Below are positions 1-64,000 of a stretch of 64,000 nucleotides of DNA, one piece after another. Origin of the DNA: Halomonas sp. 1513 (GTDB lineage Bacteria > Pseudomonadota > Gammaproteobacteria > Pseudomonadales > Halomonadaceae); NCBI GenBank assembly GCA_001971685.1, contig CP019326.1:992001-1056000 (forward strand), in the 5' to 3' direction. The translations under genes and the position numbers were made by a program. How positions within the stretch are numbered: position 1 is the first letter of the stretch; every line of letters starts with the position of its first letter. Under the pieces are notes generated by a model, which was given only the letters and a program-made list of their open reading frames with translations, had not been told where the DNA came from and searched no databases.

Positions 1-2
1 CT

Positions 3-632
3 ATATTTCGAGCTTTTAACTTGGTAGAACAGGTGGGACACGAAATTAATGGCCTAGCCAGAATAATAGAGCATGAGCTGGTTGAAAGCTTTATCTCACA
101 GGGGGAAGGAAAGGATGTTAAGTTGGCGAGTTGGCGTAAAGAGGCCGATTGGGTATCTGAGAGCCAGTGGGTCTATATGGGGCATGTCGTTTCTCTTGGC
201 GTTACAACTTGCCGTGGTAAATTGCCTCGTCGGTACTTGAGTATTCAGTTTGCCATGATTGGCGAAACAATGACATCCTTCAAGCACCCTAACTCTCAGC
301 CTCTTGTTCATGTGAGTTTTTGGGACGAGCCTGTGGACATGGAGTACAGCTACATGGGGTTGGAAGATCTTTCTAAACCACTGCCAACTCTGGTTAATGA
401 CTCGGTATTTTATTGGTCTGCACCTGGAGACTCGGGTCTATCGGCACAGTGGACATTCAGTGTTCGGCTTACCAGCTTGAATTCCCGAGATGATGTCAAA
501 AATAAGATCGTAGATGTCTTCTGGGAGCTTTTGAGTTGTGATATTGATACTGCCCATCTGGATATTGAGGGTCTGGTCCGGTATAGACTATATGACGACG
601 GTCATTGCAAAATGTTATCTGAAGTGGAATAA
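3..632 (+). CDS. Hypothetical protein, possibly 5'-truncated by the window edge
   Basis: I do not recognise this protein. The frame is open back to the window edge, and the only start-like codon near the beginning is a TTG at 21, which would give 203 residues, so the true start may lie upstream of the window. The product is soluble-looking, acidic and rich in aromatic residues (for example a WVYMGHVV stretch near residue 50), with no signal peptide or membrane segment. Base composition is clearly lower in GC than the rest of the window, which together with the neighbouring IS and hsdS remnant suggests horizontally acquired DNA. It is followed 13 bp later by a second small unrecognised gene, so the pair may be co-transcribed. 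No function is proposed. Confidence 0.6.
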   Translation: MFRAFNLVEQVGHEINGLARIIEHELVESFISQGEGKDVKLASWRKEADWVSESQWVYMGHVVSLGVTTCRGKLPRRYLSIQFAMIGETMTSFKHPNSQPLVHVSFWDEPVDMEYSYMGLEDLSKPLPTLVNDSVFYWSAPGDSGLSAQWTFSVRLTSLNSRDDVKNKIVDVFWELLSCDIDTAHLDIEGLVRYRLYDDGHCKMLSEVE

Positions 633-645
633 GTGGGGTAATGTA

Positions 646-861
646 ATGGACGCTATGCGAAGCCTATACTTGGCTCGACTTTTGATCGAGAATAGAAAAA
701 TTGTAGTCACGAATAAACTTGAGCTGCTCAATGGGATCATGGTTTTGCCATTTTTCTCTGCTATTTCACTGGATGTGGCTCGTTTGCTCAACTATAGAGA
801 TCATGAGGTCTTCATAGAGTGCAGAGCGAGCGATTATCAGATGACATTGTGCCTGTCTTAA
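646..861 (+). CDS. Small hypothetical protein
   Basis: A 71-residue frame starting MDAMRSLYLARLL lies just downstream of the preceding unrecognised gene. The frame is open further upstream, but that part overlaps the preceding gene in another frame, so I chose the ATG at 646. A weak purine-rich stretch (agtgggg) precedes it. The sequence has no motif I recognise, and its low GC matches the preceding gene. It may be the second gene of an accessory two-gene unit or the remains of a longer gene. Confidence that it is translated is modest. Confidence 0.4.
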   Translation: MDAMRSLYLARLLIENRKIVVTNKLELLNGIMVLPFFSAISLDVARLLNYRDHEVFIECRASDYQMTLCLS

Positions 862-919
862 TATCATTAGAAGATGAAAGGCATTATCTGATTGCACCGT
901 CGACTGGCTCAACCCAGCA

Positions 920-944
920 TGTACAGTGATGGTTTCACCTGACA
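920..944. repeat. IS481-like terminal inverted repeat, left
   Basis: The sequence ending in TTTCACCTGACA is the inverted partner of the 2114-2134 repeat. The two share an almost identical inner 12 bases (TTCACCTGACA) and a similar GTGAYGG block, offset by one base. Confidence 0.6.
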
Positions 945-967
945 CATGCCCTCGTGGGGCCCCATAG

Positions 968-2021
968 TTAAACAGTGTTTTCTGCCGTTTTCCTGGCTTC
1001 CTTCTTTGGTGTTTTGGGGAGCCCCTTCTTGAAGACGGCATAGGGCGTCATCCCCTTCATGTTGCGGCCTTTGTGAGGGCGCTTCGTGTTGTAGGTGATC
1101 AGGTAGTTATCCAGATCCGTCTGCATCTCATCCAGCGCTTCGTACCACTTGGTGCGTCCCTGGATGCGGAAATGTTCGTCCAACAGCGTTCGATGCAGCC
1201 GCTCGACGAACCCATTGCTCTGAGGCCGACGCACCTTGGTCGTGCGGTGTTCGAACTCTTCGAGCTAGAGGAATAGCTCATACGGGTGATTATCCTTGCG
1301 TCCGCAGAATTCACGGCCGTTGTCGCTGAGCACCGTGCTGATCCTGGCATTGTGCGACTCGAAGAAGGGCAGCACGTCGTTGTTGAGCATATGGACTGCC
1401 GTAACAGGCAGTTTGTTGGTGTACAGGCGGCCCCAGGCATAGCGACTGAAGCAATCAATGACGGACTGCAGATAGACCCTGCCGACGCCCTTGAGCGTGC
1501 CGACGAAGAGGGTATCGACGGCCACCAGCTCACCGGTGCGGTGGACCTCGATACGGCGTTCGCGAAGTTCCGGACTGAAGCGCTCCAGGTGACGCACCTG
1601 GTCATCGGTCAGTTCGATTTTCTGCACGCGAGTGGCCCGTTCGAGGCGCAGGAGGCGCTCATGGCGCGTGAGCAGGTCATGGCGGCCCCAGACACCTCTC
1701 ACCCCGGTTGAGCTTACCTGGACGCCGCATAAGGCCAGTTCTTGAGAGACGCGCACCGTGCCGTGAGTCTGGCAGGCCAGGCTGTGGCTCGAGGATGGCG
1801 GTTTTGATCGCTTCGTTGACGCGATTGGGATGCGGTCGTCGCGGTCCAGGGAGCTTGTCGATTAGCCCCTCGAAGCTGAAGGTTTGATAGTTGCGGCGGA
1901 TCTCGTAGAACTGCTGGCGGGAGTAGCCCATCACCTTACAGGCCTTGCTGACGTTCTGCAGATCCGTTGCCAATTCTAGGAGGCTGAGCTTGCGTCGTGC
2001 TACCTTTTCTTCGGTGATCAT
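968..2021 (-). pseudogene. IS481-family transposase, frameshifted and with an amber codon
   Basis: Three fragments read as one IS481-type transposase of about 350 residues. The N-terminal part (2021 down to about 1790) has the helix-turn-helix stretch SKACKVMGYSRQQFYEIRR. The core holds DDE-type segments, VAVDTLFVGTL with the first Asp and VLSDNGREF with the second Asp. The C-terminal part holds RPQSNGFVERLHRTLLDEHF. The reading frame is broken twice: one extra C near 1787-1790 shifts the frame after AILE, and an in-frame TAG at 1265-1267 replaces what is probably a Gln codon after PYELFL. Both lesions are visible directly, so the element cannot make an intact transposase. Its start is the ATG at 2021, just inside the right repeat. 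Confidence 0.85.
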
Positions 2022-2113
2022 AGTCGTTTCCTCATGGTGTTACAGCCGAGCGTCAGACACTCGTTCTATAACCCCCGGGGAGCACTATGGCCACTTCGCT
2101 TTCAGTGGCTGGC

Positions 2114-2134
2114 TGTCAGGTGAATACCGTCACA
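2114..2134. repeat. IS481-like terminal inverted repeat, right
   Basis: Read on the minus strand this begins TGTGACGGTATTCACCTGAC, matching the inner part of the left repeat at 920-944. The transposase start lies about 90 bp inside it, the usual layout for this family. Confidence 0.6.
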
Positions 2135-2135
2135 T

Positions 2136-2399
2136 CTGATAACGAACAATCTACCAAGTGTCAATGCCCAGCATGAAATCGTCCGCCGCGTTGATCAGCT
2201 CTTCGCCTTCGCCGACCAGATCGAGCAGCAGGTCAAGAACGCCCAGGCCCGAGTCGACAAGCTGACCCTGTCCATCCTCGCCAAGGCCTTCCGCGGCGAG
2301 CTGACCGACGAATGGCGCGCAGAAAGCCCCGATGTGATCAGCGGAGAGAACTCGGCTAAAGCGCTGCTAAAGAGGATAAAGGCGGAGAAGACTAGGTAG
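2136..2399 (+). pseudogene. hsdS: 3' remnant of type I restriction specificity subunit (HsdS)
   Basis: An open frame with no start codon begins right at the IS boundary and ends at TAG 2397-2399. It encodes the distal end of an HsdS subunit: [20 protein letters not shown], then a coiled helix ([19 protein letters not shown]), then the hallmark tail [16 protein letters not shown]. In intact HsdS proteins this segment is the last conserved helix plus tail after the second target recognition domain, and it contacts the HsdM subunits. About 85 of some 400-450 residues survive. No hsdM or hsdR lies in the window. The IS element next door is the likely cause, or a marker, of the loss of the rest. 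Confidence 0.8.
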
Positions 2400-2451
2400 G
2401 CGCCGGTGGAAAAATGACAAAATGAAAAGTCTAGGTAGGCTAGGTTTTCAG

Positions 2452-2457
2452 TATAAT
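2452..2457 (+). promoter_or_regulatory. Possible -10 box upstream of the DUF4268 gene
   Basis: A perfect TATAAT lies 57 bp before the start codon at 2515, in an AT-rich stretch unlike the surrounding DNA. No good -35 hexamer is found at 16-18 bp, so the assignment is weak. A short repeat (ctaggtagg) occurs at 2391-2399 and 2431-2439. Confidence 0.3.
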
Positions 2458-2514
2458 TAACCCGCTTTGGATTGGTGAAATACCTTGGCTTAACTTTCAG
2501 TTAAGGAGTAGTGA

Positions 2515-3465
2515 ATGGCAGACTTTGGAGAGCTGAAAAGGAAAGGTCTTCGGGAGATATGGCAGCATGAAGCCACTGCGTTTACTCCTTGGCTGGCGAG
2601 GAATATCGAGGCTTTGGGCGATGCGCTGGGTATGGAGTTGGAGCTGGCGGGTGAGGAGGTCGCCGTGGGTGACTTTTCGCTGGACATGCTGGCCCACGAC
2701 TTGGGTACAGGTGGGAAGGTCATTGTCGAGAATCAGTTGACGCCCTCTGATCATGATCACCTGGGAAAACTCATCACCTATGCGGCCGGCTTCGGAGCGG
2801 AGAAAGTCATCTGGTTGGCAGAAACCCTGCGCGAAGAGCACCGCCAGGCACTTGAGTGGCTCAATCAGAGAACCGATGAGGAGACGCAGTTTTTCGCCGT
2901 TACCGTTGATGTGTTGCAGATCGATAACTCTCGTCCTGCCTACGACTTCAAGGTGCTGGTCATGCCCAACGAGTGGCAGAAGACCACCAAACGGAGGAGG
3001 AATGCTCCAAGTAGTGAAAAGGGAGACCGGTATCGTGAATTTTATCAACGCCTGATAGATGAGCTGCGGGAGAAGTACCATTTTACCGGGGCGCGGGTGG
3101 GGCAGCCACAAAACTGGTACTCCTTTTCTTCGGGGCATACCGGGATACGCTATGGGCTTGTCTTTACTCAGGGAAGTAAGGTGAGAGTTGAGCTCTACAT
3201 TGATCTTGGTGACGTCGAAAAGAATCAGCAGGTCTTCGATTACCTGGAGCAGCGCAAGCCGGAGATAGAAGTTGATTATGGTACTCCCCTTTCGTGGGAG
3301 AGACTGGATAATCGACGGGCCTCAAGGGTTGCAGCCTACCGTGAAGGTTCCATTCAGGATGAGGGTGAAACACTTGATGATATCCACGACTGGTCAGTGG
3401 AAGAGCTTCTCAGGATGAAGCGGGTTTTTTCTGAAAGAGTCAGATCAGCGGTTCGACTACTTTAA
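2515..3465 (+). CDS. DUF4268 protein with nuclease-like N-terminal domain
   Basis: A 316-residue soluble protein. The start codon at 2515 has an AAGGAG ribosome site 9 bp upstream. The N-terminal half (about 45-130) has the pattern of a restriction-endonuclease-like fold: Asp57 in GDFSLDMLA, then a Glu-x-Gln (E72, Q74) in KVIVENQLTPSD, then HLGKLITYAAG, as in PD-(D/E)XK variants. The C-terminal half (about 165-310) matches the DUF4268 type, with EFYQRLIDELREK and WYSFSSG. Proteins of this kind are often found in restriction and defence neighbourhoods. Here it sits 115 bp after the hsdS stump, which fits. Function is inferred from the fold pattern only; no target is known. Confidence 0.75.
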   Translation: MADFGELKRKGLREIWQHEATAFTPWLARNIEALGDALGMELELAGEEVAVGDFSLDMLAHDLGTGGKVIVENQLTPSDHDHLGKLITYAAGFGAEKVIWLAETLREEHRQALEWLNQRTDEETQFFAVTVDVLQIDNSRPAYDFKVLVMPNEWQKTTKRRRNAPSSEKGDRYREFYQRLIDELREKYHFTGARVGQPQNWYSFSSGHTGIRYGLVFTQGSKVRVELYIDLGDVEKNQQVFDYLEQRKPEIEVDYGTPLSWERLDNRRASRVAAYREGSIQDEGETLDDIHDWSVEELLRMKRVFSERVRSAVRLL

Positions 3466-3491
3466 TCGACAGAGAGGTGTTGGAGGTCACC

Positions 3492-3845
3492 ATGCTCAAC
3501 CGTTCCGCCCTGCTGCTGCACTACAAGGCTCCGGCCGTGCAGTGGATCAACGACGCCGACCCCTCGCCGGGTGGAAAGCCGATCGCCCAGGAGGAGGTCA
3601 ATCGCGACCGCACCGTCTATCTGATCAGCGATGCGGTCGCGGAGTCTCCCGCGGAAGTCAGGCGGTGGGGCAAGGCCAACTGGCGCAGCCTGTTCTAATC
3701 GGAGCTGGCAGGCTGGTATGCCGCCACGGCGCTATGGCCGAAGCGTACCCTGAAGGGCTTTGATGAGTGGTTTGAGGTCGAGTGTCACAGCATGATGATC
3801 GATACGCTGGGTACGCCCATCGAGGACGATGAGGCGGAGGACTGA
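3492..3845 (+). pseudogene. Conserved small hypothetical protein interrupted by an in-frame TAA
   Basis: The frame starts at ATG 3492 (preceded by GGAGG at 3482-3486) and reads MLNRSALLLHYKAPAVQWI, then stops at TAA 3696-3698 after NWRSLF. Reading on in the same frame continues naturally with SELAGWYAATALWPKRT, KGFDEWFEVECHSMMIDTL and an acidic tail PIEDDEAED ending at TGA 3843-3845. I recall a widespread family of about 115-120 residues with this layout (LNRSA start, W-P block, FxEWFDVEFHS block, acidic PIEDD end); its function is unknown. A single substitution (Glu codon to TAA is the simplest) therefore seems to have cut it at about two thirds. The truncated form would be 68 residues. Confidence 0.65.
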
Positions 3846-3990
3846 CATGATGCTGGGCGGTGGCTACCTCGCGGCGCTTTACCGCAGGGTCAAGTATCTG
3901 GGTATGGATCGTTAGGGCGTCCCTGCCTTTCCCGTCGCTGCTGTAAGAGGCATGCTGGCGGGGCACACACCTGCTTGAGGACGTTTGCTC

Positions 3991-4437
3991 ATGTCTCACC
4001 CGCAATGGATCGCCCAGTGCATCGAGCTCGCCGTGGAGAACGCCTCGCGTGGTCAGGCTCCCTTCGCCGCGCTGGTGGTGAGCAATGACAGGGTGATTGG
4101 GCAGGGCGTCAATGATGTAAAAGCCACCAATGACCTGACGGGGCATGCCGAGATCCGTGCGCTTCAGGCTGCCGCCCGAGAGACAGGGTCGCGGCGATTG
4201 ACTGGATGTGTGCTCTACACCAGCTGCGAACCTTGCCCAATGTGCCTCGGGGCCATCTACTGGAGCGGGATTACCGAGGTCTATTACGGGCTGTCCATTG
4301 AAGGGCAGGCCGAGTTCGATAGCCTGCCGCAAACACAGTATGCCGAATTCAGCAGGGACGCTCACGAGCGCAGTGTCAGTTTGGTTTCGGTCGAGCCCGA
4401 CGGCATGGATCCACGCCGCCCTTTCCTGGCCGGCTGA
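3991..4437 (+). CDS. Nucleoside deaminase of the cytidine/guanine deaminase superfamily
   Basis: A zinc-dependent deaminase of 148 residues. The zinc site is visible: HAEIRAL (His ligand and proton-shuttle Glu) near residue 50, and PCPMCLGAIYW with two Cys ligands near residues 80-83. This PCxxC form and the C-terminal DGMDPRRPFLAG fit guanine deaminase or general nucleoside deaminases (GuaD-like) better than TadA, which is usually longer and essential elsewhere in the genome. I chose ATG 3991 over a TTG two codons earlier because a GAGG site lies at a suitable distance. It is monocistronic by spacing. The substrate is not certain from sequence. Confidence 0.8.
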   Translation: MSHPQWIAQCIELAVENASRGQAPFAALVVSNDRVIGQGVNDVKATNDLTGHAEIRALQAAARETGSRRLTGCVLYTSCEPCPMCLGAIYWSGITEVYYGLSIEGQAEFDSLPQTQYAEFSRDAHERSVSLVSVEPDGMDPRRPFLAG

Positions 4438-4527
4438 TTTACATGCCGCGTTACGAACGCCGGCAGTCTCTGGCCCGCTATTCTGACGAGTCGAGGATTC
4501 GGGCAGATTAGCCGTCAATCACCGGTG

Positions 4528-4809
4528 CTAAAGCACCTCCCGCGCTACCTCCATCACCCGCCCATCCACGCCGCGCTGAATCTTGTCTTCGATCTCGCTG
4601 CACAGCGACTCCACCTTGGGCCGCGTGGTCGCGGCGACCACGAAGGTCCACTCGCTGGCTTCCAACCGGTCGAGCTCGCCGCTCTCGCAGACCGCGACCG
4701 ACGGGTTGCGCCCGAAGCGCTCATGCAGGCCGCCCATGCGCTGGCGCTTCTCCTTCAGCGAGCGACAGCCGGGCAGGGAGATGCTGAGGGTGAGTACCGC
4801 GATATGCAT
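4528..4809 (-). CDS. DUF503 (YlxP-like) family protein
   Basis: A 93-residue protein with the DUF503 signature: a beta strand MHIAVLTLSISLPG, the helix-starting CRSLKEKRQRMGGLHERFG, then SVAVCESGELDRLEASEWTF and a C-terminal helix. Such proteins are small, cytoplasmic and of unknown function; in Firmicutes the homologue lies near translation genes. I chose the ATG at 4809, which follows the upstream gene's stop at 4817 by a few bases. An earlier in-frame ATG would overlap that gene. It is probably co-transcribed with the preceding membrane-anchored gene. Confidence 0.75.
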   Translation of the reverse strand: MHIAVLTLSISLPGCRSLKEKRQRMGGLHERFGRNPSVAVCESGELDRLEASEWTFVVAATTRPKVESLCSEIEDKIQRGVDGRVMEVAREVL

Positions 4810-4816
4810 GGCCGTG

Positions 4817-5137
4817 TCAGTTCCCCGCACCGATGGTCAGGCGCAGCGCCTGCAGGCCGTCGAGCTCCAGGCGCACCTCATCCGAGAAGACCGGGTGGCC
4901 GAGCATGCGAATATCCAGGCTGGCGTTGGCGCCGCGGTAGCGCACGCTGGTCGATAGGTGGGTGTCAGTGGTCAGCGGGGCCAGCGGGCCGTAGTCGACG
5001 CTCTCCACCGTCAGCGCGCCGAGGCCTCTTGCTTCGAGCTGCTGCTCGATGGCCTGTGTCGCGGCCATTCCGTAGTAGACATAAAGTCCGCCGTAGGCCA
5101 ACCCGGCGATCACGATAAGCGATATAAGACGCCCCAT
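4817..5137 (-). CDS. Small membrane-anchored hypothetical protein
   Basis: A 106-residue protein beginning MGRLISLIVIAGLAYGGLYVYYG, a single N-terminal membrane anchor or uncleaved signal, followed by a beta-rich periplasmic domain of about 80 residues that ends QALRLTIGAGN. The start at 5137 has an AGGAG site 5-6 bp upstream; the longer frame upstream has neither a site nor hydrophobic logic. The periplasmic part recalls DUF945-like or AsmA-like repeats (YGPLAPLTTDTHLSTSVRY), but it is too short for a firm call. It lies directly before the DUF503 gene. Confidence 0.6.
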   Translation of the reverse strand: MGRLISLIVIAGLAYGGLYVYYGMAATQAIEQQLEARGLGALTVESVDYGPLAPLTTDTHLSTSVRYRGANASLDIRMLGHPVFSDEVRLELDGLQALRLTIGAGN

Positions 5138-5189
5138 GGGCTTCTCCTGATGATGCAACACACGCCACCGTGGCGGGTTGATGGGCAGG

Positions 5190-5606
5190 TTATACCACGC
5201 CGCGAGCCACGCGCATGCCGCCGGGCTGCCAGGCACCCTCGCGGATCATATGACAGCCGCTGACATCGTGGTTATACAGGTAGAGCCAGGCGGGCCCCAA
5301 GGCCGTTGTGTGAATGACACGCTTGAAGTCGCCCTGCTTGGGCGTGCGCACCCGGTGGTCTTCGAGGTGGTCGAGGCCGGCGAGCAGTTGGGCGTCGACC
5401 TTGAAGACTTCCACCTCGACGCCCTGCGATGGCTGCGGCTTGGCGCCAGGGTAGGGGCCCAGGTCGTAGAGCGTCACCGTGGTCAGGTGGTCGCTGCCGA
5501 GAAACTCGGCACCCTCCATCCAGTGATGATTGCGTAGCCCGCGCTTCAGCGTGCCGTAGACGGCCACCAGCGGGCTGTGAGCAACGGCAAGGACCGGGGT
5601 ATGCAT
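5190..5606 (-). CDS. Gamma-glutamylcyclotransferase-like (AIG2/GGCT) protein
   Basis: A 138-residue member of the GGCT-like fold family. It shows the substrate-loop signature VYGTLKRGLRNH at residues 16-27, then a beta barrel with FKVDAQLLAGLDHLEDHR. The Asp-His-Leu-Glu stretch corresponds to the segment holding the catalytic acidic residue in this family. Members cyclise gamma-glutamyl amines or amino acids, but many bacterial ones are uncharacterised. The start at 5606 has GGAGATGACTT upstream. It stands alone on the minus strand, 52 bp before the start of the membrane-anchored gene. Confidence 0.8.
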   Translation of the reverse strand: MHTPVLAVAHSPLVAVYGTLKRGLRNHHWMEGAEFLGSDHLTTVTLYDLGPYPGAKPQPSQGVEVEVFKVDAQLLAGLDHLEDHRVRTPKQGDFKRVIHTTALGPAWLYLYNHDVSGCHMIREGAWQPGGMRVARGVV

Positions 5607-6330
5607 AAGTCATCTCCGTAACGCTGGATCATGCGGTGTATTCTAACACTGCAGCAGTGCGGCGCTATGCGAACCACCCGTGGGCCTTTCCCTGATGGTC
5701 GACTGGTCCAACGCGCGTTTTAATGGCAAGAGACAACTCGCGCTAACGATAAGCAGCAACTAGCCTAAGCCTCTGGCAGTTTCACAACGCTACGTACGCT
5801 ATCGCACGGTGAGCCTGTATTTTAAGGTCCATGCTTAGGGCGAACGTGGCAAAGGAACTGCCTAAACAAGGATGTTGCGAATGCGCTGCAGGGATTGCAG
5901 CGCTCCCTTCCCATGGTAGTTCGGTTTTTCGATAGTACGTTATTCTTCACTCTGCGCATTTCTTTATCACCGCGGGCATCACCTGACGCTTATCTCGATG
6001 AGCAGTTTCTCATTCACCCCAATAGGTGCGATTATTATGGCCCACTTATTTGTATCGCTAATCGCGAGAAACCGTGCTTCGAGTGTCTCAAAAAATGACA
6101 CCATGAAAGCCATAAGCCAAGTGATACTGTTTTATCCTTAGCGGTAAGTGCTGGGAACTCCCGCTTGACTAGATATTAACTATGCGCCCGATTCGATATG
6201 TTTCAGTCGAGTCTGGTTGCTGACGAGCTGGAGATGTCGTCGCAATCCCACCGGCAACTCTGCATCGTTGTTAAGCTGCAGCTGAAAGTTGCTAAGCAGA
6301 TTTATGATCTTAATTAGTAAAGGAAGCTCT
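5607..6330. other. Intergenic region without a supportable gene
   Basis: About 720 bp of lower-GC DNA between two divergent genes. A 67-codon frame at 5895-6098 has no ribosome site and no recognisable product. A perfect 8-bp hairpin (GCGCTGCA, loop GGGAT, TGCAGCGC) lies near 5881-5901. The region must hold the promoters of the GGCT gene (left) and the esterase (right). I see no RNA gene in it. The composition suggests degraded or acquired DNA. Confidence 0.5.
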
Positions 6331-7236
6331 ATGGTGATGCCATTAAATGATGATGATCGTCTTACCGACTTGAAAAAATTCGGTACTGACCCTGGGTCCT
6401 TGCATGCAGATATCTATATCCCGAAGAACTTCCATAAAAATGGGCCGCTCGTCGTCATTCTGCACGGCAGCACCCAGTCGGCGGAGAGCTACGATCACGG
6501 TTCAGGCTGGTCTGCTCTCGCCGATGAATGTGGAATAGCGCTTTTATATCCGGGGCAAAGAAAAACCAACAACCCCCTTAGCAGCTTCAACTGGTTCAAG
6601 TCTGGGGATACCCGCCGGGGTGGCGGTGAACCACTCTCGATTCGTCATATGATCGAGCAGGTCGTTGATGATTATGCCATCGACCCATCCCGCGTCTTCA
6701 TTACGGGGCTGTCCTCGGGTGGCGCCATGACGTCTGTCATGCTGGCGACCTATCCGGAGGTGTTCGCAGGAGGAGCAATCATTGCCGGGCTCCCCTACGG
6801 TAGCGCGGACAATATGATGGAGGCGATGGTCCGCATGAAAGGCTATGGCGGACCGTCAGATCGCAAGCTCGACTCGCTGGTGCGCGATGCCTCGACGTTC
6901 GACGGTCCTTGGCCAACGATCTCGGTCTGGCATGGTGGCAGCGATTCGACTGTCAACAATGCCAACGCTGATTCCATCGTCCGACAGTGGCAGAAGATCC
7001 ATAAGGTCGAGGAAGCACCGACACGGGTGGAGCAGATCGACGGCTATCCCCGACAGGTCTGGTGCAATGAGGAGGGGCGAGAGGTGATAGAGGAGTACAT
7101 CATTGCGGGTATGGGCCACGGCACACCCATCATGGCCGGGGGAGACAAGGGCCTTGGGAAGGAAGACAAGTATATGCTGGAAGTCGGTATCTCTTCGACA
7201 CGCCATATAGCGCATTTCTGGGACCTGACGAAGTAG
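6331..7236 (+). CDS. PHB depolymerase-family esterase (LpqC-like)
   Basis: A 301-residue alpha/beta hydrolase of the Esterase_phb type. It shows the oxyanion region VVILHGSTQSAESYD (residues 41-55), the nucleophile elbow GLSSG with Ser128, a second lobe ISVWHGGSDSTV that holds the likely catalytic Asp, and AGMGHGTP with the catalytic His. There is no signal peptide, so it is probably intracellular, unlike secreted PHB depolymerases; substrates could be short polyesters or feruloyl-type esters. The start at 6331 has AGGA 6 bp upstream. A phasin gene lies convergently downstream, which supports a link to polyhydroxyalkanoate use. GC is somewhat below the neighbours. Confidence 0.8.
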   Translation: MVMPLNDDDRLTDLKKFGTDPGSLHADIYIPKNFHKNGPLVVILHGSTQSAESYDHGSGWSALADECGIALLYPGQRKTNNPLSSFNWFKSGDTRRGGGEPLSIRHMIEQVVDDYAIDPSRVFITGLSSGGAMTSVMLATYPEVFAGGAIIAGLPYGSADNMMEAMVRMKGYGGPSDRKLDSLVRDASTFDGPWPTISVWHGGSDSTVNNANADSIVRQWQKIHKVEEAPTRVEQIDGYPRQVWCNEEGREVIEEYIIAGMGHGTPIMAGGDKGLGKEDKYMLEVGISSTRHIAHFWDLTK

Positions 7237-7273
7237 GAGAAGAATGCACACATTCACAACGAGCAGCGCTTCC

Positions 7274-7423
7274 CTACGTCACTTTGTCTCCCAGCATGTG
7301 CTCTCCCCAGAACGTTTGTATCGTGACCATCGCCACGGTCGCTAGCGGTGCGGCGAGTATCGGCCCAGCCGCGCCGACGATAAGGCCTAGCAGTAACTGC
7401 ACGGCGATATCAGGCTGACGCTC
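7274..7423 (-). pseudogene. 3' remnant of an AI-2E-family (PerM/TqsA-like) transporter
   Basis: Forty-nine sense codons without a start codon end at TAG 7274-7276. Reading on the minus strand they give DIAVQLLLGLIVGAAGPILA, then APLATVAMVTIQTFWGEHML and the end GDKVT. This is the last transmembrane helix and tail of the AI-2E transporter family, where a G-x-L-G-x-I-L-A-x-P-L pattern is typical. A TGA at 7424-7426 closes the frame upstream, and no more of the gene is present. It sits downstream of the phasin terminator, so it is not expressed as part of a gene. It is probably the scar of a deletion that joined the esterase and phasin loci. Confidence 0.6.
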
Positions 7424-7440
7424 TCACCCTTGCATGTTGT

Positions 7441-7473
7441 AAGAAAAGGGCCGCTTCCTTTAGAAAGCGGCCC
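7441..7473 (-). terminator. Rho-independent terminator of the phasin gene
   Basis: On the minus strand the stem GGGCCGCTT pairs with AAGCGGCCC (positions 7473-7465 and 7456-7448) across an 8-base loop and is followed by TTTTCTT. It lies about 30 bp after the phasin stop codon at 7505. Confidence 0.85.
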
Positions 7474-7504
7474 CAGAGCTGTAGTAGCAAAAATGTTCGC
7501 TGCC

Positions 7505-8062
7505 TTATTTGTCGGACGTGCTGGTCGACTTCTTGTTCTTATCAGCGTGCTGCTGATTTTTTTGCCGGGACTCTTCGCTCTCGCCCTTGCCTTTCTGCAT
7601 GCTTTCCTTAACGTGTTCTTGCCCTTTTTCGAGATTTTGCTGAAGCTGCTGCTGGCCCTTCTGCATGTTTTCTTCGAGCTGCTTTTGGCCCGTTTGCATA
7701 CTGCTCATCGCCAGTTGCTGGCTCTCTTTGAGGTATTCTTGGCTCAGAGAGCTGATTCTGTCGGTATCGGCTTTCAAGCGTTCGCTCATGTCCTTGATGG
7801 ACTGCTGCTGCTCTTCGACGACCTTCCGGAAGCTTTCCGAGTCCTTGACCTCGAGCCAGGAGCGGGATTGGGCCAGGCTTGTCTCGGCAAAGGCGCGAAC
7901 CGCATCGAACTGCGTCGAGAACAGCTCTTCATAGTAATTGGTGGTCAGAGATCCATAGGCACGTACCGGCTCGACGATCGAGCTCTCGAACTGCTGCTTG
8001 GCACGGTCGGTCTCTTTCTGGGTAGCTTTATCAGCATCCTGCTTAGTCTTTTCGGCGCTCAT
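7505..8062 (-). CDS. Phasin family protein (PHA granule-associated)
   Basis: A 185-residue, highly charged, almost entirely helical protein. The phasin_2-like core (residues 20-110) includes FESSIVEPVRAYGSLTTNYY, EELFSTQFDAVRAFAETSLA and AQSRSWLEVKDSESFRKVV, the amphipathic helices that coat polyhydroxyalkanoate granules. Residues 115-185 are a Gln/Lys-rich coiled coil (LEENMQKGQQQLQQNLEKG) and a low-complexity KNKKSTSTSDK tail, likely for oligomerisation. The start at 8062 has GGAGGTG upstream. A strong terminator follows. The PHB-depolymerase-like gene lies convergent downstream. Phasins control granule size and number; this one has a longer C-terminal coil than many. Confidence 0.85.
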   Translation of the reverse strand: MSAEKTKQDADKATQKETDRAKQQFESSIVEPVRAYGSLTTNYYEELFSTQFDAVRAFAETSLAQSRSWLEVKDSESFRKVVEEQQQSIKDMSERLKADTDRISSLSQEYLKESQQLAMSSMQTGQKQLEENMQKGQQQLQQNLEKGQEHVKESMQKGKGESEESRQKNQQHADKNKKSTSTSDK

Positions 8063-8283
8063 TTAGCACCTCCATGTCGGTGAACTGATTACATAGAATA
8101 CGCGCTGGCTAATGAGTGCCGCCCCGGCAAACAGCCCGGTTTTCCAGCGAGATCGGGGATATCGGCGGAGGGTGCTTGGAGAGCATCCGGCGCCCATGGC
8201 GTCGCGTTCATATGATCAGTTAGAGACTAGGCTGAAGTGGCCAATCATTCTGTGCGCCAGCACACTGATTCAGTCTTTGCACC

Positions 8284-9147
8284 TCACTCCCGTTCGTCCC
8301 GCGTCGAGCGCAGCAGCACGCGGTCCATGCCGCGGGTGCTGAGCACTCGCTTGAGCGCGGCAAAAAGATGGGTGGGCACGGTCACCGCGTAGCGGGGCTT
8401 CGGCCGGCGGCTCTCCAAGGCGTGGATGAGCTTGTCTATCACGGCTTCGGGGCCGAGGGTGAAGGGGGCCTTGCCCTCCTGGCTGGCCAGGCGGGCTTCC
8501 ACCTTGCGGTAGGTGTCGGCGTGGGCGCTGCGGGTGGTGTCGATATTGGCCTTGAAGGCCTGGTAGGCATTCTCGCGAAAGCGGCTGGCGATGGGGCCGG
8601 GCTGGATCAGGCTGATATGGATGCCGCTGCCGGCGAGTTCCTGGCGCAGGGTGTCGGTGAGGCCTTCGAGGGCGAACTTGGAGCAGACATAGGCGCCGCG
8701 GTAGGGCAGGGCGGCGAAGCCGAGCACCGAGCTGTTGTGGACGATGCGGCCATGGCCCTGGGCGCGCATTATCGGCAGTACCCGGGCGGTGAGCTCGTGG
8801 GTGCCGAGCAGATTGGTCTCCAGCTGTTCGCGCAGTACCGCACGGGTCAAATCCTCGACGGCGCCGGGCTGGCCGTAGGCGCCGTTGTTGAACAGTGCCG
8901 TCAGTCGACCTGCGGTGCGCGCCTCTACGCCTGCTACCGCGGCCTCGATGGAGGCGCTGTCGGCCAGGTCGAGCGGTAGTGCCTCGAAGCCCTCCTCCTC
9001 GAGCCGGGCGACGTCTGCCGCCGCCCGGGCGGTGGCGAAGACCCGCCAGCCGCGCTTGGCCAGCGCGTGGGCCGCGGCATGGCCGATGCCGCTGGAGCAG
9101 CCGGTGATCAGTATGCTGCGCGTAGACGTCTCGGGGGCGTCTGGCAT
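8284..9147 (-). CDS. Short-chain dehydrogenase/reductase (classical SDR)
   Basis: A 287-residue classical SDR. The NAD(P) site ITGCSSGIG spans residues 14-22, the NNGA motif is at 87-90, and the catalytic Ser140, Tyr153 and Lys157 (in YVCSK) are all present. An Arg or Ala region after the second strand (TARAAADVARL) hints at NADP preference, but this is uncertain. The extended C-terminus (DKLIHALESRRPKPRYAVTV) is typical of SDRs acting on steroids or lipids, as in the bacterial DltE/RDH-like group. The substrate is unknown. It lies upstream of nothing obvious; the alpha/beta hydrolase gene on the same strand ends 43 bp before it and could be co-transcribed. Confidence 0.85.
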   Translation of the reverse strand: MPDAPETSTRSILITGCSSGIGHAAAHALAKRGWRVFATARAAADVARLEEEGFEALPLDLADSASIEAAVAGVEARTAGRLTALFNNGAYGQPGAVEDLTRAVLREQLETNLLGTHELTARVLPIMRAQGHGRIVHNSSVLGFAALPYRGAYVCSKFALEGLTDTLRQELAGSGIHISLIQPGPIASRFRENAYQAFKANIDTTRSAHADTYRKVEARLASQEGKAPFTLGPEAVIDKLIHALESRRPKPRYAVTVPTHLFAALKRVLSTRGMDRVLLRSTRDERE

Positions 9148-9190
9148 CCTCGTCTCCTGGTGGTTTTGTGGTGCAGGGTGGCGTTGGGTC

Positions 9191-10060
9191 TCACGGTGGC
9201 GTGCCGATCATCCGCTCCAGCTCACGGTTGAAGGCCGCCGGCTTGGCCATGTGCAGGAAGTGGTCGCTATCTTCCATGATCACGGCGTCGAACTCCGCCA
9301 ACAGCTGCCGGTTGGCGTCGATGTCGGTGGGCCACAGGTCGGCGTTGATCGCCGCCACGGGGATCGTCAGCTCAGCGAAGTGCCGCGCCGCTTCGCCATC
9401 GGCATGCCGCGACAGCATATCCTGCATGGCGCTCATCGCCACCTCGGGCGATGCGGCTGCCATGTCCTGCATGACCCAGTCGCGCAGCGTGGCATCAGTG
9501 CCGTCGATGAACATCGATGCCACGAACTGACGGGCGGCCGGGGCGAAGTCCTGCTGGAGCGGTTCGAGCAGCTCGTCGCGCTGCTCCTGGTCGATTTCCG
9601 CGGCCACGTCGTGGAAGGTGTCGACGCCGATGATGCCGATCACGCGCTCGGGTAGCAGGCGTGCCGCTTCGACGCTGACCGGCCCGCCCATGGAGTGCCC
9701 GATGAGGATCGCTTGCTCCACTTCCAGGTCGTCGAGTACTGCCTTCACGTCCTCCCCGAAGGCCGGCAGGGTGTAGGCCTCACGCCCCTGGCCAGAGTGG
9801 CCGTGCCCGGCAAGGTCGACCGTCACCACGCGATGGCGCTGCGCAAAGTGCGGCAGCTGCCCACGCCAGTAGCGCCCGTCGCCGCTCCAGCCATGGACGA
9901 AGACCAGCGTCGGCTCGCCGCTGCCCTGCACCTCGTAGGCAATCGGCACGCCGTCCGCCGAGTCGGTCATTCGCGGCCAGTTGACCTCGGCCGCCAGCGC
10001 CTGGCCGGCAAGCGCCAACAGCAGCATCAGGCCCGCGCCGTATACCGCAACTCTGCTCAT
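9191..10060 (-). CDS. Secreted alpha/beta hydrolase
   Basis: A 289-residue hydrolase with a Sec signal peptide (MSRVAVYGAGLMLLLALAGQ, cleavage likely after ALA at residue 23). The fold marks are LVFVHGWSGDGRYW (oxyanion loop), the nucleophile Ser123 in GHSMGG, a probable acid in AINADLWPTDID, and the catalytic His in EDSDHFLHMAKP. It resembles epoxide hydrolase or proline iminopeptidase-like enzymes, but the cap domain gives no substrate. The start at 10060 is preceded by GGGAGG; an earlier ATG would put residues ahead of the signal peptide. It acts in the periplasm. Confidence 0.8.
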   Translation of the reverse strand: MSRVAVYGAGLMLLLALAGQALAAEVNWPRMTDSADGVPIAYEVQGSGEPTLVFVHGWSGDGRYWRGQLPHFAQRHRVVTVDLAGHGHSGQGREAYTLPAFGEDVKAVLDDLEVEQAILIGHSMGGPVSVEAARLLPERVIGIIGVDTFHDVAAEIDQEQRDELLEPLQQDFAPAARQFVASMFIDGTDATLRDWVMQDMAAASPEVAMSAMQDMLSRHADGEAARHFAELTIPVAAINADLWPTDIDANRQLLAEFDAVIMEDSDHFLHMAKPAAFNRELERMIGTPP

Positions 10061-10150
10061 GAGGACCTCCCTCGAGTGTTCGTGACTCCTGCAGCATAGA
10101 TGAGTCATAGGCTATTCAGCAGGGGGCATCGCGCCTGGCGTTGCGGTGGG

Positions 10151-13100
10151 TCATGCGCTTACCAACCTGGCCCGGCTGGTGCCGTTGCCCAGCGGCTCGA
10201 CCTGAATCTGCACCGGGATACGCTCGTGCATCTCCTGTACGTGGGAGATCACGCCGACGCGGCGGCCCAGCGCCTGCAGGCCGTCGAGCGCCTCCATGGC
10301 CAGCGCCAGCGACTGCGGGTCGAGGCTGCCGAAGCCTTCGTCGATGAACAGCGACTCGATGGTCAACTCGCCGGAGGCCATCGAGGCCAGCCCCAGGGCC
10401 AGCGCCAGTGACACCAGGAAGGTCTCGCCGCCGGAGAGCGAGTGCACCGAGCGGCGCTCGTCGCCCATGTCGTGGTCCACCACCAGCAGGCCGAGCTCGC
10501 TGCCGCCGCGCACCAGACGGTAGCGGCGACTGAGCCCGGCGAGGTGCAGGTTGGCGTGCTCGAGGAGCTGCTCGAGGTTGTAGGCCTGGGCGATGCGCCG
10601 GAACAGTTTGCCGTCGGCGGAGCCGATCAGCTCGCTGATCTGCCCCCAGCGGCGGTGCTCGGCACGCGCGGCCTCGCGTTCGGCCTGGCCGGCCTGCTGG
10701 CGGGCGCGCTTGCGGTCGTCGTCGCCGAGCGCGAAGGCGGCGTCGTCGCGGGCCTGCTGGGCGGCCTCCAGTTGGGGGGCCAGGGCCTGGCGCTCCTCGC
10801 TGAGCACCTGGCGCAGGTGGTCCAGCTCGGCCTCGGCGCGCTCACCGAGCAGGGCATCCTCATCGTCGTCGGGGGCCAGCAGCCCCTGGCCGCGGCGGTG
10901 TTGGAGCAGCGCCGTGCGCCGCTCGGCCAGGGTGGCGGCGGCGCGCTGGCGGGCCTGGTCGGCGGCCTCGATTCGCTGCTCCTCTGAGCGGGCCTCGTCG
11001 TCGCCCTGGGCCAACAGGCGGGCGAGCGTGGCATCGTCCAGCTCGGGGTGGGCACCGCGCCAGGCGTCCAGCTCGGCGCTGAGTGTCTCGAGCTCGTGGC
11101 GCCTTGCGCTGAGCTGCTCGGCCTCGTAGTAGCGCTGCTGAGTAAGACGCAGCCGGGCCTGTTCGGCAGCGTGCTGCTGAGTAAGTGCTTGCTCGCGTTC
11201 CCGGCGGGCGCTCTCCAGGGCGGCGTCGAGCCGCTGCTGCCAGGCATCCGGGCTGGCGTGCTCACCGAGTGTCTCGGCCAGGCGCCGGGCCAGGGCGGTG
11301 CGCTGCTCGCGTAGCGGCGGCAGCTGCGCGTCGAGTTCGGCCAGCCGCTGGTCGGCGCCGGCCTTGTCGGCCGCCAGGCGCGCCAGGGCCAGCTCCCCCT
11401 GGCGCAGGGCCTCTTCGAGGGGGGCAAGCTCGGCCTCGGCCCGGGCGAGTTCATCCAGGGTGTGGCGCTCGCGCCGCCGGCGAGACTCGCTGTCATCCTG
11501 CTGGGCGCGTAGCCAGGCGTCGCGCTGTGCGTCGTTAACCTCCGCCAGCTCGCCATATAGCGGATGCTCCTGCAGCGCCGACCGGGCGCTGGCCAAGCGC
11601 TGGTCGGTCTCCTCCAGCGCCTTGTGGCCCTGGGCCAGGGCGGCCTCCACGGCGCGGTATTCGCCGAGCAGGGTGTCGCGCTGCTGCTGGGCGGCGTCGC
11701 GGGCCTGCTTGGCGTCATCCAGCTGGCGCGCTTCTTCCGCTTCCTGGGCAGCGAGCTGGGCAGCCTCGGGTGTCGTGGGTGGCTGCTGGCGCCAGGGATG
11801 GTCGAGCCCGCCGCACACCGGGCAGGGTTCGCCCTCCTGCAACTGGGCGCGCAGCTGTGCCACGCTCTCGCTGCGCACCGCGCGGCTGCGCTCGATCAGT
11901 GCGCTGACGCTTGCGAGGTGGCCCTCGGCCTTGTCGAGGCGCTGGCGCGCGGCCTGGCCCTCCTCCAGCAGCCGCGTGCGCGCTGCCTGGTCTTTCTCCA
12001 GTTGGTCGGCGAGCCGACGCTGATTGGCATGGGTGCGCTCCAGCTCCTGCCAGCGGCCGGCCAGCTCGCCAAGGGCCAGCTGGCGCTGGGCGGCGCTGTC
12101 GTGCGCCTGCTGGGCGGCCTGGCGGGCGTCGTCCAGGCGCGGGTGCGTGCCCATCAACTGCTTGAGGGTCGCCTGCCTGTCATCTCGCTCACGCTGGCGG
12201 CCCTGCTGGGCCTCGTGGGCCTTGCGGTGTTCATCACTGAGGGTGGCGGCGCGGGCCTGCTGCTGGCGGTGCGTCGCTGCGAGGTCGGCAAGCTGTTTAT
12301 CCACGCTTTCCAACTGCTGAGACTGTTCGCGCGCTTGACGTAGTGCGGGCTCGGCGCGCTGCCTGGCGTCGCCGGCGTCAGTGAGTGCTTGCTCCGCCGT
12401 TGAAAGCGCTGTAGTGGCGGCTTGCTGTTCTGAGAGTGCCGTTTCCAGCGCGCGCCGTGTCTTGGCGTGGGTCGCCTCCAGGGTGGCGATCTCGCCGGGG
12501 AGGGCGGCCTGGCGGGCGAGGGCGTGGCGCTGGGGCGCGATCCGCTGGCGCCAGGCGCGGTCGGCACGCTGCTGCGCCAGCCCCTGCCAGGCGTCGTCGG
12601 CGGCTTGCCGCTGGGCAACGCCCTGGCGATAGGCGTCGCGCAAGCGGGCGTCGTCATCATGCCAGCGCTGCCGTGTAGAAAGCCTTTCCTGCTGCTTCTT
12701 CAGGTTAGTGAGTGCTTGCTGGGTGGCCTCGGCGGCGCGCTCGAGTTCGGCGCGCGCCTCGGGCTCGGCGGGCAGGTCGTCGGCGAGTTTGGCGTCGAGG
12801 GCGTCCACCGCCTTCTTTGCTTGGCTGGCGCGGCGGTAGGCGGCGATCGAGATTTGCGAGTACTCGGCGGTGCCGGTGAGGCGCTCGAGCAGGTCGCTGC
12901 GCTCGTTGTCGTCGGCCTTGAGGAAGGCGGCGAACTCGCTCTGGGCCAGCAGTACGGCACGCGTGAACTGGTCGAAGCTGAGCCCCAGGCGTTCGGGAAG
13001 CAGGCGGTCGAACTCGCGCTTCTGGGTGGTCAGCAGCTGGTCGGCGTCGAGATCGCGCAGCGACTGCTCGGCGGCCTGCAGGCGGCCGCCGGCCTTTTCC

Positions 13101-13456
13101 CGGGCGCGGCGCACCGCCCAGCGGGCGCGGTAGCGGCGGCCGTCGCGGCCCAGGAAGTCGACCTCGGCATGGCCGCTGGCGGTACCGCGGCGCAGCAGGG
13201 TGCGCGGGTCGGCGGTGTTGAGGGTCTCGCCCTCCACGTCGGGCAGCGAGGCGTCGCGCACCGGCGCCTGGCGCAGCCGCGGGGTGCTGCCGTAGAGCGC
13301 CAGGCACAGCGCGTCGAGCAGGGTGCTCTTGCCGGCCCCGGTGGGGCCGGTGATAGCGAACAGGCCCGCATCGCGCAGCGGCGCGGTGGTGAAGTCGAGC
13401 TCGAGGGGGCCGGGCAGCGAGGCCAGGTTGGCGAGGCGCAGGGCGAGGATCTTCAT
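10151..13456 (-). CDS. sbcC: Nuclease SbcCD subunit C (SMC/Rad50-like ATPase)
   Basis: A 1101-residue Rad50-type protein. The N-terminal Walker A GPTGAGKST is at residues 37-45. Long Gln/Ala/Arg-rich coiled coils flank a zinc hook CPVC (Cys545 and Cys548). The C-terminal signature SLSGGETFLVSLALALGLAS and the Walker B SLFIDEGFGSLDPQSL complete the ATPase head. With SbcD it forms the nuclease that opens DNA hairpins and processes double-strand ends, cleaving palindromes behind the replication fork. Its ATG overlaps the sbcD stop by four bases (ATGA), so translation is coupled. Length is at the upper end of the proteobacterial range. Confidence 0.95.
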   Translation of the reverse strand: MKILALRLANLASLPGPLELDFTTAPLRDAGLFAITGPTGAGKSTLLDALCLALYGSTPRLRQAPVRDASLPDVEGETLNTADPRTLLRRGTASGHAEVDFLGRDGRRYRARWAVRRAREKAGGRLQAAEQSLRDLDADQLLTTQKREFDRLLPERLGLSFDQFTRAVLLAQSEFAAFLKADDNERSDLLERLTGTAEYSQISIAAYRRASQAKKAVDALDAKLADDLPAEPEARAELERAAEATQQALTNLKKQQERLSTRQRWHDDDARLRDAYRQGVAQRQAADDAWQGLAQQRADRAWRQRIAPQRHALARQAALPGEIATLEATHAKTRRALETALSEQQAATTALSTAEQALTDAGDARQRAEPALRQAREQSQQLESVDKQLADLAATHRQQQARAATLSDEHRKAHEAQQGRQRERDDRQATLKQLMGTHPRLDDARQAAQQAHDSAAQRQLALGELAGRWQELERTHANQRRLADQLEKDQAARTRLLEEGQAARQRLDKAEGHLASVSALIERSRAVRSESVAQLRAQLQEGEPCPVCGGLDHPWRQQPPTTPEAAQLAAQEAEEARQLDDAKQARDAAQQQRDTLLGEYRAVEAALAQGHKALEETDQRLASARSALQEHPLYGELAEVNDAQRDAWLRAQQDDSESRRRRERHTLDELARAEAELAPLEEALRQGELALARLAADKAGADQRLAELDAQLPPLREQRTALARRLAETLGEHASPDAWQQRLDAALESARREREQALTQQHAAEQARLRLTQQRYYEAEQLSARRHELETLSAELDAWRGAHPELDDATLARLLAQGDDEARSEEQRIEAADQARQRAAATLAERRTALLQHRRGQGLLAPDDDEDALLGERAEAELDHLRQVLSEERQALAPQLEAAQQARDDAAFALGDDDRKRARQQAGQAEREAARAEHRRWGQISELIGSADGKLFRRIAQAYNLEQLLEHANLHLAGLSRRYRLVRGGSELGLLVVDHDMGDERRSVHSLSGGETFLVSLALALGLASMASGELTIESLFIDEGFGSLDPQSLALAMEALDGLQALGRRVGVISHVQEMHERIPVQIQVEPLGNGTSRARLVSA

Positions 13457-14721
13457 GGCCGCGGCTCCTCGTCGTCGCTGTCCAGCACCTCCTGCAGCAG
13501 CCGGTCGAGGTCGGCCATCACCGCCTCGCCGGGGGGCTCGCCCCAGCGCGCTTGCCAGGTGCGCTCGAATAGCTTGCGCGGCCCCAGGCTCTCGAGGTCG
13601 ATCCGCGCCGTGTCGGCCTGTTCGGCGACCCGCGGCAGGCGCCGCTCCAAACGCAGCAGGCGCAGGGCTTTGCCTTCCAGGGCGGCGTCTACCCGGGCGC
13701 GCAGGTCGGGAATCGGCGCCTCGAGCTCGACGCGTACCTCCAGCCAGGGCCAGCGCTCACGGGCCAGCGCGGGGTCATCCTCCAGGGCCTCTAGCTCGGC
13801 AAGCACCTCTTCAAGGGGCGCGGGGCCGATGCGCAGCATGGCCACCGGGCGCGGCACGCGAATTGCCTCGCTGGCCGCCAGGCTGTCGCCGTCGAGGGTG
13901 ACCTCGACCACCTGGTGCGGGTAGTCGACCTCGCTGAAGTCCAGCGGCAGGGGGCTGCCGCTGTAGCGGATGCGCGCCTCGCCAACCTGCTGGGCGCGGT
14001 GCAGATGGCCGAGGGCGACATAGGCGATCTCGGCGGGGAACAGCGACGCCGGGATCGACTCTTCGCCGCCGATCACGATGGGGCGTTCGCTGGCTTCCGA
14101 CACCGCCGCGCCGTGCAGGTGGGCGTGACTCATGGCGACCAGCGCCTGGCCGGGCTGGCGCTGGTCGCGGGCGGCGGCAATCAGCTGCTGGTGGACCCGT
14201 TCGATGCCGGCCACGTAGTCGTTGTGCTGTTCGCCATCGTCGGCGGCTTGGTCGGCACCAAGCCCCGCCCCGGTGACCTCGGCGGGGCGCAGGAAGGGCA
14301 GCGCCAGGCACCAGGCGCGGGTCTCGCCGTCGCTGTCGGTGAGCGGTACCAGCAGGCGCTCGGCGTCGAGGCGGCCATCATTCAGCCAGTTCACCCGGCC
14401 CAGGGCGTGGGTGCGCAGTCGTTTCATCAGCGGTGCCGGCAGTTCGATGCGATTGCCGCTGTCGTGGTTGCCGGCGATCAGCACGATATCCAGCCGCGGC
14501 AGCCGCTGGTGGGCGCGGACGATGAAGTCGTAGAGCAGCTCCTGGGCGCGCAACGAAGGATTGACAACGTCGAACAGGTCGCCGGCCACCAGCAGGGCGT
14601 CGGCTCGGCGCTCGGCCAGGGTATCGAGCAGCCAGTCCAGGAAGGCGCGGTGTTCGGCATGGCGCTCCTGACCATGAAAACTCTGGCCGAGGTGCCAGTC
14701 GGCGGTGTGGATCAGCTTCAC
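13453..14721 (-). CDS. sbcD: Nuclease SbcCD subunit D (Mre11-like)
   Basis: A 422-residue calcineurin-like phosphoesterase. Metal-binding motifs of the Mre11 family are in order: LIHTADWHLGQ (residues 3-13), LLVAGDLFDVVNP, VLIAGNHDSGNR, and AMSHAHLHG with VALGHLHRAQQ further on. I chose the GTG at 14721 because it has AGGAG 8 bp upstream and begins the family's standard MKLIHTADWHLG; the in-frame ATG much further up lacks both. It is the first gene of an sbcD-sbcC operon. It is the 3'-5' exonuclease and hairpin endonuclease partner of SbcC. Confidence 0.95.
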   Translation of the reverse strand: MKLIHTADWHLGQSFHGQERHAEHRAFLDWLLDTLAERRADALLVAGDLFDVVNPSLRAQELLYDFIVRAHQRLPRLDIVLIAGNHDSGNRIELPAPLMKRLRTHALGRVNWLNDGRLDAERLLVPLTDSDGETRAWCLALPFLRPAEVTGAGLGADQAADDGEQHNDYVAGIERVHQQLIAAARDQRQPGQALVAMSHAHLHGAAVSEASERPIVIGGEESIPASLFPAEIAYVALGHLHRAQQVGEARIRYSGSPLPLDFSEVDYPHQVVEVTLDGDSLAASEAIRVPRPVAMLRIGPAPLEEVLAELEALEDDPALARERWPWLEVRVELEAPIPDLRARVDAALEGKALRLLRLERRLPRVAEQADTARIDLESLGPRKLFERTWQARWGEPPGEAVMADLDRLLQEVLDSDDEEPRP

Positions 14722-14979
14722 GAAGGCTCCTGGGCGATGAGGCGAAAGGCTCGATGATAGCGCCTGGGCGGGTGGGCTGCAGCGGTGACCATGACAGTCA
14801 TGCGATTGCCTCTGCGGGGCGGGTGTATCATCCATTAGTCGAAAAAGCTCCCCGCGGCTTTGCACCGGGCTTTTCGCGCCGCTACCCTGGATATTGTACA
14901 TTCCCCTTTTCTTGTACAATTAATTTGCTTTTGCCTGCTTAAAGACTGCATCCCGCAAAACAACAACCGGAGTACGCTT

Positions 14980-15960
14980 GTGAAACGATTTGCACTGCTT
15001 CCCCTCGCTGCCGCCACCGTGATGATGGCTACCGCCACCCAGGCCGTGGCCGACCGTGAAGGCTGGCCTGATAGCTTCACCATGGGCACCGCCAGCCAAG
15101 GTGGCACCTACTACATCTACGGTTCCGGCTGGGCCAACCTGATCGCCGACGAGCTGGGCGACATCTCCGGCGGCGGCGAAGTCACCGGCGGCCCGACCCA
15201 GAACCTGGCGCTGGTCCACAACGGCGACATCTCCTTCGGGATGGCTACCATGGGGCCGGCCACCGATGCGGTGAATGGCGAGAGTCCGCTGGCGCCGGGC
15301 GTGCCGATGGACAACGTCTGTGCCATGTTCCCGATGTACGAGACGCCGTTCTCGATTACTGCATTGTCGAATTCCGGGATTACCAGCATCTCAGAGATTC
15401 CCGACGGCGCGCGGATCGGTTTCGGCCCTTCCGGCTCGACCTCCGACACCTACTTCCCGGCGATCCTCGAGGAGCTGGGAATCGACTTCGAGCGGCGTAA
15501 CGGCGGCTGGACCGACCTGGGTGGCCAGCTGCAGGATGGCCTGCTCGACGTCATCGCCTTCGCCGCGGGCATCCCGATCCCGGCGGTCAGCCAGCTCGAG
15601 GTGCAGACCGATGTCAACATCATCGAATTCACCGAGGAAGAGCAGCAGACTGCCATCGACGCTTACCCGGTCTCCGAATTCATGATCCCGGCCGACACCT
15701 ACGAGACCCTCGAGGAAGACGCCCGCGCCGTGTCGATGTGGAACTTCGCCATCGCCCGCTGCGACCTGCCGGAAGACTTCGTCTACGAAGTCACGCGCAT
15801 CACCATGGAGAACAACGACAAGATGATGGACGTGCACCGTAGTGCCGCAACCACCATCCCCGAGAATGTCGTGCACAACGACGTGATGCCGTTCCACGCG
15901 GGCGCCGCGCGCTGGTTCAACGAGAACGGCTACGAGATCGATGACGACATGATTCACTAA
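14980..15960 (+). CDS. TAXI-family TRAP transporter substrate-binding protein
   Basis: A 326-residue periplasmic receptor. The signal peptide MKRFALLPLAAATVMMATAT is cleaved near AVA-DRE. The mature part begins with FTMGTASQGGTYYIYGSGWA, the classic TAXI N-terminus, followed by TGGPTQNLALVHNGDISFGM and later RIGFGPSGSTSD. TAXI receptors bind dicarboxylates, amino acids or unknown ligands for sodium-coupled uptake. The start is the GTG at 14980, with a CCGGAG site upstream. The fused TRAP permease gene follows after about 140 bp containing a strong hairpin, consistent with higher expression of the receptor. The ligand is not predictable from sequence. Confidence 0.9.
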   Translation: MKRFALLPLAAATVMMATATQAVADREGWPDSFTMGTASQGGTYYIYGSGWANLIADELGDISGGGEVTGGPTQNLALVHNGDISFGMATMGPATDAVNGESPLAPGVPMDNVCAMFPMYETPFSITALSNSGITSISEIPDGARIGFGPSGSTSDTYFPAILEELGIDFERRNGGWTDLGGQLQDGLLDVIAFAAGIPIPAVSQLEVQTDVNIIEFTEEEQQTAIDAYPVSEFMIPADTYETLEEDARAVSMWNFAIARCDLPEDFVYEVTRITMENNDKMMDVHRSAATTIPENVVHNDVMPFHAGAARWFNENGYEIDDDMIH

Positions 15961-15983
15961 GTGTTTCTTGCTTGAATCGATGC

Positions 15984-16017
15984 AACTGGCCGCTCGCCGC
16001 GAGGTGGGCGGCCAGTT
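15984..16017 (+). terminator. Intercistronic hairpin (partial terminator) between TRAP genes
   Basis: A perfect 10-bp stem AACTGGCCGC/GCGGCCAGTT encloses a 14-base loop that can pair further. Only a weak T-rich run follows (TTTGTCTATTG). It lies 24 bp after the receptor stop and before the permease, a position typical of hairpins that stabilise receptor mRNA or attenuate read-through. Confidence 0.65.
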
Positions 16018-16099
16018 TGTCTATTGTGAATTCATGCGGTGTCGATGGGTCGATACCGGTGCGGATGTGTGCGTCACATGATGCCTGGAGATGACACTG

Positions 16100-18304
16100 A
16101 TGAGCGATAACGACAAGACCCCGCCGGCTGCCGGACGCGGTGCCGATGAGGGGGCCGAGAACAAGGACGCCAAAGAGCTACTCGCCGAAGGCGTCGACGA
16201 AGAGGTCATCGAGTCCAATCGCCGCCTGTTTACCGGCTGGCAGTGGGCGCTGTTCGGCGGTCTGGCGATTGCCTACTCGCTGTTCCACCTGATCACCCTC
16301 AACGTGATCCCGATGGAGACCTGGTCGTACCGGGTGATCCACATCGCCGGCGCGCTGATCCTTGGATACGGCCTCTATACCGGCGCGCGCTTCGCCTCTG
16401 ACACCCATCAGGCGGCGCCCAAGTGGCAGGCCGTGCTGGCCGGGCTGCTGCTGCTGCCGGCGCTCTACGCGCTGCTGCAGACCTTCCTGATGTGGCGCGC
16501 CATTGCCGGCGGTGCCCAGCGCATCGAGCCGCATATCGAGGCCTGGCATTACGGCTATCCGCTGATCCTGGCCACCGCCGCGGCCATCGTGATGTCGTGG
16601 CTGTATCGTCAGGTGCGTGAGAAGTTCGCGCTGCCCGATCTGGTGCTGATGGTCTGCGCCCTGGCCAGCGCCGGCTACTTCCTGGTCATCTACAACACCC
16701 CGCTGCGCATGTCGACCGGCACCTCCTTCGCGCCGATGGGGATCTCCTACGCGGCCATCGCCGGCTCGCTGCTGATTCTCGAAATGACCCGCCGGGTCAC
16801 CGGCAATGCGTTGGTGATCATCTCGCTGGTGTTCCTTGCCTATGTCTGGGGCGGGCCCTATCTTCCCGGTTTCCTCGGCTACCCGGGCCTCTCGGTGGGG
16901 CGCTTCTTCAGCCAGGTGTATACCGATGCCGGGATCCTCGGCCCGACCACCGCGGTGTCGTCGACCTACATCATTCTGTTCATCATCTTCGCCGCCTTCC
17001 TGCAGGCCTCCAAGGTCGGCGACTACTTCGTCAACTTCGCCTTCGCCGCCGCCGGCCGCGCCCGCGGTGGCCCGGCCAAGGTCTCGATCTTCGCCTCCGG
17101 CCTGATGGGCATGATCAACGGCACCAGCGCCGGCAACGTGGTCTCCACCGGCTCGCTGACCATCCCGCTGATGAAGAAGGTCGGCTATCCGGCGCGCAGT
17201 GCCGGGGCGATCGAGGCCGCGGCCTCCAGCGGTGGCCAGATCATGCCGCCGATCATGGGTGCCGGCGCCTTCATCATGGCCGAGATCACCGGTATTCCCT
17301 ACCGCGAGATCGCCGTGGCGGCGCTGATCCCCGCCGCGCTGTACTTCCTCTCGGTGTACTGCATGGTCGACTTCGAGGCGGCCCGCAAAGGCATGCGCGG
17401 CATGCGCAAGGACGAGATCCCGCAGTTCCGCCGGCTGGTCAAGCAGGTCTACCTGTTCGCGCCGATCATCATCCTGATCGCCGCGCTGTTCATGGGCTAC
17501 TCGGTGATCCGCGCCGGCACCCTGGCCACCGCCTCGGCGGCCGTGGTCAGCTGGCTGTCGCCGCACAAGATGGGCATTCCCTCGATCCTGAGGGCGCTGC
17601 AGCTGGCCGGCACCATGTCGATCCAGATCATCGTGGTGTGTGCCTGCGCCGGCCTGATCGTCGGGGTGATCTCGCTGACCGGGGTCGGTGCGCGCTTCTC
17701 GTCGCTGCTGCTTGGCCTGGCCGGGGTCAGCCAGCTGCTGGCGCTGTTCTTCGCCATGTGCATCTCGATCCTGCTGGGCATGGGCATGCCGACCACGGCG
17801 GCCTATGCGGTGGCCGCCTCGGTGGTCGCGCCGGGCCTGATCGGGATCGGCATCCAGCCGCTGGTGGCGCACTTCTTCGTGTTCTACTTCGCGGTGATGT
17901 CGGCGATCACGCCGCCGGTGGCACTGGCCGCCTATGCGGCCTCGGGGATCTCGGGGGCCAACGCCATGGAGACCTCGACCACCTCGTTCAAGATCGGGCT
18001 GGCGGCCTTCATCGTGCCGTTCATGTTCTTCTACAGCCCGGCGATCCTGATGGAGGGCAGCGGCATGCAGATCCTGCGCGTCGCGGTGACCGCGACGATC
18101 GGCGTGGTGATGCTCGCCGCCGCCGTGCAAGCCTGGTACTTCGGGGCGGTCAAGTCGTGGCAGCGGCTGCTGCTGCTGGCCGGCGCGATCTGCATGATCT
18201 ATGGCGGCATCTATACCGATATTGCCGGCTTGCTGGTGGGCGGCGGCCTGCTGATGCTGCAACGGCGTCAGTCTGGTGATCGCCCGATGCCCGGCACCAC
18301 CTGA
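16100..18304 (+). CDS. TRAP transporter fused permease (4TM/12TM)
   Basis: A 734-residue integral membrane protein matching the TAXI-associated fused small and large permease subunits. A charged cytoplasmic N-terminus of about 40 residues precedes a first block of four or five membrane helices (WQWALFGGLAIAYSLFHLIT and following). The large DctM-like domain follows, with the conserved loops GMINGTSAGNVVSTGS, SSGGQIMPPIMGAGAFIMAE and LLGMGMPTTAAYAVAASVVA. I chose the ATG at 16100, nine bases from the GGAG, over the ATG at 16091 that directly abuts it. It works with the TAXI receptor encoded just upstream. The fused arrangement is standard for TAXI systems. Confidence 0.9.
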   Translation: MSDNDKTPPAAGRGADEGAENKDAKELLAEGVDEEVIESNRRLFTGWQWALFGGLAIAYSLFHLITLNVIPMETWSYRVIHIAGALILGYGLYTGARFASDTHQAAPKWQAVLAGLLLLPALYALLQTFLMWRAIAGGAQRIEPHIEAWHYGYPLILATAAAIVMSWLYRQVREKFALPDLVLMVCALASAGYFLVIYNTPLRMSTGTSFAPMGISYAAIAGSLLILEMTRRVTGNALVIISLVFLAYVWGGPYLPGFLGYPGLSVGRFFSQVYTDAGILGPTTAVSSTYIILFIIFAAFLQASKVGDYFVNFAFAAAGRARGGPAKVSIFASGLMGMINGTSAGNVVSTGSLTIPLMKKVGYPARSAGAIEAAASSGGQIMPPIMGAGAFIMAEITGIPYREIAVAALIPAALYFLSVYCMVDFEAARKGMRGMRKDEIPQFRRLVKQVYLFAPIIILIAALFMGYSVIRAGTLATASAAVVSWLSPHKMGIPSILRALQLAGTMSIQIIVVCACAGLIVGVISLTGVGARFSSLLLGLAGVSQLLALFFAMCISILLGMGMPTTAAYAVAASVVAPGLIGIGIQPLVAHFFVFYFAVMSAITPPVALAAYAASGISGANAMETSTTSFKIGLAAFIVPFMFFYSPAILMEGSGMQILRVAVTATIGVVMLAAAVQAWYFGAVKSWQRLLLLAGAICMIYGGIYTDIAGLLVGGGLLMLQRRQSGDRPMPGTT

Positions 18305-18326
18305 CCCCCGGCCATGGAGTGCCCCT

Positions 18327-18353
18327 GCGGCCCGCCTCATCGAGGCGGGCCGC
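18327..18353 (+). terminator. Terminator after the TRAP operon
   Basis: A perfect 12-bp GC-rich stem GCGGCCCGCCTC/GAGGCGGGCCGC with a three-base loop lies 23 bp after the permease stop. No T-run follows, so it may act as an mRNA-end stabiliser or a weak terminator. Confidence 0.6.
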
Positions 18354-18525
18354 CTGCGTTGGCGGCGCGACTTGCCAAGTGCGCCGATGTGAACTTGACT
18401 GGATAGTCGAGAGGTCGCCTTTTGTCGCTCGCGGCGCTGGCAGATCGCGCTGAACTTTTCTATGGAAAATATTTCCAATATAGTGAAAGTCACAGCCATG
18501 GAGATAACAACAGAGGACGCGACCC

Positions 18526-18945
18526 ATGATGACCAATCCGCTGACCAGCAAACGTCCCGATACCCTGGGCATCCACGATGGGCGCCTGGCGGAGTGTCCG
18601 CCTACGGCCAACAGCGTCTGCAGCCAGGCCAACGACGATGCCCACTATGTCGAGCCGCTGGACCCGGGCGATCGCTCCAAGGCCCAGCTGATGCGGCGCC
18701 TGCAGACGGCGCTCGCCGGCTGCGAGGATGCCGTGATCGTCACCGCCTCGGAAGACTACATCCACGCCGAGTGCCGCTCGCCGCTGTTTGGCTTCGTCGA
18801 CGACCTAGAATTCCTGTGGAGCGAAGAGGAGGGCGTATGCCACGTGCGCAGCGCCTCACGGCTGGGGGTGACCGACCTGGGCAAGAACCGCGCCCGCGTC
18901 GAGAAGCTGCGCATGCTGTTGGAAGGCTGGGGGTTCTGCGAATAG
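18526..18945 (+). CDS. DUF1499 domain protein
   Basis: A 139-residue protein with the DUF1499 pattern: ECPPTANSVCSQANDDAHYVEPL, then VIVTASEDYIHAECRSPLFGFVDDLEFL, and SASRLGVTDLGKNRARVEKL. DUF1499 proteins are widespread, often small lipoproteins or attached to thioredoxin-fold proteins, with no established function. This copy has no signal peptide, so it is likely cytoplasmic. The endonuclease V gene starts 33 bp downstream on the same strand. An AT-rich stretch (gaaaatatttccaatatagtgaaagt) 40-70 bp upstream is a plausible promoter. Confidence 0.8.
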   Translation: MMTNPLTSKRPDTLGIHDGRLAECPPTANSVCSQANDDAHYVEPLDPGDRSKAQLMRRLQTALAGCEDAVIVTASEDYIHAECRSPLFGFVDDLEFLWSEEEGVCHVRSASRLGVTDLGKNRARVEKLRMLLEGWGFCE

Positions 18946-18978
18946 GCCCCGTCAAGGCAGGCATCTGCACCGGGAGGC

Positions 18979-19644
18979 GTGGTGACGGCGCTGCATGATT
19001 GGTCGCTGACGCCGAGCGCGGCGGTTGCCCTGCAGCGCGAGCTGGCGCCGCGACTGATCCTCGAGGATCGGGTCGAGGCGGTAGCGACCATCGCCGGTGT
19101 CGATATCGGTTTCGAGGCGGCGGGCGAGATCACGCGGGCGGCGGTCGTGCTGCTGGCTTGGCCCTCCCTCGAACGCCTCGAGCAGCACGTTCATCGTGAA
19201 CCCACCCGCATGCCCTACGTGCCCGGACTGCTCTCCTTCCGGGAGGTACCCGCCGCGCTGGCCGCATTCGCTAAGCTGCAGCGGCGCCCCGACCTGGTCA
19301 TGGTCGACGGCCAGGGCATCGCCCACCCGCGTCGCCTGGGCGTCGCTGCGCATCTTGGTCTGTGGCTGGATCTGCCGACCATTGGCATTGCCAAGTCGCG
19401 CCTGTGTGGCGAGTACGGCGAGGTGCCTGTGGCCAGGGGCGAGTGGACGCCGCTCACGCATCGCGGCGAGACCATCGGTGCGGTGCTCCGATCACGCCAG
19501 GGCGTAAAGCCGGTGTTCGTCTCCCCGGGGCATCGCCTGAGCCTGACCACCGCGGTCGACTGGGTGGTGCGCTGCCTGGGGCGCACCAAGCTACCCGAGC
19601 CGACCCGGCTGGCCGACCGCCTCGCCTCGCGGCGGGGCAGTTAG
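18979..19644 (+). CDS. nfi: Endonuclease V
   Basis: A 221-residue deoxyinosine 3' endonuclease. Family marks are present: GVDIGFE with the metal-binding Asp42, YVPGLLSFREVPA with the catalytic-core Glu, and LVMVDGQGIAHPRRLGVAAHLG with the second Asp and conserved His. It nicks DNA one nucleotide 3' of hypoxanthine in alternative excision repair. The start is one of two consecutive GTG codons (18979 or 18982) after CGGGAGG. It is close behind the DUF1499 gene and convergent with the aldo/keto reductase gene, whose stop is 9 bp away. Confidence 0.93.
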   Translation: MVTALHDWSLTPSAAVALQRELAPRLILEDRVEAVATIAGVDIGFEAAGEITRAAVVLLAWPSLERLEQHVHREPTRMPYVPGLLSFREVPAALAAFAKLQRRPDLVMVDGQGIAHPRRLGVAAHLGLWLDLPTIGIAKSRLCGEYGEVPVARGEWTPLTHRGETIGAVLRSRQGVKPVFVSPGHRLSLTTAVDWVVRCLGRTKLPEPTRLADRLASRRGS

Positions 19645-19653
19645 ACAGCGCTA

Positions 19654-20595
19654 CTAGACAATATCCAGGGGAACGTCCTGTTCAGGGGCCGGAAAGGCGG
19701 CATCGAGCCGCGCGATGGCCTCGTCGTTCAGCGTGATATCCAGCGCCCGGGCGTTCTGCTCGACGTGCTCGCTGCGCACCGCCTTGGGAATCGCGATCAC
19801 GTCGCGCTTGCCGTCCAGCGGGCGAATCGCCCAGGCCAGCAGCAGCTGGGCGGGGGTGACGCCCAGGCCGGAGGCGACCTCGAGCACCTCGGGGTGGGTC
19901 AGCAGGCTGTCGCGCAGGCGGCCGCCCTGGGCGATGGGGCAGTAGGCCATCAGCGGCATGTCGTGCTGGCGCAGCCACGGGCGCAGGCGCCGTTCGATGC
20001 CCCGCGAGCCGAGGTGATAGAGCACCTGGTTGGTGGCGCACTCGGCGCCGCCGGGCAGTGCCGCCAGGCTGGCCATGTCGTCGGCGTCGAAATTGGAGAC
20101 GCCGAAACGCAGGATCTTGCCCTGCTCGCGCAGCCGCTCGAAGGCCTCGAGGGTCTCGTCGAGAGGCACGCTGCCCGGCCAGTGCAGCAGGTAGAGATCG
20201 AGGTGGTCGGTGTCGAGGCGCGTGAGACTCGCTTCGCAGGCGGCGATGGCGCTGTCGCGCCCGGCATTCCAGGGGTAGACCTTGGAGACCAGGAAGGCTT
20301 GATCGCGGCGTCCGGCCAGGGCTTCGCCCACCACCCGCTCGGCGCCGCCCTCGGCGTACATCTCGGCGGTATCGATGACGCTCATGCCCAGTTCCAGCCC
20401 CTGCTGCAGGGCACGTACCTCGTCATGGTGGGGGGCCAGGCCTTCGCCCATGTACCAGGTGCCCTGGCCGATGGCGGGCAGCTCGACGGCGGGCTGGTGG
20501 GCACTGGCTGGCATGCTGACGCAGGCGGGTTGACGGGCGGTAGCGGCGGGGCCCATGGTGGTGTCCTCCGATGACATGATGGAAATCTGTTTCAT
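19654..20595 (-). CDS. Aldo/keto reductase
   Basis: A 313-residue NADPH-dependent reductase of the AKR superfamily. It has IGQGTWYMGEG, the catalytic Asp and Tyr in VIDTAEMYAEGGAERVVGEAL, a Lys in AFLVSKVYPWNAG, and the HLDLYLLHWPGSVP strand whose His completes the tetrad. The C-terminal IAIPKAVRSEHVEQN binds the cofactor phosphate. It resembles the YeaE/DkgA-like group that reduces methylglyoxal and other carbonyls. The N-terminus before AVELPAIGQGTW is about 35 residues longer than usual and poorly conserved; the real start may be the ATG at 20577 or 20556. The gene is divergent from the DUF1415 gene. Confidence 0.85.
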   Translation of the reverse strand: MKQISIMSSEDTTMGPAATARQPACVSMPASAHQPAVELPAIGQGTWYMGEGLAPHHDEVRALQQGLELGMSVIDTAEMYAEGGAERVVGEALAGRRDQAFLVSKVYPWNAGRDSAIAACEASLTRLDTDHLDLYLLHWPGSVPLDETLEAFERLREQGKILRFGVSNFDADDMASLAALPGGAECATNQVLYHLGSRGIERRLRPWLRQHDMPLMAYCPIAQGGRLRDSLLTHPEVLEVASGLGVTPAQLLLAWAIRPLDGKRDVIAIPKAVRSEHVEQNARALDITLNDEAIARLDAAFPAPEQDVPLDIV

Positions 20596-20667
20596 GGCAT
20601 GCTGGCTCAGGATAGGCGCCTTTGCAATGCGACGCGCTATACTGCTGTGTCAACCGAGGAACCCGAT

Positions 20668-21240
20668 GTGAATGAAGTCCCAAGCCCCGATATCCACTGC
20701 GTGGCGGCGACGCGTCGCTGGGTCGAGCAGTTCGTGGTCGGCCATAGCATATGCCCGTTTGCGGCCCGTGAGGTCGAGGCGGGTCGCGTCCGCTATCTGG
20801 CCGTCTCGGCCGCCGATTGGACCACGCTGTTGACGACCCTGATCGAAGAGTGCCGCCGCCTCGATGACTCCGCGCAGATCGAGACCACGCTGCTGGTGAT
20901 CGCCGACGGCGCCGAGGACTTCGATGACTACCTCGACCTGCTGGCGCTGGCCGAGGCGCTGCTGGTCGACCAGGGCTATGAAGGCGTCTATCAGCTGGCC
21001 AGCTTCCACCCTGACTACTGTTTCGCCGACGCCGCCGAAGACGCCGTCGAGAACTACACCAACCGCTCGCCGTGGCCGCTGCTGCATCTGCTGCGCGAAG
21101 CGAGCCTCAGCGCGGTGCTCGAACACCACCCCGACCCCGAGGCAATCCCTGAACGCAACATGGCGCTGATGGCCGAACTGGGCAGGGCGCAGTTGGCAGC
21201 GTCGCTGACGAAGCTACAGGGCTCGCCAGCGGCCGAGTAA
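20668..21240 (+). CDS. DUF1415 family protein
   Basis: A 190-residue protein with the DUF1415 layout: ATRRWVEQFVVGHSICPFAA (a conserved Cys-Pro-Phe), then TTLLVIADGAEDFDDYLDLL, and the aromatic block YQLASFHPDYCFADAAEDAV followed by NYTNRSPWPLLHLLRE. The family is common in proteobacteria, soluble and of unknown function. The GTG at 20668 is chosen because a GAGG lies 9 bp ahead and family proteins begin close to this point; an ATG 23 codons upstream is less likely. Tpx starts 27 bp later on the same strand, so the two may be co-transcribed. Confidence 0.8.
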   Translation: MNEVPSPDIHCVAATRRWVEQFVVGHSICPFAAREVEAGRVRYLAVSAADWTTLLTTLIEECRRLDDSAQIETTLLVIADGAEDFDDYLDLLALAEALLVDQGYEGVYQLASFHPDYCFADAAEDAVENYTNRSPWPLLHLLREASLSAVLEHHPDPEAIPERNMALMAELGRAQLAASLTKLQGSPAAE

Positions 21241-21267
21241 CGATTTACCCCACCATGAGGAGTGTGC

Positions 21268-21768
21268 ATGAAACAGGTAACCCGTGCTGGAACCCCCGTC
21301 GACGTTGCCGGCGATTTTCCGCAGAGCGGCCAGGCGGCGCCATCGCTGACGCTGACCAATCAGGACATGCAGGACGTCACCCTTGCCGACTTCGCCGGCA
21401 AGCGCAAGGTGCTCAACATCATTCCCAGCGTCGATACCCCGACCTGTGCCACCTCGACGCGCAAGTTCAACGAGCTGGCGTCGAAGATGGCCAATACCGT
21501 GGTGCTGGTGGTATCGGCGGACCTGCCGTTCGCCGCCAAGCGCTTCTGCGGCGCCGAGGGGCTGGACGATGTCATCACCCTGTCGACCTTTCGCCATCCG
21601 GCCTTTCATCGCGACTACGGCGTGGCGTTGTCCAGCGGGCCGATGACCGGCTTGACCGCGCGGGCGGTGGTGGTGATCGATGAACAAGACCGGGTGATCC
21701 ATAGTCAACTGGTCGACGAGATCAAGCACGAGCCAGACTATGAGGCAGCGCTGGCCGCGCTGGACTGA
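21268..21768 (+). CDS. tpx: Thiol peroxidase Tpx
   Basis: A 166-residue atypical 2-Cys peroxiredoxin. The peroxidatic Cys60 is in [16 protein letters not shown] and the resolving Cys94 is in [10 protein letters not shown], the spacing of the Tpx family. The conserved Arg in the C-terminal [12 protein letters not shown] segment is also present. It reduces hydrogen and alkyl hydroperoxides with thioredoxin in the cytoplasm or periplasm. ATG 21268 has GAGGAG ten bases upstream. An OsmC-type peroxidase follows after a hairpin, making a small peroxide-defence neighbourhood. Confidence 0.93.
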
Positions 21769-21802
21769 TCGATCCTGGCGGCAGCCGTCGCCAGTCGTTG
21801 TG

Positions 21803-21823
21803 ACCGGCCGCCTGGCGGCCGGT
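21803..21823 (+). terminator. Hairpin between tpx and osmC-like gene
   Basis: A perfect 9-bp stem ACCGGCCGC/GCGGCCGGT with a CTG loop lies 35 bp after the tpx stop. No clear T-run follows. It is likely a terminator or mRNA-end structure separating the two genes. Confidence 0.55.
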
Positions 21824-21855
21824 GCTTCCGTACCACGGATAGGATAGGAGATGAC

Positions 21856-22287
21856 ATGAGCATAACCAACAAGGCTTCAGCGCATTGGAAGGGCGATCTC
21901 AAGACGGGCCAGGGATCGGTCTCCACCGCCAGCGGGTCGCTCGACAAGACCCCGTACGGCTTCAAGAACCGCTTCGAAGGCGAACCCGGCACCAATCCCG
22001 AGGAACTGATCGGTGCGGCCCATGCCAGCTGCTTTTCCATGGCGCTGTCGATGATCCTCGGCGAGGCTGGCCTCACCGCGGACAGCATCGACACTCAGGC
22101 CACGGTCAAGCTCGACCAGGATGACAGCGGCTTCAGCATCACCGCGATTCACCTCGAGACCACGGCCAAGATCCCCGGTGCCGACGACGCGGCGTTCCAG
22201 GATGCCGCCAACAAGGCCAAGGCGGGGTGCCCGATCTCCAAGCTGTTCAATGCCGAGATCACCCTCGAGGCGACACTCGCCAACTGA
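21856..22287 (+). CDS. osmC: OsmC-family peroxiredoxin
   Basis: A 143-residue OsmC-type protein. Both redox cysteines are present: Cys59 in GAAHASCFSMALS and Cys125 in KAGCPISKLFN. The Arg39 in YGFKNRFEGEPGTNPEELI is the conserved activating arginine. OsmC proteins detoxify organic hydroperoxides and are induced by osmotic stress, which fits a halophile. AGGAG lies eight bases before the ATG at 21856. The gene ends 10 bp from the convergent amidotransferase gene. Confidence 0.9.
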   Translation: MSITNKASAHWKGDLKTGQGSVSTASGSLDKTPYGFKNRFEGEPGTNPEELIGAAHASCFSMALSMILGEAGLTADSIDTQATVKLDQDDSGFSITAIHLETTAKIPGADDAAFQDAANKAKAGCPISKLFNAEITLEATLAN

Positions 22288-22297
22288 CCTTTCGCGT

Positions 22298-23026
22298 TCA
22301 GCGTGCCTGACGGCCACCCAGCGGGTGGCCGTCTTGCGTTGGGGCGCTCGCGCGACGCGCGGCATGGCGGCTCGAGGCCTTGACCAAGGCGCGAATCAGG
22401 CGCTGCTGCGGGCGGTTGAAAATCAGCCACTCGGGGTGCCATTGCACGCCGATCAGGAAGTCGTGCTCGCGGGACTCGATGCCCTGCACCAGGCCGTCGC
22501 GGTCACGGGCGACGATCTCGATGCCGCGCCCGGCCTTCTCTACCGCCTGATGATGAAGGCTGTTGATGCGGCACCAGCTGACCTTGAGGATACGCTGCAG
22601 CCGGCTGGCGCCGACGATGTCGACGGTCTTGCGCGGCAGCACCGTGCGGCGTCGCTTGAGGCCCTCGTGGGTGGTATAGATATCCGGATCGAGGGTGCCA
22701 CCGAGGTGCACGTTGAGCAGCTGGGCGCCGCGGCAGATGCCGAGTACCGGGCAACCGGTGGGAATGAAACGCTCGAGCAGCTGCAGTTCGAGCTCGTCGC
22801 GCTGGGGGTCGACGCGCACGTCGAGCTGCACCTCGCCGCCGTAGAGGTGGGCTTCGATATCGTCGCCGCCGCCGATGATCAGCCCGTCGAGCGTCTCGGG
22901 GTGGGGGCGTGACGGCGACAGCCGCAGCGGACGGCCGCCGTGACGCCATACGGCGAACCAGTCGAACCACCAGGCAATGCGGCTCTTGTAGTCGGAGGTG
23001 GTAATGCCGATCAGTGGGCGGGGCAT
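22298..23026 (-). CDS. Class I glutamine amidotransferase-like protein (peptidase C26/PuuD-like)
   Basis: A 242-residue GATase-1 fold protein. It starts MPRPLIGITTSD and carries LDGLIIGGGDDIEAHLY, the nucleophile elbow PVLGICRGAQLLNVHLGG, and the His-Glu pair in FLIGVQWHPEWLIFN. It resembles gamma-glutamyl-GABA hydrolase, but it is directly downstream (8 bp) of an amidoligase gene, not in a polyamine operon. In such pairs the amidotransferase is thought to supply ammonia or hydrolyse gamma-glutamyl amides made by the amidoligase (as proposed by Iyer, Aravind and colleagues for amidoligase systems). GAGG precedes the start. The 3' end contains a hairpin-forming stretch at 22311-22333 that may also terminate the opposing transcript. 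Confidence 0.82.
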   Translation of the reverse strand: MPRPLIGITTSDYKSRIAWWFDWFAVWRHGGRPLRLSPSRPHPETLDGLIIGGGDDIEAHLYGGEVQLDVRVDPQRDELELQLLERFIPTGCPVLGICRGAQLLNVHLGGTLDPDIYTTHEGLKRRRTVLPRKTVDIVGASRLQRILKVSWCRINSLHHQAVEKAGRGIEIVARDRDGLVQGIESREHDFLIGVQWHPEWLIFNRPQQRLIRALVKASSRHAARRASAPTQDGHPLGGRQAR

Positions 23027-23034
23027 GCGACTCC

Positions 23035-24042
23035 TCAGGACTCTTTCATCCAGCTGCGTAGCTTGTCCAGCCAGCGCGTCATGGGTGATAGCGTGTGGTG
23101 CGCGAGATACTCCTGCGAACGCTCTTCCAGGCGCTCGAGGTCCGCGGCGAGGATCTCGACCTCGACCCACAGGTTCCACTCCACCACCGAGCCCCACTGC
23201 GGTGCCGACAGCTGGGCATTGGGTAGTCGATAGTGATAGGTGGGGCGCGGCTTGATCAGGGCATCGCTGAACATGGCGTCGGGATAGTCGGGGCGCAGGT
23301 AGCCAAACAGCGGGAACAGGTCGAGTTCGCGGTTGCGGGTCGGATTGTGCTGGATATAGTCGCCGATCAGGGTGTCGAGGTCCGGTCGGTAGTCGGGGTC
23401 GAGCACCAGGATCGCGTAGGCCTTGGGAAAGGGGTTGGCGTGGGGCAGGACCTCGCGGGTGATGTCGATGTCGATCTGATCGCGCAGCCACTCGGCGAGC
23501 AGCAGATAGGCGCGCAGATGGGCAAGGATCGAGTCGACGCCGAGGTCCGGCACTTCGGGGTTGAGGTGCAGGCCGAAGCCGTAGAGCAGGCTGGCGTCGG
23601 TTCCCTTGGCGCCGTGTACGCGCAGCGCATCGAACAGCGCATCGAGCGCGTCGAGCTGGTCCCAGGGCACTGGCGGGCAGACGATCTCGGTGGGTACCAG
23701 GCCGGCCACCACGTCGCCGATCAGCTCGCGGGTCTTATTGTGAAATTCGACCCGCATCTGGTGGCGCTGGCGATCCCATTCGGCATCGCTGATAGGGGCT
23801 TGATCGATGACCTTGGCATCGGGATGCGCGACCTGGGCGTCCAGCTCGATACCGAACTCGCCCCAGCGGGTGCCCTCGACCTTGAGGCGATGGGGGCTGA
23901 GCACTACCACCTGGCCGCCGAACAGCTCGCAGACCAGTTGGGCGGCGTTGGCGGGGGTGATGCCGGCAAATTCGATCTCGACGCCGACACGCCGCGTCTG
24001 GCCTTCTACGGTCTGGGGTGTCGGGGGTGGGCGCACATCCAT
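23035..24042 (-). CDS. Amidoligase family protein (Amidoligase_2, glutamine synthetase-like)
   Basis: A 335-residue protein of the COOH-NH2 amidoligase family. The start of the fold shows RRVGVEIEFAGIT, the Glu-x-Glu strand that binds metal in this family. It continues with WGEFGIELDAQV, a TEIVCPPVPWDQLDAL segment and ASLLYGFGLHLNPEVPDL with a conserved His. These enzymes are predicted to use ATP to join a carboxylate to an amine, making small peptides or amides; no product is established for this group. I chose the ATG at 24042 with GGAG 8 bp upstream. The amidotransferase gene follows on the same strand, forming a two-gene operon. Confidence 0.82.
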   Translation of the reverse strand: MDVRPPPTPQTVEGQTRRVGVEIEFAGITPANAAQLVCELFGGQVVVLSPHRLKVEGTRWGEFGIELDAQVAHPDAKVIDQAPISDAEWDRQRHQMRVEFHNKTRELIGDVVAGLVPTEIVCPPVPWDQLDALDALFDALRVHGAKGTDASLLYGFGLHLNPEVPDLGVDSILAHLRAYLLLAEWLRDQIDIDITREVLPHANPFPKAYAILVLDPDYRPDLDTLIGDYIQHNPTRNRELDLFPLFGYLRPDYPDAMFSDALIKPRPTYHYRLPNAQLSAPQWGSVVEWNLWVEVEILAADLERLEERSQEYLAHHTLSPMTRWLDKLRSWMKES

Positions 24043-24196
24043 GCCGGGCTCCACTGCAGCGATGACGGGTCAGCGCTCAGCCTAACATAAGCCAGCGGCG
24101 CGACACGCTACCCTAAAGAGGGGTGATGCATGTGCCGCCTTTACCGCGGCCGCGGGTCTGTGCAGACTCTGCGGCTACCACTTGATTGGAGGAAGC

Positions 24197-26545
24197 ATGC
24201 CGCGAGCCGCCACTGACCTGCTGTCCGACCGCCTGCTGCGATTCGGCTGGCTGCTGCTTGTGCTGCTGGCGCTGTGCCTGGCGCTGCCGCAACAGGTGGG
24301 CGCCCAGGCCTTGCCCCTGGCCGGTTTGGCCGGCGGCGAGGAGGCGGGCGACGAGCACGACCCCGAGGCGTTTCTTGAATCGCTGGACGAAGTGATCGCG
24401 ACCCTCGAAGACGCCGAGCGACGCGGCTCCCTGGTCGAGAACCTGCGCGACCTGCGCGAGGCTTCGGCCCAGGCCGAGGGCGAGGAAACCGCGCTGCCAC
24501 GCCAGGGGCTGCTGGGCGCCCTGGCGGATACCCTCAGCGACTTTGGCGATCAGGCAGAGGCCGGCCAATCGCCGCTCGATGTGTGGCAGACCCAGTTCGA
24601 CCAGGCGCTAAGCGAGAGCCTTGAGCTGCTTGACGAGGCGAGTTCCGGAGACCTGATGCGCCTGGCCGTCGAAGCCACGGTGATGCTGGGGATCTGGGTC
24701 GGTCTGCTGATCATCCTGATGGCGGCTGCCCGGCTGGTGGCGCTGCGCCACGACTGGCCGCTACGTCTGCCACGCGAGCCCCGCGCCTGGCAGCTGGTCG
24801 TCCATCTGCTCCGCCGCCTGCTGCCCTGGCTGCTGGCGTTCCTGCTCATGCTCGGAGTGGGGCAGTTCGTGCCGGAAAGCGCCGGGCGAGCAGTGGCGCT
24901 GGTAGTAGCCTACGCGGCGCTTTGCGGCCGGCTGCTGGCGGTAATCGTCGAGGTGGTGGTGTCGGTGTTCACCCGCGGCCATCGCTTCGTGGCCGTCTCC
25001 CACCTACGCCAGCGCGCGCTGCGTCGGCTGTTTGCCATCGGTGCGCTGGTGGCGCTGGCCGATGCGCTGGAGTCGGGCTATCTGATCGAGCTGCTCGGCG
25101 GCAATCTTTCTTCGCTGCTGTCGGTACTGGCCAATATCCTCGCCGCGCTGCTGGCGGGCTCGTTCGTGATGCGCTTCAAGCGTCCCATCAAGCACCTGAT
25201 CCGCAATCGCCCCTACGCCCAGCGGCACCACGCCAGCACCAGCTACGACCTGATATGGGCGCTGGGGGGGCTGTGGCACGTACCCGCGCTGCTGCTGGTC
25301 GGCGCCTCACTGCTGGCGATCTTCGTCTCGGTGGGCGATGCCGGCGGCGCGCTGACCCGGGCGATCATCTCGGCGGCGCTGCTGGTGCTGACGCTGGTGG
25401 TGACCGGGCTGATTCGCCGCCACGGCGAGACGACGACCCGGCGCAAGCGCATTTCAGAATATCGCAAGCGCCTCGAGCGTTTCGGCTATGCGCTGGCGCA
25501 CATGGTCTGCTGGGTGGCGTTCGGCGAGCTCTCGCTGCAGGTGTGGGGCGGCTCGCTGCTGGGCCTCGGCCAGCAGGGGGTGGCCAGTGCGCGCATCGGT
25601 CAGGCGCTGGTGGCGATCGGTGTCACCGTGCTGGTGGCGTGGTTGGCGTGGATCTTCGCCGACACCGCGATCCAGCGTGCCCTGACATCGTCGGCGCGTT
25701 CCCGCGGAAGGCGGGTCAACAGCGCCCGGGCGCAGACCATCACACCGCTGATTCGCAACGTGATCTTCGCCACCATCGTGGTGATCGCGGCCATCGTCGG
25801 GCTGGCCAATCTCGGCGTCAACGTCACGCCGCTGCTGGCCGGTGCCGGGGTGATCGGCCTGGCGATTGGCTTCGGTGCCCAGACCCTGGTGCAGGATCTG
25901 ATCACCGGTATCTTCATCCTCATCGAGGACTCGCTGGCGATCGACGACTTCGTCGACCTGGGCGGCCACCTCGGCACCGTCGAAGGCCTGACGCTGCGTA
26001 CCGTTCGGCTGCGCGACCTAGACGGCATCGTGCACATCATCACCTTCAGCCAGATCCAGTCGATCCACAACATGTCGCGCCAGTTCGGCATCGCCCTGAT
26101 GCGGGTGCGCATCCCCCATGCGATGAAGATCGATGACGCCATCAGCCTGGTGCGCGAGGTGGCCGATGAGCTGCGCCAGGACCCGATGATGCGCCACCAT
26201 ATCTGGTCGCCGCTGGAGCTGCAGGGCATCGAGCGCTTCGAGGAGGGGGCGGCGGTACTGCGTATGCGCATGCGCACCGCGCCGGTGATGCAGTGGGACG
26301 TGGCGCGCGCCTTCAACCTGCGCCTCAAGCAGCGCATGGAAGAGGATGGCCTGGACGTCGCCATGCCGCGCATGAGCATCCAGATGGAGGGGCGCCTCGG
26401 CGAATCGCTGGACGAAGGCCAGGGCGAGACCCCCGAGGCGCCCCAGGACAGCGCCGGCCGCGAGCCCGGCGAAGCCGGGGTCGCCGACCCCGAGGGCGAG
26501 ACCAGCCCCAGCGGCGGCTCGCCGGACCCTGCCCCATCGCGGTGA
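24197..26545 (+). CDS. Large mechanosensitive channel of the MscS family (YbiO/YjeP-like)
   Basis: A 782-residue MscS-superfamily protein. A signal peptide or first helix (RFGWLLLVLLALCLALPQQV) is followed by an acidic periplasmic coil (about 45-140), then about ten membrane helices. The MscS pore helix ITPLLAGAGVIGLAIGFGAQ and TLVQDLITGIFILIEDSLAI are at about residues 550-590, with the beta domain FVDLGGHLGTVEGLTLRTVR after. The C-terminal 60 residues are acidic and low complexity (EAPQDSAGREPGEAGVADPE), unusual for the family and perhaps a halophile feature. It opens under hypo-osmotic stress to release solutes. GGAGG lies 6 bp before ATG 24197. Confidence 0.9.
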   Translation: MPRAATDLLSDRLLRFGWLLLVLLALCLALPQQVGAQALPLAGLAGGEEAGDEHDPEAFLESLDEVIATLEDAERRGSLVENLRDLREASAQAEGEETALPRQGLLGALADTLSDFGDQAEAGQSPLDVWQTQFDQALSESLELLDEASSGDLMRLAVEATVMLGIWVGLLIILMAAARLVALRHDWPLRLPREPRAWQLVVHLLRRLLPWLLAFLLMLGVGQFVPESAGRAVALVVAYAALCGRLLAVIVEVVVSVFTRGHRFVAVSHLRQRALRRLFAIGALVALADALESGYLIELLGGNLSSLLSVLANILAALLAGSFVMRFKRPIKHLIRNRPYAQRHHASTSYDLIWALGGLWHVPALLLVGASLLAIFVSVGDAGGALTRAIISAALLVLTLVVTGLIRRHGETTTRRKRISEYRKRLERFGYALAHMVCWVAFGELSLQVWGGSLLGLGQQGVASARIGQALVAIGVTVLVAWLAWIFADTAIQRALTSSARSRGRRVNSARAQTITPLIRNVIFATIVVIAAIVGLANLGVNVTPLLAGAGVIGLAIGFGAQTLVQDLITGIFILIEDSLAIDDFVDLGGHLGTVEGLTLRTVRLRDLDGIVHIITFSQIQSIHNMSRQFGIALMRVRIPHAMKIDDAISLVREVADELRQDPMMRHHIWSPLELQGIERFEEGAAVLRMRMRTAPVMQWDVARAFNLRLKQRMEEDGLDVAMPRMSIQMEGRLGESLDEGQGETPEAPQDSAGREPGEAGVADPEGETSPSGGSPDPAPSR

Positions 26546-26560
26546 GCGAGAGAGGCTAGT

Positions 26561-26974
26561 TCACAGCAGCGTGTGGCACAGCGCGGCGCCGGCCAGCACG
26601 CCGCTGGCGAATAGCCCGGCGATCAGCCAGGGGGCGTGCCACGCCCGCCAGCGGTTGTGCCAGCCGGCGGCATGGCTGAGTCGCTCGACCAGCTCATCTT
26701 GCCGTGAGCAGGCGCTGTCCGGCGGCAGCGAGAAGTCGTTGGCCACGCTGTCCTGCCAGTAGGCGCCGTGGGTCAGGCCGAGACGCGCGCGCAGCAGGCC
26801 GATGTCACTCAGGGTGGCATGCAGGGCATCGTACTCGTCGCGCCGCGAGCCGACCTGCAGCACCATCTGGGCGTCGGCCTTGAGGGCGCTGTGCTGGCAG
26901 GCGTCGATGGCGGTGTGAATCGCCTCCTGACTGGCGTCGGGGGAGAGCCCCAGGCGCTTGTAGAGGTCGCGCAT
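26561..26974 (-). CDS. J-domain-like small protein with C-terminal membrane anchor
   Basis: A 137-residue protein. The N-terminus MRDLYKRLGLSPDASQEAIH looks like the first two helices of a J domain, but no HPD motif follows: the loop region holds only SALKADAQMV, so it cannot stimulate DnaK in the classic way. The C-terminal 25 residues (WLIAGLFASGVLAGAALCHT) form a single membrane helix. It starts one base after the stop of the true J-domain gene upstream, so the two are co-translated. A role as a membrane-attached partner of that protein is inference. Confidence 0.7.
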   Translation of the reverse strand: MRDLYKRLGLSPDASQEAIHTAIDACQHSALKADAQMVLQVGSRRDEYDALHATLSDIGLLRARLGLTHGAYWQDSVANDFSLPPDSACSRQDELVERLSHAAGWHNRWRAWHAPWLIAGLFASGVLAGAALCHTLL

Positions 26975-26975
26975 C

Positions 26976-27842
26976 TCAGCTCACCTCCATCAGGTATTCG
27001 TAGGCGTTCTTGATGCGCTGAAAGCGCAGCGAGGCGCTGGCCACCCGCGCCTCGCCCTGGGTGAAGACGCGGTCAGGGTGGTGGGTCTGGGCCAGGCGGC
27101 GATAGGCGCGGCGAATCTCGCTGCGACTGGCGCCGGGCTGGAGCCCCAGTACCACCAAGGCATGCCGGGTACGGTCACCGGGCGGCGGCGCTTGATCGCT
27201 GCGATGACGCTGCTGGCGCCGGTGGTACTGGTGCTGGTCGCGCTGTTCACGTTCGTGGCGCTGGCGCGCCCGCTCCTGGTAGTCGCGTTCGCGGCGCTGG
27301 CGCTCCTGCTCGCGCTGGCTATGCTGGCGTTGCTGCTGCTGACGGTGCTGCTCCTGCTGCTGGCGATGATGCTCCTTGGCCTGCCAGTAGCCGGTGCGGC
27401 TAGGATCGTCGGGGTTGGTGAAGGCCTTGCCGGCCACCGCCTCGAACAGCGGGGCGAACTCGCTGGGCGCCACGCCGACCAGATCAGCCAGAAAGCGCAG
27501 CACATGGTGGTTGGCCAGCGACGGCATGCCGCCCTCCGCTGCCAGGGCGATGGCCAGGCGCAGGAAGGGGTAGGCCTGTTCGCCGTGGCACTCCTTCTGC
27601 AGCAGCTCGGCGGCGAGCTGGATGGCGGCGAGATCCTGGCTGGCGGCGATCTCGATGATCGGTTCCAGGGCATGGCCGTGGCGAAAGCCGTGGGTCAGCT
27701 CGGTGAGCCGTGCGCGTTCCGGGTCGCCGATATGGCCACGACTGGCGAGCACCCAGGCAAGCAGCAGCAGCGCTGCCGTATCCGCCTGATGGCGGCTCTT
27801 CAGCAGTAGCAGCTCGAAGGGCGAAAAGCGCGCGATGGGCAT
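26976..27842 (-). CDS. J-domain protein with C-terminal J domain and Q/R/H-rich linker
   Basis: A 288-residue co-chaperone-like protein. Residues 1-145 are helical (LLLLKSRHQADTAALLLLAW and following) and might be a TerB-like or tetratricopeptide-like domain; I cannot name it. Residues 155-220 are an extreme low-complexity linker of Gln, Arg, His and Glu. Residues 228-288 form a J domain with LVVLGLQPGASRSEIRRAYR and the key HPD in QTHHPDRVFTQ. The position of the J domain at the C-terminus and the N-terminal helical domain recall DjlA, but the membrane anchor of DjlA is absent here and may be supplied by the next gene. It is divergent from the unknown membrane protein at 27997. Confidence 0.78.
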   Translation of the reverse strand: MPIARFSPFELLLLKSRHQADTAALLLLAWVLASRGHIGDPERARLTELTHGFRHGHALEPIIEIAASQDLAAIQLAAELLQKECHGEQAYPFLRLAIALAAEGGMPSLANHHVLRFLADLVGVAPSEFAPLFEAVAGKAFTNPDDPSRTGYWQAKEHHRQQQEQHRQQQQRQHSQREQERQRRERDYQERARQRHEREQRDQHQYHRRQQRHRSDQAPPPGDRTRHALVVLGLQPGASRSEIRRAYRRLAQTHHPDRVFTQGEARVASASLRFQRIKNAYEYLMEVS

Positions 27843-27996
27843 CCCTTGTCTCCACGGGGTCGCAATTATTGATTATAGGACGTGGCAGCGCCACATGGTC
27901 GCCCCGCCTCGCGGTGAAGGCAAGTCCGGCGGCGGTCAGCGGTGGCAGGATCATGGTATAACCGAAGAGTGGGACAGTGTCCGCCAGGGAGCAACG

Positions 27997-29445
27997 ATGG
28001 TCAGCGTCGAACGCAAGGAAGGTTTCACCCTCAAGATCTCGCGGATCCTGCGCGAGTCGACCACCCATCGTCTCGACCTCTATCTGTTCGTGCCCGGCGA
28101 GCTGGGGCTCTCCTCCGATGTCATCGCCGAGAATGCCTTCTATCACAGTGCGATCCACGTCAAGCGTACCTACTACAGCGATCGCCACCAGCTGCCGCTG
28201 GTGCTCAGCCGGCTGGCGCGGCGCGGCTCGCTGGACAGCGATCAGTATCGTCTCAGCCTGAGCCTCTACGCTTACCAGTACGTAGTGGCTCTCGAGCGCG
28301 GCGGCCGCGAGCTCCACGATGCCAAGCGCGAGGAGGAGCGCGGCGAGGATGAGGCGACGGCTCAGGCCGAGGCCCGACAGGCGAGCATCGAGGAGCTGGT
28401 CGAGCTGGCGCTGGATATCCTCAAGCGGCTGCGCCGTTCGCGTCCGGAGGACGCGCGGCTGCACAAGTATTTCGCCAACGTCGACAACTATCTGTCGTGG
28501 TTCACCGAACAGCGGCTGCTGTCGCTGGTGGCGCACCTGCCCCGCGACCGTCACTACAAGGCCAACAAGGCACGCCTGCTGGCGATCTGCCAGGCCGAGA
28601 GCGACTATCGCCAGGCGCAGGAGTACAACTCGGCGCGGGTCAATCGCGACCCGACGCGGATTTCCAACAAGATGCGCCTGCTGCGGCGACTGATCGAGTA
28701 TCCGGTGACCCTCAAAGAGACCACCCAGGAGCTCGGCGGTGGGGAGGAGAAGGCGGTCAAGGGGCTGGCCACCGCGGTGGTGATGATCTTCGTCTCGCTG
28801 GGACTGCTGCAGGCCCGTGAGAGCATCGGCGATATCACCGCGCTGTTCGTGCTGGTGCTGGCGGTGCTCTATGCGCTGCGCGAGGTGTTCAAGGATGACC
28901 TGCGCACCACCCTGTGGCGCTGGCTGCGCAAGGGCCGGCCCAAGTGGCGGCGGCAGTACTTCGACGTGCACAGCAACCAGCTGGTGGGGCGCCAGCTGGA
29001 GTGGTTCGACTACCAGCGCTTCGCCAAGCTCGACGAGACGATCAAGACCGCGCGCAAGCGCAACGTGGCCCAGCGTGAGGAGATGGTGCTGCACTACCGC
29101 TCGAATTCACGCATGTCGCCGACGCGTTTTCTCAGCGGCTACGAGCAGACCCGCGAAACCCTGACCCTGGATCTTGCGGTACTCTCGCGGCTGATGGACA
29201 AGGCCTCGCACCATGTCTATCGGGTCAAGGATGGCCAGGTAGTGCGCGAGAGCGTCGAGAAGCGTCACCTTATCAATCTGGTGACGCGGGAGCGTATCGG
29301 CGACGGTGAGCCGGTGATCCAGCGCTGGAAGGTGGTGATGAGCCGCTCCAAGATCGTCGATATCGAGCCCGCCGAGCCTGGCCATCCGGCGAGCAGTGCG
29401 ACCACCGGCCGCGACTCGGCGGACAACACCGGCGGCCGAGAGTGA
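27997..29445 (+). CDS. Conserved hypothetical protein with central membrane hairpin
   Basis: I do not recognise the family. The 482-residue product has a long cytoplasmic helical and charged N-terminal half (LKISRILRESTTHRLDLYLF near the start), a two-helix membrane hairpin at about residues 252-292 (GLATAVVMIFVSLGLLQ and ALFVLVLAVLYALREVF), and a soluble C-terminal half ending in a Ser/Thr/Gly-rich tail. The start at 27997 with GGGAGC upstream is preferred; an in-frame ATG 54 codons earlier overlaps the divergent J-protein start. Such proteins are found near J-domain genes or glutaredoxins in halophilic gammaproteobacteria in my recollection, but that is not certain. Confidence 0.65.
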   Translation: MVSVERKEGFTLKISRILRESTTHRLDLYLFVPGELGLSSDVIAENAFYHSAIHVKRTYYSDRHQLPLVLSRLARRGSLDSDQYRLSLSLYAYQYVVALERGGRELHDAKREEERGEDEATAQAEARQASIEELVELALDILKRLRRSRPEDARLHKYFANVDNYLSWFTEQRLLSLVAHLPRDRHYKANKARLLAICQAESDYRQAQEYNSARVNRDPTRISNKMRLLRRLIEYPVTLKETTQELGGGEEKAVKGLATAVVMIFVSLGLLQARESIGDITALFVLVLAVLYALREVFKDDLRTTLWRWLRKGRPKWRRQYFDVHSNQLVGRQLEWFDYQRFAKLDETIKTARKRNVAQREEMVLHYRSNSRMSPTRFLSGYEQTRETLTLDLAVLSRLMDKASHHVYRVKDGQVVRESVEKRHLINLVTRERIGDGEPVIQRWKVVMSRSKIVDIEPAEPGHPASSATTGRDSADNTGGRE

Positions 29446-29485
29446 TAGACTGTGGCCCGACATTTTCGACTGGACAGACTCGCCT

Positions 29486-29881
29486 ATGAGGCTCGTACTA
29501 CGCTATTTCTTCCGCACCCTGCGACTGCTGCTGGCCCCGGTGATGCTGATCGCCGAGAAGCTCAGCACGCCGCAATCGGTAGAGCGCACCGATGAGCAGC
29601 AGGCCGAGGTGGATCGCGCCTGTGAATCGCTGGCGCTCTACCAGTTCCGCACCTGCCCGTTCTGCATCAAGGTGCGCAAGGAGATCGCCCGGCTGGGGCT
29701 CAAGATCGAAATCCGCGACGCCCAGCTCGACCCCGACCACCGCCAGGCGCTGCAGGAGGGCGGCGGCAAGGTCAAGGTGCCGTGCCTGCATATCACCCAC
29801 GACGATGGCAGCGTCGAGTGGCTCTACGAGTCGGACGCCATCAACGCCTACCTGCACAAGCGCTTCGGGGCGTCAGCCTGA
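29486..29881 (+). CDS. Membrane-anchored glutaredoxin-like protein
   Basis: A 131-residue protein. An N-terminal hydrophobic helix (LRYFFRTLRLLLAPVMLIAE) is followed by a glutaredoxin/GST N-terminal fold with the redox motif CPFC (Cys57, Cys60), the cis-Pro in GKVKVPCLHI, and ESDAINAYLHKRFG at the end. It is likely a membrane-tethered glutaredoxin that reduces disulfides or binds glutathione. The start at 29486 follows the previous gene by 40 bp, so co-transcription is likely. Its last nine bases overlap the end of the convergent cytidine deaminase gene. Confidence 0.82.
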   Translation: MRLVLRYFFRTLRLLLAPVMLIAEKLSTPQSVERTDEQQAEVDRACESLALYQFRTCPFCIKVRKEIARLGLKIEIRDAQLDPDHRQALQEGGGKVKVPCLHITHDDGSVEWLYESDAINAYLHKRFGASA

Positions 29882-30298
29882 CGACATCGGCGAGGGCTTG
29901 CCGATGTTCTCCGGCCCGAAGGAGTCGGGCAGCAGTTCGTCCATGCTGTAGGACTTGAGGTGCCGGCCGTTGGCGTCGAGGACGTCGATGCGGGTGTCGC
30001 GGCCGGCGAATTCGCGGATGCGCTGGCGGCAGTCGCCGCAGGGCGTGCACAGGTGTTCGCCGGGGCCCATCACATAGACCTGGCGAATCTGCTGGCGGCC
30101 GCTGCCGACCATGGCGGCGATGGCCGAGGCCTCGGCACACAGCCCCTTGTAGTTGGCGATCTCGACGTTGCAGCCGAGAAACTGGCTGCCGTCGTCGCTC
30201 TCCACCAGTGCGGCGACCGGATGCCGGGAGTAGGGCACATAGGCGTGCCCCTGGATCTCCCGCAGGCGTTCGACGATATCCCGCGATACCTCGCTCAT
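29873..30298 (-). CDS. cdd: Cytidine deaminase
   Basis: A 141-residue homotetrameric-type cytidine deaminase. The zinc site is CAEASA (Cys ligand and catalytic Glu, about residues 54-59) and [11 protein letters not shown] (two Cys ligands, about residues 84-94). It deaminates cytidine and deoxycytidine to uridine and deoxyuridine. It is the last gene of the deo operon: its ATG overlaps the deoD stop by four bases (ATGA). The C-terminal end overlaps the opposing glutaredoxin-like gene by nine bases. Confidence 0.93.
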
Positions 30299-31038
30299 GG
30301 CGTTACCCCTGTTGAGTGGCGTGCGGCGTCGTCGCGCAGTACCGCCTCGAGGGCGATCTCCATCATCTCATCGAAGGTGTTCTGGCGTTCGCTGCTGGAC
30401 AGCGAGTCGCCGCGCACGATGTGGTCCGACACCGTGCACACCGTTGCCGCCCGGGCGCCGAACTCGGCGGCCACGCCGTAGAGGCCGGCGGCCTCCATCT
30501 CCACGCCGACGATGCCGTAGCGGCGCATCAGCTCGACCATCTCGGTCTGAGGGTTGTAGAACAGGTCGGCGGAGAAGATATTGCCGACCTTGACCGGAAC
30601 GCCCTTGGCGGCGGCGGCATCCACCGCATGGCGGGTCAGCTCGAAGTCGGCGATGGCGGCGAAGTCGTGGTCGTTGAAGCGCAGCCGGTTGACCTTGGAA
30701 TCGGTGCAGGCGCCGATGCCGATCACCACGTCGCGGACCTTGATGTCATCGCGCACCGCGCCGCAGGAACCGACCCGGATCAGCGTCTTGACGTCGTAGT
30801 CGGTGATCAGCTCCTTGGCGTAGATCGAGACCGAGGGGATGCCCATGCCGTGGCCCATCACCGAGATCTCGCGGCCCTTGTAGCGGCCGGTGTAGCCGTA
30901 CATGTTGCGCACGCTGTTCACCTGGCGCACGTCGTCGAGGAAGGTGTCGGCGATGTACTGGGCGCGCAGCGGGTCGCCGGGCATCAGCACGGTGTCGGCG
31001 AAGTCGCCGCGTTCGGCGTCGATATGCGGAGTGGCCAT
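30295..31038 (-). CDS. deoD: Purine nucleoside phosphorylase DeoD-type
   Basis: A 247-residue hexameric PNP. Family marks are [20 protein letters not shown] with the conserved His, [59 protein letters not shown] and the C-terminal [11 protein letters not shown] holding the catalytic Asp. It cleaves purine (deoxy)nucleosides with phosphate to base plus (deoxy)ribose 1-phosphate. The start at 31038 shares its A with the deoB stop (TGATG), which shows translational coupling; the GTG one codon upstream is less likely. Its product feeds DeoB. Confidence 0.95.
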
Positions 31039-32294
31039 CACGAGGCTCCTTGGATGGGGGTAGAGAGAAAGCTTTTGCCGTCGGCCATGGGCGCCAGGCC
31101 GAAGTGGCTGGCCAGGCTCTGGCCGATATCGGCGAAGCTGTTGCGCTCGCCCAGCGGGCCCGGCGCCAGGCCGGCGCCGCGAGCCAGTACCGGCACGTAC
31201 TCGCGGGTGTGGTCGGTGCCGCGCCAGGTGGGGTCGCAGCCGTGGTCGGCGGTGAGGATCAGCAGGTCGTCGGCGTCGAGGCGTGCCAGCAGCTCGGGCA
31301 GGCGGGCATCGAAGCGTTCGAGTGCCGCCGCGTAGCCGGCCACATCGCGGCGGTGGCCGTAGAGCATGTCGAAATCGACGAAGTTGGTCATGATCAGCAC
31401 CCGCTCGCCCGGCGCCCGGGTGGCACTGCGCGCCACCTCGGCCAGGGTGGCGTCCATCAGCGCATCGTGGCCGCTGGCCTTGACCGCCCGGCCGATGCCG
31501 CAGTGGGCGTAGATATCGGCGATCTTGCCCACCGAGACCACCTCGCCGCCGGCGTCATGCAGCCGCTGCAGCACGGTGGGCGAGGGCGGCTCGACGCTGT
31601 AGTCGCGGCGGTTGGCGGTACGCTGGAAGCTCGCCGCGTCGTCGCCGGCGAAGGGCCGCGCGATCACCCGGCCGATATTGTAGGGCTCGAGCAGTTCGCG
31701 GGCGATCTCGCACAGCCGGTAGAGGCGCTCGAGGCCGAAGTGCTGCTCATGGGCGGCGATCTGGAACACCGAGTCCGCCGAGGTGTAGACGATCGGCTTG
31801 CCGCTGGCGACGTGCGCCTCGCCGAGCCGGGCGATGATCTCGGTGCCCGAGGCGTGGCAGTTGCCGAGCACGCCGGGCAGCTCGGCTTCATCGATCAGCG
31901 CCTCGAGCAGCGCGGCGGGAAAGCTGTGCTGTTCATCCGCGAAGTAACCCCACGCGAAGCGCACCGGCACGCCGGCGATCTCCCAGTGGCCGGAGGGGGT
32001 GTCCTTGCCCGAGGAGATCTCCCGGGCGTGGCCGTAGGCGCCTGCGAGCCGAGCGGGTAGCGTGATGCCCGCCGCTAGGCTGCCGCTGCTGTCGCGGTGG
32101 GCGTGGAACAGCCCCAGGCGCGCCAGGTTGGGCAGCGCGAGTGGCCCGGCGCGCTGCGAGGTGTCGGCCTCGCCGCGGGCGCAGGCGGCGGCGATATGGC
32201 CCAGGGTGTCGGCGCCGGCGTCGCCAAAGGCGGCGGCGTCCGGGGCGGCGCCGATGCCGAAGGAGTCGAGCACCAGGACGATGGCACGGGTCAT
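31038..32294 (-). CDS. deoB: Phosphopentomutase
   Basis: A 418-residue alkaline-phosphatase-superfamily mutase. The first metal-binding Asp is in [15 protein letters not shown], the phosphorylated Thr in [10 protein letters not shown], and the distal metal ligands are [27 protein letters not shown] and [12 protein letters not shown]. It interconverts (deoxy)ribose 1-phosphate and 5-phosphate, linking DeoD/DeoA to DeoC. The start overlaps the deoA stop by four bases (ATGA). Length is normal for the family (about 400-420). Confidence 0.95.
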
Positions 32295-33619
32295 GAAGCC
32301 TCCCGACGAATAGCGTCGTGTATCAGCATGGGCGGCGTCGCGGCGGCGTCGCCCAGGGTAATGGCGGCGCGCAGCTGGGCGACGGCGCGTTCGGCGCTGG
32401 CCTCGTCGCGGGCGTGAATCACCGCCAGCGGACGCTCGGCGTCGACCTGTTCGCCGATGGCGGCGATCTCGCTGAGGCCGACGCGGTGGTCGATGGCGGC
32501 ACCCGCCTGCAGGCGGCCGCCGCCGAGCTCGACCACCGCCATGCCCAGCGCGCGGGTATCCAGGCGCTGCACGATGCCCGGCGCCTCGGCGTGCACGGTG
32601 ACGCGCAGTGGCGCCTCGGCCAGATAGCGGGCGGGGCGTTCGAGCAGGTCGGCGGGGCCGCCGAGCCCGGCCACCATGCGCGCGAAGCGCTCGGCGGCGG
32701 CGCCCGAGGCCAGCGCCCGCTCGAGTTTATGCTCGGCGTCATGGCGATCCTCGGCCAGCCGACCCTGCAGCAGCATTTCCACGGCCAGGGCGCGGGTTAC
32801 CTCGAGCAGCCGGCTGTCGCCTGCATCGCCGCGCAGCAGGCGCAGCGTCTCGCGGATCTCCACGGCGTTGCCGGCGCAGGGCGCCAGCGGCTGGCTCATG
32901 TCGGTGACCAGCGCGGTGGTCGGCGTGCCGGCCTGGCTGGCGACCTCGGCGATGCGCGTGGCCAGCTCGAGCGACGCCTCGTGGGTGGGCATGAAGGCGC
33001 CGCTGCCGCTCTTGACGTCCATCACCAGAGCATCGAGGCCGCAGGCCAGCTTCTTGCCCAGGATCGAGGCGACGATCAGCGGCATCGACTCCACCGTGGC
33101 GGTGACGTCGCGCACCGCATAGAGGCGCTTGTCGGCGGGGGCCAGGTCGGCGGTCTGGCCGATGATCGCCACCCCGACCTCCTTGACCAAGCGCCGGAAG
33201 CGCGCCTGGTCGGGGCCGATGTCGTAGCCGGGGATCGCCTCGAGCTTGTCGAGGGTACCGCCGGTGTGGCCCAGGCCGCGCCCGGAGATCATCGGCACAT
33301 GGCCGCCGCAGGCGGCGACCCATGGGCCCAGCACCAGCGACACCAAATCGCCGACGCCGCCGGTGGAGTGCTTGTCGAGCACCGGACCGGGCAGGTCGAG
33401 GTCGTCCCAGGCGAGCACCTGGCCGGAGTCGCGGGTCGCCTCGGTCAGCGCCACCGTCTCGGCGTCGTCCATGCCGTTGAGGTAGGCGGCCATGGCGAAG
33501 GCGCCGATCTGGGCATCGCCGATCTGGCCACTGGCGATGGCCTGGATGAAAGTACGCAGCGCCTCGGCCGGCAGCGCCTGGCCGTTGCGCTTGGCGCGTA
33601 TCAGCTCCTGGGGCAGCAT
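32291..33619 (-). CDS. deoA: Thymidine phosphorylase
   Basis: A 442-residue pyrimidine nucleoside phosphorylase. It shows the phosphate-binding motif [18 protein letters not shown], the substrate loop [20 protein letters not shown], the Arg-Ser-Lys region [19 protein letters not shown] and [20 protein letters not shown]. It converts thymidine or deoxyuridine to base plus deoxyribose 1-phosphate. The ATG at 33619 shares one base with the deoC stop (TGATG). It is in the middle of the deo operon. Confidence 0.95.
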
Positions 33620-34413
33620 CAGTAGCCTCCCGGGGTACCCGACCCTGGCGCCTCGACGGCTTGTTCGACACCCAGGGTCTCGAGCAGGTTGTCGAGCAGG
33701 CTCGAGGCGCCGAAGCGGAAGTGCGCCGGGGTCACCCAGTCGGCGCCCATGATGCGCTCGGCCAGCGCCAGATAGGCGGCGGCGTCTTGCGCGCTGCGCA
33801 CGCCACCGGCGGCCTTGAAACCGACATCGGTGCCGCTGCGCTTGATCGCCTCTAGCAGCAGCTCGGCGGACTCGAGGGTGGCATTGACCGGCACCTTGCC
33901 GGTGGAGGTCTTGAGGAAGTCGGCGCCGCCGGCGATGGCCAGCTCGCAGGCCTGGCGGATCAGCGACGGCGTGGCCAGCTCGCCGGTCTCGAGGATCACC
34001 TTGAGGGTCGCCTCGCCGCAGGCGGCCTTGCAGGCAGCGACCAGATCGCGGCCGAGCGTCTGCTGGCCGGCCATCAGCGCGCGGTAGGGGAATACCACGT
34101 CGACCTCGTCGGCGCCGGCGGCGACGGCGTCACGGGTCTCGCGCGCGGCGCGGGCGATGTCGTCGCCGCCGGCGGGGAAGTTGGTGACGGTGGCGATCCT
34201 GACCCGCTGGCGCAGGCCGCGCTCGCTGAGCCCGCGATGGGCGGCGGCAATGAAGGCCGGATAGACGCACAGCGCGGCGGGAGCACCGGCTGGGGTATCG
34301 GCCTGGGCGCAGAGTGCGGCGATGCTGGCGTCGCTGTCGTCGGCGTTGAGGCTGGTCAGGTCCATGAGGGCCAGCGCCCGGCGGGCGTCGGCCTGAAGGG
34401 GAGTATCGGTCAT
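33619..34413 (-). CDS. deoC: Deoxyribose-phosphate aldolase
   Basis: A 264-residue class I aldolase of the DeoC type. The TIM-barrel marks are [32 protein letters not shown] with the conserved Asp, [12 protein letters not shown], and the Schiff-base Lys in [20 protein letters not shown], with a second Lys in [15 protein letters not shown]. It splits deoxyribose 5-phosphate to glyceraldehyde 3-phosphate and acetaldehyde. It follows nupC after 81 bp that contain a strong hairpin, and it is tightly coupled to deoA. Confidence 0.95.
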
Positions 34414-34449
34414 GGCAGTGTCCGTGGCGTCATTGAGAGGCGTGCAGTG

Positions 34450-34475
34450 GCGCTGCGGCGGCGTGGCCGCAGCGC
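34450..34475 (-). terminator. Hairpin between nupC and deoC
   Basis: A perfect 9-bp stem GCGCTGCGG/CCGCAGCGC with an 8-base loop in the 81-bp nupC-deoC gap. There is no T-run, so it more likely adjusts expression of nupC relative to the enzymes than ends the transcript. Confidence 0.45.
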
Positions 34476-34494
34476 TCGTTCATGGTATCGCGGG

Positions 34495-35769
34495 TCAGCC
34501 CATGGCCCCCAGGGCCAGGAAGAAGCCGGCGATGGAGGCCGACATCAGGTTGGAGAGGGTGCCGGCGAGCACCGCCTTGAGGCCGAAGCGGGCGATGTCG
34601 TGGCGGCGGCTCGGGGCGATGCTGCCGAGGCCGCCGAGCAGAATGGCGATCGACGACAGGTTGGCGAAGCCGCACAGCGCGAACGACAGGATCGCCATGG
34701 TGTGGGCGCTCATCGCCTGACCGGTGGCGGCCACCACCTGTTCGCCGTCGAGGTAGGGCGCCAGGTTGATATAGGCGACGAACTCGTTGACCACCAGCTT
34801 CTGGCCGATGAAGGAGCCGGCCAGGGTCGCCTCTTCCCAGGGCACGCCGAGCAGAAAGGCCAGCGGCGCGAACAGCCAGCCGAGGATCAGCTCCAGGCTC
34901 AGCCACTCGGCGCCGAACCAGCCGCCGATGCCGCCCAGCATGCCGTTGATCAGCGCGATCAGGCCGATGAAGGCGAGCAGCATGGCACCCACGTTGGCGG
35001 CCAGCTTGAGGCCCGAGGTGGCGCCTGCCGCGGCGGCGTCGAGTACATTGGCGGGGCGGTCCTCCTCCTCCTTGAGACGCTCCTCGGCCTCGGAGACGCT
35101 GTCTTCGGGCTCCTGGGTCTCGGGCATGATCAGCTTGGCGAACAGCAGCCCGCCCGGGGCGGCCATAAAGGAGGCGGCCACCAGGTACTCCATGGGGATG
35201 CCCAGCGCGGCATAGCCGGCCAGCACCGAGCCGGCCACCGAGGCCAGCCCGCCGCACATCACCGCGAACAACTGCGAGGGGGTCATGCGCGCAATGAAGG
35301 GACGCACCACCAGCGGCGCTTCGGTCTGGCCGACGAAGATGTTGGCGGTGGCCGACAGCGACTCGGTGCGCGAGGTGCCCAGCGCCTTCTGCAGCGCGCC
35401 GCCGAGGATGCGGATCACCCACTGCATGATGCCGATGTAGTAGAGCACGGCGATCAGCGACGAGAAGAAGATGATCACCGGCAGCACCTTGATGGCGAAC
35501 ACGAAGCCGACGGTGTCGGTATCGGCCAGGCCGCCGAACAGGAAGTCGATGCCGTCGTTGGCGTAGGTCACCACCTGGCTGACGGCGTCGGAAATCGCGT
35601 AGAGCACGGTCTGGCCGAACGGCACATAGAGCACGAAGGCGCCGATGCTGGCCTGGATGGCGAAGGCGCCGCCCACGGTGCGCAGGCGGATGGCGCGGCG
35701 GTCGGAGGAGAACGCAAGGGCGATCAGGATGAGGGTGGTCATCCCGACCAGGCTCATAAGGAGTGTCAT
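34495..35769 (-). CDS. nupC: NupC-type concentrative nucleoside transporter
   Basis: A 424-residue membrane protein of the CNT family. It has about ten helices, a gate loop ([20 protein letters not shown]) with the conserved Gln-Thr-Glu and the later [15 protein letters not shown], the nucleoside and ion binding motif of the family. The middle loop ([20 protein letters not shown]) is unusually long and acidic. It imports nucleosides with sodium or proton at the inner membrane and is the first gene of the deo operon. The start at 35769 is preceded by AAGGATCTCC. Its promoter is in the 250 bp shared with the divergent regulator. Confidence 0.93.
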
Positions 35770-35823
35770 AGGAGATCCTTCGAGTCGGGCTGGTGAGCGA
35801 GGGGCGGTGGTTCTGTGAAATCT

Positions 35824-35840
35824 ATAACATGTGCTGTTAT
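35824..35840. promoter_or_regulatory. Palindromic operator candidate for the DeoR-type regulator
   Basis: A perfect inverted repeat ATAACA-TGTGC-TGTTAT lies 54 bp upstream of nupC, in the only AT-rich part of the nupC-regulator spacer. A further half-site-like TCTAACA is at 35844-35850. Enterobacterial DeoR sites have a TGTTAGAA-type half, so the TGTTA/TAACA core is similar. Position and symmetry support an operator; binding is inference. Confidence 0.6.
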
Positions 35841-35890
35841 TTTTCTAACATTCTTTGTGCTGGGGCGTCCCGCGTGGTGTGCTTTCGACG

Positions 35891-35950
35891 CTGGACAGCG
35901 CCTGGGACAGCGCCTGGGACAGTGCCTGGGACAGCGCCTGGGACAGCGCC
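35891..35950. repeat. 12-bp tandem repeat, about five units, upstream of the DeoR-type gene
   Basis: Units of CTGGGACAGCGC run from 35891 to 35950. The first unit lacks one G, the third has T for C, the rest are identical. It lies between the operator candidate and the regulator start (36022). It is intergenic and could act as a helically phased (just over one turn) spacer or be a variable-number tract. Confidence 0.85.
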
Positions 35951-36021
35951 GCAGTGGAAATTCGTCGACGCCTGGCTCAGCATGGAGCGACACGTCATAT
36001 CGATCTGGAGGTGGGGGTTAG

Positions 36022-36795
36022 ATGAACGGCCGAAGCGCCATGCGCCTGGCCCGGCTACAGGATGTCCTGGCCGGGGGCGGTACCATTCATCTCAGCGAGG
36101 CGGCCAAGCTGTGCGGCGTCTCGGAAATGACCATTCGCCGCGACGTGGCGGCCAGCGACGGGGCCATGACCTTTCTGGGTGGCCACCTGATGATGGCCGA
36201 CAACCCGCAGTTCGCGCCGCTCTACGACCTCGACGAGCAGCGCGGCAGTCACTACCTGGCCAAGCAGCGGCTGTGCCAGGGCGCGGCGTCGTTCATCGCC
36301 GAAGGCGATACGCTGTTCATCGACTGCGGCACCACCCTGATGCCGCTGCTGGGCATGCTCGGTGAGTTCGAGGAACTGACCGTGGTGACCTATGCGCTCA
36401 ACGTGGCCAATGCGGTGGGCAGCCTGCCCAATGTTCGGCTGGTGCTGCTGGGCGGGCTCTATCACCACAGTTCACAATCGTTCGGCAGCGGCGAGATGTA
36501 CGACGCGGTGCGGCGGCTGGGGATCAACAAGGCATTCATCTCGGCGGCGGGCGTTGACCTGGAGCGCGGCGTGAGCTGCTTCCATTTCCACGAGGTGGCG
36601 CCCAAGCAGGCGGCCATCGAGAGTGCCCGCTACCGTATCCTGGTGGTCGATGCCAGCAAGCTGGGCATCGTGCGTCCCGCGCTATTTGCCGAGCTTGGCG
36701 CTTTCGACATGGTGGTCACCGATGCCAAGGCGGCACCGGCGCTGAATACCCGGGACGGCGGCGAGCGTCAGCCGCCGCGGGTGATGGTGGCCTGA
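36022..36795 (+). CDS. deoR: DeoR-family transcriptional regulator
   Basis: A 257-residue repressor. The N-terminal winged helix has IHLSEAAKLCGVSEMTIRRD at about residues 22-41. The C-terminal sugar-isomerase-like effector domain has FIDCGTTLMPLLGMLGEFEE, the phosphate-binding loop of DeoR proteins, LVLLGGLYHHSSQSFGSGEM and LVVDASKLG. It lies divergent from nupC and the deo genes, which makes it the likely local repressor, responding to deoxyribose 5-phosphate as in enteric DeoR (inference). GGAGG lies 10 bp before the ATG. Confidence 0.88.
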   Translation: MNGRSAMRLARLQDVLAGGGTIHLSEAAKLCGVSEMTIRRDVAASDGAMTFLGGHLMMADNPQFAPLYDLDEQRGSHYLAKQRLCQGAASFIAEGDTLFIDCGTTLMPLLGMLGEFEELTVVTYALNVANAVGSLPNVRLVLLGGLYHHSSQSFGSGEMYDAVRRLGINKAFISAAGVDLERGVSCFHFHEVAPKQAAIESARYRILVVDASKLGIVRPALFAELGAFDMVVTDAKAAPALNTRDGGERQPPRVMVA

Positions 36796-36808
36796 GAGCC
36801 GCAGCGGT

Positions 36809-37411
36809 TCACGGCTGGCAGAAGTAGACCTGGGCAGGCGGGATGTTGAGCGGCTCGAAGCCGCGCCGCACCTTCTGGTAGGTGCGCTGAAGATCGGGCA
36901 GGACCTTGGGGGAGAACTGATAGATCAGCAGCTCGCCGTGGGCGGCGAGAGCCTCGCGGGTGGCGTTGAGCACGCCGTGACGCAGGCCCTCCGGCATGGT
37001 ACTGAAAGGAATGCCGGCAACCACGTAGTCGGCGGCGGAGAGCTCGCGCTCGGCGAGAATCGTCGCCACGTCCTCCGCCGAGCCCGGCACCAGCTGCAGG
37101 CGCGGGTCGGGTAGCGCGGTGCGCAGGTAGTCGACGAAATCCTCGTTGGTCTCGATGGCCACCAGGATTGCTTCGGGGTGCATGCGGCGCAGGATTTCGC
37201 GGCTGATGGTGCCAACGCCGGGACCGTACTCGACGATCACCCTGGCGCGCTCCCAGTCCACGGGCTCGAGCAGGCGGCGAATCAGGAACGGTGAGCTGGG
37301 TATGATCGATCCCAGCATCTTGGGATGCTTGAAGAAGTTGCGTGCAAATAGCGACAGCTGCTGGCGCTGAGAACTCGGTGTGGCGGCGGTCTTGCGTTCT
37401 TCTACGTTCAT
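36809..37411 (-). CDS. Class I SAM-dependent methyltransferase (phospholipid N-methyltransferase-like)
   Basis: A 200-residue Rossmann methyltransferase. It starts MNVEERKTAATPSSQRQQLS, then LFARNFFKHPKMLGSIIPSS and the SAM-binding strand VIVEYGPGVGTISREILRRM. The SIIPSSPFLIRRLL segment and the C-terminal QVYFCQP are typical of the group related to ribosomal RNA adenine dimethylase and phosphatidylethanolamine N-methyltransferase (PmtA-like). The substrate could be a phospholipid. The ATG at 37411 is preferred over one six codons earlier. It converges with the DeoR-type gene, 13 bp apart, and is not functionally linked to it. Confidence 0.72.
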   Translation of the reverse strand: MNVEERKTAATPSSQRQQLSLFARNFFKHPKMLGSIIPSSPFLIRRLLEPVDWERARVIVEYGPGVGTISREILRRMHPEAILVAIETNEDFVDYLRTALPDPRLQLVPGSAEDVATILAERELSAADYVVAGIPFSTMPEGLRHGVLNATREALAAHGELLIYQFSPKVLPDLQRTYQKVRRGFEPLNIPPAQVYFCQP

Positions 37412-37592
37412 GCATCCATCCCGTGGCAAGTGAGCGATTCTCCCACTCTAGGCCATGGCGGTGCCGAGAGGAAATTTCCCGTTGCGTTGAGTGCCGCGCT
37501 TGTCGTGGATCAAGGTCGTTGATCTCGCCCGGCTGCTAAGCTCAAGGGATCAGGGGACGATGGTTCGTCGCCGCGTTGAGGAGGACCTCACC

Positions 37593-38291
37593 ATGCAAGC
37601 CTTCGATGTCATGACCCACGATGTGATCAGCGTCTCGGTGGATACCGAGGTGCGCGAAATCGCCGGACTGCTGCTCGAGCAGCGCATCAGTGCGGTGCCG
37701 GTGGTCGGCGCCCAGGACGAGGTGCTGGGTATCGTCAGTGAGGGCGACCTGATGCGCCGGGTCGAGACCGGCACCGAGCGGCGCAGTTCGTGGTGGCTGA
37801 CCAACCTGTTCAGCGGCACCCAGAGCGCCGGCGAGTACGTCAAGTCCCACGGCCGCAAGGCGGGGGAGATCATGACCCCCAACCCGGTGACCGTCGCCGA
37901 GGACACTCCCCTCGGTGAAGTGGCCAAGCTGCTCGAGAAGCACCATATCAAGCGCGTGCCGGTGGTCCGCGATGGCCGCCTGGTGGGTATCGTCAGCCGC
38001 GCCAACCTGCTACACGGCTTGGCCATGGCGGGAGTCAGCCAAGCGCAGGCGCCGAGCAGCGATGATCGCGACATCCGCGCCGCGATCATCAAGGAGCTCA
38101 AGGACAACACCAATGTGATGACCGATCACCTCAACGTGATGGTCAGCGGCGGTGAAGTGCAGCTATGGGGGCTGGTGGAGAGCAAGCAGGAGAAGCTGGC
38201 GGTACAGGTGGCCGCCGAGAACGTCAGCGGCGTGACCCGGGTCGAGAATCACCTCGGCTTCATGCCGCGGGGTGGACTCAGCGGAACCTGA
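37593..38291 (+). CDS. CBS-domain protein with C-terminal BON domain
   Basis: A 232-residue cytoplasmic protein. Two CBS motifs (MTHDVISVSVDTEVREIAGL and MTPNPVTVAEDTPLGEVAKL) form a Bateman module at about residues 1-145, which usually binds adenosine nucleotides. A BON domain (about 160-230, with DNTNVMTDHLNVMVSGGEVQ and VTRVENHLGF) follows; it is normally a periplasmic phospholipid-binding fold, yet no signal is present. This CBS-BON arrangement is common in proteobacteria without a known role, possibly stress-related. AGGAGG lies seven bases before ATG 37593. A perfect hairpin terminator follows the stop. Confidence 0.88.
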   Translation: MQAFDVMTHDVISVSVDTEVREIAGLLLEQRISAVPVVGAQDEVLGIVSEGDLMRRVETGTERRSSWWLTNLFSGTQSAGEYVKSHGRKAGEIMTPNPVTVAEDTPLGEVAKLLEKHHIKRVPVVRDGRLVGIVSRANLLHGLAMAGVSQAQAPSSDDRDIRAAIIKELKDNTNVMTDHLNVMVSGGEVQLWGLVESKQEKLAVQVAAENVSGVTRVENHLGFMPRGGLSGT

Positions 38292-38292
38292 A

Positions 38293-38318
38293 CGCGCGGC
38301 GCCGCAAGGCGCCGCGCG
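38293..38318. terminator. Bidirectional hairpin terminator
   Basis: A perfect 11-bp stem CGCGCGGCGCC/GGCGCCGCGCG with a GCAA tetraloop sits between the convergent CBS-BON and aminotransferase genes. No long T-run is present on either side, but the position fits shared termination. Confidence 0.7.
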
Positions 38319-38331
38319 GGCTTAACCCGCC

Positions 38332-39453
38332 TCAGTTCAGGCGGGTAAGCGCCGACTCGAGCGCGGCCACGCTGCGCTCGACGTGGTGCAGCTTGTCGAG
38401 GCCGAACAGGCCGATGCGGAAGGTGCGGAAGTCGTCGCCCTCATCGCACATCAGCGGCACGCCGCCGGCGACCTGCAGGCCGGCGGCGGCGAACTTGGCG
38501 GCGATGCCGGCATCGTCGCAGTAGCTGACCACCACGCCCGGCGCCTCGAAGCCTGGCGCGGCGACGCTCTTGAAGCCGTGGGCGGCGAGCAGCCCGCGTA
38601 CCCGCTCACCCAGCTCGAGCTGTTCGTCACGCACCTTGTCGAAGCCGTAGGCCTCGGTCTCGGCCATGATCTCGCGCAGCCGGCGCAGGCCGTCGGTGGG
38701 CATGGTGGCGTGATAGGCGTGGCCACCGCTCTCGTAGGCCTGCATGATCTCGTACCACTTGCGCAGGTCGGCGGCGAAGCTCGAGCTGGTGGTGGTCGCC
38801 AGGCGCTCCAGGGCGAGCGGCGACATCATCACCATGGCGCAGCCCGGCGAGCCGCTCCAGCCTTTCTGCGGCGCACTGATCAGCACGTCGACGCCGGTCT
38901 CCTGCATGTCCACCCACAGCGTGCCGGAGGCGATGCAGTCGAGCACCAGCAGGCCGCCAACGGCATGCACGGCATCGGCCAGGCGGCGGATATAGGCGTC
39001 GGGCAGTAGCATGCCGGCGGAGGTCTCGACGTGGGGCGCGAACACCACGTCGGGGCGTTCGGCCTCGATGGTGGCGACGGCCTCGTCGATGGGCACCGGC
39101 GCGAACGGCGCCTGGGCACCGTCGCCCTGGCGGCGCGCCTTGAGCACCGTGGCGCTGGCGGGAAGATCGCCCATCTCGAGGATCTGCGTCCAGCGGTAGC
39201 TGAACCAGCCGTTGCGGATCGTCAGGGTCTTGTTGCCGGCGGCGAACTGGCGCGCCACGGCTTCCATGCCGAAGGTGCCGCTGCCCGGCACGATGGCCAC
39301 CCCCGCGGCGCCGTAGACGCGCTTGAGGGTCGTCGAGACGTCGTTCATCACGCCCTGGAAGGCTTGCGACATGTGATTGAGCGAGCGGTCGGTGTAGACC
39401 ACCGAGTATTCGAGCAGGCCGTCGGGGTCGACGTCGGGCAGTAGTCCGGGCAT
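38332..39453 (-). CDS. Class V aminotransferase (alanine-glyoxylate/serine-pyruvate type)
   Basis: A 373-residue PLP enzyme of fold type I. It has IVPGSGTFGMEAVARQFAAG near the N-terminus for phosphate binding, GGLLVLDCIASGTLWVDMQE with the PLP-ring Asp, and the Schiff-base Lys in SAPQKGWSGSPGCAMV. It resembles alanine-glyoxylate and serine-pyruvate aminotransferases; the substrate in this organism is unknown, and a role in glycine or serine metabolism is likely. Nothing in the immediate neighbourhood (pta-ackA upstream on the same strand, 106 bp away) clarifies it. Confidence 0.85.
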   Translation of the reverse strand: MPGLLPDVDPDGLLEYSVVYTDRSLNHMSQAFQGVMNDVSTTLKRVYGAAGVAIVPGSGTFGMEAVARQFAAGNKTLTIRNGWFSYRWTQILEMGDLPASATVLKARRQGDGAQAPFAPVPIDEAVATIEAERPDVVFAPHVETSAGMLLPDAYIRRLADAVHAVGGLLVLDCIASGTLWVDMQETGVDVLISAPQKGWSGSPGCAMVMMSPLALERLATTTSSSFAADLRKWYEIMQAYESGGHAYHATMPTDGLRRLREIMAETEAYGFDKVRDEQLELGERVRGLLAAHGFKSVAAPGFEAPGVVVSYCDDAGIAAKFAAAGLQVAGGVPLMCDEGDDFRTFRIGLFGLDKLHHVERSVAALESALTRLN

Positions 39454-39559
39454 GGTCAGCCTCTTGGTATCAGCGTGGCGTGGATAGCTCTAGCCTAAGG
39501 GCATCGCGCCCGGGGAGCCAGGCGGATGCTGTCGAGATGGGCGGTATCAGCAGCAAAAT

Positions 39560-41731
39560 CTACTGTGCGGCCTGGATGGCGGTCAGTGCGATGGTGTAGA
39601 CGATGTCGTCGACTAGGGCGCCCCGCGAGAGGTCGTTGACCGGCTTGTTGAGGCCCTGCAGCATTGGCCCCACGCTGACCACCTTGGCGCTGCGCTGCAC
39701 CGCCTTGTAGGTGGTGTTGCCGGTGTTGAGGTCGGGGAACACGAACACCGTGGCCCGGCCGGCCACCGGCGAGTCGGGCGCCTTCTGCTTGCCGACGCTG
39801 TCGATTGCCGCGGCGTCGTACTGCAGCGGGCCGTCGATCAGCAGCTCGGGGTCGCGCTGGCGGGCGATGCGGGTCGCCTCGCGGACCTTGTCGACGTCGG
39901 AGCCGGTGCCCGACTCGCCGGTGGAGTAGCTGATCATCGCCACCTTGGGCTCGATGCCGAAGGCCTTGGCCGAACGCGCGCTCTGGATGGCGATCTCGGC
40001 CAGCGCCTCGGCGTCGGGGTCCGGGTTGACCGCGCAGTCGCCGTAGACCACCACCTGCTCGGGCAGCAGCATGAAGAAGATCGACGACACCAGGCGGTAG
40101 TCCGGGGCGGTCTTGATCAGTTGGAATGCCGGACGCACGGTATTGGCGGTGGTGTGCACCGCCCCCGAGACCAGGCCGTCGACCTCGCCGCGATGCAGCA
40201 TCATGGTGCCCAGCACCACCGTGTCCTGCAGCTGGGCCTCGGCCATCGGCTCGTTGATCTTGCCACGGCGGCGCTCGACCATGTCGGCGACGTAGTCGTG
40301 ATAGATGCTTTCCGGGTCGATGATCTCGAGCCCCTCGGGGAGCTCGATGCCGCGGCTGCGCGCCACGCTCTCGACCTCCTCGCGCTTGGCCAGCAGCACG
40401 CAGTCGGCGATGCCGCGGCGCTGGCACAGCGCGGCGGCCTCCACGGTGCGCGGCTCGCTGCCCTCAGGCAGCACGATACGCTTGTGCGCCTGCTGGGCCT
40501 TCTTGACCAGCTGATGGCGAAACGCCGACGGCGACAGGCGCCGGACATAGCCGCGGCTGAGATGATCCTTGAGCCACTGCAGGTCGATATGCGCGGCGAC
40601 GAAATGGGCCACCTGCTCGGCACGCTCCAGGTCGTCGGCGGGGATCTCGTTGCTCATCCGGGTCAGGTTCTGCACCGTGGTGAAGCTGTCGGTATCCACC
40701 GCCAGCACCGGCAGCCCGGTCTTCAGCGCCGGACGGCAGGCGTCGATCATGTCGTCGTTGGGCAGGTAGCCGTTGGTCAGCATCACCCCGGCCAGCGGCG
40801 TGCCGTTCATGGTCATCAGCGCCGCGGCGAGTACGATGTCGTCGCGGTCACCGGAGGTGACGATCAGACTGCCGGGTTTGAAGGCATTCAGCGCATGGGC
40901 GGCGCTGCGCCCGCACAGGCTGGTGCTCAGCACCCGCCGACTGGCGGCCTCGCCCTGGTTGAGCCAGCGCGCGCCGAGCGCCTCGGCGACATCCCGGGTG
41001 CGTGGCACGCTGAGGGTGTCGCTGAAGGGCACCACGCCGATCAGGTGGAAGCGGTCGGTGGCCAGCGCCGGGGAGTGGCGGCGCAGCTCCTCGAGTAGTC
41101 CGGCGTCGAGGGTCACGTTGGCGGTGCCCGGGGCGATCGGCTGCTCGCTGGCCGGCGGCGCGGGCAGGCCCTTCATGCGCATCAGGATGCAGCCCATGGT
41201 GCGCGTCGAGCTGACCCCGCCGAAGCTGCGCGAGTGCATGTCGAGCTGATCGGCCAGCTCGCGGGGATCGGCCAGGTCACCGCTGCCGACGAAGATGATG
41301 CGAGCATTGAGGGCGTGGGCCAACTGGGCGTTGAGCTGGTTGGCGTAGGTGCTGTGCTCGGTGGGCACCAGGCCTTCGACCACCACGATGTCCTGGGTGG
41401 CATCGGCTAGGCTAGCGGCCTGCTGATGCAGCTCGATCACCGACTCCAGCAGCTCGTCGAGCTGGTCCTCGCGCAGCAGGCGTTCGAGGCGCTCCTGGGT
41501 GATCGGCTCCGGCGGCGTGCGGCCCAGGGCGCGGGCGACCAGGGCGCTGGAGCGGTCGGGGCCGCTGCCGTTGAGCTCGCGCTGCATGAACGGCTTGAGG
41601 AAACCGGCCTTCATGCCGATGAAGTCGAGCGCCTGGATCAGCCCCAGGCAGGCCGAGGTGAGGCCGGCGCCCACCGAGGTGGGCACCAGTAGCAGGGTCT
41701 GGACCTGGCGGTTATCGGGTAGCGGGGTCAT
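39560..41731 (-). CDS. pta: Phosphate acetyltransferase, long form
   Basis: A 723-residue enzyme. The N-terminal half is a P-loop-like BioD-type domain ([20 protein letters not shown]) followed by a DRTGG domain ([20 protein letters not shown]). The C-terminal third is the PTA catalytic domain ([60 protein letters not shown]). It converts acetyl-CoA and phosphate to acetyl phosphate. The start at 41731 overlaps the ackA stop by four bases (ATGA), and upstream in-frame codons lie inside ackA. Order is ackA-pta on the minus strand. Confidence 0.95.
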
Positions 41732-42903
41732 GCCTGGCGCTCCAGCAGTTGGCGGGTCTCGTGGGCGATCTGGCCCTCCTCGTCGGTGGGGATCACCCAC
41801 AGCAGGGGGCCGTCGCCTGCGTCGATGCGGCCCTCGCGTCCGCGCAGGGTGGCCCGGTTGGCGGCGTCATCCAGGTTCAGGCCGAAGTGCGGCAGGGCGG
41901 CGATCACCTTGGCGCGTACGCGGGGCGAATTCTCGCCGATGCCGCCTGTGAAGATCAGCCCGCTCAGCGTCGGCAGCGCACAGGAGAGCGCCGCCAGCGA
42001 CTTGGCGATGCGATAGCAGAACACTTCCAGCGCCAGGCTGGCGCCGGCGTGGCCGCGCTCGGCGGCGGCCTCCAGTTCGCGCATGTCGTTGGTCAGCTCC
42101 GACAGCCCCTCGAGGCCGCTGCGCTGATTGAGCATGGCGTCGATTTCGTCCAGCGACCAGCCCAGCTGACGATGCAGGTGCGCGTGCAGCCCGGGGTCGA
42201 CATCGCCGCTACGGGTGCCCATCACCAGGCCCTCCAGCGGCGTCAGGCCCATGCTGGTGTCGCGGCTCTGGCCCTGCCATACCGCGCAGGTGGAACAGCC
42301 GTTGCCGAGGTGGGCGGTGAGCCAGCCGTGGTCGCTACCGCCGGCCAGGGCGTCGGCGCGCTGGCTAACGAAGGCGTGGCTGGTGCCGTGGAAACCGTAG
42401 CGGCGAATGCCGTGCTCGCGATACAGCGACGCCGGCAGCGCGTAGCGGTAGGCGTGGGCCGGCAGGCTCTGGTGGAAGGCGGTATCGAAGACGCCGACCT
42501 GGGGCAGCTCGGGGTAGAGCTCCCGGGCCGCCGCGATGCCGGCCAGGTTGGCCGGGTTGTGCAGTGGGGCCAGCGCCGAGGTTGCCTCCACCGCGGCGAT
42601 GACCTCGTCGTCGAGCCGTGAGGCACGGGTAAAGTGCTCGCCGCCGTGGACGATGCGATGGCCCACGGCCAGCGGGGTGTGGCCGTCGAGGCGGGCGAAG
42701 ATCGCCGCCAGTGCCGTGGCGTGGTCGGCCCCCGGCAGCGCCACCTCGTGCACCTCGCCCCGGGCATCCTTGGCCTTGAGGCGAGCCCCCTGGCTGCCCA
42801 GCCGCTCGGCGATGCCCTCCAGGCGCGGCGTGTCGTCGGCGGGAATCAGCGCGTACTTGATGGAGGAGGAACCGCAGTTGATGACCAGAACGGGAGCTTG
42901 CAT
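41728..42903 (-). CDS. ackA: Acetate kinase
   Basis: A 391-residue ASKHA-fold kinase. It shows the family marks [16 protein letters not shown] at residues 4-19, [28 protein letters not shown] and [27 protein letters not shown]-like loop here as [20 protein letters not shown], and [19 protein letters not shown]. With Pta it links acetyl-CoA and acetate through acetyl phosphate, with ATP formation. The ATG at 42903 begins exactly at the conserved N-terminus; codons before it read into an AT-rich promoter. It is the first gene of the pair. Confidence 0.95.
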
Positions 42904-43068
42904 AGCGCGACCTGTAGCGTATCGAACGAGAGCATTAGACCTTAGTATAACATTTTCCACTGGCGCCTGAACCGATAGCGGTAATCCCTACGCTGCAGCA
43001 CTGGGTTTGGCGTGGGATTTATGCTCTGATACTCAATTGAATTAGCCTGCTATCGATTGGATGACCGA

Positions 43069-43992
43069 ATGCCCGCGACCGACCCCAACGCTGCACTGCT
43101 GCCTCGTCACCTGGCCATCCTGCTGCTGCTCAGTGTGGCATGCCTGTTTGCCGCCAACCATGTGGCGGCGAGACTGGCGTTCGACGATGGCACCGGCCTG
43201 CTGCTGGCGATCATGGCGCGTTCGAGCCTGGCGCTGGTGGTGCTGGGTGTGCTGCTGGCGGTCAAGCGCAGGCCGCTGACGCTGCCCGCCGGAAGCTGGC
43301 CCTGGCAGCTCGGCGTCGGCTTGCTGATCGCGCTGCAGAGCCTGTTTCTCTATTCGGCGGTGGCGCGGCTGCCGGTGGCGGTGGCGCTGCTGCTGATGAA
43401 CACCTTTCCGATCCTCTTGGCGCTGCTGACCTGGGCGCTGGGCGGCGCCCGCCCGACGCTGCGTGCGACCCTGATCATGGCGGTCATCCTGGTGGGGTTG
43501 GTGGTGGTGCTCGACGTGCCCACCTGGCTCGCCGACCCGGCGCAGATGGGCGACGACTGGGTCTCCGGGGTGGCCTTCGGCATCGGTGCGGCGGCGGTGT
43601 TCTCCTGCGCGCTGTGGATCACCGACCGGCGCCTGGCGCGGGTCAGCAATACCCTGCGAACCTTCCTGACCATGGGCGTGGTGCTGCTCAGCATGCTGGT
43701 TGCCGGCGTGGCCGGGCTGGTGCCCGGCGGCCTTGCGCTGCCCGCCACGGCCAGCGGCTGGAGCGGCCTCACGGCGTTGGCACTGCTCTACGGCATCGGC
43801 TTCTCGATGCTGTTCGTGTCGTTGCCGCGGCTGAACATGGCGCGCAATGCCCCGGTGATGAACATCGAGCCGGTCGCCTCGCTGGTGCTGGGGTATCTGG
43901 TGCTGGGGCAGATGCTCGGCCCGATCCAACTGCTGGGCGGGGCCATCGTGCTGGGTGGGATAGTCGTTCTAGGGCTATCGCGTCGCGCCTGA
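43069..43992 (+). CDS. EamA/DMT-family transporter
   Basis: A 307-residue membrane protein with ten predicted helices in two EamA repeats. The first repeat starts HLAILLLLSVACLFAANHVA; the second starts after residue 150 (WVSGVAFGIGAAAVFSCALW) and ends LLGGAIVLGGIVVLGLSRRA. The MNTFPILLALLTWALGG and NIEPVASLVLGYLVLGQ segments match the repeated motif of drug/metabolite exporters. The substrate is unknown. The ATG at 43069 is preferred to a TTG four codons earlier. It stands alone and divergent from ackA. Confidence 0.82.
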   Translation: MPATDPNAALLPRHLAILLLLSVACLFAANHVAARLAFDDGTGLLLAIMARSSLALVVLGVLLAVKRRPLTLPAGSWPWQLGVGLLIALQSLFLYSAVARLPVAVALLLMNTFPILLALLTWALGGARPTLRATLIMAVILVGLVVVLDVPTWLADPAQMGDDWVSGVAFGIGAAAVFSCALWITDRRLARVSNTLRTFLTMGVVLLSMLVAGVAGLVPGGLALPATASGWSGLTALALLYGIGFSMLFVSLPRLNMARNAPVMNIEPVASLVLGYLVLGQMLGPIQLLGGAIVLGGIVVLGLSRRA

Positions 43993-44117
43993 AGAGGCTG
44001 GGCGACACTTAGTGCACGAACGGTGAAAATGAAGTTCTCTCATTTGTCTTTCGTCGAACGGTGATCCACACTTACCGCGAGTTAGAAAACGCTGTTTTCA
44101 AACAGGAGGTGTGTGTG

Positions 44118-44621
44118 ATGAAGAGACTACTTTCGGCAAGCGCTATCGCCATGATCGCCGCCGTGGGTGCCAGCGCGGCTCACGCCCAGCAGGCGCAGAC
44201 CTTCTACCCGCAGGGCTATGTCGGCGGTGACGCCATGTTCTGGGATCTCAACCCCGACCAGGGCACCAGCCGTGATGACGTGGGCCTGCGTCTGCGCGGC
44301 GGCGCCCAGATCAACGACTACTTCGCGGTCGAGGGGCATCTCGGCGGCGGTGGTTCCGACGGCCCGGTGGAGCTCGACTACCTGGTGGGTGCCTATGCCA
44401 AGGGTATTCTGCCGGTGGCCGACGAGATCCGCCTCTACGGCCTGGCCGGCTTCACCGAGGTCGATTTCGACGTCGACCGCCAGAGCGGCTTCTCCTACGG
44501 CGCCGGGGCGGAATTCGACGTGGCCCAGAACCTCTCGGTGGGGGCCGACTACATGCGCTATCTCGACAAGTCGGATTACACCTTCGACGCCGCCAGCGTC
44601 GGCCTGCGCTATCGCTTCTAA
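44118..44621 (+). CDS. Outer membrane beta-barrel protein (OmpW/Ail-like)
   Basis: A 167-residue secreted protein. The signal peptide MKRLLSASAIAMIAAVGASA is cleaved near AHA-QQAQ. The mature 144 residues alternate as eight-stranded barrel: VGLRLRGGAQINDYFAVEGH, YLVGAYAKGILPVADEIRLY, GLAGFTEVDFDVDRQSGFSY and a C-terminal ASVGLRYRF, ending in Phe as outer-membrane barrels do. The family is the small OmpX/Ail-like or porin-family beta-barrel group. AGGAGG lies 9 bp before ATG 44118. A 15-bp perfect terminator stem follows. Confidence 0.85.
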   Translation: MKRLLSASAIAMIAAVGASAAHAQQAQTFYPQGYVGGDAMFWDLNPDQGTSRDDVGLRLRGGAQINDYFAVEGHLGGGGSDGPVELDYLVGAYAKGILPVADEIRLYGLAGFTEVDFDVDRQSGFSYGAGAEFDVAQNLSVGADYMRYLDKSDYTFDAASVGLRYRF

Positions 44622-44644
44622 GCGCTTGCGTCAGGTGTGATATC

Positions 44645-44677
44645 ACCGCGCCCCCGGCCATTGGCCGGGGGCGCGGT
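44645..44677. terminator. Strong bidirectional hairpin terminator
   Basis: A perfect 15-bp stem ACCGCGCCCCCGGCC/GGCCGGGGGCGCGGT with an ATT loop lies between the beta-barrel gene and the convergent malonyl-CoA synthetase gene. Confidence 0.8.
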
Positions 44678-44704
44678 CGTTGGTGGCGAGGAATCGCACG
44701 TCGC

Positions 44705-46222
44705 TCAGCGGTAGGTGGCGTCGTACTCGCGGCGCAGCTGGTTCTTCTGCACCTTGCCCATGGTGTTGCGCGGCAGGCTGTCGACGAAGAATACCTTCTT
44801 GGGCTGCTTGTACTTGGCCAGCCGGCCGCCCAGGTGCGCGAGCACCTCGCCCTCGTCGAGGGTGGCCCCCGCCTGGCGCACCACCACCGCGGTGACGCCT
44901 TCGCCGAAGTCGGGATGGGGCAGGCCGATCACCGCCGACTCCTGCACCCCATCGAGTTCGTCGATCAGCTGCTCGACCTCCTTGGGGTAGACGTTGTAGC
45001 CGCCGGAGATCACCAGGTCCTTGTCGCGTCCGACGATATGCACATAGCCCCGCTCGTCGCGCATGGCCAGGTCGCCGGTGATGAAGAAGCCATCCTCGAG
45101 CAGTTCCTCGCGGGTCTTCTCGGGCATCCGCCAGTAGCCGATGAAGACGTTGGGCCCGCGGATCTGCAGCATGCCGATCTCGCCCTGGGGCACCTCGGCG
45201 CCGCTCTCGCGGTCGGTGATGCGCATCTCCACGCCGGGCAGCGGCATGCCCACCGTGCCGGCACGACGCTCGCCGTGATAGGGGTTGGAGATATTCATGT
45301 TGGTCTCGGTCATGCCGTAGCGCTCGAGGATGGCGTGGCCGGTCATGGCCTCGAAGGCCTGGTGGGTCTCGGCGGTGAGCGGCGCCGAGCCGGAGACGAA
45401 CAGGCGCATGTTGGCGGTCAGCTCAGGCGTCAGGCGCGGGTCCTGTACCAGGCGGGTATAGAAGGTCGGCACGCCCATCATCACCGTGCCTCGGGGCAGT
45501 TCCTCGACGATCACATCGGCATCGAACTTCGGCAGGAACAGCATGCTCGAGCCCGCCATCAGGGTAACGTTGCAGGCCACGAACAGGCCGTGGGTATGGA
45601 AGATCGGCAGGGCGTGAATCAGTCGGTCTTGGGCAGTGAAGTGCCAGGCGTCGGCCAGGGTCGCGGCGTTGGAGCCGAGGTTACGGTGGGTGAGCATGGC
45701 GCCCTTGGAGCGCCCGGTGGTGCCCGAGGTGTAGAGGATCGCCGCCAGGTCGCGCTCGCCGAGTTCGGCGATCGCTTCGCGGGGCGTGGCCGCCGCGGCC
45801 TTGTCCATCAGGCTGCCGTCGGCAGCGCTGCCCAGCGTTTCCACGGCGGGGCAGCCGGTCTCGGCGGCGAGTTGGCGCGCCTCGTCCAAGGCGGCGGGGC
45901 GGCAGACGAACAGTGCCGGCTCGGCGTCGTTGAGGAAGTAGCGAATCTCCTCACCGGTGTAGCCGGTATTGAGCGGCAGGTAGACCGCTCCGCTGCGCAG
46001 GCAGGCGAGGTAGAGCAGGATCGCCTCGGGACTCTTGTCGACCTGCACCGCGACCCGGTCGCCTGGCGTTACGCCCAGCTCTCCCAGGGCGCCGGCCAGG
46101 CGGGCGCTCTCTGTGAGGGCATCGGCGTAGGAGTAACCCCGCCCTTCGCGGGTGTTGATGAAGTCGGCGTCGCCGCGCGCCTGCATGCGCTCGGCAAAGG
46201 TCGCGAAGAGGTTGTGGTTCAT
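44705..46222 (-). CDS. matB: Malonate--CoA ligase (malonyl-CoA synthetase, MatB-type)
   Basis: A 505-residue ANL-superfamily acyl-CoA synthetase. It has the AMP-binding P-loop ILYTSGTTGRSKGAMLTHRN at about residues 160-179, ILERYGMTETNMNISNPYHG typical of MatB-type enzymes, and the C-terminal ISGGYNVYPKEVEQLIDEL and PRNTMGKVQKNQLR with the catalytic Lys. Malonate specificity is inferred from the MSFLQ-type neighbour: its ATG overlaps the malonyl-CoA decarboxylase stop by four bases (ATGA). It activates malonate to malonyl-CoA with ATP. Confidence 0.9.
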   Translation of the reverse strand: MNHNLFATFAERMQARGDADFINTREGRGYSYADALTESARLAGALGELGVTPGDRVAVQVDKSPEAILLYLACLRSGAVYLPLNTGYTGEEIRYFLNDAEPALFVCRPAALDEARQLAAETGCPAVETLGSAADGSLMDKAAAATPREAIAELGERDLAAILYTSGTTGRSKGAMLTHRNLGSNAATLADAWHFTAQDRLIHALPIFHTHGLFVACNVTLMAGSSMLFLPKFDADVIVEELPRGTVMMGVPTFYTRLVQDPRLTPELTANMRLFVSGSAPLTAETHQAFEAMTGHAILERYGMTETNMNISNPYHGERRAGTVGMPLPGVEMRITDRESGAEVPQGEIGMLQIRGPNVFIGYWRMPEKTREELLEDGFFITGDLAMRDERGYVHIVGRDKDLVISGGYNVYPKEVEQLIDELDGVQESAVIGLPHPDFGEGVTAVVVRQAGATLDEGEVLAHLGGRLAKYKQPKKVFFVDSLPRNTMGKVQKNQLRREYDATYR

Positions 46223-47574
46223 GTGGGACTGTCTCCGGTGATCAGCTTCCGAGCGCGCTTGGCGAGATCCTTGACCTCGCTGGAGCGTGCCACACTGGCG
46301 TTGGCGCTGTAGTTTTCATGGTTGCGCTCGATGTCATCGAGCACGTAGAGGTAGTTGACCATCAACCCGGCGGCTTGGCTAAGTCCTTTGTCAGAGGTGT
46401 CACCGAGCCAGTTGATGCGATGCAGCTGCGCCCCGTTGCCGAGGTGGAAGCGAGCCACTGGGTTGAGCGGCAGTCCACTGCGGTGCTTGGCCTCCATCAG
46501 ATACCTTGCCGCCAAGGGCTTTATGATGGCGGCCAACTGATCGGCGAGTTCGGGCTGTCGATGCCAGTCTGGTGTTTCTAGTGCCTCGAGCGCGTTGCGC
46601 GTAGCACTGGTAAGGCTGTCGCTCTCACGCTGCTCGTTCAGCCACTCGGCGAAGCCGGGCACCGGCGACAGCGTAACGAAGTGCTTGACCTGTGGTAGCT
46701 CCTGCTTGAGTTCCTGGACCACCTGCTTGATCAGGAAGTTGCCAAACGATATGCCGCGCAGGCCGGTCTGGCAGTTGCTTATGCCAAAGAAGGCCGCGGT
46801 ATCTGCGTCCTCGGGCTCTTCCACGCCGGTGTCTTCGCCGGCCAGGATCGGCTGGATGCGGCTCGGTAGCCCCTTGTGCAGCGCCACTTCAACGAAAATC
46901 AGCGGTTCGTCGCCGATCGCCGGATGGAAAAAGGCGAAGCAGCGGCGGTGGCGGGCGTCGAGGCGTCGGCGCAGATCGTCCCAGTCCTGGATCTCGTGTA
47001 CCGCCTCGTAGCGGATGATCTTCTCCAGGATAGATGCTGGGGTGTTCCAGTCGATACGTCTGAGCACCAGGAAACCGCGGTTGAACCAGGAGCCGAACAG
47101 GTGGGCGAAATCGGCATCGATGGCCTGTAGCGCGGGGGCCTCCTTGAGTTGGCTGAGCAGGTCCTCGCGCATCTTGACCAACTGGTAGGTGCCGCCACTG
47201 GCCAGGTTGAGGCGCCGGAACAGCTCTTGTCGACGTGGCTCACAGGCACCGAACAGCGCCTGCAGGCTACTGTTGTCTCGCGCTTCGCGGTAGGCCGAGT
47301 AGGCGGCGTCGATCTCTGCCGGGTCGGCAGCGAGCGCGTCTGCCAGGGCGTGGAAGAACGCTATCTTGTGGTCGTCATCGAGTTGCTGGTAGATCGCCAG
47401 CGCACGGCTCGCCTGGGTGATGCTGGAGGCTTCGCCGTCACTCTCCAGCAGATCGTGGCACACCTCGACTAGCACGCTGTGGTCGTGAACGACGGCATCG
47501 CCCTGGCGCCGCCACAGCAGCGCGTCGCGCTGGGTGATGTTGTTGAACAGCTCCTGCAGGAATGACATGTTCAT
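46219..47574 (-). CDS. Malonyl-CoA decarboxylase
   Basis: A 451-residue enzyme of the MCD family. It has the family core FAFFHPAIGDEPLIFVEVAL, the motif FFGISNCQTGLRGISFGNFL with the conserved catalytic-region Ser, HFVTLSPVPGFAEWL, and the late HRSGLPLNPVARFHLGNGA with the catalytic His. It decarboxylates malonyl-CoA to acetyl-CoA. It has MatB downstream and an AtoE-like transporter upstream, which together make a malonate uptake, activation and decarboxylation operon. A second in-frame ATG (47568) is two codons in; GGGGG upstream fits the first. Confidence 0.93.
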   Translation of the reverse strand: MNMSFLQELFNNITQRDALLWRRQGDAVVHDHSVLVEVCHDLLESDGEASSITQASRALAIYQQLDDDHKIAFFHALADALAADPAEIDAAYSAYREARDNSSLQALFGACEPRRQELFRRLNLASGGTYQLVKMREDLLSQLKEAPALQAIDADFAHLFGSWFNRGFLVLRRIDWNTPASILEKIIRYEAVHEIQDWDDLRRRLDARHRRCFAFFHPAIGDEPLIFVEVALHKGLPSRIQPILAGEDTGVEEPEDADTAAFFGISNCQTGLRGISFGNFLIKQVVQELKQELPQVKHFVTLSPVPGFAEWLNEQRESDSLTSATRNALEALETPDWHRQPELADQLAAIIKPLAARYLMEAKHRSGLPLNPVARFHLGNGAQLHRINWLGDTSDKGLSQAAGLMVNYLYVLDDIERNHENYSANASVARSSEVKDLAKRARKLITGDSPT

Positions 47575-47596
47575 GGTCTTTTACCCCCGTCTCGGC

Positions 47597-48946
47597 TTAG
47601 GGGAAGAAGGTCAAACCGATCACATAGAACGGAATCGAAATGATCAGCAGCGTCATGCAGTAGCCCATGATATGACGTGCCTTGACGCCGGTAATACCCA
47701 GCAGCGCCAGTGCCCAGAACGGCTGGAACATGTTGGTCCAGGTATCGCCGGCACCAAAGGCGGTGATAATACGCCCGACTGATACTTCAAGCTCCTTGGC
47801 TACCTCCATCAGGATTGGACCTTGCACGGCCCACTGGCCGCCCCCGGAGGGTACGAAGATATTGAGCAGGCCTGCGGCGAACCAGCTGATTACAGGCAGG
47901 GTCTGGGGCGTAGCAATGCTGAGCATCGCATCGACGAAGATCACTGCAAGGCCAGACAGCGTCACCATGCCCATGATGCCGCCATAGAAGGGGAACTGAA
48001 GGATGATGCCGCTGGCCCCCCTGGTCGCGTCGGTTACCGCATTCATATAGCGAACCGGGGTCTTGTGCAGGGCCAGGCCAAGGAATAGGAATAGAAAGTT
48101 GACGATGTTGAGGTTGAGGTCAAAGCCATTGCGTGTGAAATGCATGATTGCATAGCTGCCAGCGAGGATCAGCAGGACTACCGTGAACCACACCGAATCC
48201 ATGCGGGCGCCGATACTATCAGTATCATCTTCTTGCTGTGGCTTAGGCTCCTCCTCTTTGAGGAACTGAGGAGCATAGGCGTCTATGCCGGCCATCTCAT
48301 CCTCCCGGCGAGGCGACATGAGATAGAAGGTGACGGGTACGACCACGGCAATCAGCATCAGGCTGTTGAGCAGGGCATAGCTCGAGAAAGCGGTCTGAGT
48401 GATCGGGATGATGCCGATAGCGTCTTCCAGGAAGTGGCCGCTGGTGGCCACGGTAAGCCCGGAGGAGGAGGAGGGCCCCATATGCCAGACCATCTGGCCG
48501 GAGTAGCCTGCCGCAACGATCAGGGGGTAGTGCAGCTTGATGCCCTGGCGGTGTGCCGCCTTGCCGATCTCGAGAGCGAAGATAGCCCCTACAATCAGCC
48601 CCAGTGCCCAGTTGAACCAGGAGAAAACGCAGGCAATCAGTGCGGTCAGAGCCGCCGCCTGGGCGCTACTGGCAGGCTGAGAGGCAAGCCGCTGGATCCA
48701 CTTCTTGACGGCAGGGGCCGTTGCCAAGGCGTGGCCTGTGACCAGAATCAAGACCATCTGCATGGTGAAGGAGAGCAGGTCCCAGAAGCCCTCATACCAG
48801 TGGTCGACCATGGCCAGCAGGCCACTGTCGGTGAGTATCAGGCCGAGCAGGAAGGTAACGATAGTCAATAGCACGGCGAAGATGATCGGCTCGGGCATAT
48901 AGCGTTCGGAGAAACGCGAAAAAGTATCGCCAAGTTGTTTGATCAT
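47597..48946 (-). CDS. Short-chain fatty acid (AtoE-type) transporter
   Basis: A 449-residue membrane protein matching the AtoE family (about 12 helices). Marks are FSERYMPEPIIFAVLLTIVT at the N-terminus, WFNWALGLIVGAIFALEIGK, GYSGQMVWHMGPSSSSGLTV, ALHKTPVRYMNAVTDATRGA and FVPSGGGQWAVQGPILMEVA. AtoE takes up short-chain fatty acids such as acetoacetate or butyrate; here the gene stands 22 bp before the malonyl-CoA decarboxylase gene, so malonate or a related acid is the likely substrate (inference). I chose ATG 48946 because it begins the conserved MIKQLGDTFSRF. Confidence 0.9.
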   Translation of the reverse strand: MIKQLGDTFSRFSERYMPEPIIFAVLLTIVTFLLGLILTDSGLLAMVDHWYEGFWDLLSFTMQMVLILVTGHALATAPAVKKWIQRLASQPASSAQAAALTALIACVFSWFNWALGLIVGAIFALEIGKAAHRQGIKLHYPLIVAAGYSGQMVWHMGPSSSSGLTVATSGHFLEDAIGIIPITQTAFSSYALLNSLMLIAVVVPVTFYLMSPRREDEMAGIDAYAPQFLKEEEPKPQQEDDTDSIGARMDSVWFTVVLLILAGSYAIMHFTRNGFDLNLNIVNFLFLFLGLALHKTPVRYMNAVTDATRGASGIILQFPFYGGIMGMVTLSGLAVIFVDAMLSIATPQTLPVISWFAAGLLNIFVPSGGGQWAVQGPILMEVAKELEVSVGRIITAFGAGDTWTNMFQPFWALALLGITGVKARHIMGYCMTLLIISIPFYVIGLTFFP

Positions 48947-49092
48947 GAAGTGTCTCGCTGTCAGGGAATGGGTGTTGTTGTACGTCCATGGCCGGGCGGC
49001 GTTGGGCCGCTCCCTGTGGCTGGCGTGATTCACCTCAAGCGGTGGACGTTTTATTCTTATATGGCAAGCGATAAAGAATTTATCATGTGCGC

Positions 49093-49108
49093 TTGATGTA
49101 TATATCAA
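49093..49108. promoter_or_regulatory. Palindromic operator candidate between GntR gene and malonate operon
   Basis: A perfect inverted repeat TTGAT-GTATAT-ATCAA lies in the AT-rich 260-bp spacer between the divergent transporter and the GntR-type gene. GntR/FadR-family sites are short AT-rich palindromes of this size. It is the best symmetric candidate in the spacer; it may also overlap a promoter. Binding is inference. Confidence 0.5.
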
Positions 49109-49207
49109 TAGGGATTTTATGTACTACTGTCAAGTTTGTGGCACTGCATATGGACGCAGCCTGGGCTGCTCTGGGCTGCTGAGTGGGCAGATGAGGGGAG
49201 AGTTCAA

Positions 49208-49879
49208 ATGACCGGCGCCAAGCGTTCCAGTGCGCAGCGGCTAAGGGATGCGCTGGAAGACGACATCATCAATGGGCGTCTGGCGCCCGGAGAGCGTGTC
49301 GATCCCGAAGCTCTCGAGCGCCGCTTCGAGGTCTCGCGCACGCCAGTCCGCGAGGCGATCCAGCAATTGGTGGCCAGCGGGCTGCTGACGGTGTCGCCCA
49401 AGCGGGGGACCTTCGTGGCCAAGATAGGGCTAGATCAGTTGATCGAGATGTTCGAAGTCATGGCCGAGCTGGAGGGCATGTGCGGGCGTCTGGCCGCGCG
49501 GCGTATCACGACCACCGAGCTCGCCTCGCTCGCCGCGACCCTGGCGCGCTGCGAGGCGGCGGCAGAGGCGGGCGATACCGACGAGTACTATTACGAGAAC
49601 GAGGCCTTCCACGAGTGCATCTATGTCGCCAGCCACAATGCCTTTCTGGCCGATGAGGCGCGCCGTCTCAAGCAACGCCTGAAGCCTTACCGGCGCCTGC
49701 AGCTGCAGGTTCGCCAGCGCATGAGCAACTCGCTGGGGGAGCATCGCGAGGTTGTTGCGGCGATCCAGCAGGGCAATGCCCAGGCCGCCGAGCAAACGCT
49801 TCGCGAGCATGTGCTGATTCAGGGGGAGCGCTTCAGCGATTTCGTGGCCAGCATCAGAGGGTTCGGCGTCTCGTCCTGA
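49208..49879 (+). CDS. GntR-family regulator (FadR/FCD subfamily)
   Basis: A 223-residue regulator. The N-terminal winged helix has RLAPGERVDPEALERRFEVS and RTPVREAIQQLVASGLLTVS. The helical FCD effector domain (about 80-215) has the metal- or ligand-binding pattern with NEAFHECIYVASHNAFLADE and EHREVVAAIQQGNAQAAEQT and a late His in LREHVLIQ. It is divergent from the transporter of the malonate operon and is its likely regulator. ATG 49208 is chosen (short GAGAGTTCAA spacer upstream); frames further up lack homology. Confidence 0.88.
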   Translation: MTGAKRSSAQRLRDALEDDIINGRLAPGERVDPEALERRFEVSRTPVREAIQQLVASGLLTVSPKRGTFVAKIGLDQLIEMFEVMAELEGMCGRLAARRITTTELASLAATLARCEAAAEAGDTDEYYYENEAFHECIYVASHNAFLADEARRLKQRLKPYRRLQLQVRQRMSNSLGEHREVVAAIQQGNAQAAEQTLREHVLIQGERFSDFVASIRGFGVSS

Positions 49880-50021
49880 CCATAACGCCATCGAATAGCC
49901 CAGGTTATCGACGCCCAGTTCCATAAAGCGCCTATGCTGTAGGTGGCGCTGAACGTCTGTGCCGTCGGCCCAGGCGGTTACGCAGCGCTTTTACTGCACT
50001 CACGGATTCGAGGTGTTGATC

Positions 50022-50201
50022 ATGACCAATGGAAAGACAGACAAGGCGAAGGGTACTGCCAACAAGGCCGGTGGCAAGGTCAAGGAAGCAGCGGGCAAGG
50101 CGACCGGCAGCACCGAGACCCAGGCCAAGGGCAAGGCACAGCAGGCCAAGGGTGACCTGCAGAAGGGCAAGGGCGAGGTCAAGGACAAGCTCAAGAAGTA
50201 A
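50022..50201 (+). CDS. CsbD-family stress protein
   Basis: A 59-residue low-complexity protein: repeats of K-A-K-G, A-K-G and K-G-K-G-E (KTDKAKGTANKAGGKVKEAA, then GKAQQAKGDLQKGKGEVKDK), ending LKK. CsbD-like proteins are small, hydrophilic and induced by general stress. Length and lysine/glycine/alanine content are typical. The ATG at 50022 has a weak upstream site (gaggtgttgatc). A strong hairpin follows the stop. Confidence 0.82.
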   Translation: MTNGKTDKAKGTANKAGGKVKEAAGKATGSTETQAKGKAQQAKGDLQKGKGEVKDKLKK

Positions 50202-50225
50202 GCGAGCCGCTTGACCGCGCAATAT

Positions 50226-50249
50226 CGCAGGGGCCATCAGGCCCCTGCG
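50226..50249. terminator. Hairpin terminator shared by csbD-like gene and thiC
   Basis: A perfect 10-bp stem CGCAGGGGCC/GGCCCCTGCG with an ATCA loop lies between the convergent csbD-like and thiC genes, 25 bp after the former and 17 bp after the latter. Confidence 0.75.
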
Positions 50250-50265
50250 TCGTGTCTGGCGGTCG

Positions 50266-52182
<1,917 letters not shown>

Positions 52183-52266
52183 CTAGGGTATTGCGGCGGT
52201 TGTGCGTTGTCAGGGAGGACAGCTGGGAGGACAGGGGCAGCCAGGCGGAATGCCCTGGCTGCGTGT

Positions 52267-52373
52267 CGCTTGATCCCTACGCTGGTCCTAGCCAGTTCAG
52301 GTTCAACGGGATCCATGCTTCGGCGCGCTGCGCTGCATGATCTCAGCCGTTTTCAACGGCACCCCGTCAAGCG
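52267..52373 (-). promoter_or_regulatory. TPP riboswitch upstream of thiC
   Basis: On the minus strand the closing helix CGCTTGA/TCAAGCG brackets the element. Inside are the conserved TPP motifs in order: GGGGTGCC, GGCTGAGA, then ACCTGAAC and GCGTAGGGA. The pyrimidine-sensing CUGAGA and the pyrophosphate-sensing helix-junction bases are intact. It controls thiC by thiamine pyrophosphate, probably at transcription end or ribosome binding. Confidence 0.95.
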
Positions 52374-52456
52374 TGGTGGTGCCCGCCGGCGAAGGCGGAC
52401 AGGTTGCTACTGCATACGTTGCTGCCTTTCTGCTTCTGGCCCGGGGCTGATCCGGC

Positions 52457-52541
52457 GGCAGGCCTACGAGGAGGCGCTATAAATACTTCCTTGTACGCTA
52501 CCTACGCCATCCATGGCGTAGAACCTCCTCTTCGGCCTGCC
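52457..52541. repeat. Structured intergenic repeat, copy A
   Basis: Three nested inverted pairs: outer GGCAGGCC (52457-52464) with GGCCTGCC (52534-52541), middle GAGGAGG (52468-52474) with CCTCCTC (52524-52530), inner TACGCCAT (52503-52510) with ATGGCGTA (52513-52520). A near copy is at 53546-53636. It lies downstream of tenA and upstream of the thiC riboswitch. Every stem is perfect. Confidence 0.88.
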
Positions 52542-52602
52542 CCCGGCGCCCCTCACCCTGTGGCAACAGCAACGGGTCTACTTCGGCTGGATGGCAGCGG
52601 AG

Positions 52603-53271
52603 TCAATCGCTGCCATCCAGCCCCATCTGCCAGAAGTCGATCTCGAGCCGCGTCGCGTCGCGGAAGATCCGCGTCAGCGCGTCGAAGCGGGCCGGCGTGA
52701 CGTCGGCCAGGCGCGCATCGAGCCATGCCAGTTCGGCGCGCATGGCGGCCTGGAACTCCTCGCCCTCGTACATGGCGATCCAGGCGTCATAGGGGTTGGC
52801 GTCGCCGCGCAGGGTATCCGGCTGAGCATTCAGCCAGTTGGCGATCTCGCCATAGCCCACCAGGCAGGGCGCCAGGGCCACATGCAGGTCGAGCAGGTCG
52901 CCGCGATTGCCGGTGTCGAGCACGTAGCGGGTATAGGCGAGGGTGGCACGCGCTTCCGGCAGTTCGGCCAGCTGCTGCTCGCTGATGCCCCACTCCCGGC
53001 AGTAGCCGACGTGCAGCTCGAGTTCGACGTCGACGATGGCCTTCAAGCCGTCATGGGCTTGGCGCAGGTCGGCCAGCGTCGGGCTCTTGTAGGCGGCCAG
53101 GGCATAGGCACGGGCGAAGTGGATCAGGAACAGGTAGTCCTGCTTGAGATAGTGGCGAAAGGCGTCATCGGCGAGGCGACTCTGGCCCAGCTGGCGCACG
53201 AAGTCGTGCTCGATATAGGCGCGCCAGTCGTCCTGGCAGGCTGCAGTGAGGTCGGTAAAGCGGTAGCCCAT
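52603..53271 (-). CDS. tenA: Thiaminase II / aminopyrimidine aminohydrolase TenA
   Basis: A 222-residue all-helical TenA. Active-site residues are visible: Asp45 in KQDYLFLIHFARAYALAA, Tyr47 and the catalytic Cys136 in VALAPCLVGYGEI, with a late Glu in MYEGEEFQAAMR. It hydrolyses degraded thiamine pyrimidines to salvage hydroxymethylpyrimidine. GGAGG lies six bases before ATG 53271. A TPP riboswitch lies 89 bp upstream, so it shares control with thiC. The start and length match the family. Confidence 0.93.
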   Translation of the reverse strand: MGYRFTDLTAACQDDWRAYIEHDFVRQLGQSRLADDAFRHYLKQDYLFLIHFARAYALAAYKSPTLADLRQAHDGLKAIVDVELELHVGYCREWGISEQQLAELPEARATLAYTRYVLDTGNRGDLLDLHVALAPCLVGYGEIANWLNAQPDTLRGDANPYDAWIAMYEGEEFQAAMRAELAWLDARLADVTPARFDALTRIFRDATRLEIDFWQMGLDGSD

Positions 53272-53359
53272 CTTGCCTCCGGAAGCGATATGGCAATCCG
53301 GTGCACGGGCGAAGGGAGAGGGGCCGCACGAAGGGCGAAACGCTGGTGTGCCTGGCCAC

Positions 53360-53482
53360 CGCTTGATTCCTACGCCGGTACGAGCCGGATCAGGTTCAAC
53401 GGGACCAGTGCTTGGGTGTTGTCGAGAGCTCGACCTACCCCTGCGCCATCTCAGCCGGAATTCACCGACACCCCGTCAAGCG
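53360..53482 (-). promoter_or_regulatory. TPP riboswitch upstream of tenA
   Basis: On the minus strand the closing helix CGCTTGA/TCAAGCG is followed by the TPP motifs GGGGTGTC, GGCTGAGA, then ACCTGAT and GCGTAGGAA. It has a longer variable arm (P3-like, containing GAGCTC) than the thiC copy. It controls tenA by thiamine pyrophosphate. Confidence 0.95.
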
Positions 53483-53545
53483 TGGTGCCAGTCTAGCAGG
53501 CCAGTGGAAAGTTGCTAGCCTACTGATGCAGCACGAGGCGATTCC

Positions 53546-53636
53546 GGCGAGAGGCCTGCGAGGGGGCGCTGTGAACCCCTCCCTGGGCGCTACCTATGCC
53601 ATCCATGGCATAGAACCCCCTCTCCGGCCTCTCGCC
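53546..53636. repeat. Structured intergenic repeat, copy B
   Basis: The same three nested pairs as copy A, but with different bases that keep pairing: outer GGCGAGAGGCC (53546-53556) with GGCCTCTCGCC (53626-53636), middle GAGGGGG (53560-53566) with CCCCCTC (53616-53622), inner TATGCCAT (53595-53602) with ATGGCATA (53605-53612). It lies between the tenA riboswitch and the end of the CDP-alcohol phosphatidyltransferase gene. Confidence 0.9.
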
Positions 53637-53659
53637 AGCGCCTATCGCTCAGCGTTGAA

Positions 53660-54379
53660 TCACTGGCGGCGGTAAAGCCAGCGAACGTCCACGGCGAAGG
53701 AGAGGCTCAGCAACAGCAGTGCGGTGGCAGTCAGCAGGCTGGCCAGCGCGGCCGACACCCCGGGCAGCAGAGCCACCATCAGGGCGACCACCTGAACCAC
53801 GCAGATCGCCTTGCGGCGCAGGCTCTCCGGCAGCGCTGCCTGCAGCCAGGGCCAGCGCTGGCCGCTGAACACGAAGGCGTAGCGCATGGCGCCGATCAGC
53901 AGCACCCAGCTGCCGACCTTGCCGAGCACCACCAGTGCCAGGCACAGCAGCAGAATAAGCCCAGCGTCCAGCTCCATGTCGAAGCGCGCACCGAAGGCGC
54001 TGATGGATCCAGTGCGCCTGGCCACCCAGCCGTCGATGCCGTCGAGCAGCAGCGCGGCAGCAGCGATCCCGGCGAGTGCGACGGTGTGCTGCTGCCACAG
54101 GACGGGCCACCACAGGCTGCCGGCGAGCAGCGCGATCAACGCCGCGCGCAGCAGCGTCACGCGGTTGGCCCAGCCAAAATGGCGCAGTTCTCCGGTCCAG
54201 GCAGCGGCAACCAGCACGGCGATGACGAGGTAGCTCAGGGCGCTGGTCAGGGCCAACCACCCCGGCGCGGTCAGCGCATGTTGAGTTAACTGTGCCAGCA
54301 CCAGCACAACGGCGAGCCCTGCGGCCAGATCGGCTATCGGGCGCTGAAAGGCGGTAGAAGTAGAGAGAATACGACTCAT
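53660..54379 (-). CDS. CDP-alcohol phosphatidyltransferase
   Basis: A 239-residue membrane enzyme with about seven helices. The complete CDP-alcohol motif DGx2ARx8Gx3Dx3D is present (DGWVARRTGSISAFGARFDM followed by ELD, about residues 115-137). It transfers a phosphatidyl or similar group from a CDP-linked donor to an alcohol. The acceptor and donor are unknown. It is divergent, across 203 bp, from the dehydrogenase that opens the glycoconjugate-like operon, and could act in the same pathway (inference). Confidence 0.85.
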   Translation of the reverse strand: MSRILSTSTAFQRPIADLAAGLAVVLVLAQLTQHALTAPGWLALTSALSYLVIAVLVAAAWTGELRHFGWANRVTLLRAALIALLAGSLWWPVLWQQHTVALAGIAAAALLLDGIDGWVARRTGSISAFGARFDMELDAGLILLLCLALVVLGKVGSWVLLIGAMRYAFVFSGQRWPWLQAALPESLRRKAICVVQVVALMVALLPGVSAALASLLTATALLLLSLSFAVDVRWLYRRQ

Positions 54380-54582
54380 GCGGGGCTCTTATGCGCTATA
54401 GCTGAAGGGGGACGTCTGTCGTGCCAGCCGGCGTATGGCCTATTGCCAATAGCCTAGCCCAGCGCCGTATCGTTGGCGAAAAATGATGCAAAATACCCTG
54501 CCAGTACATATATTGTATAAATATTGAAACCTAAATGTCGAGAACGCGTCTTCAGTAGCACGACTAACAGCGGGACCGCGAT

Positions 54583-55566
54583 ATGCCTTATACGACAAGC
54601 ATGGCCTTCTGGACGCTGGCTCCCGGTCACGGTGTGCTGCGCAGCGAGCCGCTGGAGGCGCCTGGTCCGGATGAGGTAGTGGTCGAGGCGCTTTACAGCG
54701 GTGTGAGCCGGGGTACCGAATCGCTGGTGTTCACCGGCCGGGTACCGCCCAGCGAGTATCAGCGCATGCGTGCGCCGTTTCAGGAGGGTGACTTCCCAGG
54801 CCCGCTGAAGTACGGCTACGCCAGCGTGGGTTGCGTGGTCGAGGGGCCTGAGACGCTGCGCGGGCGCACCGTATTCTGCCTCTATCCGCATCAGCAGCGC
54901 TACGTGGTGCCGGCCAGCGCCGTGCATCCGCTGCCCGATGACGTTCCCCCCGAGCGCGCCGTGTTGGCGGCCAATCTCGAGACGGCGATCAACGGCGTGT
55001 GGGACGCGGCGCCCGGGCTCGGAGATCGCATCTGCGTGATCGGCGCCGGGGTGGTCGGTGCGCTGGTGGCTTGGCTATGCCAGGGTATTCCCGGTACCCA
55101 GGTGTGCCTGGTGGATATCGAGCCAGAGCGAGCCGGCCTGGCTCGGGCGCTGGGCGTGCCCTTTGCCCTGCCCGATGAAGCGCCGCTCGACAACGACCTG
55201 GTGATCCATGCCAGCGGCCACCCTGGTGGGCTGGACACGGCGCTGCGTGTGGCCGCCCGCGAGGCCACCCTGGTCGAGATGAGCTGGTACGGCGAACAGC
55301 CAGTGGCACTGCCGCTGGGCGGCGCCTTCCACGCCCAGCGCCTGACTCTGCGCTCCAGCCAGGTGGGCGGCATCGCGCCCCAGCGTCAGCCGCGCTGGGA
55401 CTTTCGCCGGCGCATGCAGCTTGCGCTGCGGCTGCTGGCCGAGCCGCGGCTCGATGCGCTGATCAGCGGCGAGACGCCCTTCTCCTCCCTGCCCGACGAG
55501 ATGCCGCGCCTGGTACAGGGCGGCGGCACGGTGCTCTGCCACCGTATTCGCTATGCAACGACCTGA
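54583..55566 (+). CDS. MDR-superfamily dehydrogenase lacking the catalytic zinc Cys
   Basis: A 327-residue medium-chain dehydrogenase. The GroES-like part has [18 protein letters not shown] (about residues 38-55), the form seen in BchC-like proteins where the usual catalytic Cys is Ser. The Rossmann part has [20 protein letters not shown] and a downstream [17 protein letters not shown]. It probably oxidises or reduces a sugar- or pterin-like alcohol without zinc (inference). It opens a tight operon with the pterin-synthase homologue 20 bp later. The ATG at 54583 has a poor ribosome site; the AT-rich upstream region is a good promoter candidate. Confidence 0.78.
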
Positions 55567-55586
55567 CCCCCTTCGAGGAGCTGTCT

Positions 55587-55985
55587 ATGTACCGTCTGAC
55601 CGTTCGTGACCACTTCATGATCGCCCATAGCTTTCGTGGCGATATTTTCGGCCCCGCCCAGCGCACTCACGGGGCCACTTATGTGGTCGACGTCACCTTT
55701 CAGCGCCGCGAGCTGGATGACGACGACCTGATCGTGGATATCGGCCTGGCCAGCGAGACGCTGTCGACCCTGCTGGCCGAGTTCAACTTCCACAACCTCG
55801 ACGAGCTCGAGGAGTTTCAGGGCCGTAACACCACCACCGAATTCATGGCGCGGGTGATCTTCGAACGCCTCGCGGCGGCGATCGCCGACGGGCGGCTCGG
55901 CGAAGGGGGGCGTGGCCTCGAAGCGCTGACGGTCACCCTCCATGAGTCGCATATCGCCTGGGCCAGCTACGAAGGAGCGTTGTAA
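55587..55985 (+). CDS. 6-pyruvoyl-tetrahydropterin synthase/QueD homologue with altered active site
   Basis: A 132-residue T-fold protein. The fold pattern is clear: HFMIAHSF (His14), [12 protein letters not shown] (His28), the NFHNLDEL helix and [15 protein letters not shown], ending [15 protein letters not shown] with Glu120. In canonical QueD the metal is held by His in FxAAH and by both His of HGH, and a Cys lies four residues before HGH. Here the second His is Ala30 and the Cys position is Ala24; the usual Asp before the catalytic His is Phe68. So it should not work as a normal enzyme of this family, unless it uses other residues. GAGGAGC precedes the ATG at 55587. Its stop overlaps the glycosyltransferase start (TAATG). 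Confidence 0.8.
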
Positions 55986-57052
55986 TGCCGCAAGCGCCCG
56001 ATCTGTGCCTGATCGTCGCCGGCGACCCCGGGCAGCTGACCGGCGGCTATGTCTATGATGCGCGCATCGTCGCCGCCCTCGAGGCGCGCGGCTGGCGGGT
56101 CGAGGTAGTGGGGCTGGCGGGGCGGTTCCCCGACCCCGATGCACGCGCCCGTGATGCGCTGGAGACGGCGCTGGCCGCCCAGCCCGATGATCGCCGGGTG
56201 GTCATCGACGGCTTGGCCATGGGGGGGCTGCCCGAGGTGGTCGAAGCGCATGCCACACGGCTCGATCTCACGGCGCTGGTGCATCACCCGCTGGCCGACG
56301 AGACGGGGCTCGACGAAGCCACGCGTGTGCGGCTACTGGACAGCGAGGCGCGCGGCCTGGCCGCGGTGGCGCGGGTGATCAGCACCAGTGCCTTCACGGC
56401 CCGACGCCTGCGTGACTTCGGAATTGCCGCGGCACAGGTGGTCGAACCTGGCGTCGAGCCCGCGTCGCTTGCCCCCAGCGCCCTCGATCTGGAAGACAGC
56501 CAGCGTCCTCAGCGACTGCTGTGCGTGGCCACCGTGACCCCGCGCAAGGGCCACGATTTGCTGGTCGAGGCGCTGGCCGGGCTGGATGCCACCCGCTGGC
56601 GCTGTGACTGCATCGGCGGCCTCGACCGCGATCCGGCCCACGCTGAGCGGGTTGCCGCCAGCATCGCCGAGCATGGCCTCACGCAGCAGTTGCGGCTGCT
56701 CGGCGAGCGCGAGCCTCAGGCCCTGGACGTGGCCTATCGCGACGCCGACCTGTTCGTCCTGCCCTCTCACTATGAGGGCTACGGCATGGTGGTCACCGAA
56801 GCGCTGGCCCGCGGCCTGCCGGTGATTACCACCACCGGCGGGGCGCTGCGTTACACCCTGCCCGAGGGCGCCGGGCTGGCGGTGGCGCCCGGTGACGTAG
56901 AGGCCCTGCGTGGGGCCCTGCGCAGCTGGCTGGATGATGCTCGCCTGCGGCGGGAGCTGCGCCGCGGCGCCATCGCGGCCCGCGAACGGCAGAGCGACTG
57001 GCAAGCCGCGGGCGACGCCTTCGCTGCTGCGCTCGGGGTAGCGCATCCATGA
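55985..57052 (+). CDS. Glycosyltransferase family 4 protein
   Basis: A 355-residue GT-B-fold glycosyltransferase. The N-terminal domain has DPGQLTGGYVYDARIVAALE. The C-terminal donor domain has LLCVATVTPRKGHDLLVEAL and the EX7E-type motif HYEGYGMVVTEALARGLPVI for nucleotide-sugar binding. It is likely cytoplasmic and uses an NDP-sugar; acceptor unknown. Its ATG shares a base with the pterin-synthase homologue's stop, and its stop overlaps the methyltransferase start by four bases (ATGA), so the three are translationally coupled. Confidence 0.88.
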   Translation: MPQAPDLCLIVAGDPGQLTGGYVYDARIVAALEARGWRVEVVGLAGRFPDPDARARDALETALAAQPDDRRVVIDGLAMGGLPEVVEAHATRLDLTALVHHPLADETGLDEATRVRLLDSEARGLAAVARVISTSAFTARRLRDFGIAAAQVVEPGVEPASLAPSALDLEDSQRPQRLLCVATVTPRKGHDLLVEALAGLDATRWRCDCIGGLDRDPAHAERVAASIAEHGLTQQLRLLGEREPQALDVAYRDADLFVLPSHYEGYGMVVTEALARGLPVITTTGGALRYTLPEGAGLAVAPGDVEALRGALRSWLDDARLRRELRRGAIAARERQSDWQAAGDAFAAALGVAHP

Positions 57053-57945
57053 CCGTCGCGGACAACGCCGGGGGCGGCCGTTTCGCCAGCGACTGGCTGG
57101 CGCTGCGTGAGGCCGCCGATCACGCCGCACGCTGTGCCGAGCTGACCGCCGAGGCGGGTGCCTGGCTGCGCCGTCACCGGGCATCCGACAGCGCACCGCT
57201 GACGCTGGTCGATCTGGGCTGCGGGCGCGCCAGTAATCCTGCCTATTTGGCGTCGCGCCTGCCTGGCCCGCAGCGCTGGCGGCTGGTGGATCATGATCCG
57301 GCGCTGCTGGAGAGGGCTCGCCGGCGGCTGGCAGACTGTGCCGATGCGGCGGGCAGGCAGCCCGATATCGAAAACCGTCAGGTCGACCTGGCCGACCTCG
57401 AGGCGCTGCCTGGCCTGCTCGATGGCGCCGAGCTGGTGTGCGCCTCGGCGCTGTTCGATCTCTGCTCCACGGCCTGGGTCGAGGCGTTGGCCGAGGCCTG
57501 CGCGGCACGCCGCTTGGCGGCGCTGTTCACCCTCAGCGTGGATGGCCACTGGCAGTTCATCGATGCCAGCGGGCCGCGCCAGGACGCCGAAGACGATTGG
57601 GTACGCACGCTGTTCGGCGACCATCAGCGCCGCGACAAGGGGCTGGGGTCGGCGTTGGGGGGAGAGGCGCCGGCGGTGCTGGCTGCCGCCTTCGAGGCGC
57701 ACGGCTATCGCGTCGAGCGTGCCGCCAGCCCGTGGCAACTGGCGCCGGGCAGCGAGGCGGCGCTGACCCTGGGGCACGCGCTGGTGGCCGGTTGGGCCAC
57801 GGCGGCGGCCGAGCAGTGCCCCGCGCAGGCGGGGCGAAGCGAGGCCTGGCAGTTGGCCCGCCAGCGCGACCTGGCCAACGGCCGCTGCGGGGTCTGGGTC
57901 GGCCACGTCGACCTGCTGCTGCTGCCTCCTGAGGGAGCTGCCTGA
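57049..57945 (+). CDS. Class I SAM-dependent methyltransferase
   Basis: A 298-residue methyltransferase. The SAM-binding motif VDLGCGRASNPAYLASRLPG is at about residues 54-73, followed by LVDHDPALLERARRRLADC and a motif-IV-like LVCASALFDLCSTAWVEALA. The substrate cannot be told. Coupling to the glycosyltransferase upstream and the flippase-like gene downstream (TGATG overlap at 57943-57947) puts it in the same operon, where it may methylate the glycoside or the pterin-like core (inference). Confidence 0.85.
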   Translation: MTVADNAGGGRFASDWLALREAADHAARCAELTAEAGAWLRRHRASDSAPLTLVDLGCGRASNPAYLASRLPGPQRWRLVDHDPALLERARRRLADCADAAGRQPDIENRQVDLADLEALPGLLDGAELVCASALFDLCSTAWVEALAEACAARRLAALFTLSVDGHWQFIDASGPRQDAEDDWVRTLFGDHQRRDKGLGSALGGEAPAVLAAAFEAHGYRVERAASPWQLAPGSEAALTLGHALVAGWATAAAEQCPAQAGRSEAWQLARQRDLANGRCGVWVGHVDLLLLPPEGAA

Positions 57946-59897
57946 TGGGTGGCGCGACGCGGCGGCGCAGCCTGCTGCGCCTGGCGGTCAGCCTGGCGCT
58001 GCTGGGCGGCGTCGCGCTGTGGCTGGAGGCCGCGGAGGTGATCGCCGAGGTGCAGCGGCTGGCCCCTGGCTGGGTGCTGCTGGCACTGCTGCTGAGTCTG
58101 CCCCAGGTCGTGATCTCGGCGTGGCGCTGGCGCTTTACCGCCGCGCGCCTCGGAGTAGGGCTGAGCTGGCGCCATGCCATCAACGACTACTATCTGGCCA
58201 GCTTTCTCAATCAGGTGCTGCCCGGCGCGGTGCTCGGCGATGCCGCCCGCGCCTGGCGTCATGCTCGGGCCAGCGGTCAGCGCGCCGCGGCATGGCGCGG
58301 CGTGGTCATCGAGCGCGCTTCCGGCCAGCTGGTGCTGGCGGTGGTTACCCTGGCCATCCTGGCACTCTCGCCGCTGTGGCATGCCGCCATTGGCGACCTG
58401 CTGGCACGCCCCATGGTGGGCACTAGCGTCGCGGTAGTCGCAGGGCTGGCAGTGCTGGGGACGGGGCTGTGGTGGGGGCTGTGCCGCTCAGGCATCACCC
58501 CGCCGACCTGGGCCAGCGGCCTGGGTGGTGACCTGCACCGAGCGCTCTTCAGCCGGCGCGCCTGGCCGGCGCAGCTGGGGGGCTCGCTGCTGGTGCTGGC
58601 CAGCTATGGCGCGATCTTCGTCTGCGCCGCGCGGGCGATAGGTGTCGAGCTGCCGGTCACCACTCTGCTGGCGCTGCTGCCGCCGGTGCTGCTGGCGATG
58701 CTGATCCCGCTGTCGGTGGCCGGCTGGGGCTTTCGCGAGGGCGCCGCGGCGCTGGTCTGGCTCGGCGTCGGCCTGCCGCCGGCGCAGGGTGTGGCGGTGT
58801 CGGTGAGCTACGGGCTGCTGGTGCTGCTGGCCAGCCTGCCCGGGGCGCTGTGCTGGTGGCAGCGCAAGCGCAACGCGGCACCCGGCTCAGTCGATGGCGG
58901 GGCGCAGGGCGACATCGAAGAGGGTGTCGTCGCCGCAGTCGAAACGTCGCGCGGTGGGCCGCAGCGCCTGGTCGAGGGTGTCGATGACGGGCAGCGACAG
59001 CCCCGGGCGCCCGGAGCCGATCAGCAGCGGCGCTACCAGCAGATGCAGGCGGTCGACACAGCCGGCGGCGATGAACTGCGACACAGTTTGACCGCCGCCC
59101 TCGATCAGCACGCGGCGGCAGCCGGCCTGCTGCAGGACATCGATCACCGCCAGGGGAGACACCCGGCCCTCGGCGTCCTGCGTCAGCCGGTAGTGCTCGA
59201 CGTGTGTGCCAACCCCGTTGGGCGCCGCCACGCCCTCGCCGAGCAGGTGCAGCGTCGCCAGCCGCGTGTCCTGAAACACACGCCGCGCAGCCGGTACCCG
59301 GCCGCGCGGGTCGAGCACCACCCGCCGCGGCTGGCGACCCTCGACGTGGCGTACGTTGAGCTGCGGGTCGTCCTCGTCGGCGGTGCCGGCACCCACCAGC
59401 ACGGCGTCGACCAGGGCGCGCAGCCGGTGCAGATGAACCCGGCTCGCGACGCCGTTGATGTAGTGGGAGTGACCGCTGTGGGTGGCGATGCGTCCGTCGA
59501 GGCTCTGGCCGAGCTGGGCGACCACCCGCGGGCCGGCGTCGCAGACCAGCGGCAGCAGGCTGTCGAGCAGCGCGCTGGCGGCGCTGCCCAGTGTCGGCTC
59601 GGCATGCCACTGGCCGCCGCGGATCAGCGTCAGTTGGGCGCTACCCTGGCTGACGGTCAGTCGGCGCTGGCGGCTCCAGGGGTGGTCGCGCGCCGTCTGC
59701 AACGCCTGCCAGGCGAGGCTCAGCTCGCTGTCGTCGCGACGCGGCGTGGCGGGGTGGCTCATTCACGGCCTCTCTCGATCAGAAACGTTCCTTATCATGG
59801 GCAGCCGCCACGGGCGGCACAAGCCCCATGCATCCGTGGCGCCGTGGCGCCCGTATCCAGACCCATTATCCCCAGTGCCATACGCCTCCCCGGGTGA
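57945..59897 (+). CDS. Flippase-like membrane protein (UPF0104/AglD-MprF N-terminal type), with antisense extension
   Basis: The first 310 residues are a lysylphosphatidylglycerol synthase TM-region protein: about eight helices, the WRWRFTAARLGVGLSWRHAI loop and NQVLPGAVLGDAARAWRHAR motif, and the late SVAGWGFREGAAALVWLG block. Family members end near here, at GALCWWQRKRNAA (position about 58890). The frame, however, has no stop until 59897, running antisense through the whole RibD-like gene; residues 315-650 have no family sense. The extension is probably an artefact of GC-rich reading or a lost stop codon. The functional protein is likely about 310 residues, and its job may be to flip or anchor the operon's product. 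Confidence 0.7.
   Translation: MGGATRRRSLLRLAVSLALLGGVALWLEAAEVIAEVQRLAPGWVLLALLLSLPQVVISAWRWRFTAARLGVGLSWRHAINDYYLASFLNQVLPGAVLGDAARAWRHARASGQRAAAWRGVVIERASGQLVLAVVTLAILALSPLWHAAIGDLLARPMVGTSVAVVAGLAVLGTGLWWGLCRSGITPPTWASGLGGDLHRALFSRRAWPAQLGGSLLVLASYGAIFVCAARAIGVELPVTTLLALLPPVLLAMLIPLSVAGWGFREGAAALVWLGVGLPPAQGVAVSVSYGLLVLLASLPGALCWWQRKRNAAPGSVDGGAQGDIEEGVVAAVETSRGGPQRLVEGVDDGQRQPRAPGADQQRRYQQMQAVDTAGGDELRHSLTAALDQHAAAAGLLQDIDHRQGRHPALGVLRQPVVLDVCANPVGRRHALAEQVQRRQPRVLKHTPRSRYPAARVEHHPPRLATLDVAYVELRVVLVGGAGTHQHGVDQGAQPVQMNPARDAVDVVGVTAVGGDASVEALAELGDHPRAGVADQRQQAVEQRAGGAAQCRLGMPLAAADQRQLGATLADGQSALAAPGVVARRLQRLPGEAQLAVVATRRGGVAHSRPLSIRNVPYHGQPPRAAQAPCIRGAVAPVSRPIIPSAIRLPG
58887..59762 (-). 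CDS. RibD C-terminal (dihydrofolate-reductase-fold) reductase
   Basis: A 291-residue protein with an N-terminal 85-residue region of no known type and a RibD-C domain: VVAQLGQSLDGRIATHSGHS, YINGVASRVHLHRLRALVDA, VLVGAGTADEDDPQLNVRHV and LIEGGGQTVSQFIAAGCVDR. RibD-C reduces the ribose of a pyrimidine intermediate of riboflavin synthesis with NADPH. The deaminase half of RibD is missing, so this is a stand-alone reductase, perhaps for a related ribosyl-pyrimidine or pterin. It is divergent from ribA and lies entirely opposite the flippase frame's extension. Confidence 0.82.
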   Translation of the reverse strand: MSHPATPRRDDSELSLAWQALQTARDHPWSRQRRLTVSQGSAQLTLIRGGQWHAEPTLGSAASALLDSLLPLVCDAGPRVVAQLGQSLDGRIATHSGHSHYINGVASRVHLHRLRALVDAVLVGAGTADEDDPQLNVRHVEGRQPRRVVLDPRGRVPAARRVFQDTRLATLHLLGEGVAAPNGVGTHVEHYRLTQDAEGRVSPLAVIDVLQQAGCRRVLIEGGGQTVSQFIAAGCVDRLHLLVAPLLIGSGRPGLSLPVIDTLDQALRPTARRFDCGDDTLFDVALRPAID

Positions 59898-59914
59898 GGC
59901 GACAAGGAGGCTAC

Positions 59915-61057
59915 ATGCCACGTACAGGACATCACGTCGAGCGCGCCATCTTCGATCTTCGCCGCGGCGTACCGGTGGTACTGCAGGATGCCGACACGGC
60001 GACCCTGATCCAGCCGATGGAAGGACTATCGGCGAGCCAGTTGGCGACGCTGCAGGAGGACGCTGCGCTGGTGATTACCGGTCACCGTCTGGCGGTGTTG
60101 AACGGTGACGCAGGTGGCGTGTCCAGGCAGGTCGAGGCCCTGCGCCTGCCGCTGGGCAGCTGCGGCCCGCTGGATCTGGCGCGTCTCGAACGGCTGGCGT
60201 TCGGCTCCCAGGCCGAGCCGCGAACGGCGGCGCTGGCCCAACCGGCCGGGGCGGGTGAGCATGGCGCGCTGGCGCTGATGCGCCGCGCGTTGCTGATTCC
60301 CGCGGCGTTGACCGTCGAGCTGACCGGCGCCGCGCGCAGCGCCGCCCAGGCACGTATCGATGCCGGCGAGTGGTTGAGCGTCGAGGCCGAGGCGGCGATC
60401 GACTGCTTCGACAGCGCTGCCGGCATGCTGACCCGAGTCAGCGAGGCGCGGATTCCGCTGGCCGAGGCCACCGAGAGCCGTTTCATCCTGTTTCGTGAGC
60501 CGGATGGGCTGCGTGAGCACGTCGCGGTGGTGATCGGTGAGCCCGGCGACTGGCAGCCGGCAGTGCCGCTGCGCCTGCACTCGGCGTGCCTGACCGGTGA
60601 TCTGTTCGGCAGTCTGCGCTGCGACTGCGGCGAGCAGCTGCGCAACGCGGTAGCGGATATCGAGTCGCTGGGTGGTGGGGTACTGCTGTATCTGGCCCAG
60701 GAGGGGCGCGGCATCGGCCTGGCCAACAAGCTGCGCGCCTACACCCTGCAAGACGGTGGCCTGGACACCGTGGACGCCGACCGGGTGCTGGGGTTCGGCG
60801 ACGACGAGCGCCACTATCGCGCAGCGGTGGACATGCTCGCGGCACTCGAGATCCAGCGGATCCAGATGTTGACCAACAACCCGCAGAAGATCTCGGCCCT
60901 GCAGGCCGGCGGCATCGAGGTGGTGGAGCGACAGGCGCTGTATGGCCGTCTCAACGATCACAATCGCCGCTACCTGAGTGCCAAGGCCGAGCGCTCCGGG
61001 CACCTGCTGGATGAGGTGCTAAACGCCGATACGTCACGCTCTTCGGCCTGCAAGTAG
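59915..61057 (+). CDS. ribA: GTP cyclohydrolase II with atypical N-terminal domain
   Basis: A 380-residue protein. The C-terminal two thirds are GTP cyclohydrolase II: PLRLHSACLTGDLFGSLRCD with the zinc ligands (one Cys, then C-x-C), YLAQEGRGIGLANKLRAYTL and MLTNNPQKISALQAGGIEVV. The N-terminal 170 residues start HVERAIFDLRRGVPVVLQDA and do not show the DHBP synthase sequence found in RibBA fusions. It opens GTP to a 2,5-diaminopyrimidine with formate loss. AAGGAGG lies 7 bp before ATG 59915. It is divergent from the RibD-like reductase gene, which makes a shared pathway likely; it may be a second RibA beside one for riboflavin. Confidence 0.88.
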   Translation: MPRTGHHVERAIFDLRRGVPVVLQDADTATLIQPMEGLSASQLATLQEDAALVITGHRLAVLNGDAGGVSRQVEALRLPLGSCGPLDLARLERLAFGSQAEPRTAALAQPAGAGEHGALALMRRALLIPAALTVELTGAARSAAQARIDAGEWLSVEAEAAIDCFDSAAGMLTRVSEARIPLAEATESRFILFREPDGLREHVAVVIGEPGDWQPAVPLRLHSACLTGDLFGSLRCDCGEQLRNAVADIESLGGGVLLYLAQEGRGIGLANKLRAYTLQDGGLDTVDADRVLGFGDDERHYRAAVDMLAALEIQRIQMLTNNPQKISALQAGGIEVVERQALYGRLNDHNRRYLSAKAERSGHLLDEVLNADTSRSSACK

Positions 61058-61097
61058 TCTTGGCTCCTCAGTCCTGTTGCATATAGCTACGGGACTC

Positions 61098-61124
61098 GGC
61101 GAAAGCCCTGCGAGGAGGCGCTGA
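61098..61124. repeat. Left half of the structured intergenic repeat (copy C)
   Basis: The sequence GGCGAAAGCCCTGCGAGGAG and following GCGCTGA matches the left arm of copies A and B (outer GGCGAGAGGCC-like part, middle GAGGAGG, then CGCTG). No right arm follows; the creatininase stop codon begins at 61126. It lies between the convergent ribA and creatininase genes. Confidence 0.55.
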
Positions 61125-61125
61125 C

Positions 61126-61950
61126 TCAGCGCTGCTGCGCCCAGCCGGGCAGCGATAGCGTCTGGGTCTCGATCACTACCTCGGCCAGCCGCGCGGCGTA
61201 GTGTGCCACCAGCCGCTCGCCCAGCGCGGCGTCGGCCAGGGTGGCATTGCCGGCAACGCCGTCGGCGTGCAGGTCCTCGGCCAGCCAGGCGAAGGCCGCC
61301 TCGCCCTCGGGGCCCACCAGCTTGCCCGCGGCGGCCAGGGTCTCACTACTCGCCGACGGGTGACCGGCGGCTGCCTGCGTCACCTTGTGCGGCGCCAGAT
61401 GCAGCATCATCGCGGTTTCCAGCGCCCCGCCGTGAAGGCCGTGGCGCAGTTCCTCGGCGGGCAGCCAGTCGCCGGGCGGCGGCGCCAGTCGGGTATAGGT
61501 GGCCTTGACCACCAGCATGGCGTGGCGGCGGCGCAGGGCCAGTGCGGCGAGATCCATTACCGCCTTGTTGCCGCCGTGGCTGTTGAGCAGCAGCAGGCGA
61601 CGTATGCCGGCCCGGGCGAGGCTGTCGCCGTAGGCCTCGAGCGTGGCGATGGCCAAGGCAGGCGGCAGGCTCAGGGTGCCGGGATAGCTGGCGTGCTCGT
61701 CGCTGGCGCCCACCGCCAGCGGCGGCAGGCAGACCACGTTGAGGGCGGCGCCTGTCTCGGCAGGGCGCCGTGCGAGCGCCTCGAGGGTGGCCTGCTGCAG
61801 GCCCAGCCCGATATCCAGGTCGGTGGAGAGCGGCAGATGGCGACCGTGCTGCTCGACGGCACCCAGCACCAGGATCGCCACCGGGTCCTCGGCGGCCAGT
61901 GCAGCGAGGCCTTCGCTGGTCAGATCGCTCCAGTCGCCGATATGGCTCAT
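61126..61950 (-). CDS. Creatininase-family amidohydrolase (ArfB/MftE-like)
   Basis: A 274-residue metalloenzyme. Metal-site motifs are VLGAVEQHGRHLPLSTDLDI (Glu, His and Asp ligands, about residues 30-46), GASDEHASYPGTLSL, LLLNSHGGNKAVMDLAA, and a later Glu in HGGALETAMML. Relatives are creatininase, archaeal ArfB, a formamide hydrolase of the pyrimidine pathway that leads to riboflavin and F420, and MftE of mycofactocin. Its ATG overlaps the fkbM stop by four bases (ATGA), so it is coupled to fkbM and opgH. Its convergent neighbour is ribA. A deformylase or amidase in the pterin-like pathway is possible. Confidence 0.85.
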   Translation of the reverse strand: MSHIGDWSDLTSEGLAALAAEDPVAILVLGAVEQHGRHLPLSTDLDIGLGLQQATLEALARRPAETGAALNVVCLPPLAVGASDEHASYPGTLSLPPALAIATLEAYGDSLARAGIRRLLLLNSHGGNKAVMDLAALALRRRHAMLVVKATYTRLAPPPGDWLPAEELRHGLHGGALETAMMLHLAPHKVTQAAAGHPSASSETLAAAGKLVGPEGEAAFAWLAEDLHADGVAGNATLADAALGERLVAHYAARLAEVVIETQTLSLPGWAQQR

Positions 61951-62750
61951 GGCGTTGCTCCCGTTGGCGGGGTGGGCTGGCGGCGGGCATACAGATCGCC
62001 GGAGGCCAGGCCGTCGGCGCCGTCAGCGAGCCAGGCGCGTATCTGCACGGGGCTGCGCCACTCACCCCAGATGAACGCCCGGCGCTCGCCCTGGATGGCG
62101 TTGAAACGGTAGTCGCCGAGGGCCTCGAGGCGTGCCACGCAGGCCTCGGCAACGTCCAGCGCACCGGCCACGAACTCCACGGACAGCGCCTCTACCGGCT
62201 GGCTGAGGCCGGCCAGTACCTCGGCCTCGAAGCCCTCGACATCGACCTTGATGAAGCGCGGCACGCCGAAGCGCGCGATCAGGGCGTCGAGGGTGGTCAC
62301 CGTCACCGTCACTCGGCGCTCCCAGCGGACCTGGCGAAAGCCGGGATTGGTGCGGCCGATGCGCTTGCGCCAGTGGCGCGCCAGCGTCGAGACGCTGGGG
62401 TTGGCGACGCTGATGGCGATCTCGGCCTCGCCCTCCTCGGGCCCGGCGGCCACGGGCATCAGCACCAGGCCGCGGCGCGCGCCCATCAGCCGCACCAGCC
62501 AGCGGAACAGGCCCGGCTGCGGCTCCAGCGCCACCACCTCGGCGCCCAGCGCCTGGAAAGCGGCGGTGCGGTCGCCGAGATGGGCGCCGATATCGAACGC
62601 CAGGTCGCCGGGGGCCAGGAATTCGGCGTAGAGACGCTGAAGGCCAGGCTGACGCCCCGGGCGCCAGTACACCACCAGCGAGCGAGCCAGGCCGAGTGCG
62701 GCCTTGACACGCTGCTGCAGCGGCGGAGGGGAGTCGATGGCATGGGGCAT
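61947..62750 (-). CDS. FkbM-family methyltransferase
   Basis: A 267-residue SAM-dependent methyltransferase of the FkbM type. The SAM motif LAFDIGAHLGDRTAAFQALG is at about residues 48-67, then VVALEPQPGLFRWLVRLMGA, the family's IKVDVEGFEAEVLAGL block and SVEFVAGALDVAEACVARLE. FkbM proteins O-methylate sugars and polyketides. The ATG at 62750 shares one base with the opgH stop (TGATG), so it is translationally coupled to the glucan synthase and could methylate its glucan (inference). A longer frame upstream is inside opgH. Confidence 0.85.
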   Translation of the reverse strand: MPHAIDSPPPLQQRVKAALGLARSLVVYWRPGRQPGLQRLYAEFLAPGDLAFDIGAHLGDRTAAFQALGAEVVALEPQPGLFRWLVRLMGARRGLVLMPVAAGPEEGEAEIAISVANPSVSTLARHWRKRIGRTNPGFRQVRWERRVTVTVTTLDALIARFGVPRFIKVDVEGFEAEVLAGLSQPVEALSVEFVAGALDVAEACVARLEALGDYRFNAIQGERRAFIWGEWRSPVQIRAWLADGADGLASGDLYARRQPTPPTGATP

Positions 62751-64000
62751 CAGTAGGGTTCCTTTAGCGGCGGGCGATGGCGTGCCGGTCGCTGGCGGCG
62801 CCAGCCCAGGTGCTGGAGAGGCATATCGCCTGGCTGCTCGGCCGGTACGCTGGCGGCGCGGCTGTCGGCGTGCGCCGGCGTGGCGCACGCCAGTGTCTGG
62901 TCGAGGCGCATCAGTACCGCGGCGGGCGTCTCTTCACCGGGGGTTGCCAGCAGCCCGACGCCTGCCAGCCAGGCGCCGAGGCGGCGACTGCCCGACAGCC
63001 GCACCAGCAGCGGGGCAATGATCAATCCCACCCATACCGGGGTCAGCCACCAGAAGAAGCTCGGCGTGAACTGGTACATGGCCAGCGCCCAGGCGCCGCC
63101 GACCAGGGTTGCGGCGCGAGTGTGAGCGAACGCCTGGCGCCATGCCACCGACCGGCCCTCGCGCACCTGCGGGTCCCAGCCGACGCTGCGCCCGATCAGG
63201 ATGCCAAGCACGAAGACGGTATGGAAGACCATCATCAGCGGGGCGATCAGGATCGCGTGGAACATCTCCAGCAGTGCACTCAGGCTGAGCCGCCAGCGCC
63301 CGCCGAAGGCTGCCGGGGTTTGCCACAGCGCCAGCAGCAGGCCGAACAGCTTGGGCAGCAGCAGCATGGCGGCGGTCAGCGCCAGCAGCGGCATGACCAT
63401 TGCGCTGGTGTCCAGCGGCCAGTCGGGAAACAGCTGGTAGGTGTCGCTGAAGAAGCGCTCACGGCTGAAGGCGTTGAGCATGGCGGCGGCACTGCTCAGC
63501 GCCAGCATCAGTACCCACAGCAGCGAGGAGAGGTAGGCCAGCGCGCCCATGGCGAAATGCAGGCGACTGATCGGGTGCAGGCCGCCGGCCGCCAGCAGGC
63601 GCAGGTGCTGGAGATTGCCCTGGGTCCAGCGCCGGTCGCGCCGCGCATAGTCGAGCAGGTTGCCGGGCAGCTCCTCGAAGCTCGCCGTGATGCTCGCGTC
63701 GAGCCGCACCCGCCAGCCGCCGCGGCGCAGCAGCGCGGCTTCGACGAAGTCGTGGCTCATGATGTCGCCGCCCAGCGGCGGGCGGCCCGATAGCGCGGGC
63801 AGGCCGCAGTGGGCCATGAAGGCACGGGTGCGCAGGATGGCGTTGTGCCCCCAGTAGTTGGCGCAGTCGCCCTGCCAGAAGGCCTGGCCGGCAGCCAGCA
63901 TGGGGCTGTAGAGCGCCGCGGCGAACTGGGTGAAGCGTCCGAACAGGGTGGCCTGGCGCACCGGGATCGGCACCGTCTGCAGGAGGCCCAGCTCGGGCTC
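62750..64000 (-). CDS. opgH: Glucans biosynthesis glucosyltransferase H, C-terminal part (partial)
   Basis: The frame is open to the window edge, so the N-terminal part is outside. The visible 416 residues begin in the GT2 catalytic domain: FWQGDCANYWGHNAILRTRA, then GGDIMSHDFVEAALLRRGGW and the (Q/R)xxRW motif DYARRDRRWTQGNLQHL. They continue through about six membrane helices (GALAYLSSLLWVLMLALSSA and following). It matches OpgH/MdoH, which makes the beta-1,2-glucan backbone of osmoregulated periplasmic glucans. In most bacteria opgG precedes it. Here fkbM and a creatininase follow in the same operon, which is unusual. Confidence 0.9.
   Translation of the reverse strand, partial: EPELGLLQTVPIPVRQATLFGRFTQFAAALYSPMLAAGQAFWQGDCANYWGHNAILRTRAFMAHCGLPALSGRPPLGGDIMSHDFVEAALLRRGGWRVRLDASITASFEELPGNLLDYARRDRRWTQGNLQHLRLLAAGGLHPISRLHFAMGALAYLSSLLWVLMLALSSAAAMLNAFSRERFFSDTYQLFPDWPLDTSAMVMPLLALTAAMLLLPKLFGLLLALWQTPAAFGGRWRLSLSALLEMFHAILIAPLMMVFHTVFVLGILIGRSVGWDPQVREGRSVAWRQAFAHTRAATLVGGAWALAMYQFTPSFFWWLTPVWVGLIIAPLLVRLSGSRRLGAWLAGVGLLATPGEETPAAVLMRLDQTLACATPAHADSRAASVPAEQPGDMPLQHLGWRRQRPARHRPPLKEPY

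Follow-up and report, generated by a model that had tools for sequence, protein, structure and literature searches.

PTPS-IV marks a conserved gene set

Judged from the sequences compared, about seven to ten genes form a defined set tied to PTPS-IV in distantly related bacteria. We tentatively propose, at somewhat less than even confidence, that this conserved module would convert GTP into a glycosylated, methylated, lipid-linked and exported pterin-type compound by the steps set out below. The window analyzed here is the whole stretch of 64,000 nt at positions 992,001 to 1,056,000 of contig CP019326.1 of Halomonas sp. 1513. All genes that an earlier note on this DNA had named were recovered in place, and the locus reads as follows in window positions:

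53660..54379, minus strand: CDP-alcohol phosphatidyltransferase (PF01066; Pfam 1.3e-16), divergent from the operon
54583..55566, plus strand: MDR-family dehydrogenase, BchC-like/polyol-dehydrogenase-like (TIGR01202 BchC, 2.5e-16)
55587..55985, plus strand: PTPS-IV, T-fold (Pfam 4e-25)
55985..57052, plus strand: GT4-type glycosyltransferase (PF00534, 9e-31)
57049..57945, plus strand: class I SAM methyltransferase (AlphaFold model, pLDDT 94.5)
57945..59897 (open frame), plus strand: LPG_synthase_TM (flippase-like) membrane protein (PF03706, 1.2e-33, residues 14-298)
58887..59762, minus strand: stand-alone RibD_C reductase, MjaRED/ArfC type (PF01872, 4e-39; no deaminase domain)
59915..61057, plus strand: GTP cyclohydrolase II (cluster RibA) with an N-terminal part of ~170 residues (Pfam 6e-54)
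61126..61950, minus strand: creatininase-family amidohydrolase, ArfB/MftE superfamily (PF02633, 2e-60)
61947..62756, minus strand: FkbM-family methyltransferase, accessory (TIGR01444, 7.5e-25)

Direct reading of the letters confirmed the junctions TAATG, ATGA and TGATG that had been placed between the last four genes of the operon. The flippase-like frame meets its first stop only at 59897 and therefore spans the entire antisense strand of RibD_C; its family part is confined to the first ~300-315 residues (57945 to about 58890), the remainder being antisense to RibD_C. Of 66 other loci, 21 also show a tail exceeding 200 residues on this protein, every one of them in Halomonadaceae. YceI is missing from the window's cluster, and the single YceI gene of the genome lies 1.5 Mb off.

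Linkage was compared across 98 PTPS-IV loci, a biased sample made up of the top 80 of at least 572, 6 of 21 plasmid records and 12 of the 16 PTPS-IV genomes other than the own one (G014, G018, G336 and G423 were left out). The cluster core was present in 96 of them, and the counts per gene refer to these 96, L028 and L029 having PTPS-IV without the operon. In 94 loci the MDR gene is the immediate upstream neighbour of PTPS, and in all 96 the GT4 gene follows PTPS directly. Within 8.5 kb of PTPS we found the methyltransferase in 93, the CDP-alcohol transferase in 83, RibD_C in 77, the flippase in 74, the creatininase in 57, RibA in 53 and the FkbM methyltransferase in 29. Co-distribution was followed in 58 related genomes including the own one, 23 with PTPS-IV and 35 without: the cluster-type RibD_C occurs in 22 of the 23, the creatininase in 19 and RibA in 18, and none of the three in the 35 others, although G020, itself without cluster-type PTPS, has a remote match to the creatininase family (35% identity). 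The sole RibD_C miss is G023, where PTPS lies 2.5 kb from the contig end. The grouping of the cluster genes is thus far beyond chance. The earlier note had raised the case of relatives that carry the flanking genes without the operon; the zero of 35 for all three favours linkage, and its idea of one functional module that includes RibA, RibD_C and creatininase is borne out by linkage and co-distribution.

The composition of the set varies at its edges, which counts against the route proposed below. Among the 79 well-covered loci, four have the creatininase without RibA within 8.5 kb (in L096, RibA lies just beyond), four have RibA without the creatininase, and 23, with Marinobacter clusters among them, have neither. 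Twelve have no nearby RibD_C, ten of them from Streptomyces or Amycolatopsis; the six genomes searched for these ten loci hold 4 to 23 RibD_C-family matches each. Two Streptomyces plasmids carry PTPS-IV alone, and one locus (L207) keeps PTPS, GT4 and methyltransferase but no MDR. The loci with neither RibA nor creatininase, together with the OpgG/OpgH (osmoregulated glucan) genes found nearby in several lineages, would suit an operon for a glycolipid or a glycan of the envelope with no tie to GTP, beside which RibA, RibD_C and creatininase lie for some other reason, such as a second riboflavin supply. We consider this improbable, since RibD_C tracks the operon in the 58 genomes and is retained with most cluster genes in one family of ~1 Mb genomes, most of the gene set is kept in the rearranged clusters L030, L071, L100 and L205, and RibA has been recruited repeatedly (see below).

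Residues lost and kept in the PTPS-IV protein

The window PTPS homologue belongs, by its sequence, to the PTPS-IV subfamily of COG0720: it has the FGPAQ signature at residues 21-25, as do 93 of the 98 other loci, and its nearest solved structure is SCO6650 of Streptomyces coelicolor (PDB 3d7j, 1.4e-53). Where HGH is expected it reads HGA(T); HGAT is found in 97 of the 98 other loci and HGH in none, and all 98 have Ala at the Cys position of CxxxHGH. None of the zinc/catalytic motifs of active PTPS/QueD enzymes (CxxxHGH, CxxxxxHGH or ExxHGH) was found in the window protein. The earlier note had counted it among the enzymes that build pterins; with the CxxxHGH motif deprived of its Cys and its final His in all 98 other loci, it is probably not of the usual type. 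The pterin-type Glu (the Glu of HESH) is retained as Glu120 in the window and in 98 of 98 other loci, and we take it to be the residue known for holding pterins. A role of the cluster in queuosine synthesis is disfavoured, as both the QueD motif and the cut-off of the QueD model (score 43.7 against 89.25) are missed.

Enzymes acting on GTP and its products

The window RibA keeps Cys54, Cys65, Cys67, Arg128 and Tyr105 (E. coli numbering), the last presumably being the residue of GTP cyclohydrolase II that is needed for formate removal. Met in its place, which we assume to mark the FAPy-forming enzymes of the SCO6655 type, is not seen in the window RibA and occurs in 11 Streptomyces/Amycolatopsis loci. 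The creatininase accompanies 12 of 12 RibA proteins without Tyr105, although these come from two lineages only, and 36 of 39 with it.

In a tree of 30 of 32 RibA rows (the long-branched L141 and L072, the same gene as L130, were left out), the cluster copies of proteobacteria, Streptomyces/Amycolatopsis and Micromonospora do not form a single clade (p-AU 1.3e-45), and the starred branches force at least four label changes. Read from this tree, GTP cyclohydrolase II was recruited into the cluster independently, more than once. One "housekeeping" copy, L123 of G068, is nested in the proteobacterial cluster group. Of eight PTPS-IV genomes inspected, which were hand-chosen and mostly have clusters lacking RibA, two (the own genome and G293) hold an intact-looking GTP cyclohydrolase II; in G213, G420, G209, G321 and G139 the sole copy is without the zinc Cys, and in G325 none was found. 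FolE is likewise missing from these six genomes, and their lack of an intact-looking GTP cyclohydrolase II counts against the route proposed below.

RibA and RibD_C are families common to riboflavin synthesis, and a second flavin or azapteridine pathway, leading to riboflavin or a toxoflavin-like compound, might be envisaged. Such a route appears very improbable: in the Pfam scan of cluster genes, no riboflavin gene was found beyond these two, which disfavours a second complete riboflavin operon; a deaminase domain is absent; and an intact RibA and a RibD are present elsewhere in the genome. The latter genes, a separate RibA at 155 kb and a RibD near 1.19 Mb, also answer the concern of the earlier note that the window RibA might be the only one, again in favour of linkage.

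The window RibD_C protein has the domain without a deaminase, as expected of an ArfC/RIB7-type diaminopyrimidinone reductase, and its top PDB matches are the stand-alone reductases 2azn and 6p8c, the latter entry being named for a non-deaminated substrate. The creatininase-family protein likewise agrees with ArfB in having E33, H35, D44, H125 and E178, presumably the metal ligands, which are invariant in 24 of 24; its nearest NCBIfam model is MftE, below cut-off (100 of 172 bits). A formamidase activity is plausible at most: with its Tyr105, the window RibA would be expected to remove formate itself; as most RibA proteins of this kind also have a creatininase beside them, formate removal does not explain its presence here.

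The MDR dehydrogenase falls below the cut-off of Pfam ADH_zinc_N (22.5 of 31.8 bits), and its best NCBIfam match, TIGR01202 BchC, scores 59.7 bits where the cut-off is 291. In one weak alignment, the zinc Cys of the MDR family is probably replaced. After structural re-ranking among Foldseek's top 1000, iditol, xylitol, idonate and sorbitol dehydrogenases were among the top rows, with other alcohol dehydrogenases within about 2.5 Z of the polyol dehydrogenases.

For the methyltransferase, neither the structure comparison, which matched class I methyltransferases in general, nor the sequence profile search indicated a substrate; in 27 of the 96 loci, it and GT4 occupy one continuous open frame. 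YceI, a widespread periplasmic protein whose ligand is unclear, follows the CDP-alcohol transferase, adjacent and on the same strand, in 34 of the 36 loci that have it, and the two are fused in L071.

A proposed route from GTP to a membrane-linked pterin

From the gene families, linkage, co-distribution, fusions and the residues lost and kept, all read directly from the sequences, we infer the chemical steps, their order and the product as follows. RibA would convert GTP to 2,5-diamino-6-(5-phosphoribosylamino)pyrimidin-4-one, whose ribosyl chain the stand-alone RibD_C would reduce to ribityl with no deamination, so that the 2-amino group would survive. The BchC-like MDR enzyme may then oxidize a secondary hydroxyl; oxidation at the 2'-OH would give a 1'-deoxy-2'-keto compound identical to an intermediate of GTP cyclohydrolase I, which reaches it by an Amadori rearrangement. 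PTPS-IV, its anchoring Glu kept and its zinc site lost, could bind the keto compound and assist closure of the pterin ring by the 5-amino group. GT4 would add a sugar to the pterin, and the methyltransferase, often fused to it, would methylate the glycosylated compound; the CDP-alcohol phosphatidyltransferase would join it to a lipid, the LPG_TM protein would flip it outward and, in many relatives, periplasmic YceI would hold it. The creatininase may take off the formyl group where RibA cannot, as in the Met105 types. The GTP-derived start, the glycosyl- and methyltransferase families and the membrane genes put forward in the earlier note draw support from the same families, linkage and co-distribution.

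The same module, starting again from GTP, might instead stop at an open pyrimidine core with no pterin ring, namely 2,5-diamino-6-ribitylamino-pyrimidinone or a formyl or acyl derivative, MDR and PTPS-IV then acting on the sugar or in carrier binding. The family of RibD_C points to such a ribityl pyrimidine, PTPS-IV has lost two residues of the ring-active PTPS enzymes, the Cys and the second His of HGH, and the creatininase could cleave a formamide or other amide of this core. We nevertheless regard it as doubtful, if a reading to be taken seriously, given that the Glu to which we attribute pterin binding is kept and that MDR and PTPS are neighbours in 94 of 96 loci, which suggests consecutive steps.

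Relation to known systems

The proposed pterin route shares its beginning with the archaeal ArfA-ArfB-ArfC pathway, the early route to riboflavin and F420: both open GTP, and both have a creatininase-family formamide hydrolase and a stand-alone reductase, 2azn being the top RibD_C match. It differs in using a bacterial RibA with Tyr105 in place of ArfA and in the glycosylation and membrane genes that follow. A function of PTPS-IV in F420 (deazaflavin) biosynthesis is scarcely credible: the steps before F0 resemble the early ArfA, ArfB and ArfC-type steps, but CofD (PF01933) is missing in 22 of the 23 PTPS-IV genomes, the own one included, and we know of no place in F420 synthesis for a GT4, methyltransferase, flippase or phosphatidyltransferase. 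The sole CofD match (G014) is a frame of 428 residues, similar to the frames of 414-422 in three family members without PTPS-IV. The F420 function was asserted from unpublished work in a 2016 paper (Zallot, PMC5041015).

Cyanobacterial pterin glycosides (cyanopterin, biopterin glucoside) are similar in placing a sugar on a pterin. Their synthesis begins with GTP cyclohydrolase I, involves a PTPS-II that retains its zinc site, and is not known to include a RibD_C, flippase or phosphatidyltransferase. Streptomyces other than S. coelicolor carry MDR, PTPS, GT4, methyltransferase, flippase, creatininase and RibA, although the cluster RibA there has Met105, is 203-232 residues long and is without the N-terminal part of the window RibA. 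SCO6655 presumably belongs to such a cluster in S. coelicolor, with its reaction ending at the formamide.

The statement in the earlier note that no pathway with this gene set is described holds for the product: a search of the open-licence literature, by title and abstract start, found none for the cluster, the subfamily or the S. coelicolor locus. It does not hold for the neighbourhood, since the 2017 AGeNNT paper (PMC5445326) reports PF00925 and PF01872 beside PTPS-IV, and the structure of SCO6650 has been solved. FGPAQ and the PF00925 and PF01872 neighbours, as given in the available parts of PMC5445326 and PMC5041015, match the window genes; there PF00925 is interpreted as GTP cyclohydrolase I/FolE2, no product is given for PTPS-IV beyond the unpublished F420 remark, and no MDR, GT4, methyltransferase, flippase, creatininase, CDP-alcohol transferase or YceI is named.

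Significance

PTPS-IV is very common, with at least 8000 candidates, all those scored passing E 1e-20. Among the best 120 matches, many are named 6-carboxytetrahydropterin or 6-pyruvoyl-tetrahydropterin synthase and one "PTPS-like type 4"; the PTPS-IV motif contradicts these synthase names, and thousands of annotations would be corrected once the product is found. A more specific reading, which we think unlikely, is that RibA, RibD_C, MDR and PTPS-IV provide another way to a dihydropterin, one that bypasses GTP cyclohydrolase I and reaches pterins by means of riboflavin-type enzymes. In Pseudomonadota, Actinomycetota and Gemmatimonadota it would lead to a glycosylated, methylated, phospholipid-anchored pterin that would act on the periplasmic face as a membrane-bound redox cofactor, bound by YceI and, in some species, served by a cytochrome b561. 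Identification of the product might also bring to light a novel membrane compound made from GTP, and YceI would gain a candidate partner.

Gene set in the window

Every gene that the earlier note had named in the window was found where it had been placed: the MDR dehydrogenase, PTPS, GT4 glycosyltransferase, methyltransferase and flippase-like genes of the operon, and the flanking RibD_C reductase, RibA (GTP cyclohydrolase II), creatininase and CDP-alcohol phosphatidyltransferase genes. The TAATG, ATGA and TGATG overlaps that it described were likewise seen on direct sequence reading, while 20 bases separate MDR and PTPS. The cluster has a G+C content of 70% compared to 66% for the window, which comes from a genome of one 4.13 Mb contig, and the closest named matches of the PTPS, among the matches listed, are from Halomonas and other Halomonadaceae.

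The flippase frame (57945-59897, plus strand) has no stop where the family domain ends, and overlaps 58887-59762 on the minus strand, extending for about 330 residues, codon-aligned, along the antisense strand of RibD_C; in RibD_C itself, TTA, CTA and TCA account for 0 of 292 codons. Among 66 other loci, 21 have a flippase tail of more than 200 residues, every one of them in Halomonadaceae. The cluster is also adjoined, at 50266-53271 on the minus strand, by a TenA-family gene (PF03070) and a long frame that presumably resembles ThiC; among one set of compared loci, TenA matches were confined to Halomonadaceae. A further gene adjoins the cluster:

62750-63973, minus strand: OpgH-like glucosyltransferase, truncated at the edge of the window

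OpgG/OpgH genes were found nearby in Halomonadaceae, Marinobacter, Gemmatimonadota, Kiloniellales and one Methylosinus plasmid.

Conservation and co-distribution of the cluster

Scanning one genome per species gave at least 572 confirmed PTPS relatives; the best 80 loci of these were kept and, together with 6 plasmid loci and 12 gammaproteobacterial genome stretches, made up the 98 PTPS-IV loci compared. In 96 of these, some of which stop early (two Streptomyces plasmid copies where PTPS-IV stands alone being omitted), the genes within 8.5 kb of PTPS were GT4 (96), MDR (95), methyltransferase (93), CDP-alcohol transferase (83), RibD_C (77), flippase (74), creatininase (57), RibA (53), YceI (36), FkbM (29) and cytochrome b561 (5). 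MDR lies immediately upstream of PTPS in 94/96 loci (exceptions L090 and L207) and GT4 immediately downstream in all 96; GT4 and the methyltransferase form a single open frame in 27/96. The rearranged loci L030, L071, L100 and L205 retain most of the gene set. Where the sequence reached 6.5 kb or more to either side of PTPS (79 loci), RibA and creatininase were both present in 48, both absent from 23, and found one alone in 4 and 4. The sample is skewed to Halomonadaceae (34/96), and its 31 family-level labels include some record titles; Gemmatimonadota and Actinomycetota are among the loci.

Three gammaproteobacterial genomes of about 1 Mb each (G213, G420 and G325; L199-L201) carry the cassette in the window's order, CDP-alcohol transferase-MDR-PTPS-GT4-methyltransferase-flippase-RibD_C, with RibD_C split into two pieces in L201; neither RibA nor creatininase was seen in these stretches.

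The co-occurrence of RibD_C, RibA and creatininase with the PTPS operon, on which the shared-pathway idea depended, held across 58 genomes, which are kindred and thus not independent data points. Cluster-type PTPS was present in 23, our own included, and these contained cluster-type RibD_C in 22/23 (E <=1.2e-62; next best 8e-27), RibA in 18/23 (E <=4e-112) and creatininase in 19/23 (E <=1.6e-82), compared to 0/35 of the others in each case. In G023, the lone PTPS genome lacking cluster-type RibD_C, PTPS lies 2.5 kb off a contig end. An even draw from the class gave PTPS-IV in 17/369 genomes (E <=8e-40; next 7e-15).

RibA, creatininase and the proposed entry from GTP

In a tree of 30 GTP cyclohydrolase II domains, the cluster copies fell in three places: a proteobacterial group with Gemmatimonadota and Rhizobium, a Streptomyces/Amycolatopsis group and a Micromonospora group. 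A single clade of all cluster copies was rejected (p-AU 1.3e-45). L123, a copy away from any cluster, sits within the proteobacterial group. Since the same activity was recruited more than once, we infer that the pathway wants the RibA product, and we rate this as the best evidence. The window RibA retains its zinc ligands, Arg128 and Tyr105 (E. coli numbering). Position 105 is Met in 11 Streptomyces/Amycolatopsis copies, reportedly the change by which SCO6655 stops at the formamide, and Ile in L081. Creatininase accompanies 12/12 non-Tyr105 copies, but as it also accompanies 36/39 Tyr105 copies, it is left unexplained for the window.

Evidence against the proposed route came from eight hand-chosen PTPS-IV genomes: FolE-type GTP cyclohydrolase I was found in 2/8, and GTP cyclohydrolase II looked intact in 2, was represented only by a copy without the zinc Cys in 5, and was absent from 1. 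Furthermore, a neighbouring RibD_C is missing from ten Streptomyces/Amycolatopsis clusters and present in one, L100.

In six PTPS-IV genomes (G213, G420, G209, G321, G139 and G325), no FolE-type GTP cyclohydrolase I was matched, nor was any GTP cyclohydrolase II copy seen that keeps its zinc Cys. Our own genome has a third GTP cyclohydrolase II-like domain (G000:C1:1192859-1193335), at the end of a 388-residue frame, which lacks the zinc Cys and is probably inactive.

Predicted chemistry of RibD_C, MDR and PTPS-IV

No deaminase domain was found in the window RibD_C, and its closest solved relatives are the stand-alone reductases 2azn and 6p8c; the 2-amino group would therefore be expected to stay. 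For MDR, the best NCBIfam match is BchC, well under cut-off (59.7 of 291 bits). The top structure rows for its model (pLDDT 92.4) include iditol, xylitol, idonate and sorbitol dehydrogenases. Other alcohol dehydrogenases lie no more than about 2.5 Z away, and the zinc-Cys site of MDR aligned to Ser-Arg in a single weak alignment. The enzyme families suggest that 2'-oxidation may be followed by ring closure.

The sole confident solved relative of the window PTPS is Streptomyces coelicolor SCO6650 (PDB 3d7j, 1.4e-53), in which its authors reportedly found neither zinc nor PTPS activity. Among the 98 other loci, FGPAQ occurs in 93, HGAT in 97, the first-zinc-motif His and the HESH Glu each in 98, and HGH in none, indicating that PTPS-IV keeps the HESH Glu but has lost one of the zinc His residues and the Cys that active enzymes carry. 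This Glu holds pterins in the PTPS family. The Streptomyces plasmids of L028 and L029 carry PTPS-IV without the operon, beside MEKHLA, cupin or metallo-hydrolase genes.

The membrane side

YceI, a periplasmic protein, directly follows the CDP-alcohol transferase on the same strand in 34/36 YceI-bearing loci and is fused to it in L071; its identity was confirmed by Pfam in 6/6 tested. It was not found beside the window's CDP-alcohol transferase, the genome's only copy being at 2.54 Mb.

Relation to published work

The PTPS-IV subfamily and part of its neighbourhood are already published. PMC5445326 gives FGPAQ, which the window PTPS bears, as the PTPS-IV signature, and describes 561 sequences of this type that are neighboured by PF00925 and PF01872, PF00925 being taken there as GTP cyclohydrolase I/FolE2. 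PTPS-IV is assigned to F420 synthesis, on the basis of unpublished work, in PMC5041015. In the S. coelicolor literature, a metabolic model lists SCO6655 as a riboflavin gene (PMC2853524). SCO6652 appears with values of 0.8, 4.3 and 4.1 in a table of mycelium-stage genes (PMC3610822); judging by how the genes are arranged in other Streptomyces, it could be the cluster methyltransferase. Our literature searches found no product for the PTPS-IV cluster. The cluster is a real, widely conserved and uncharacterised pathway.
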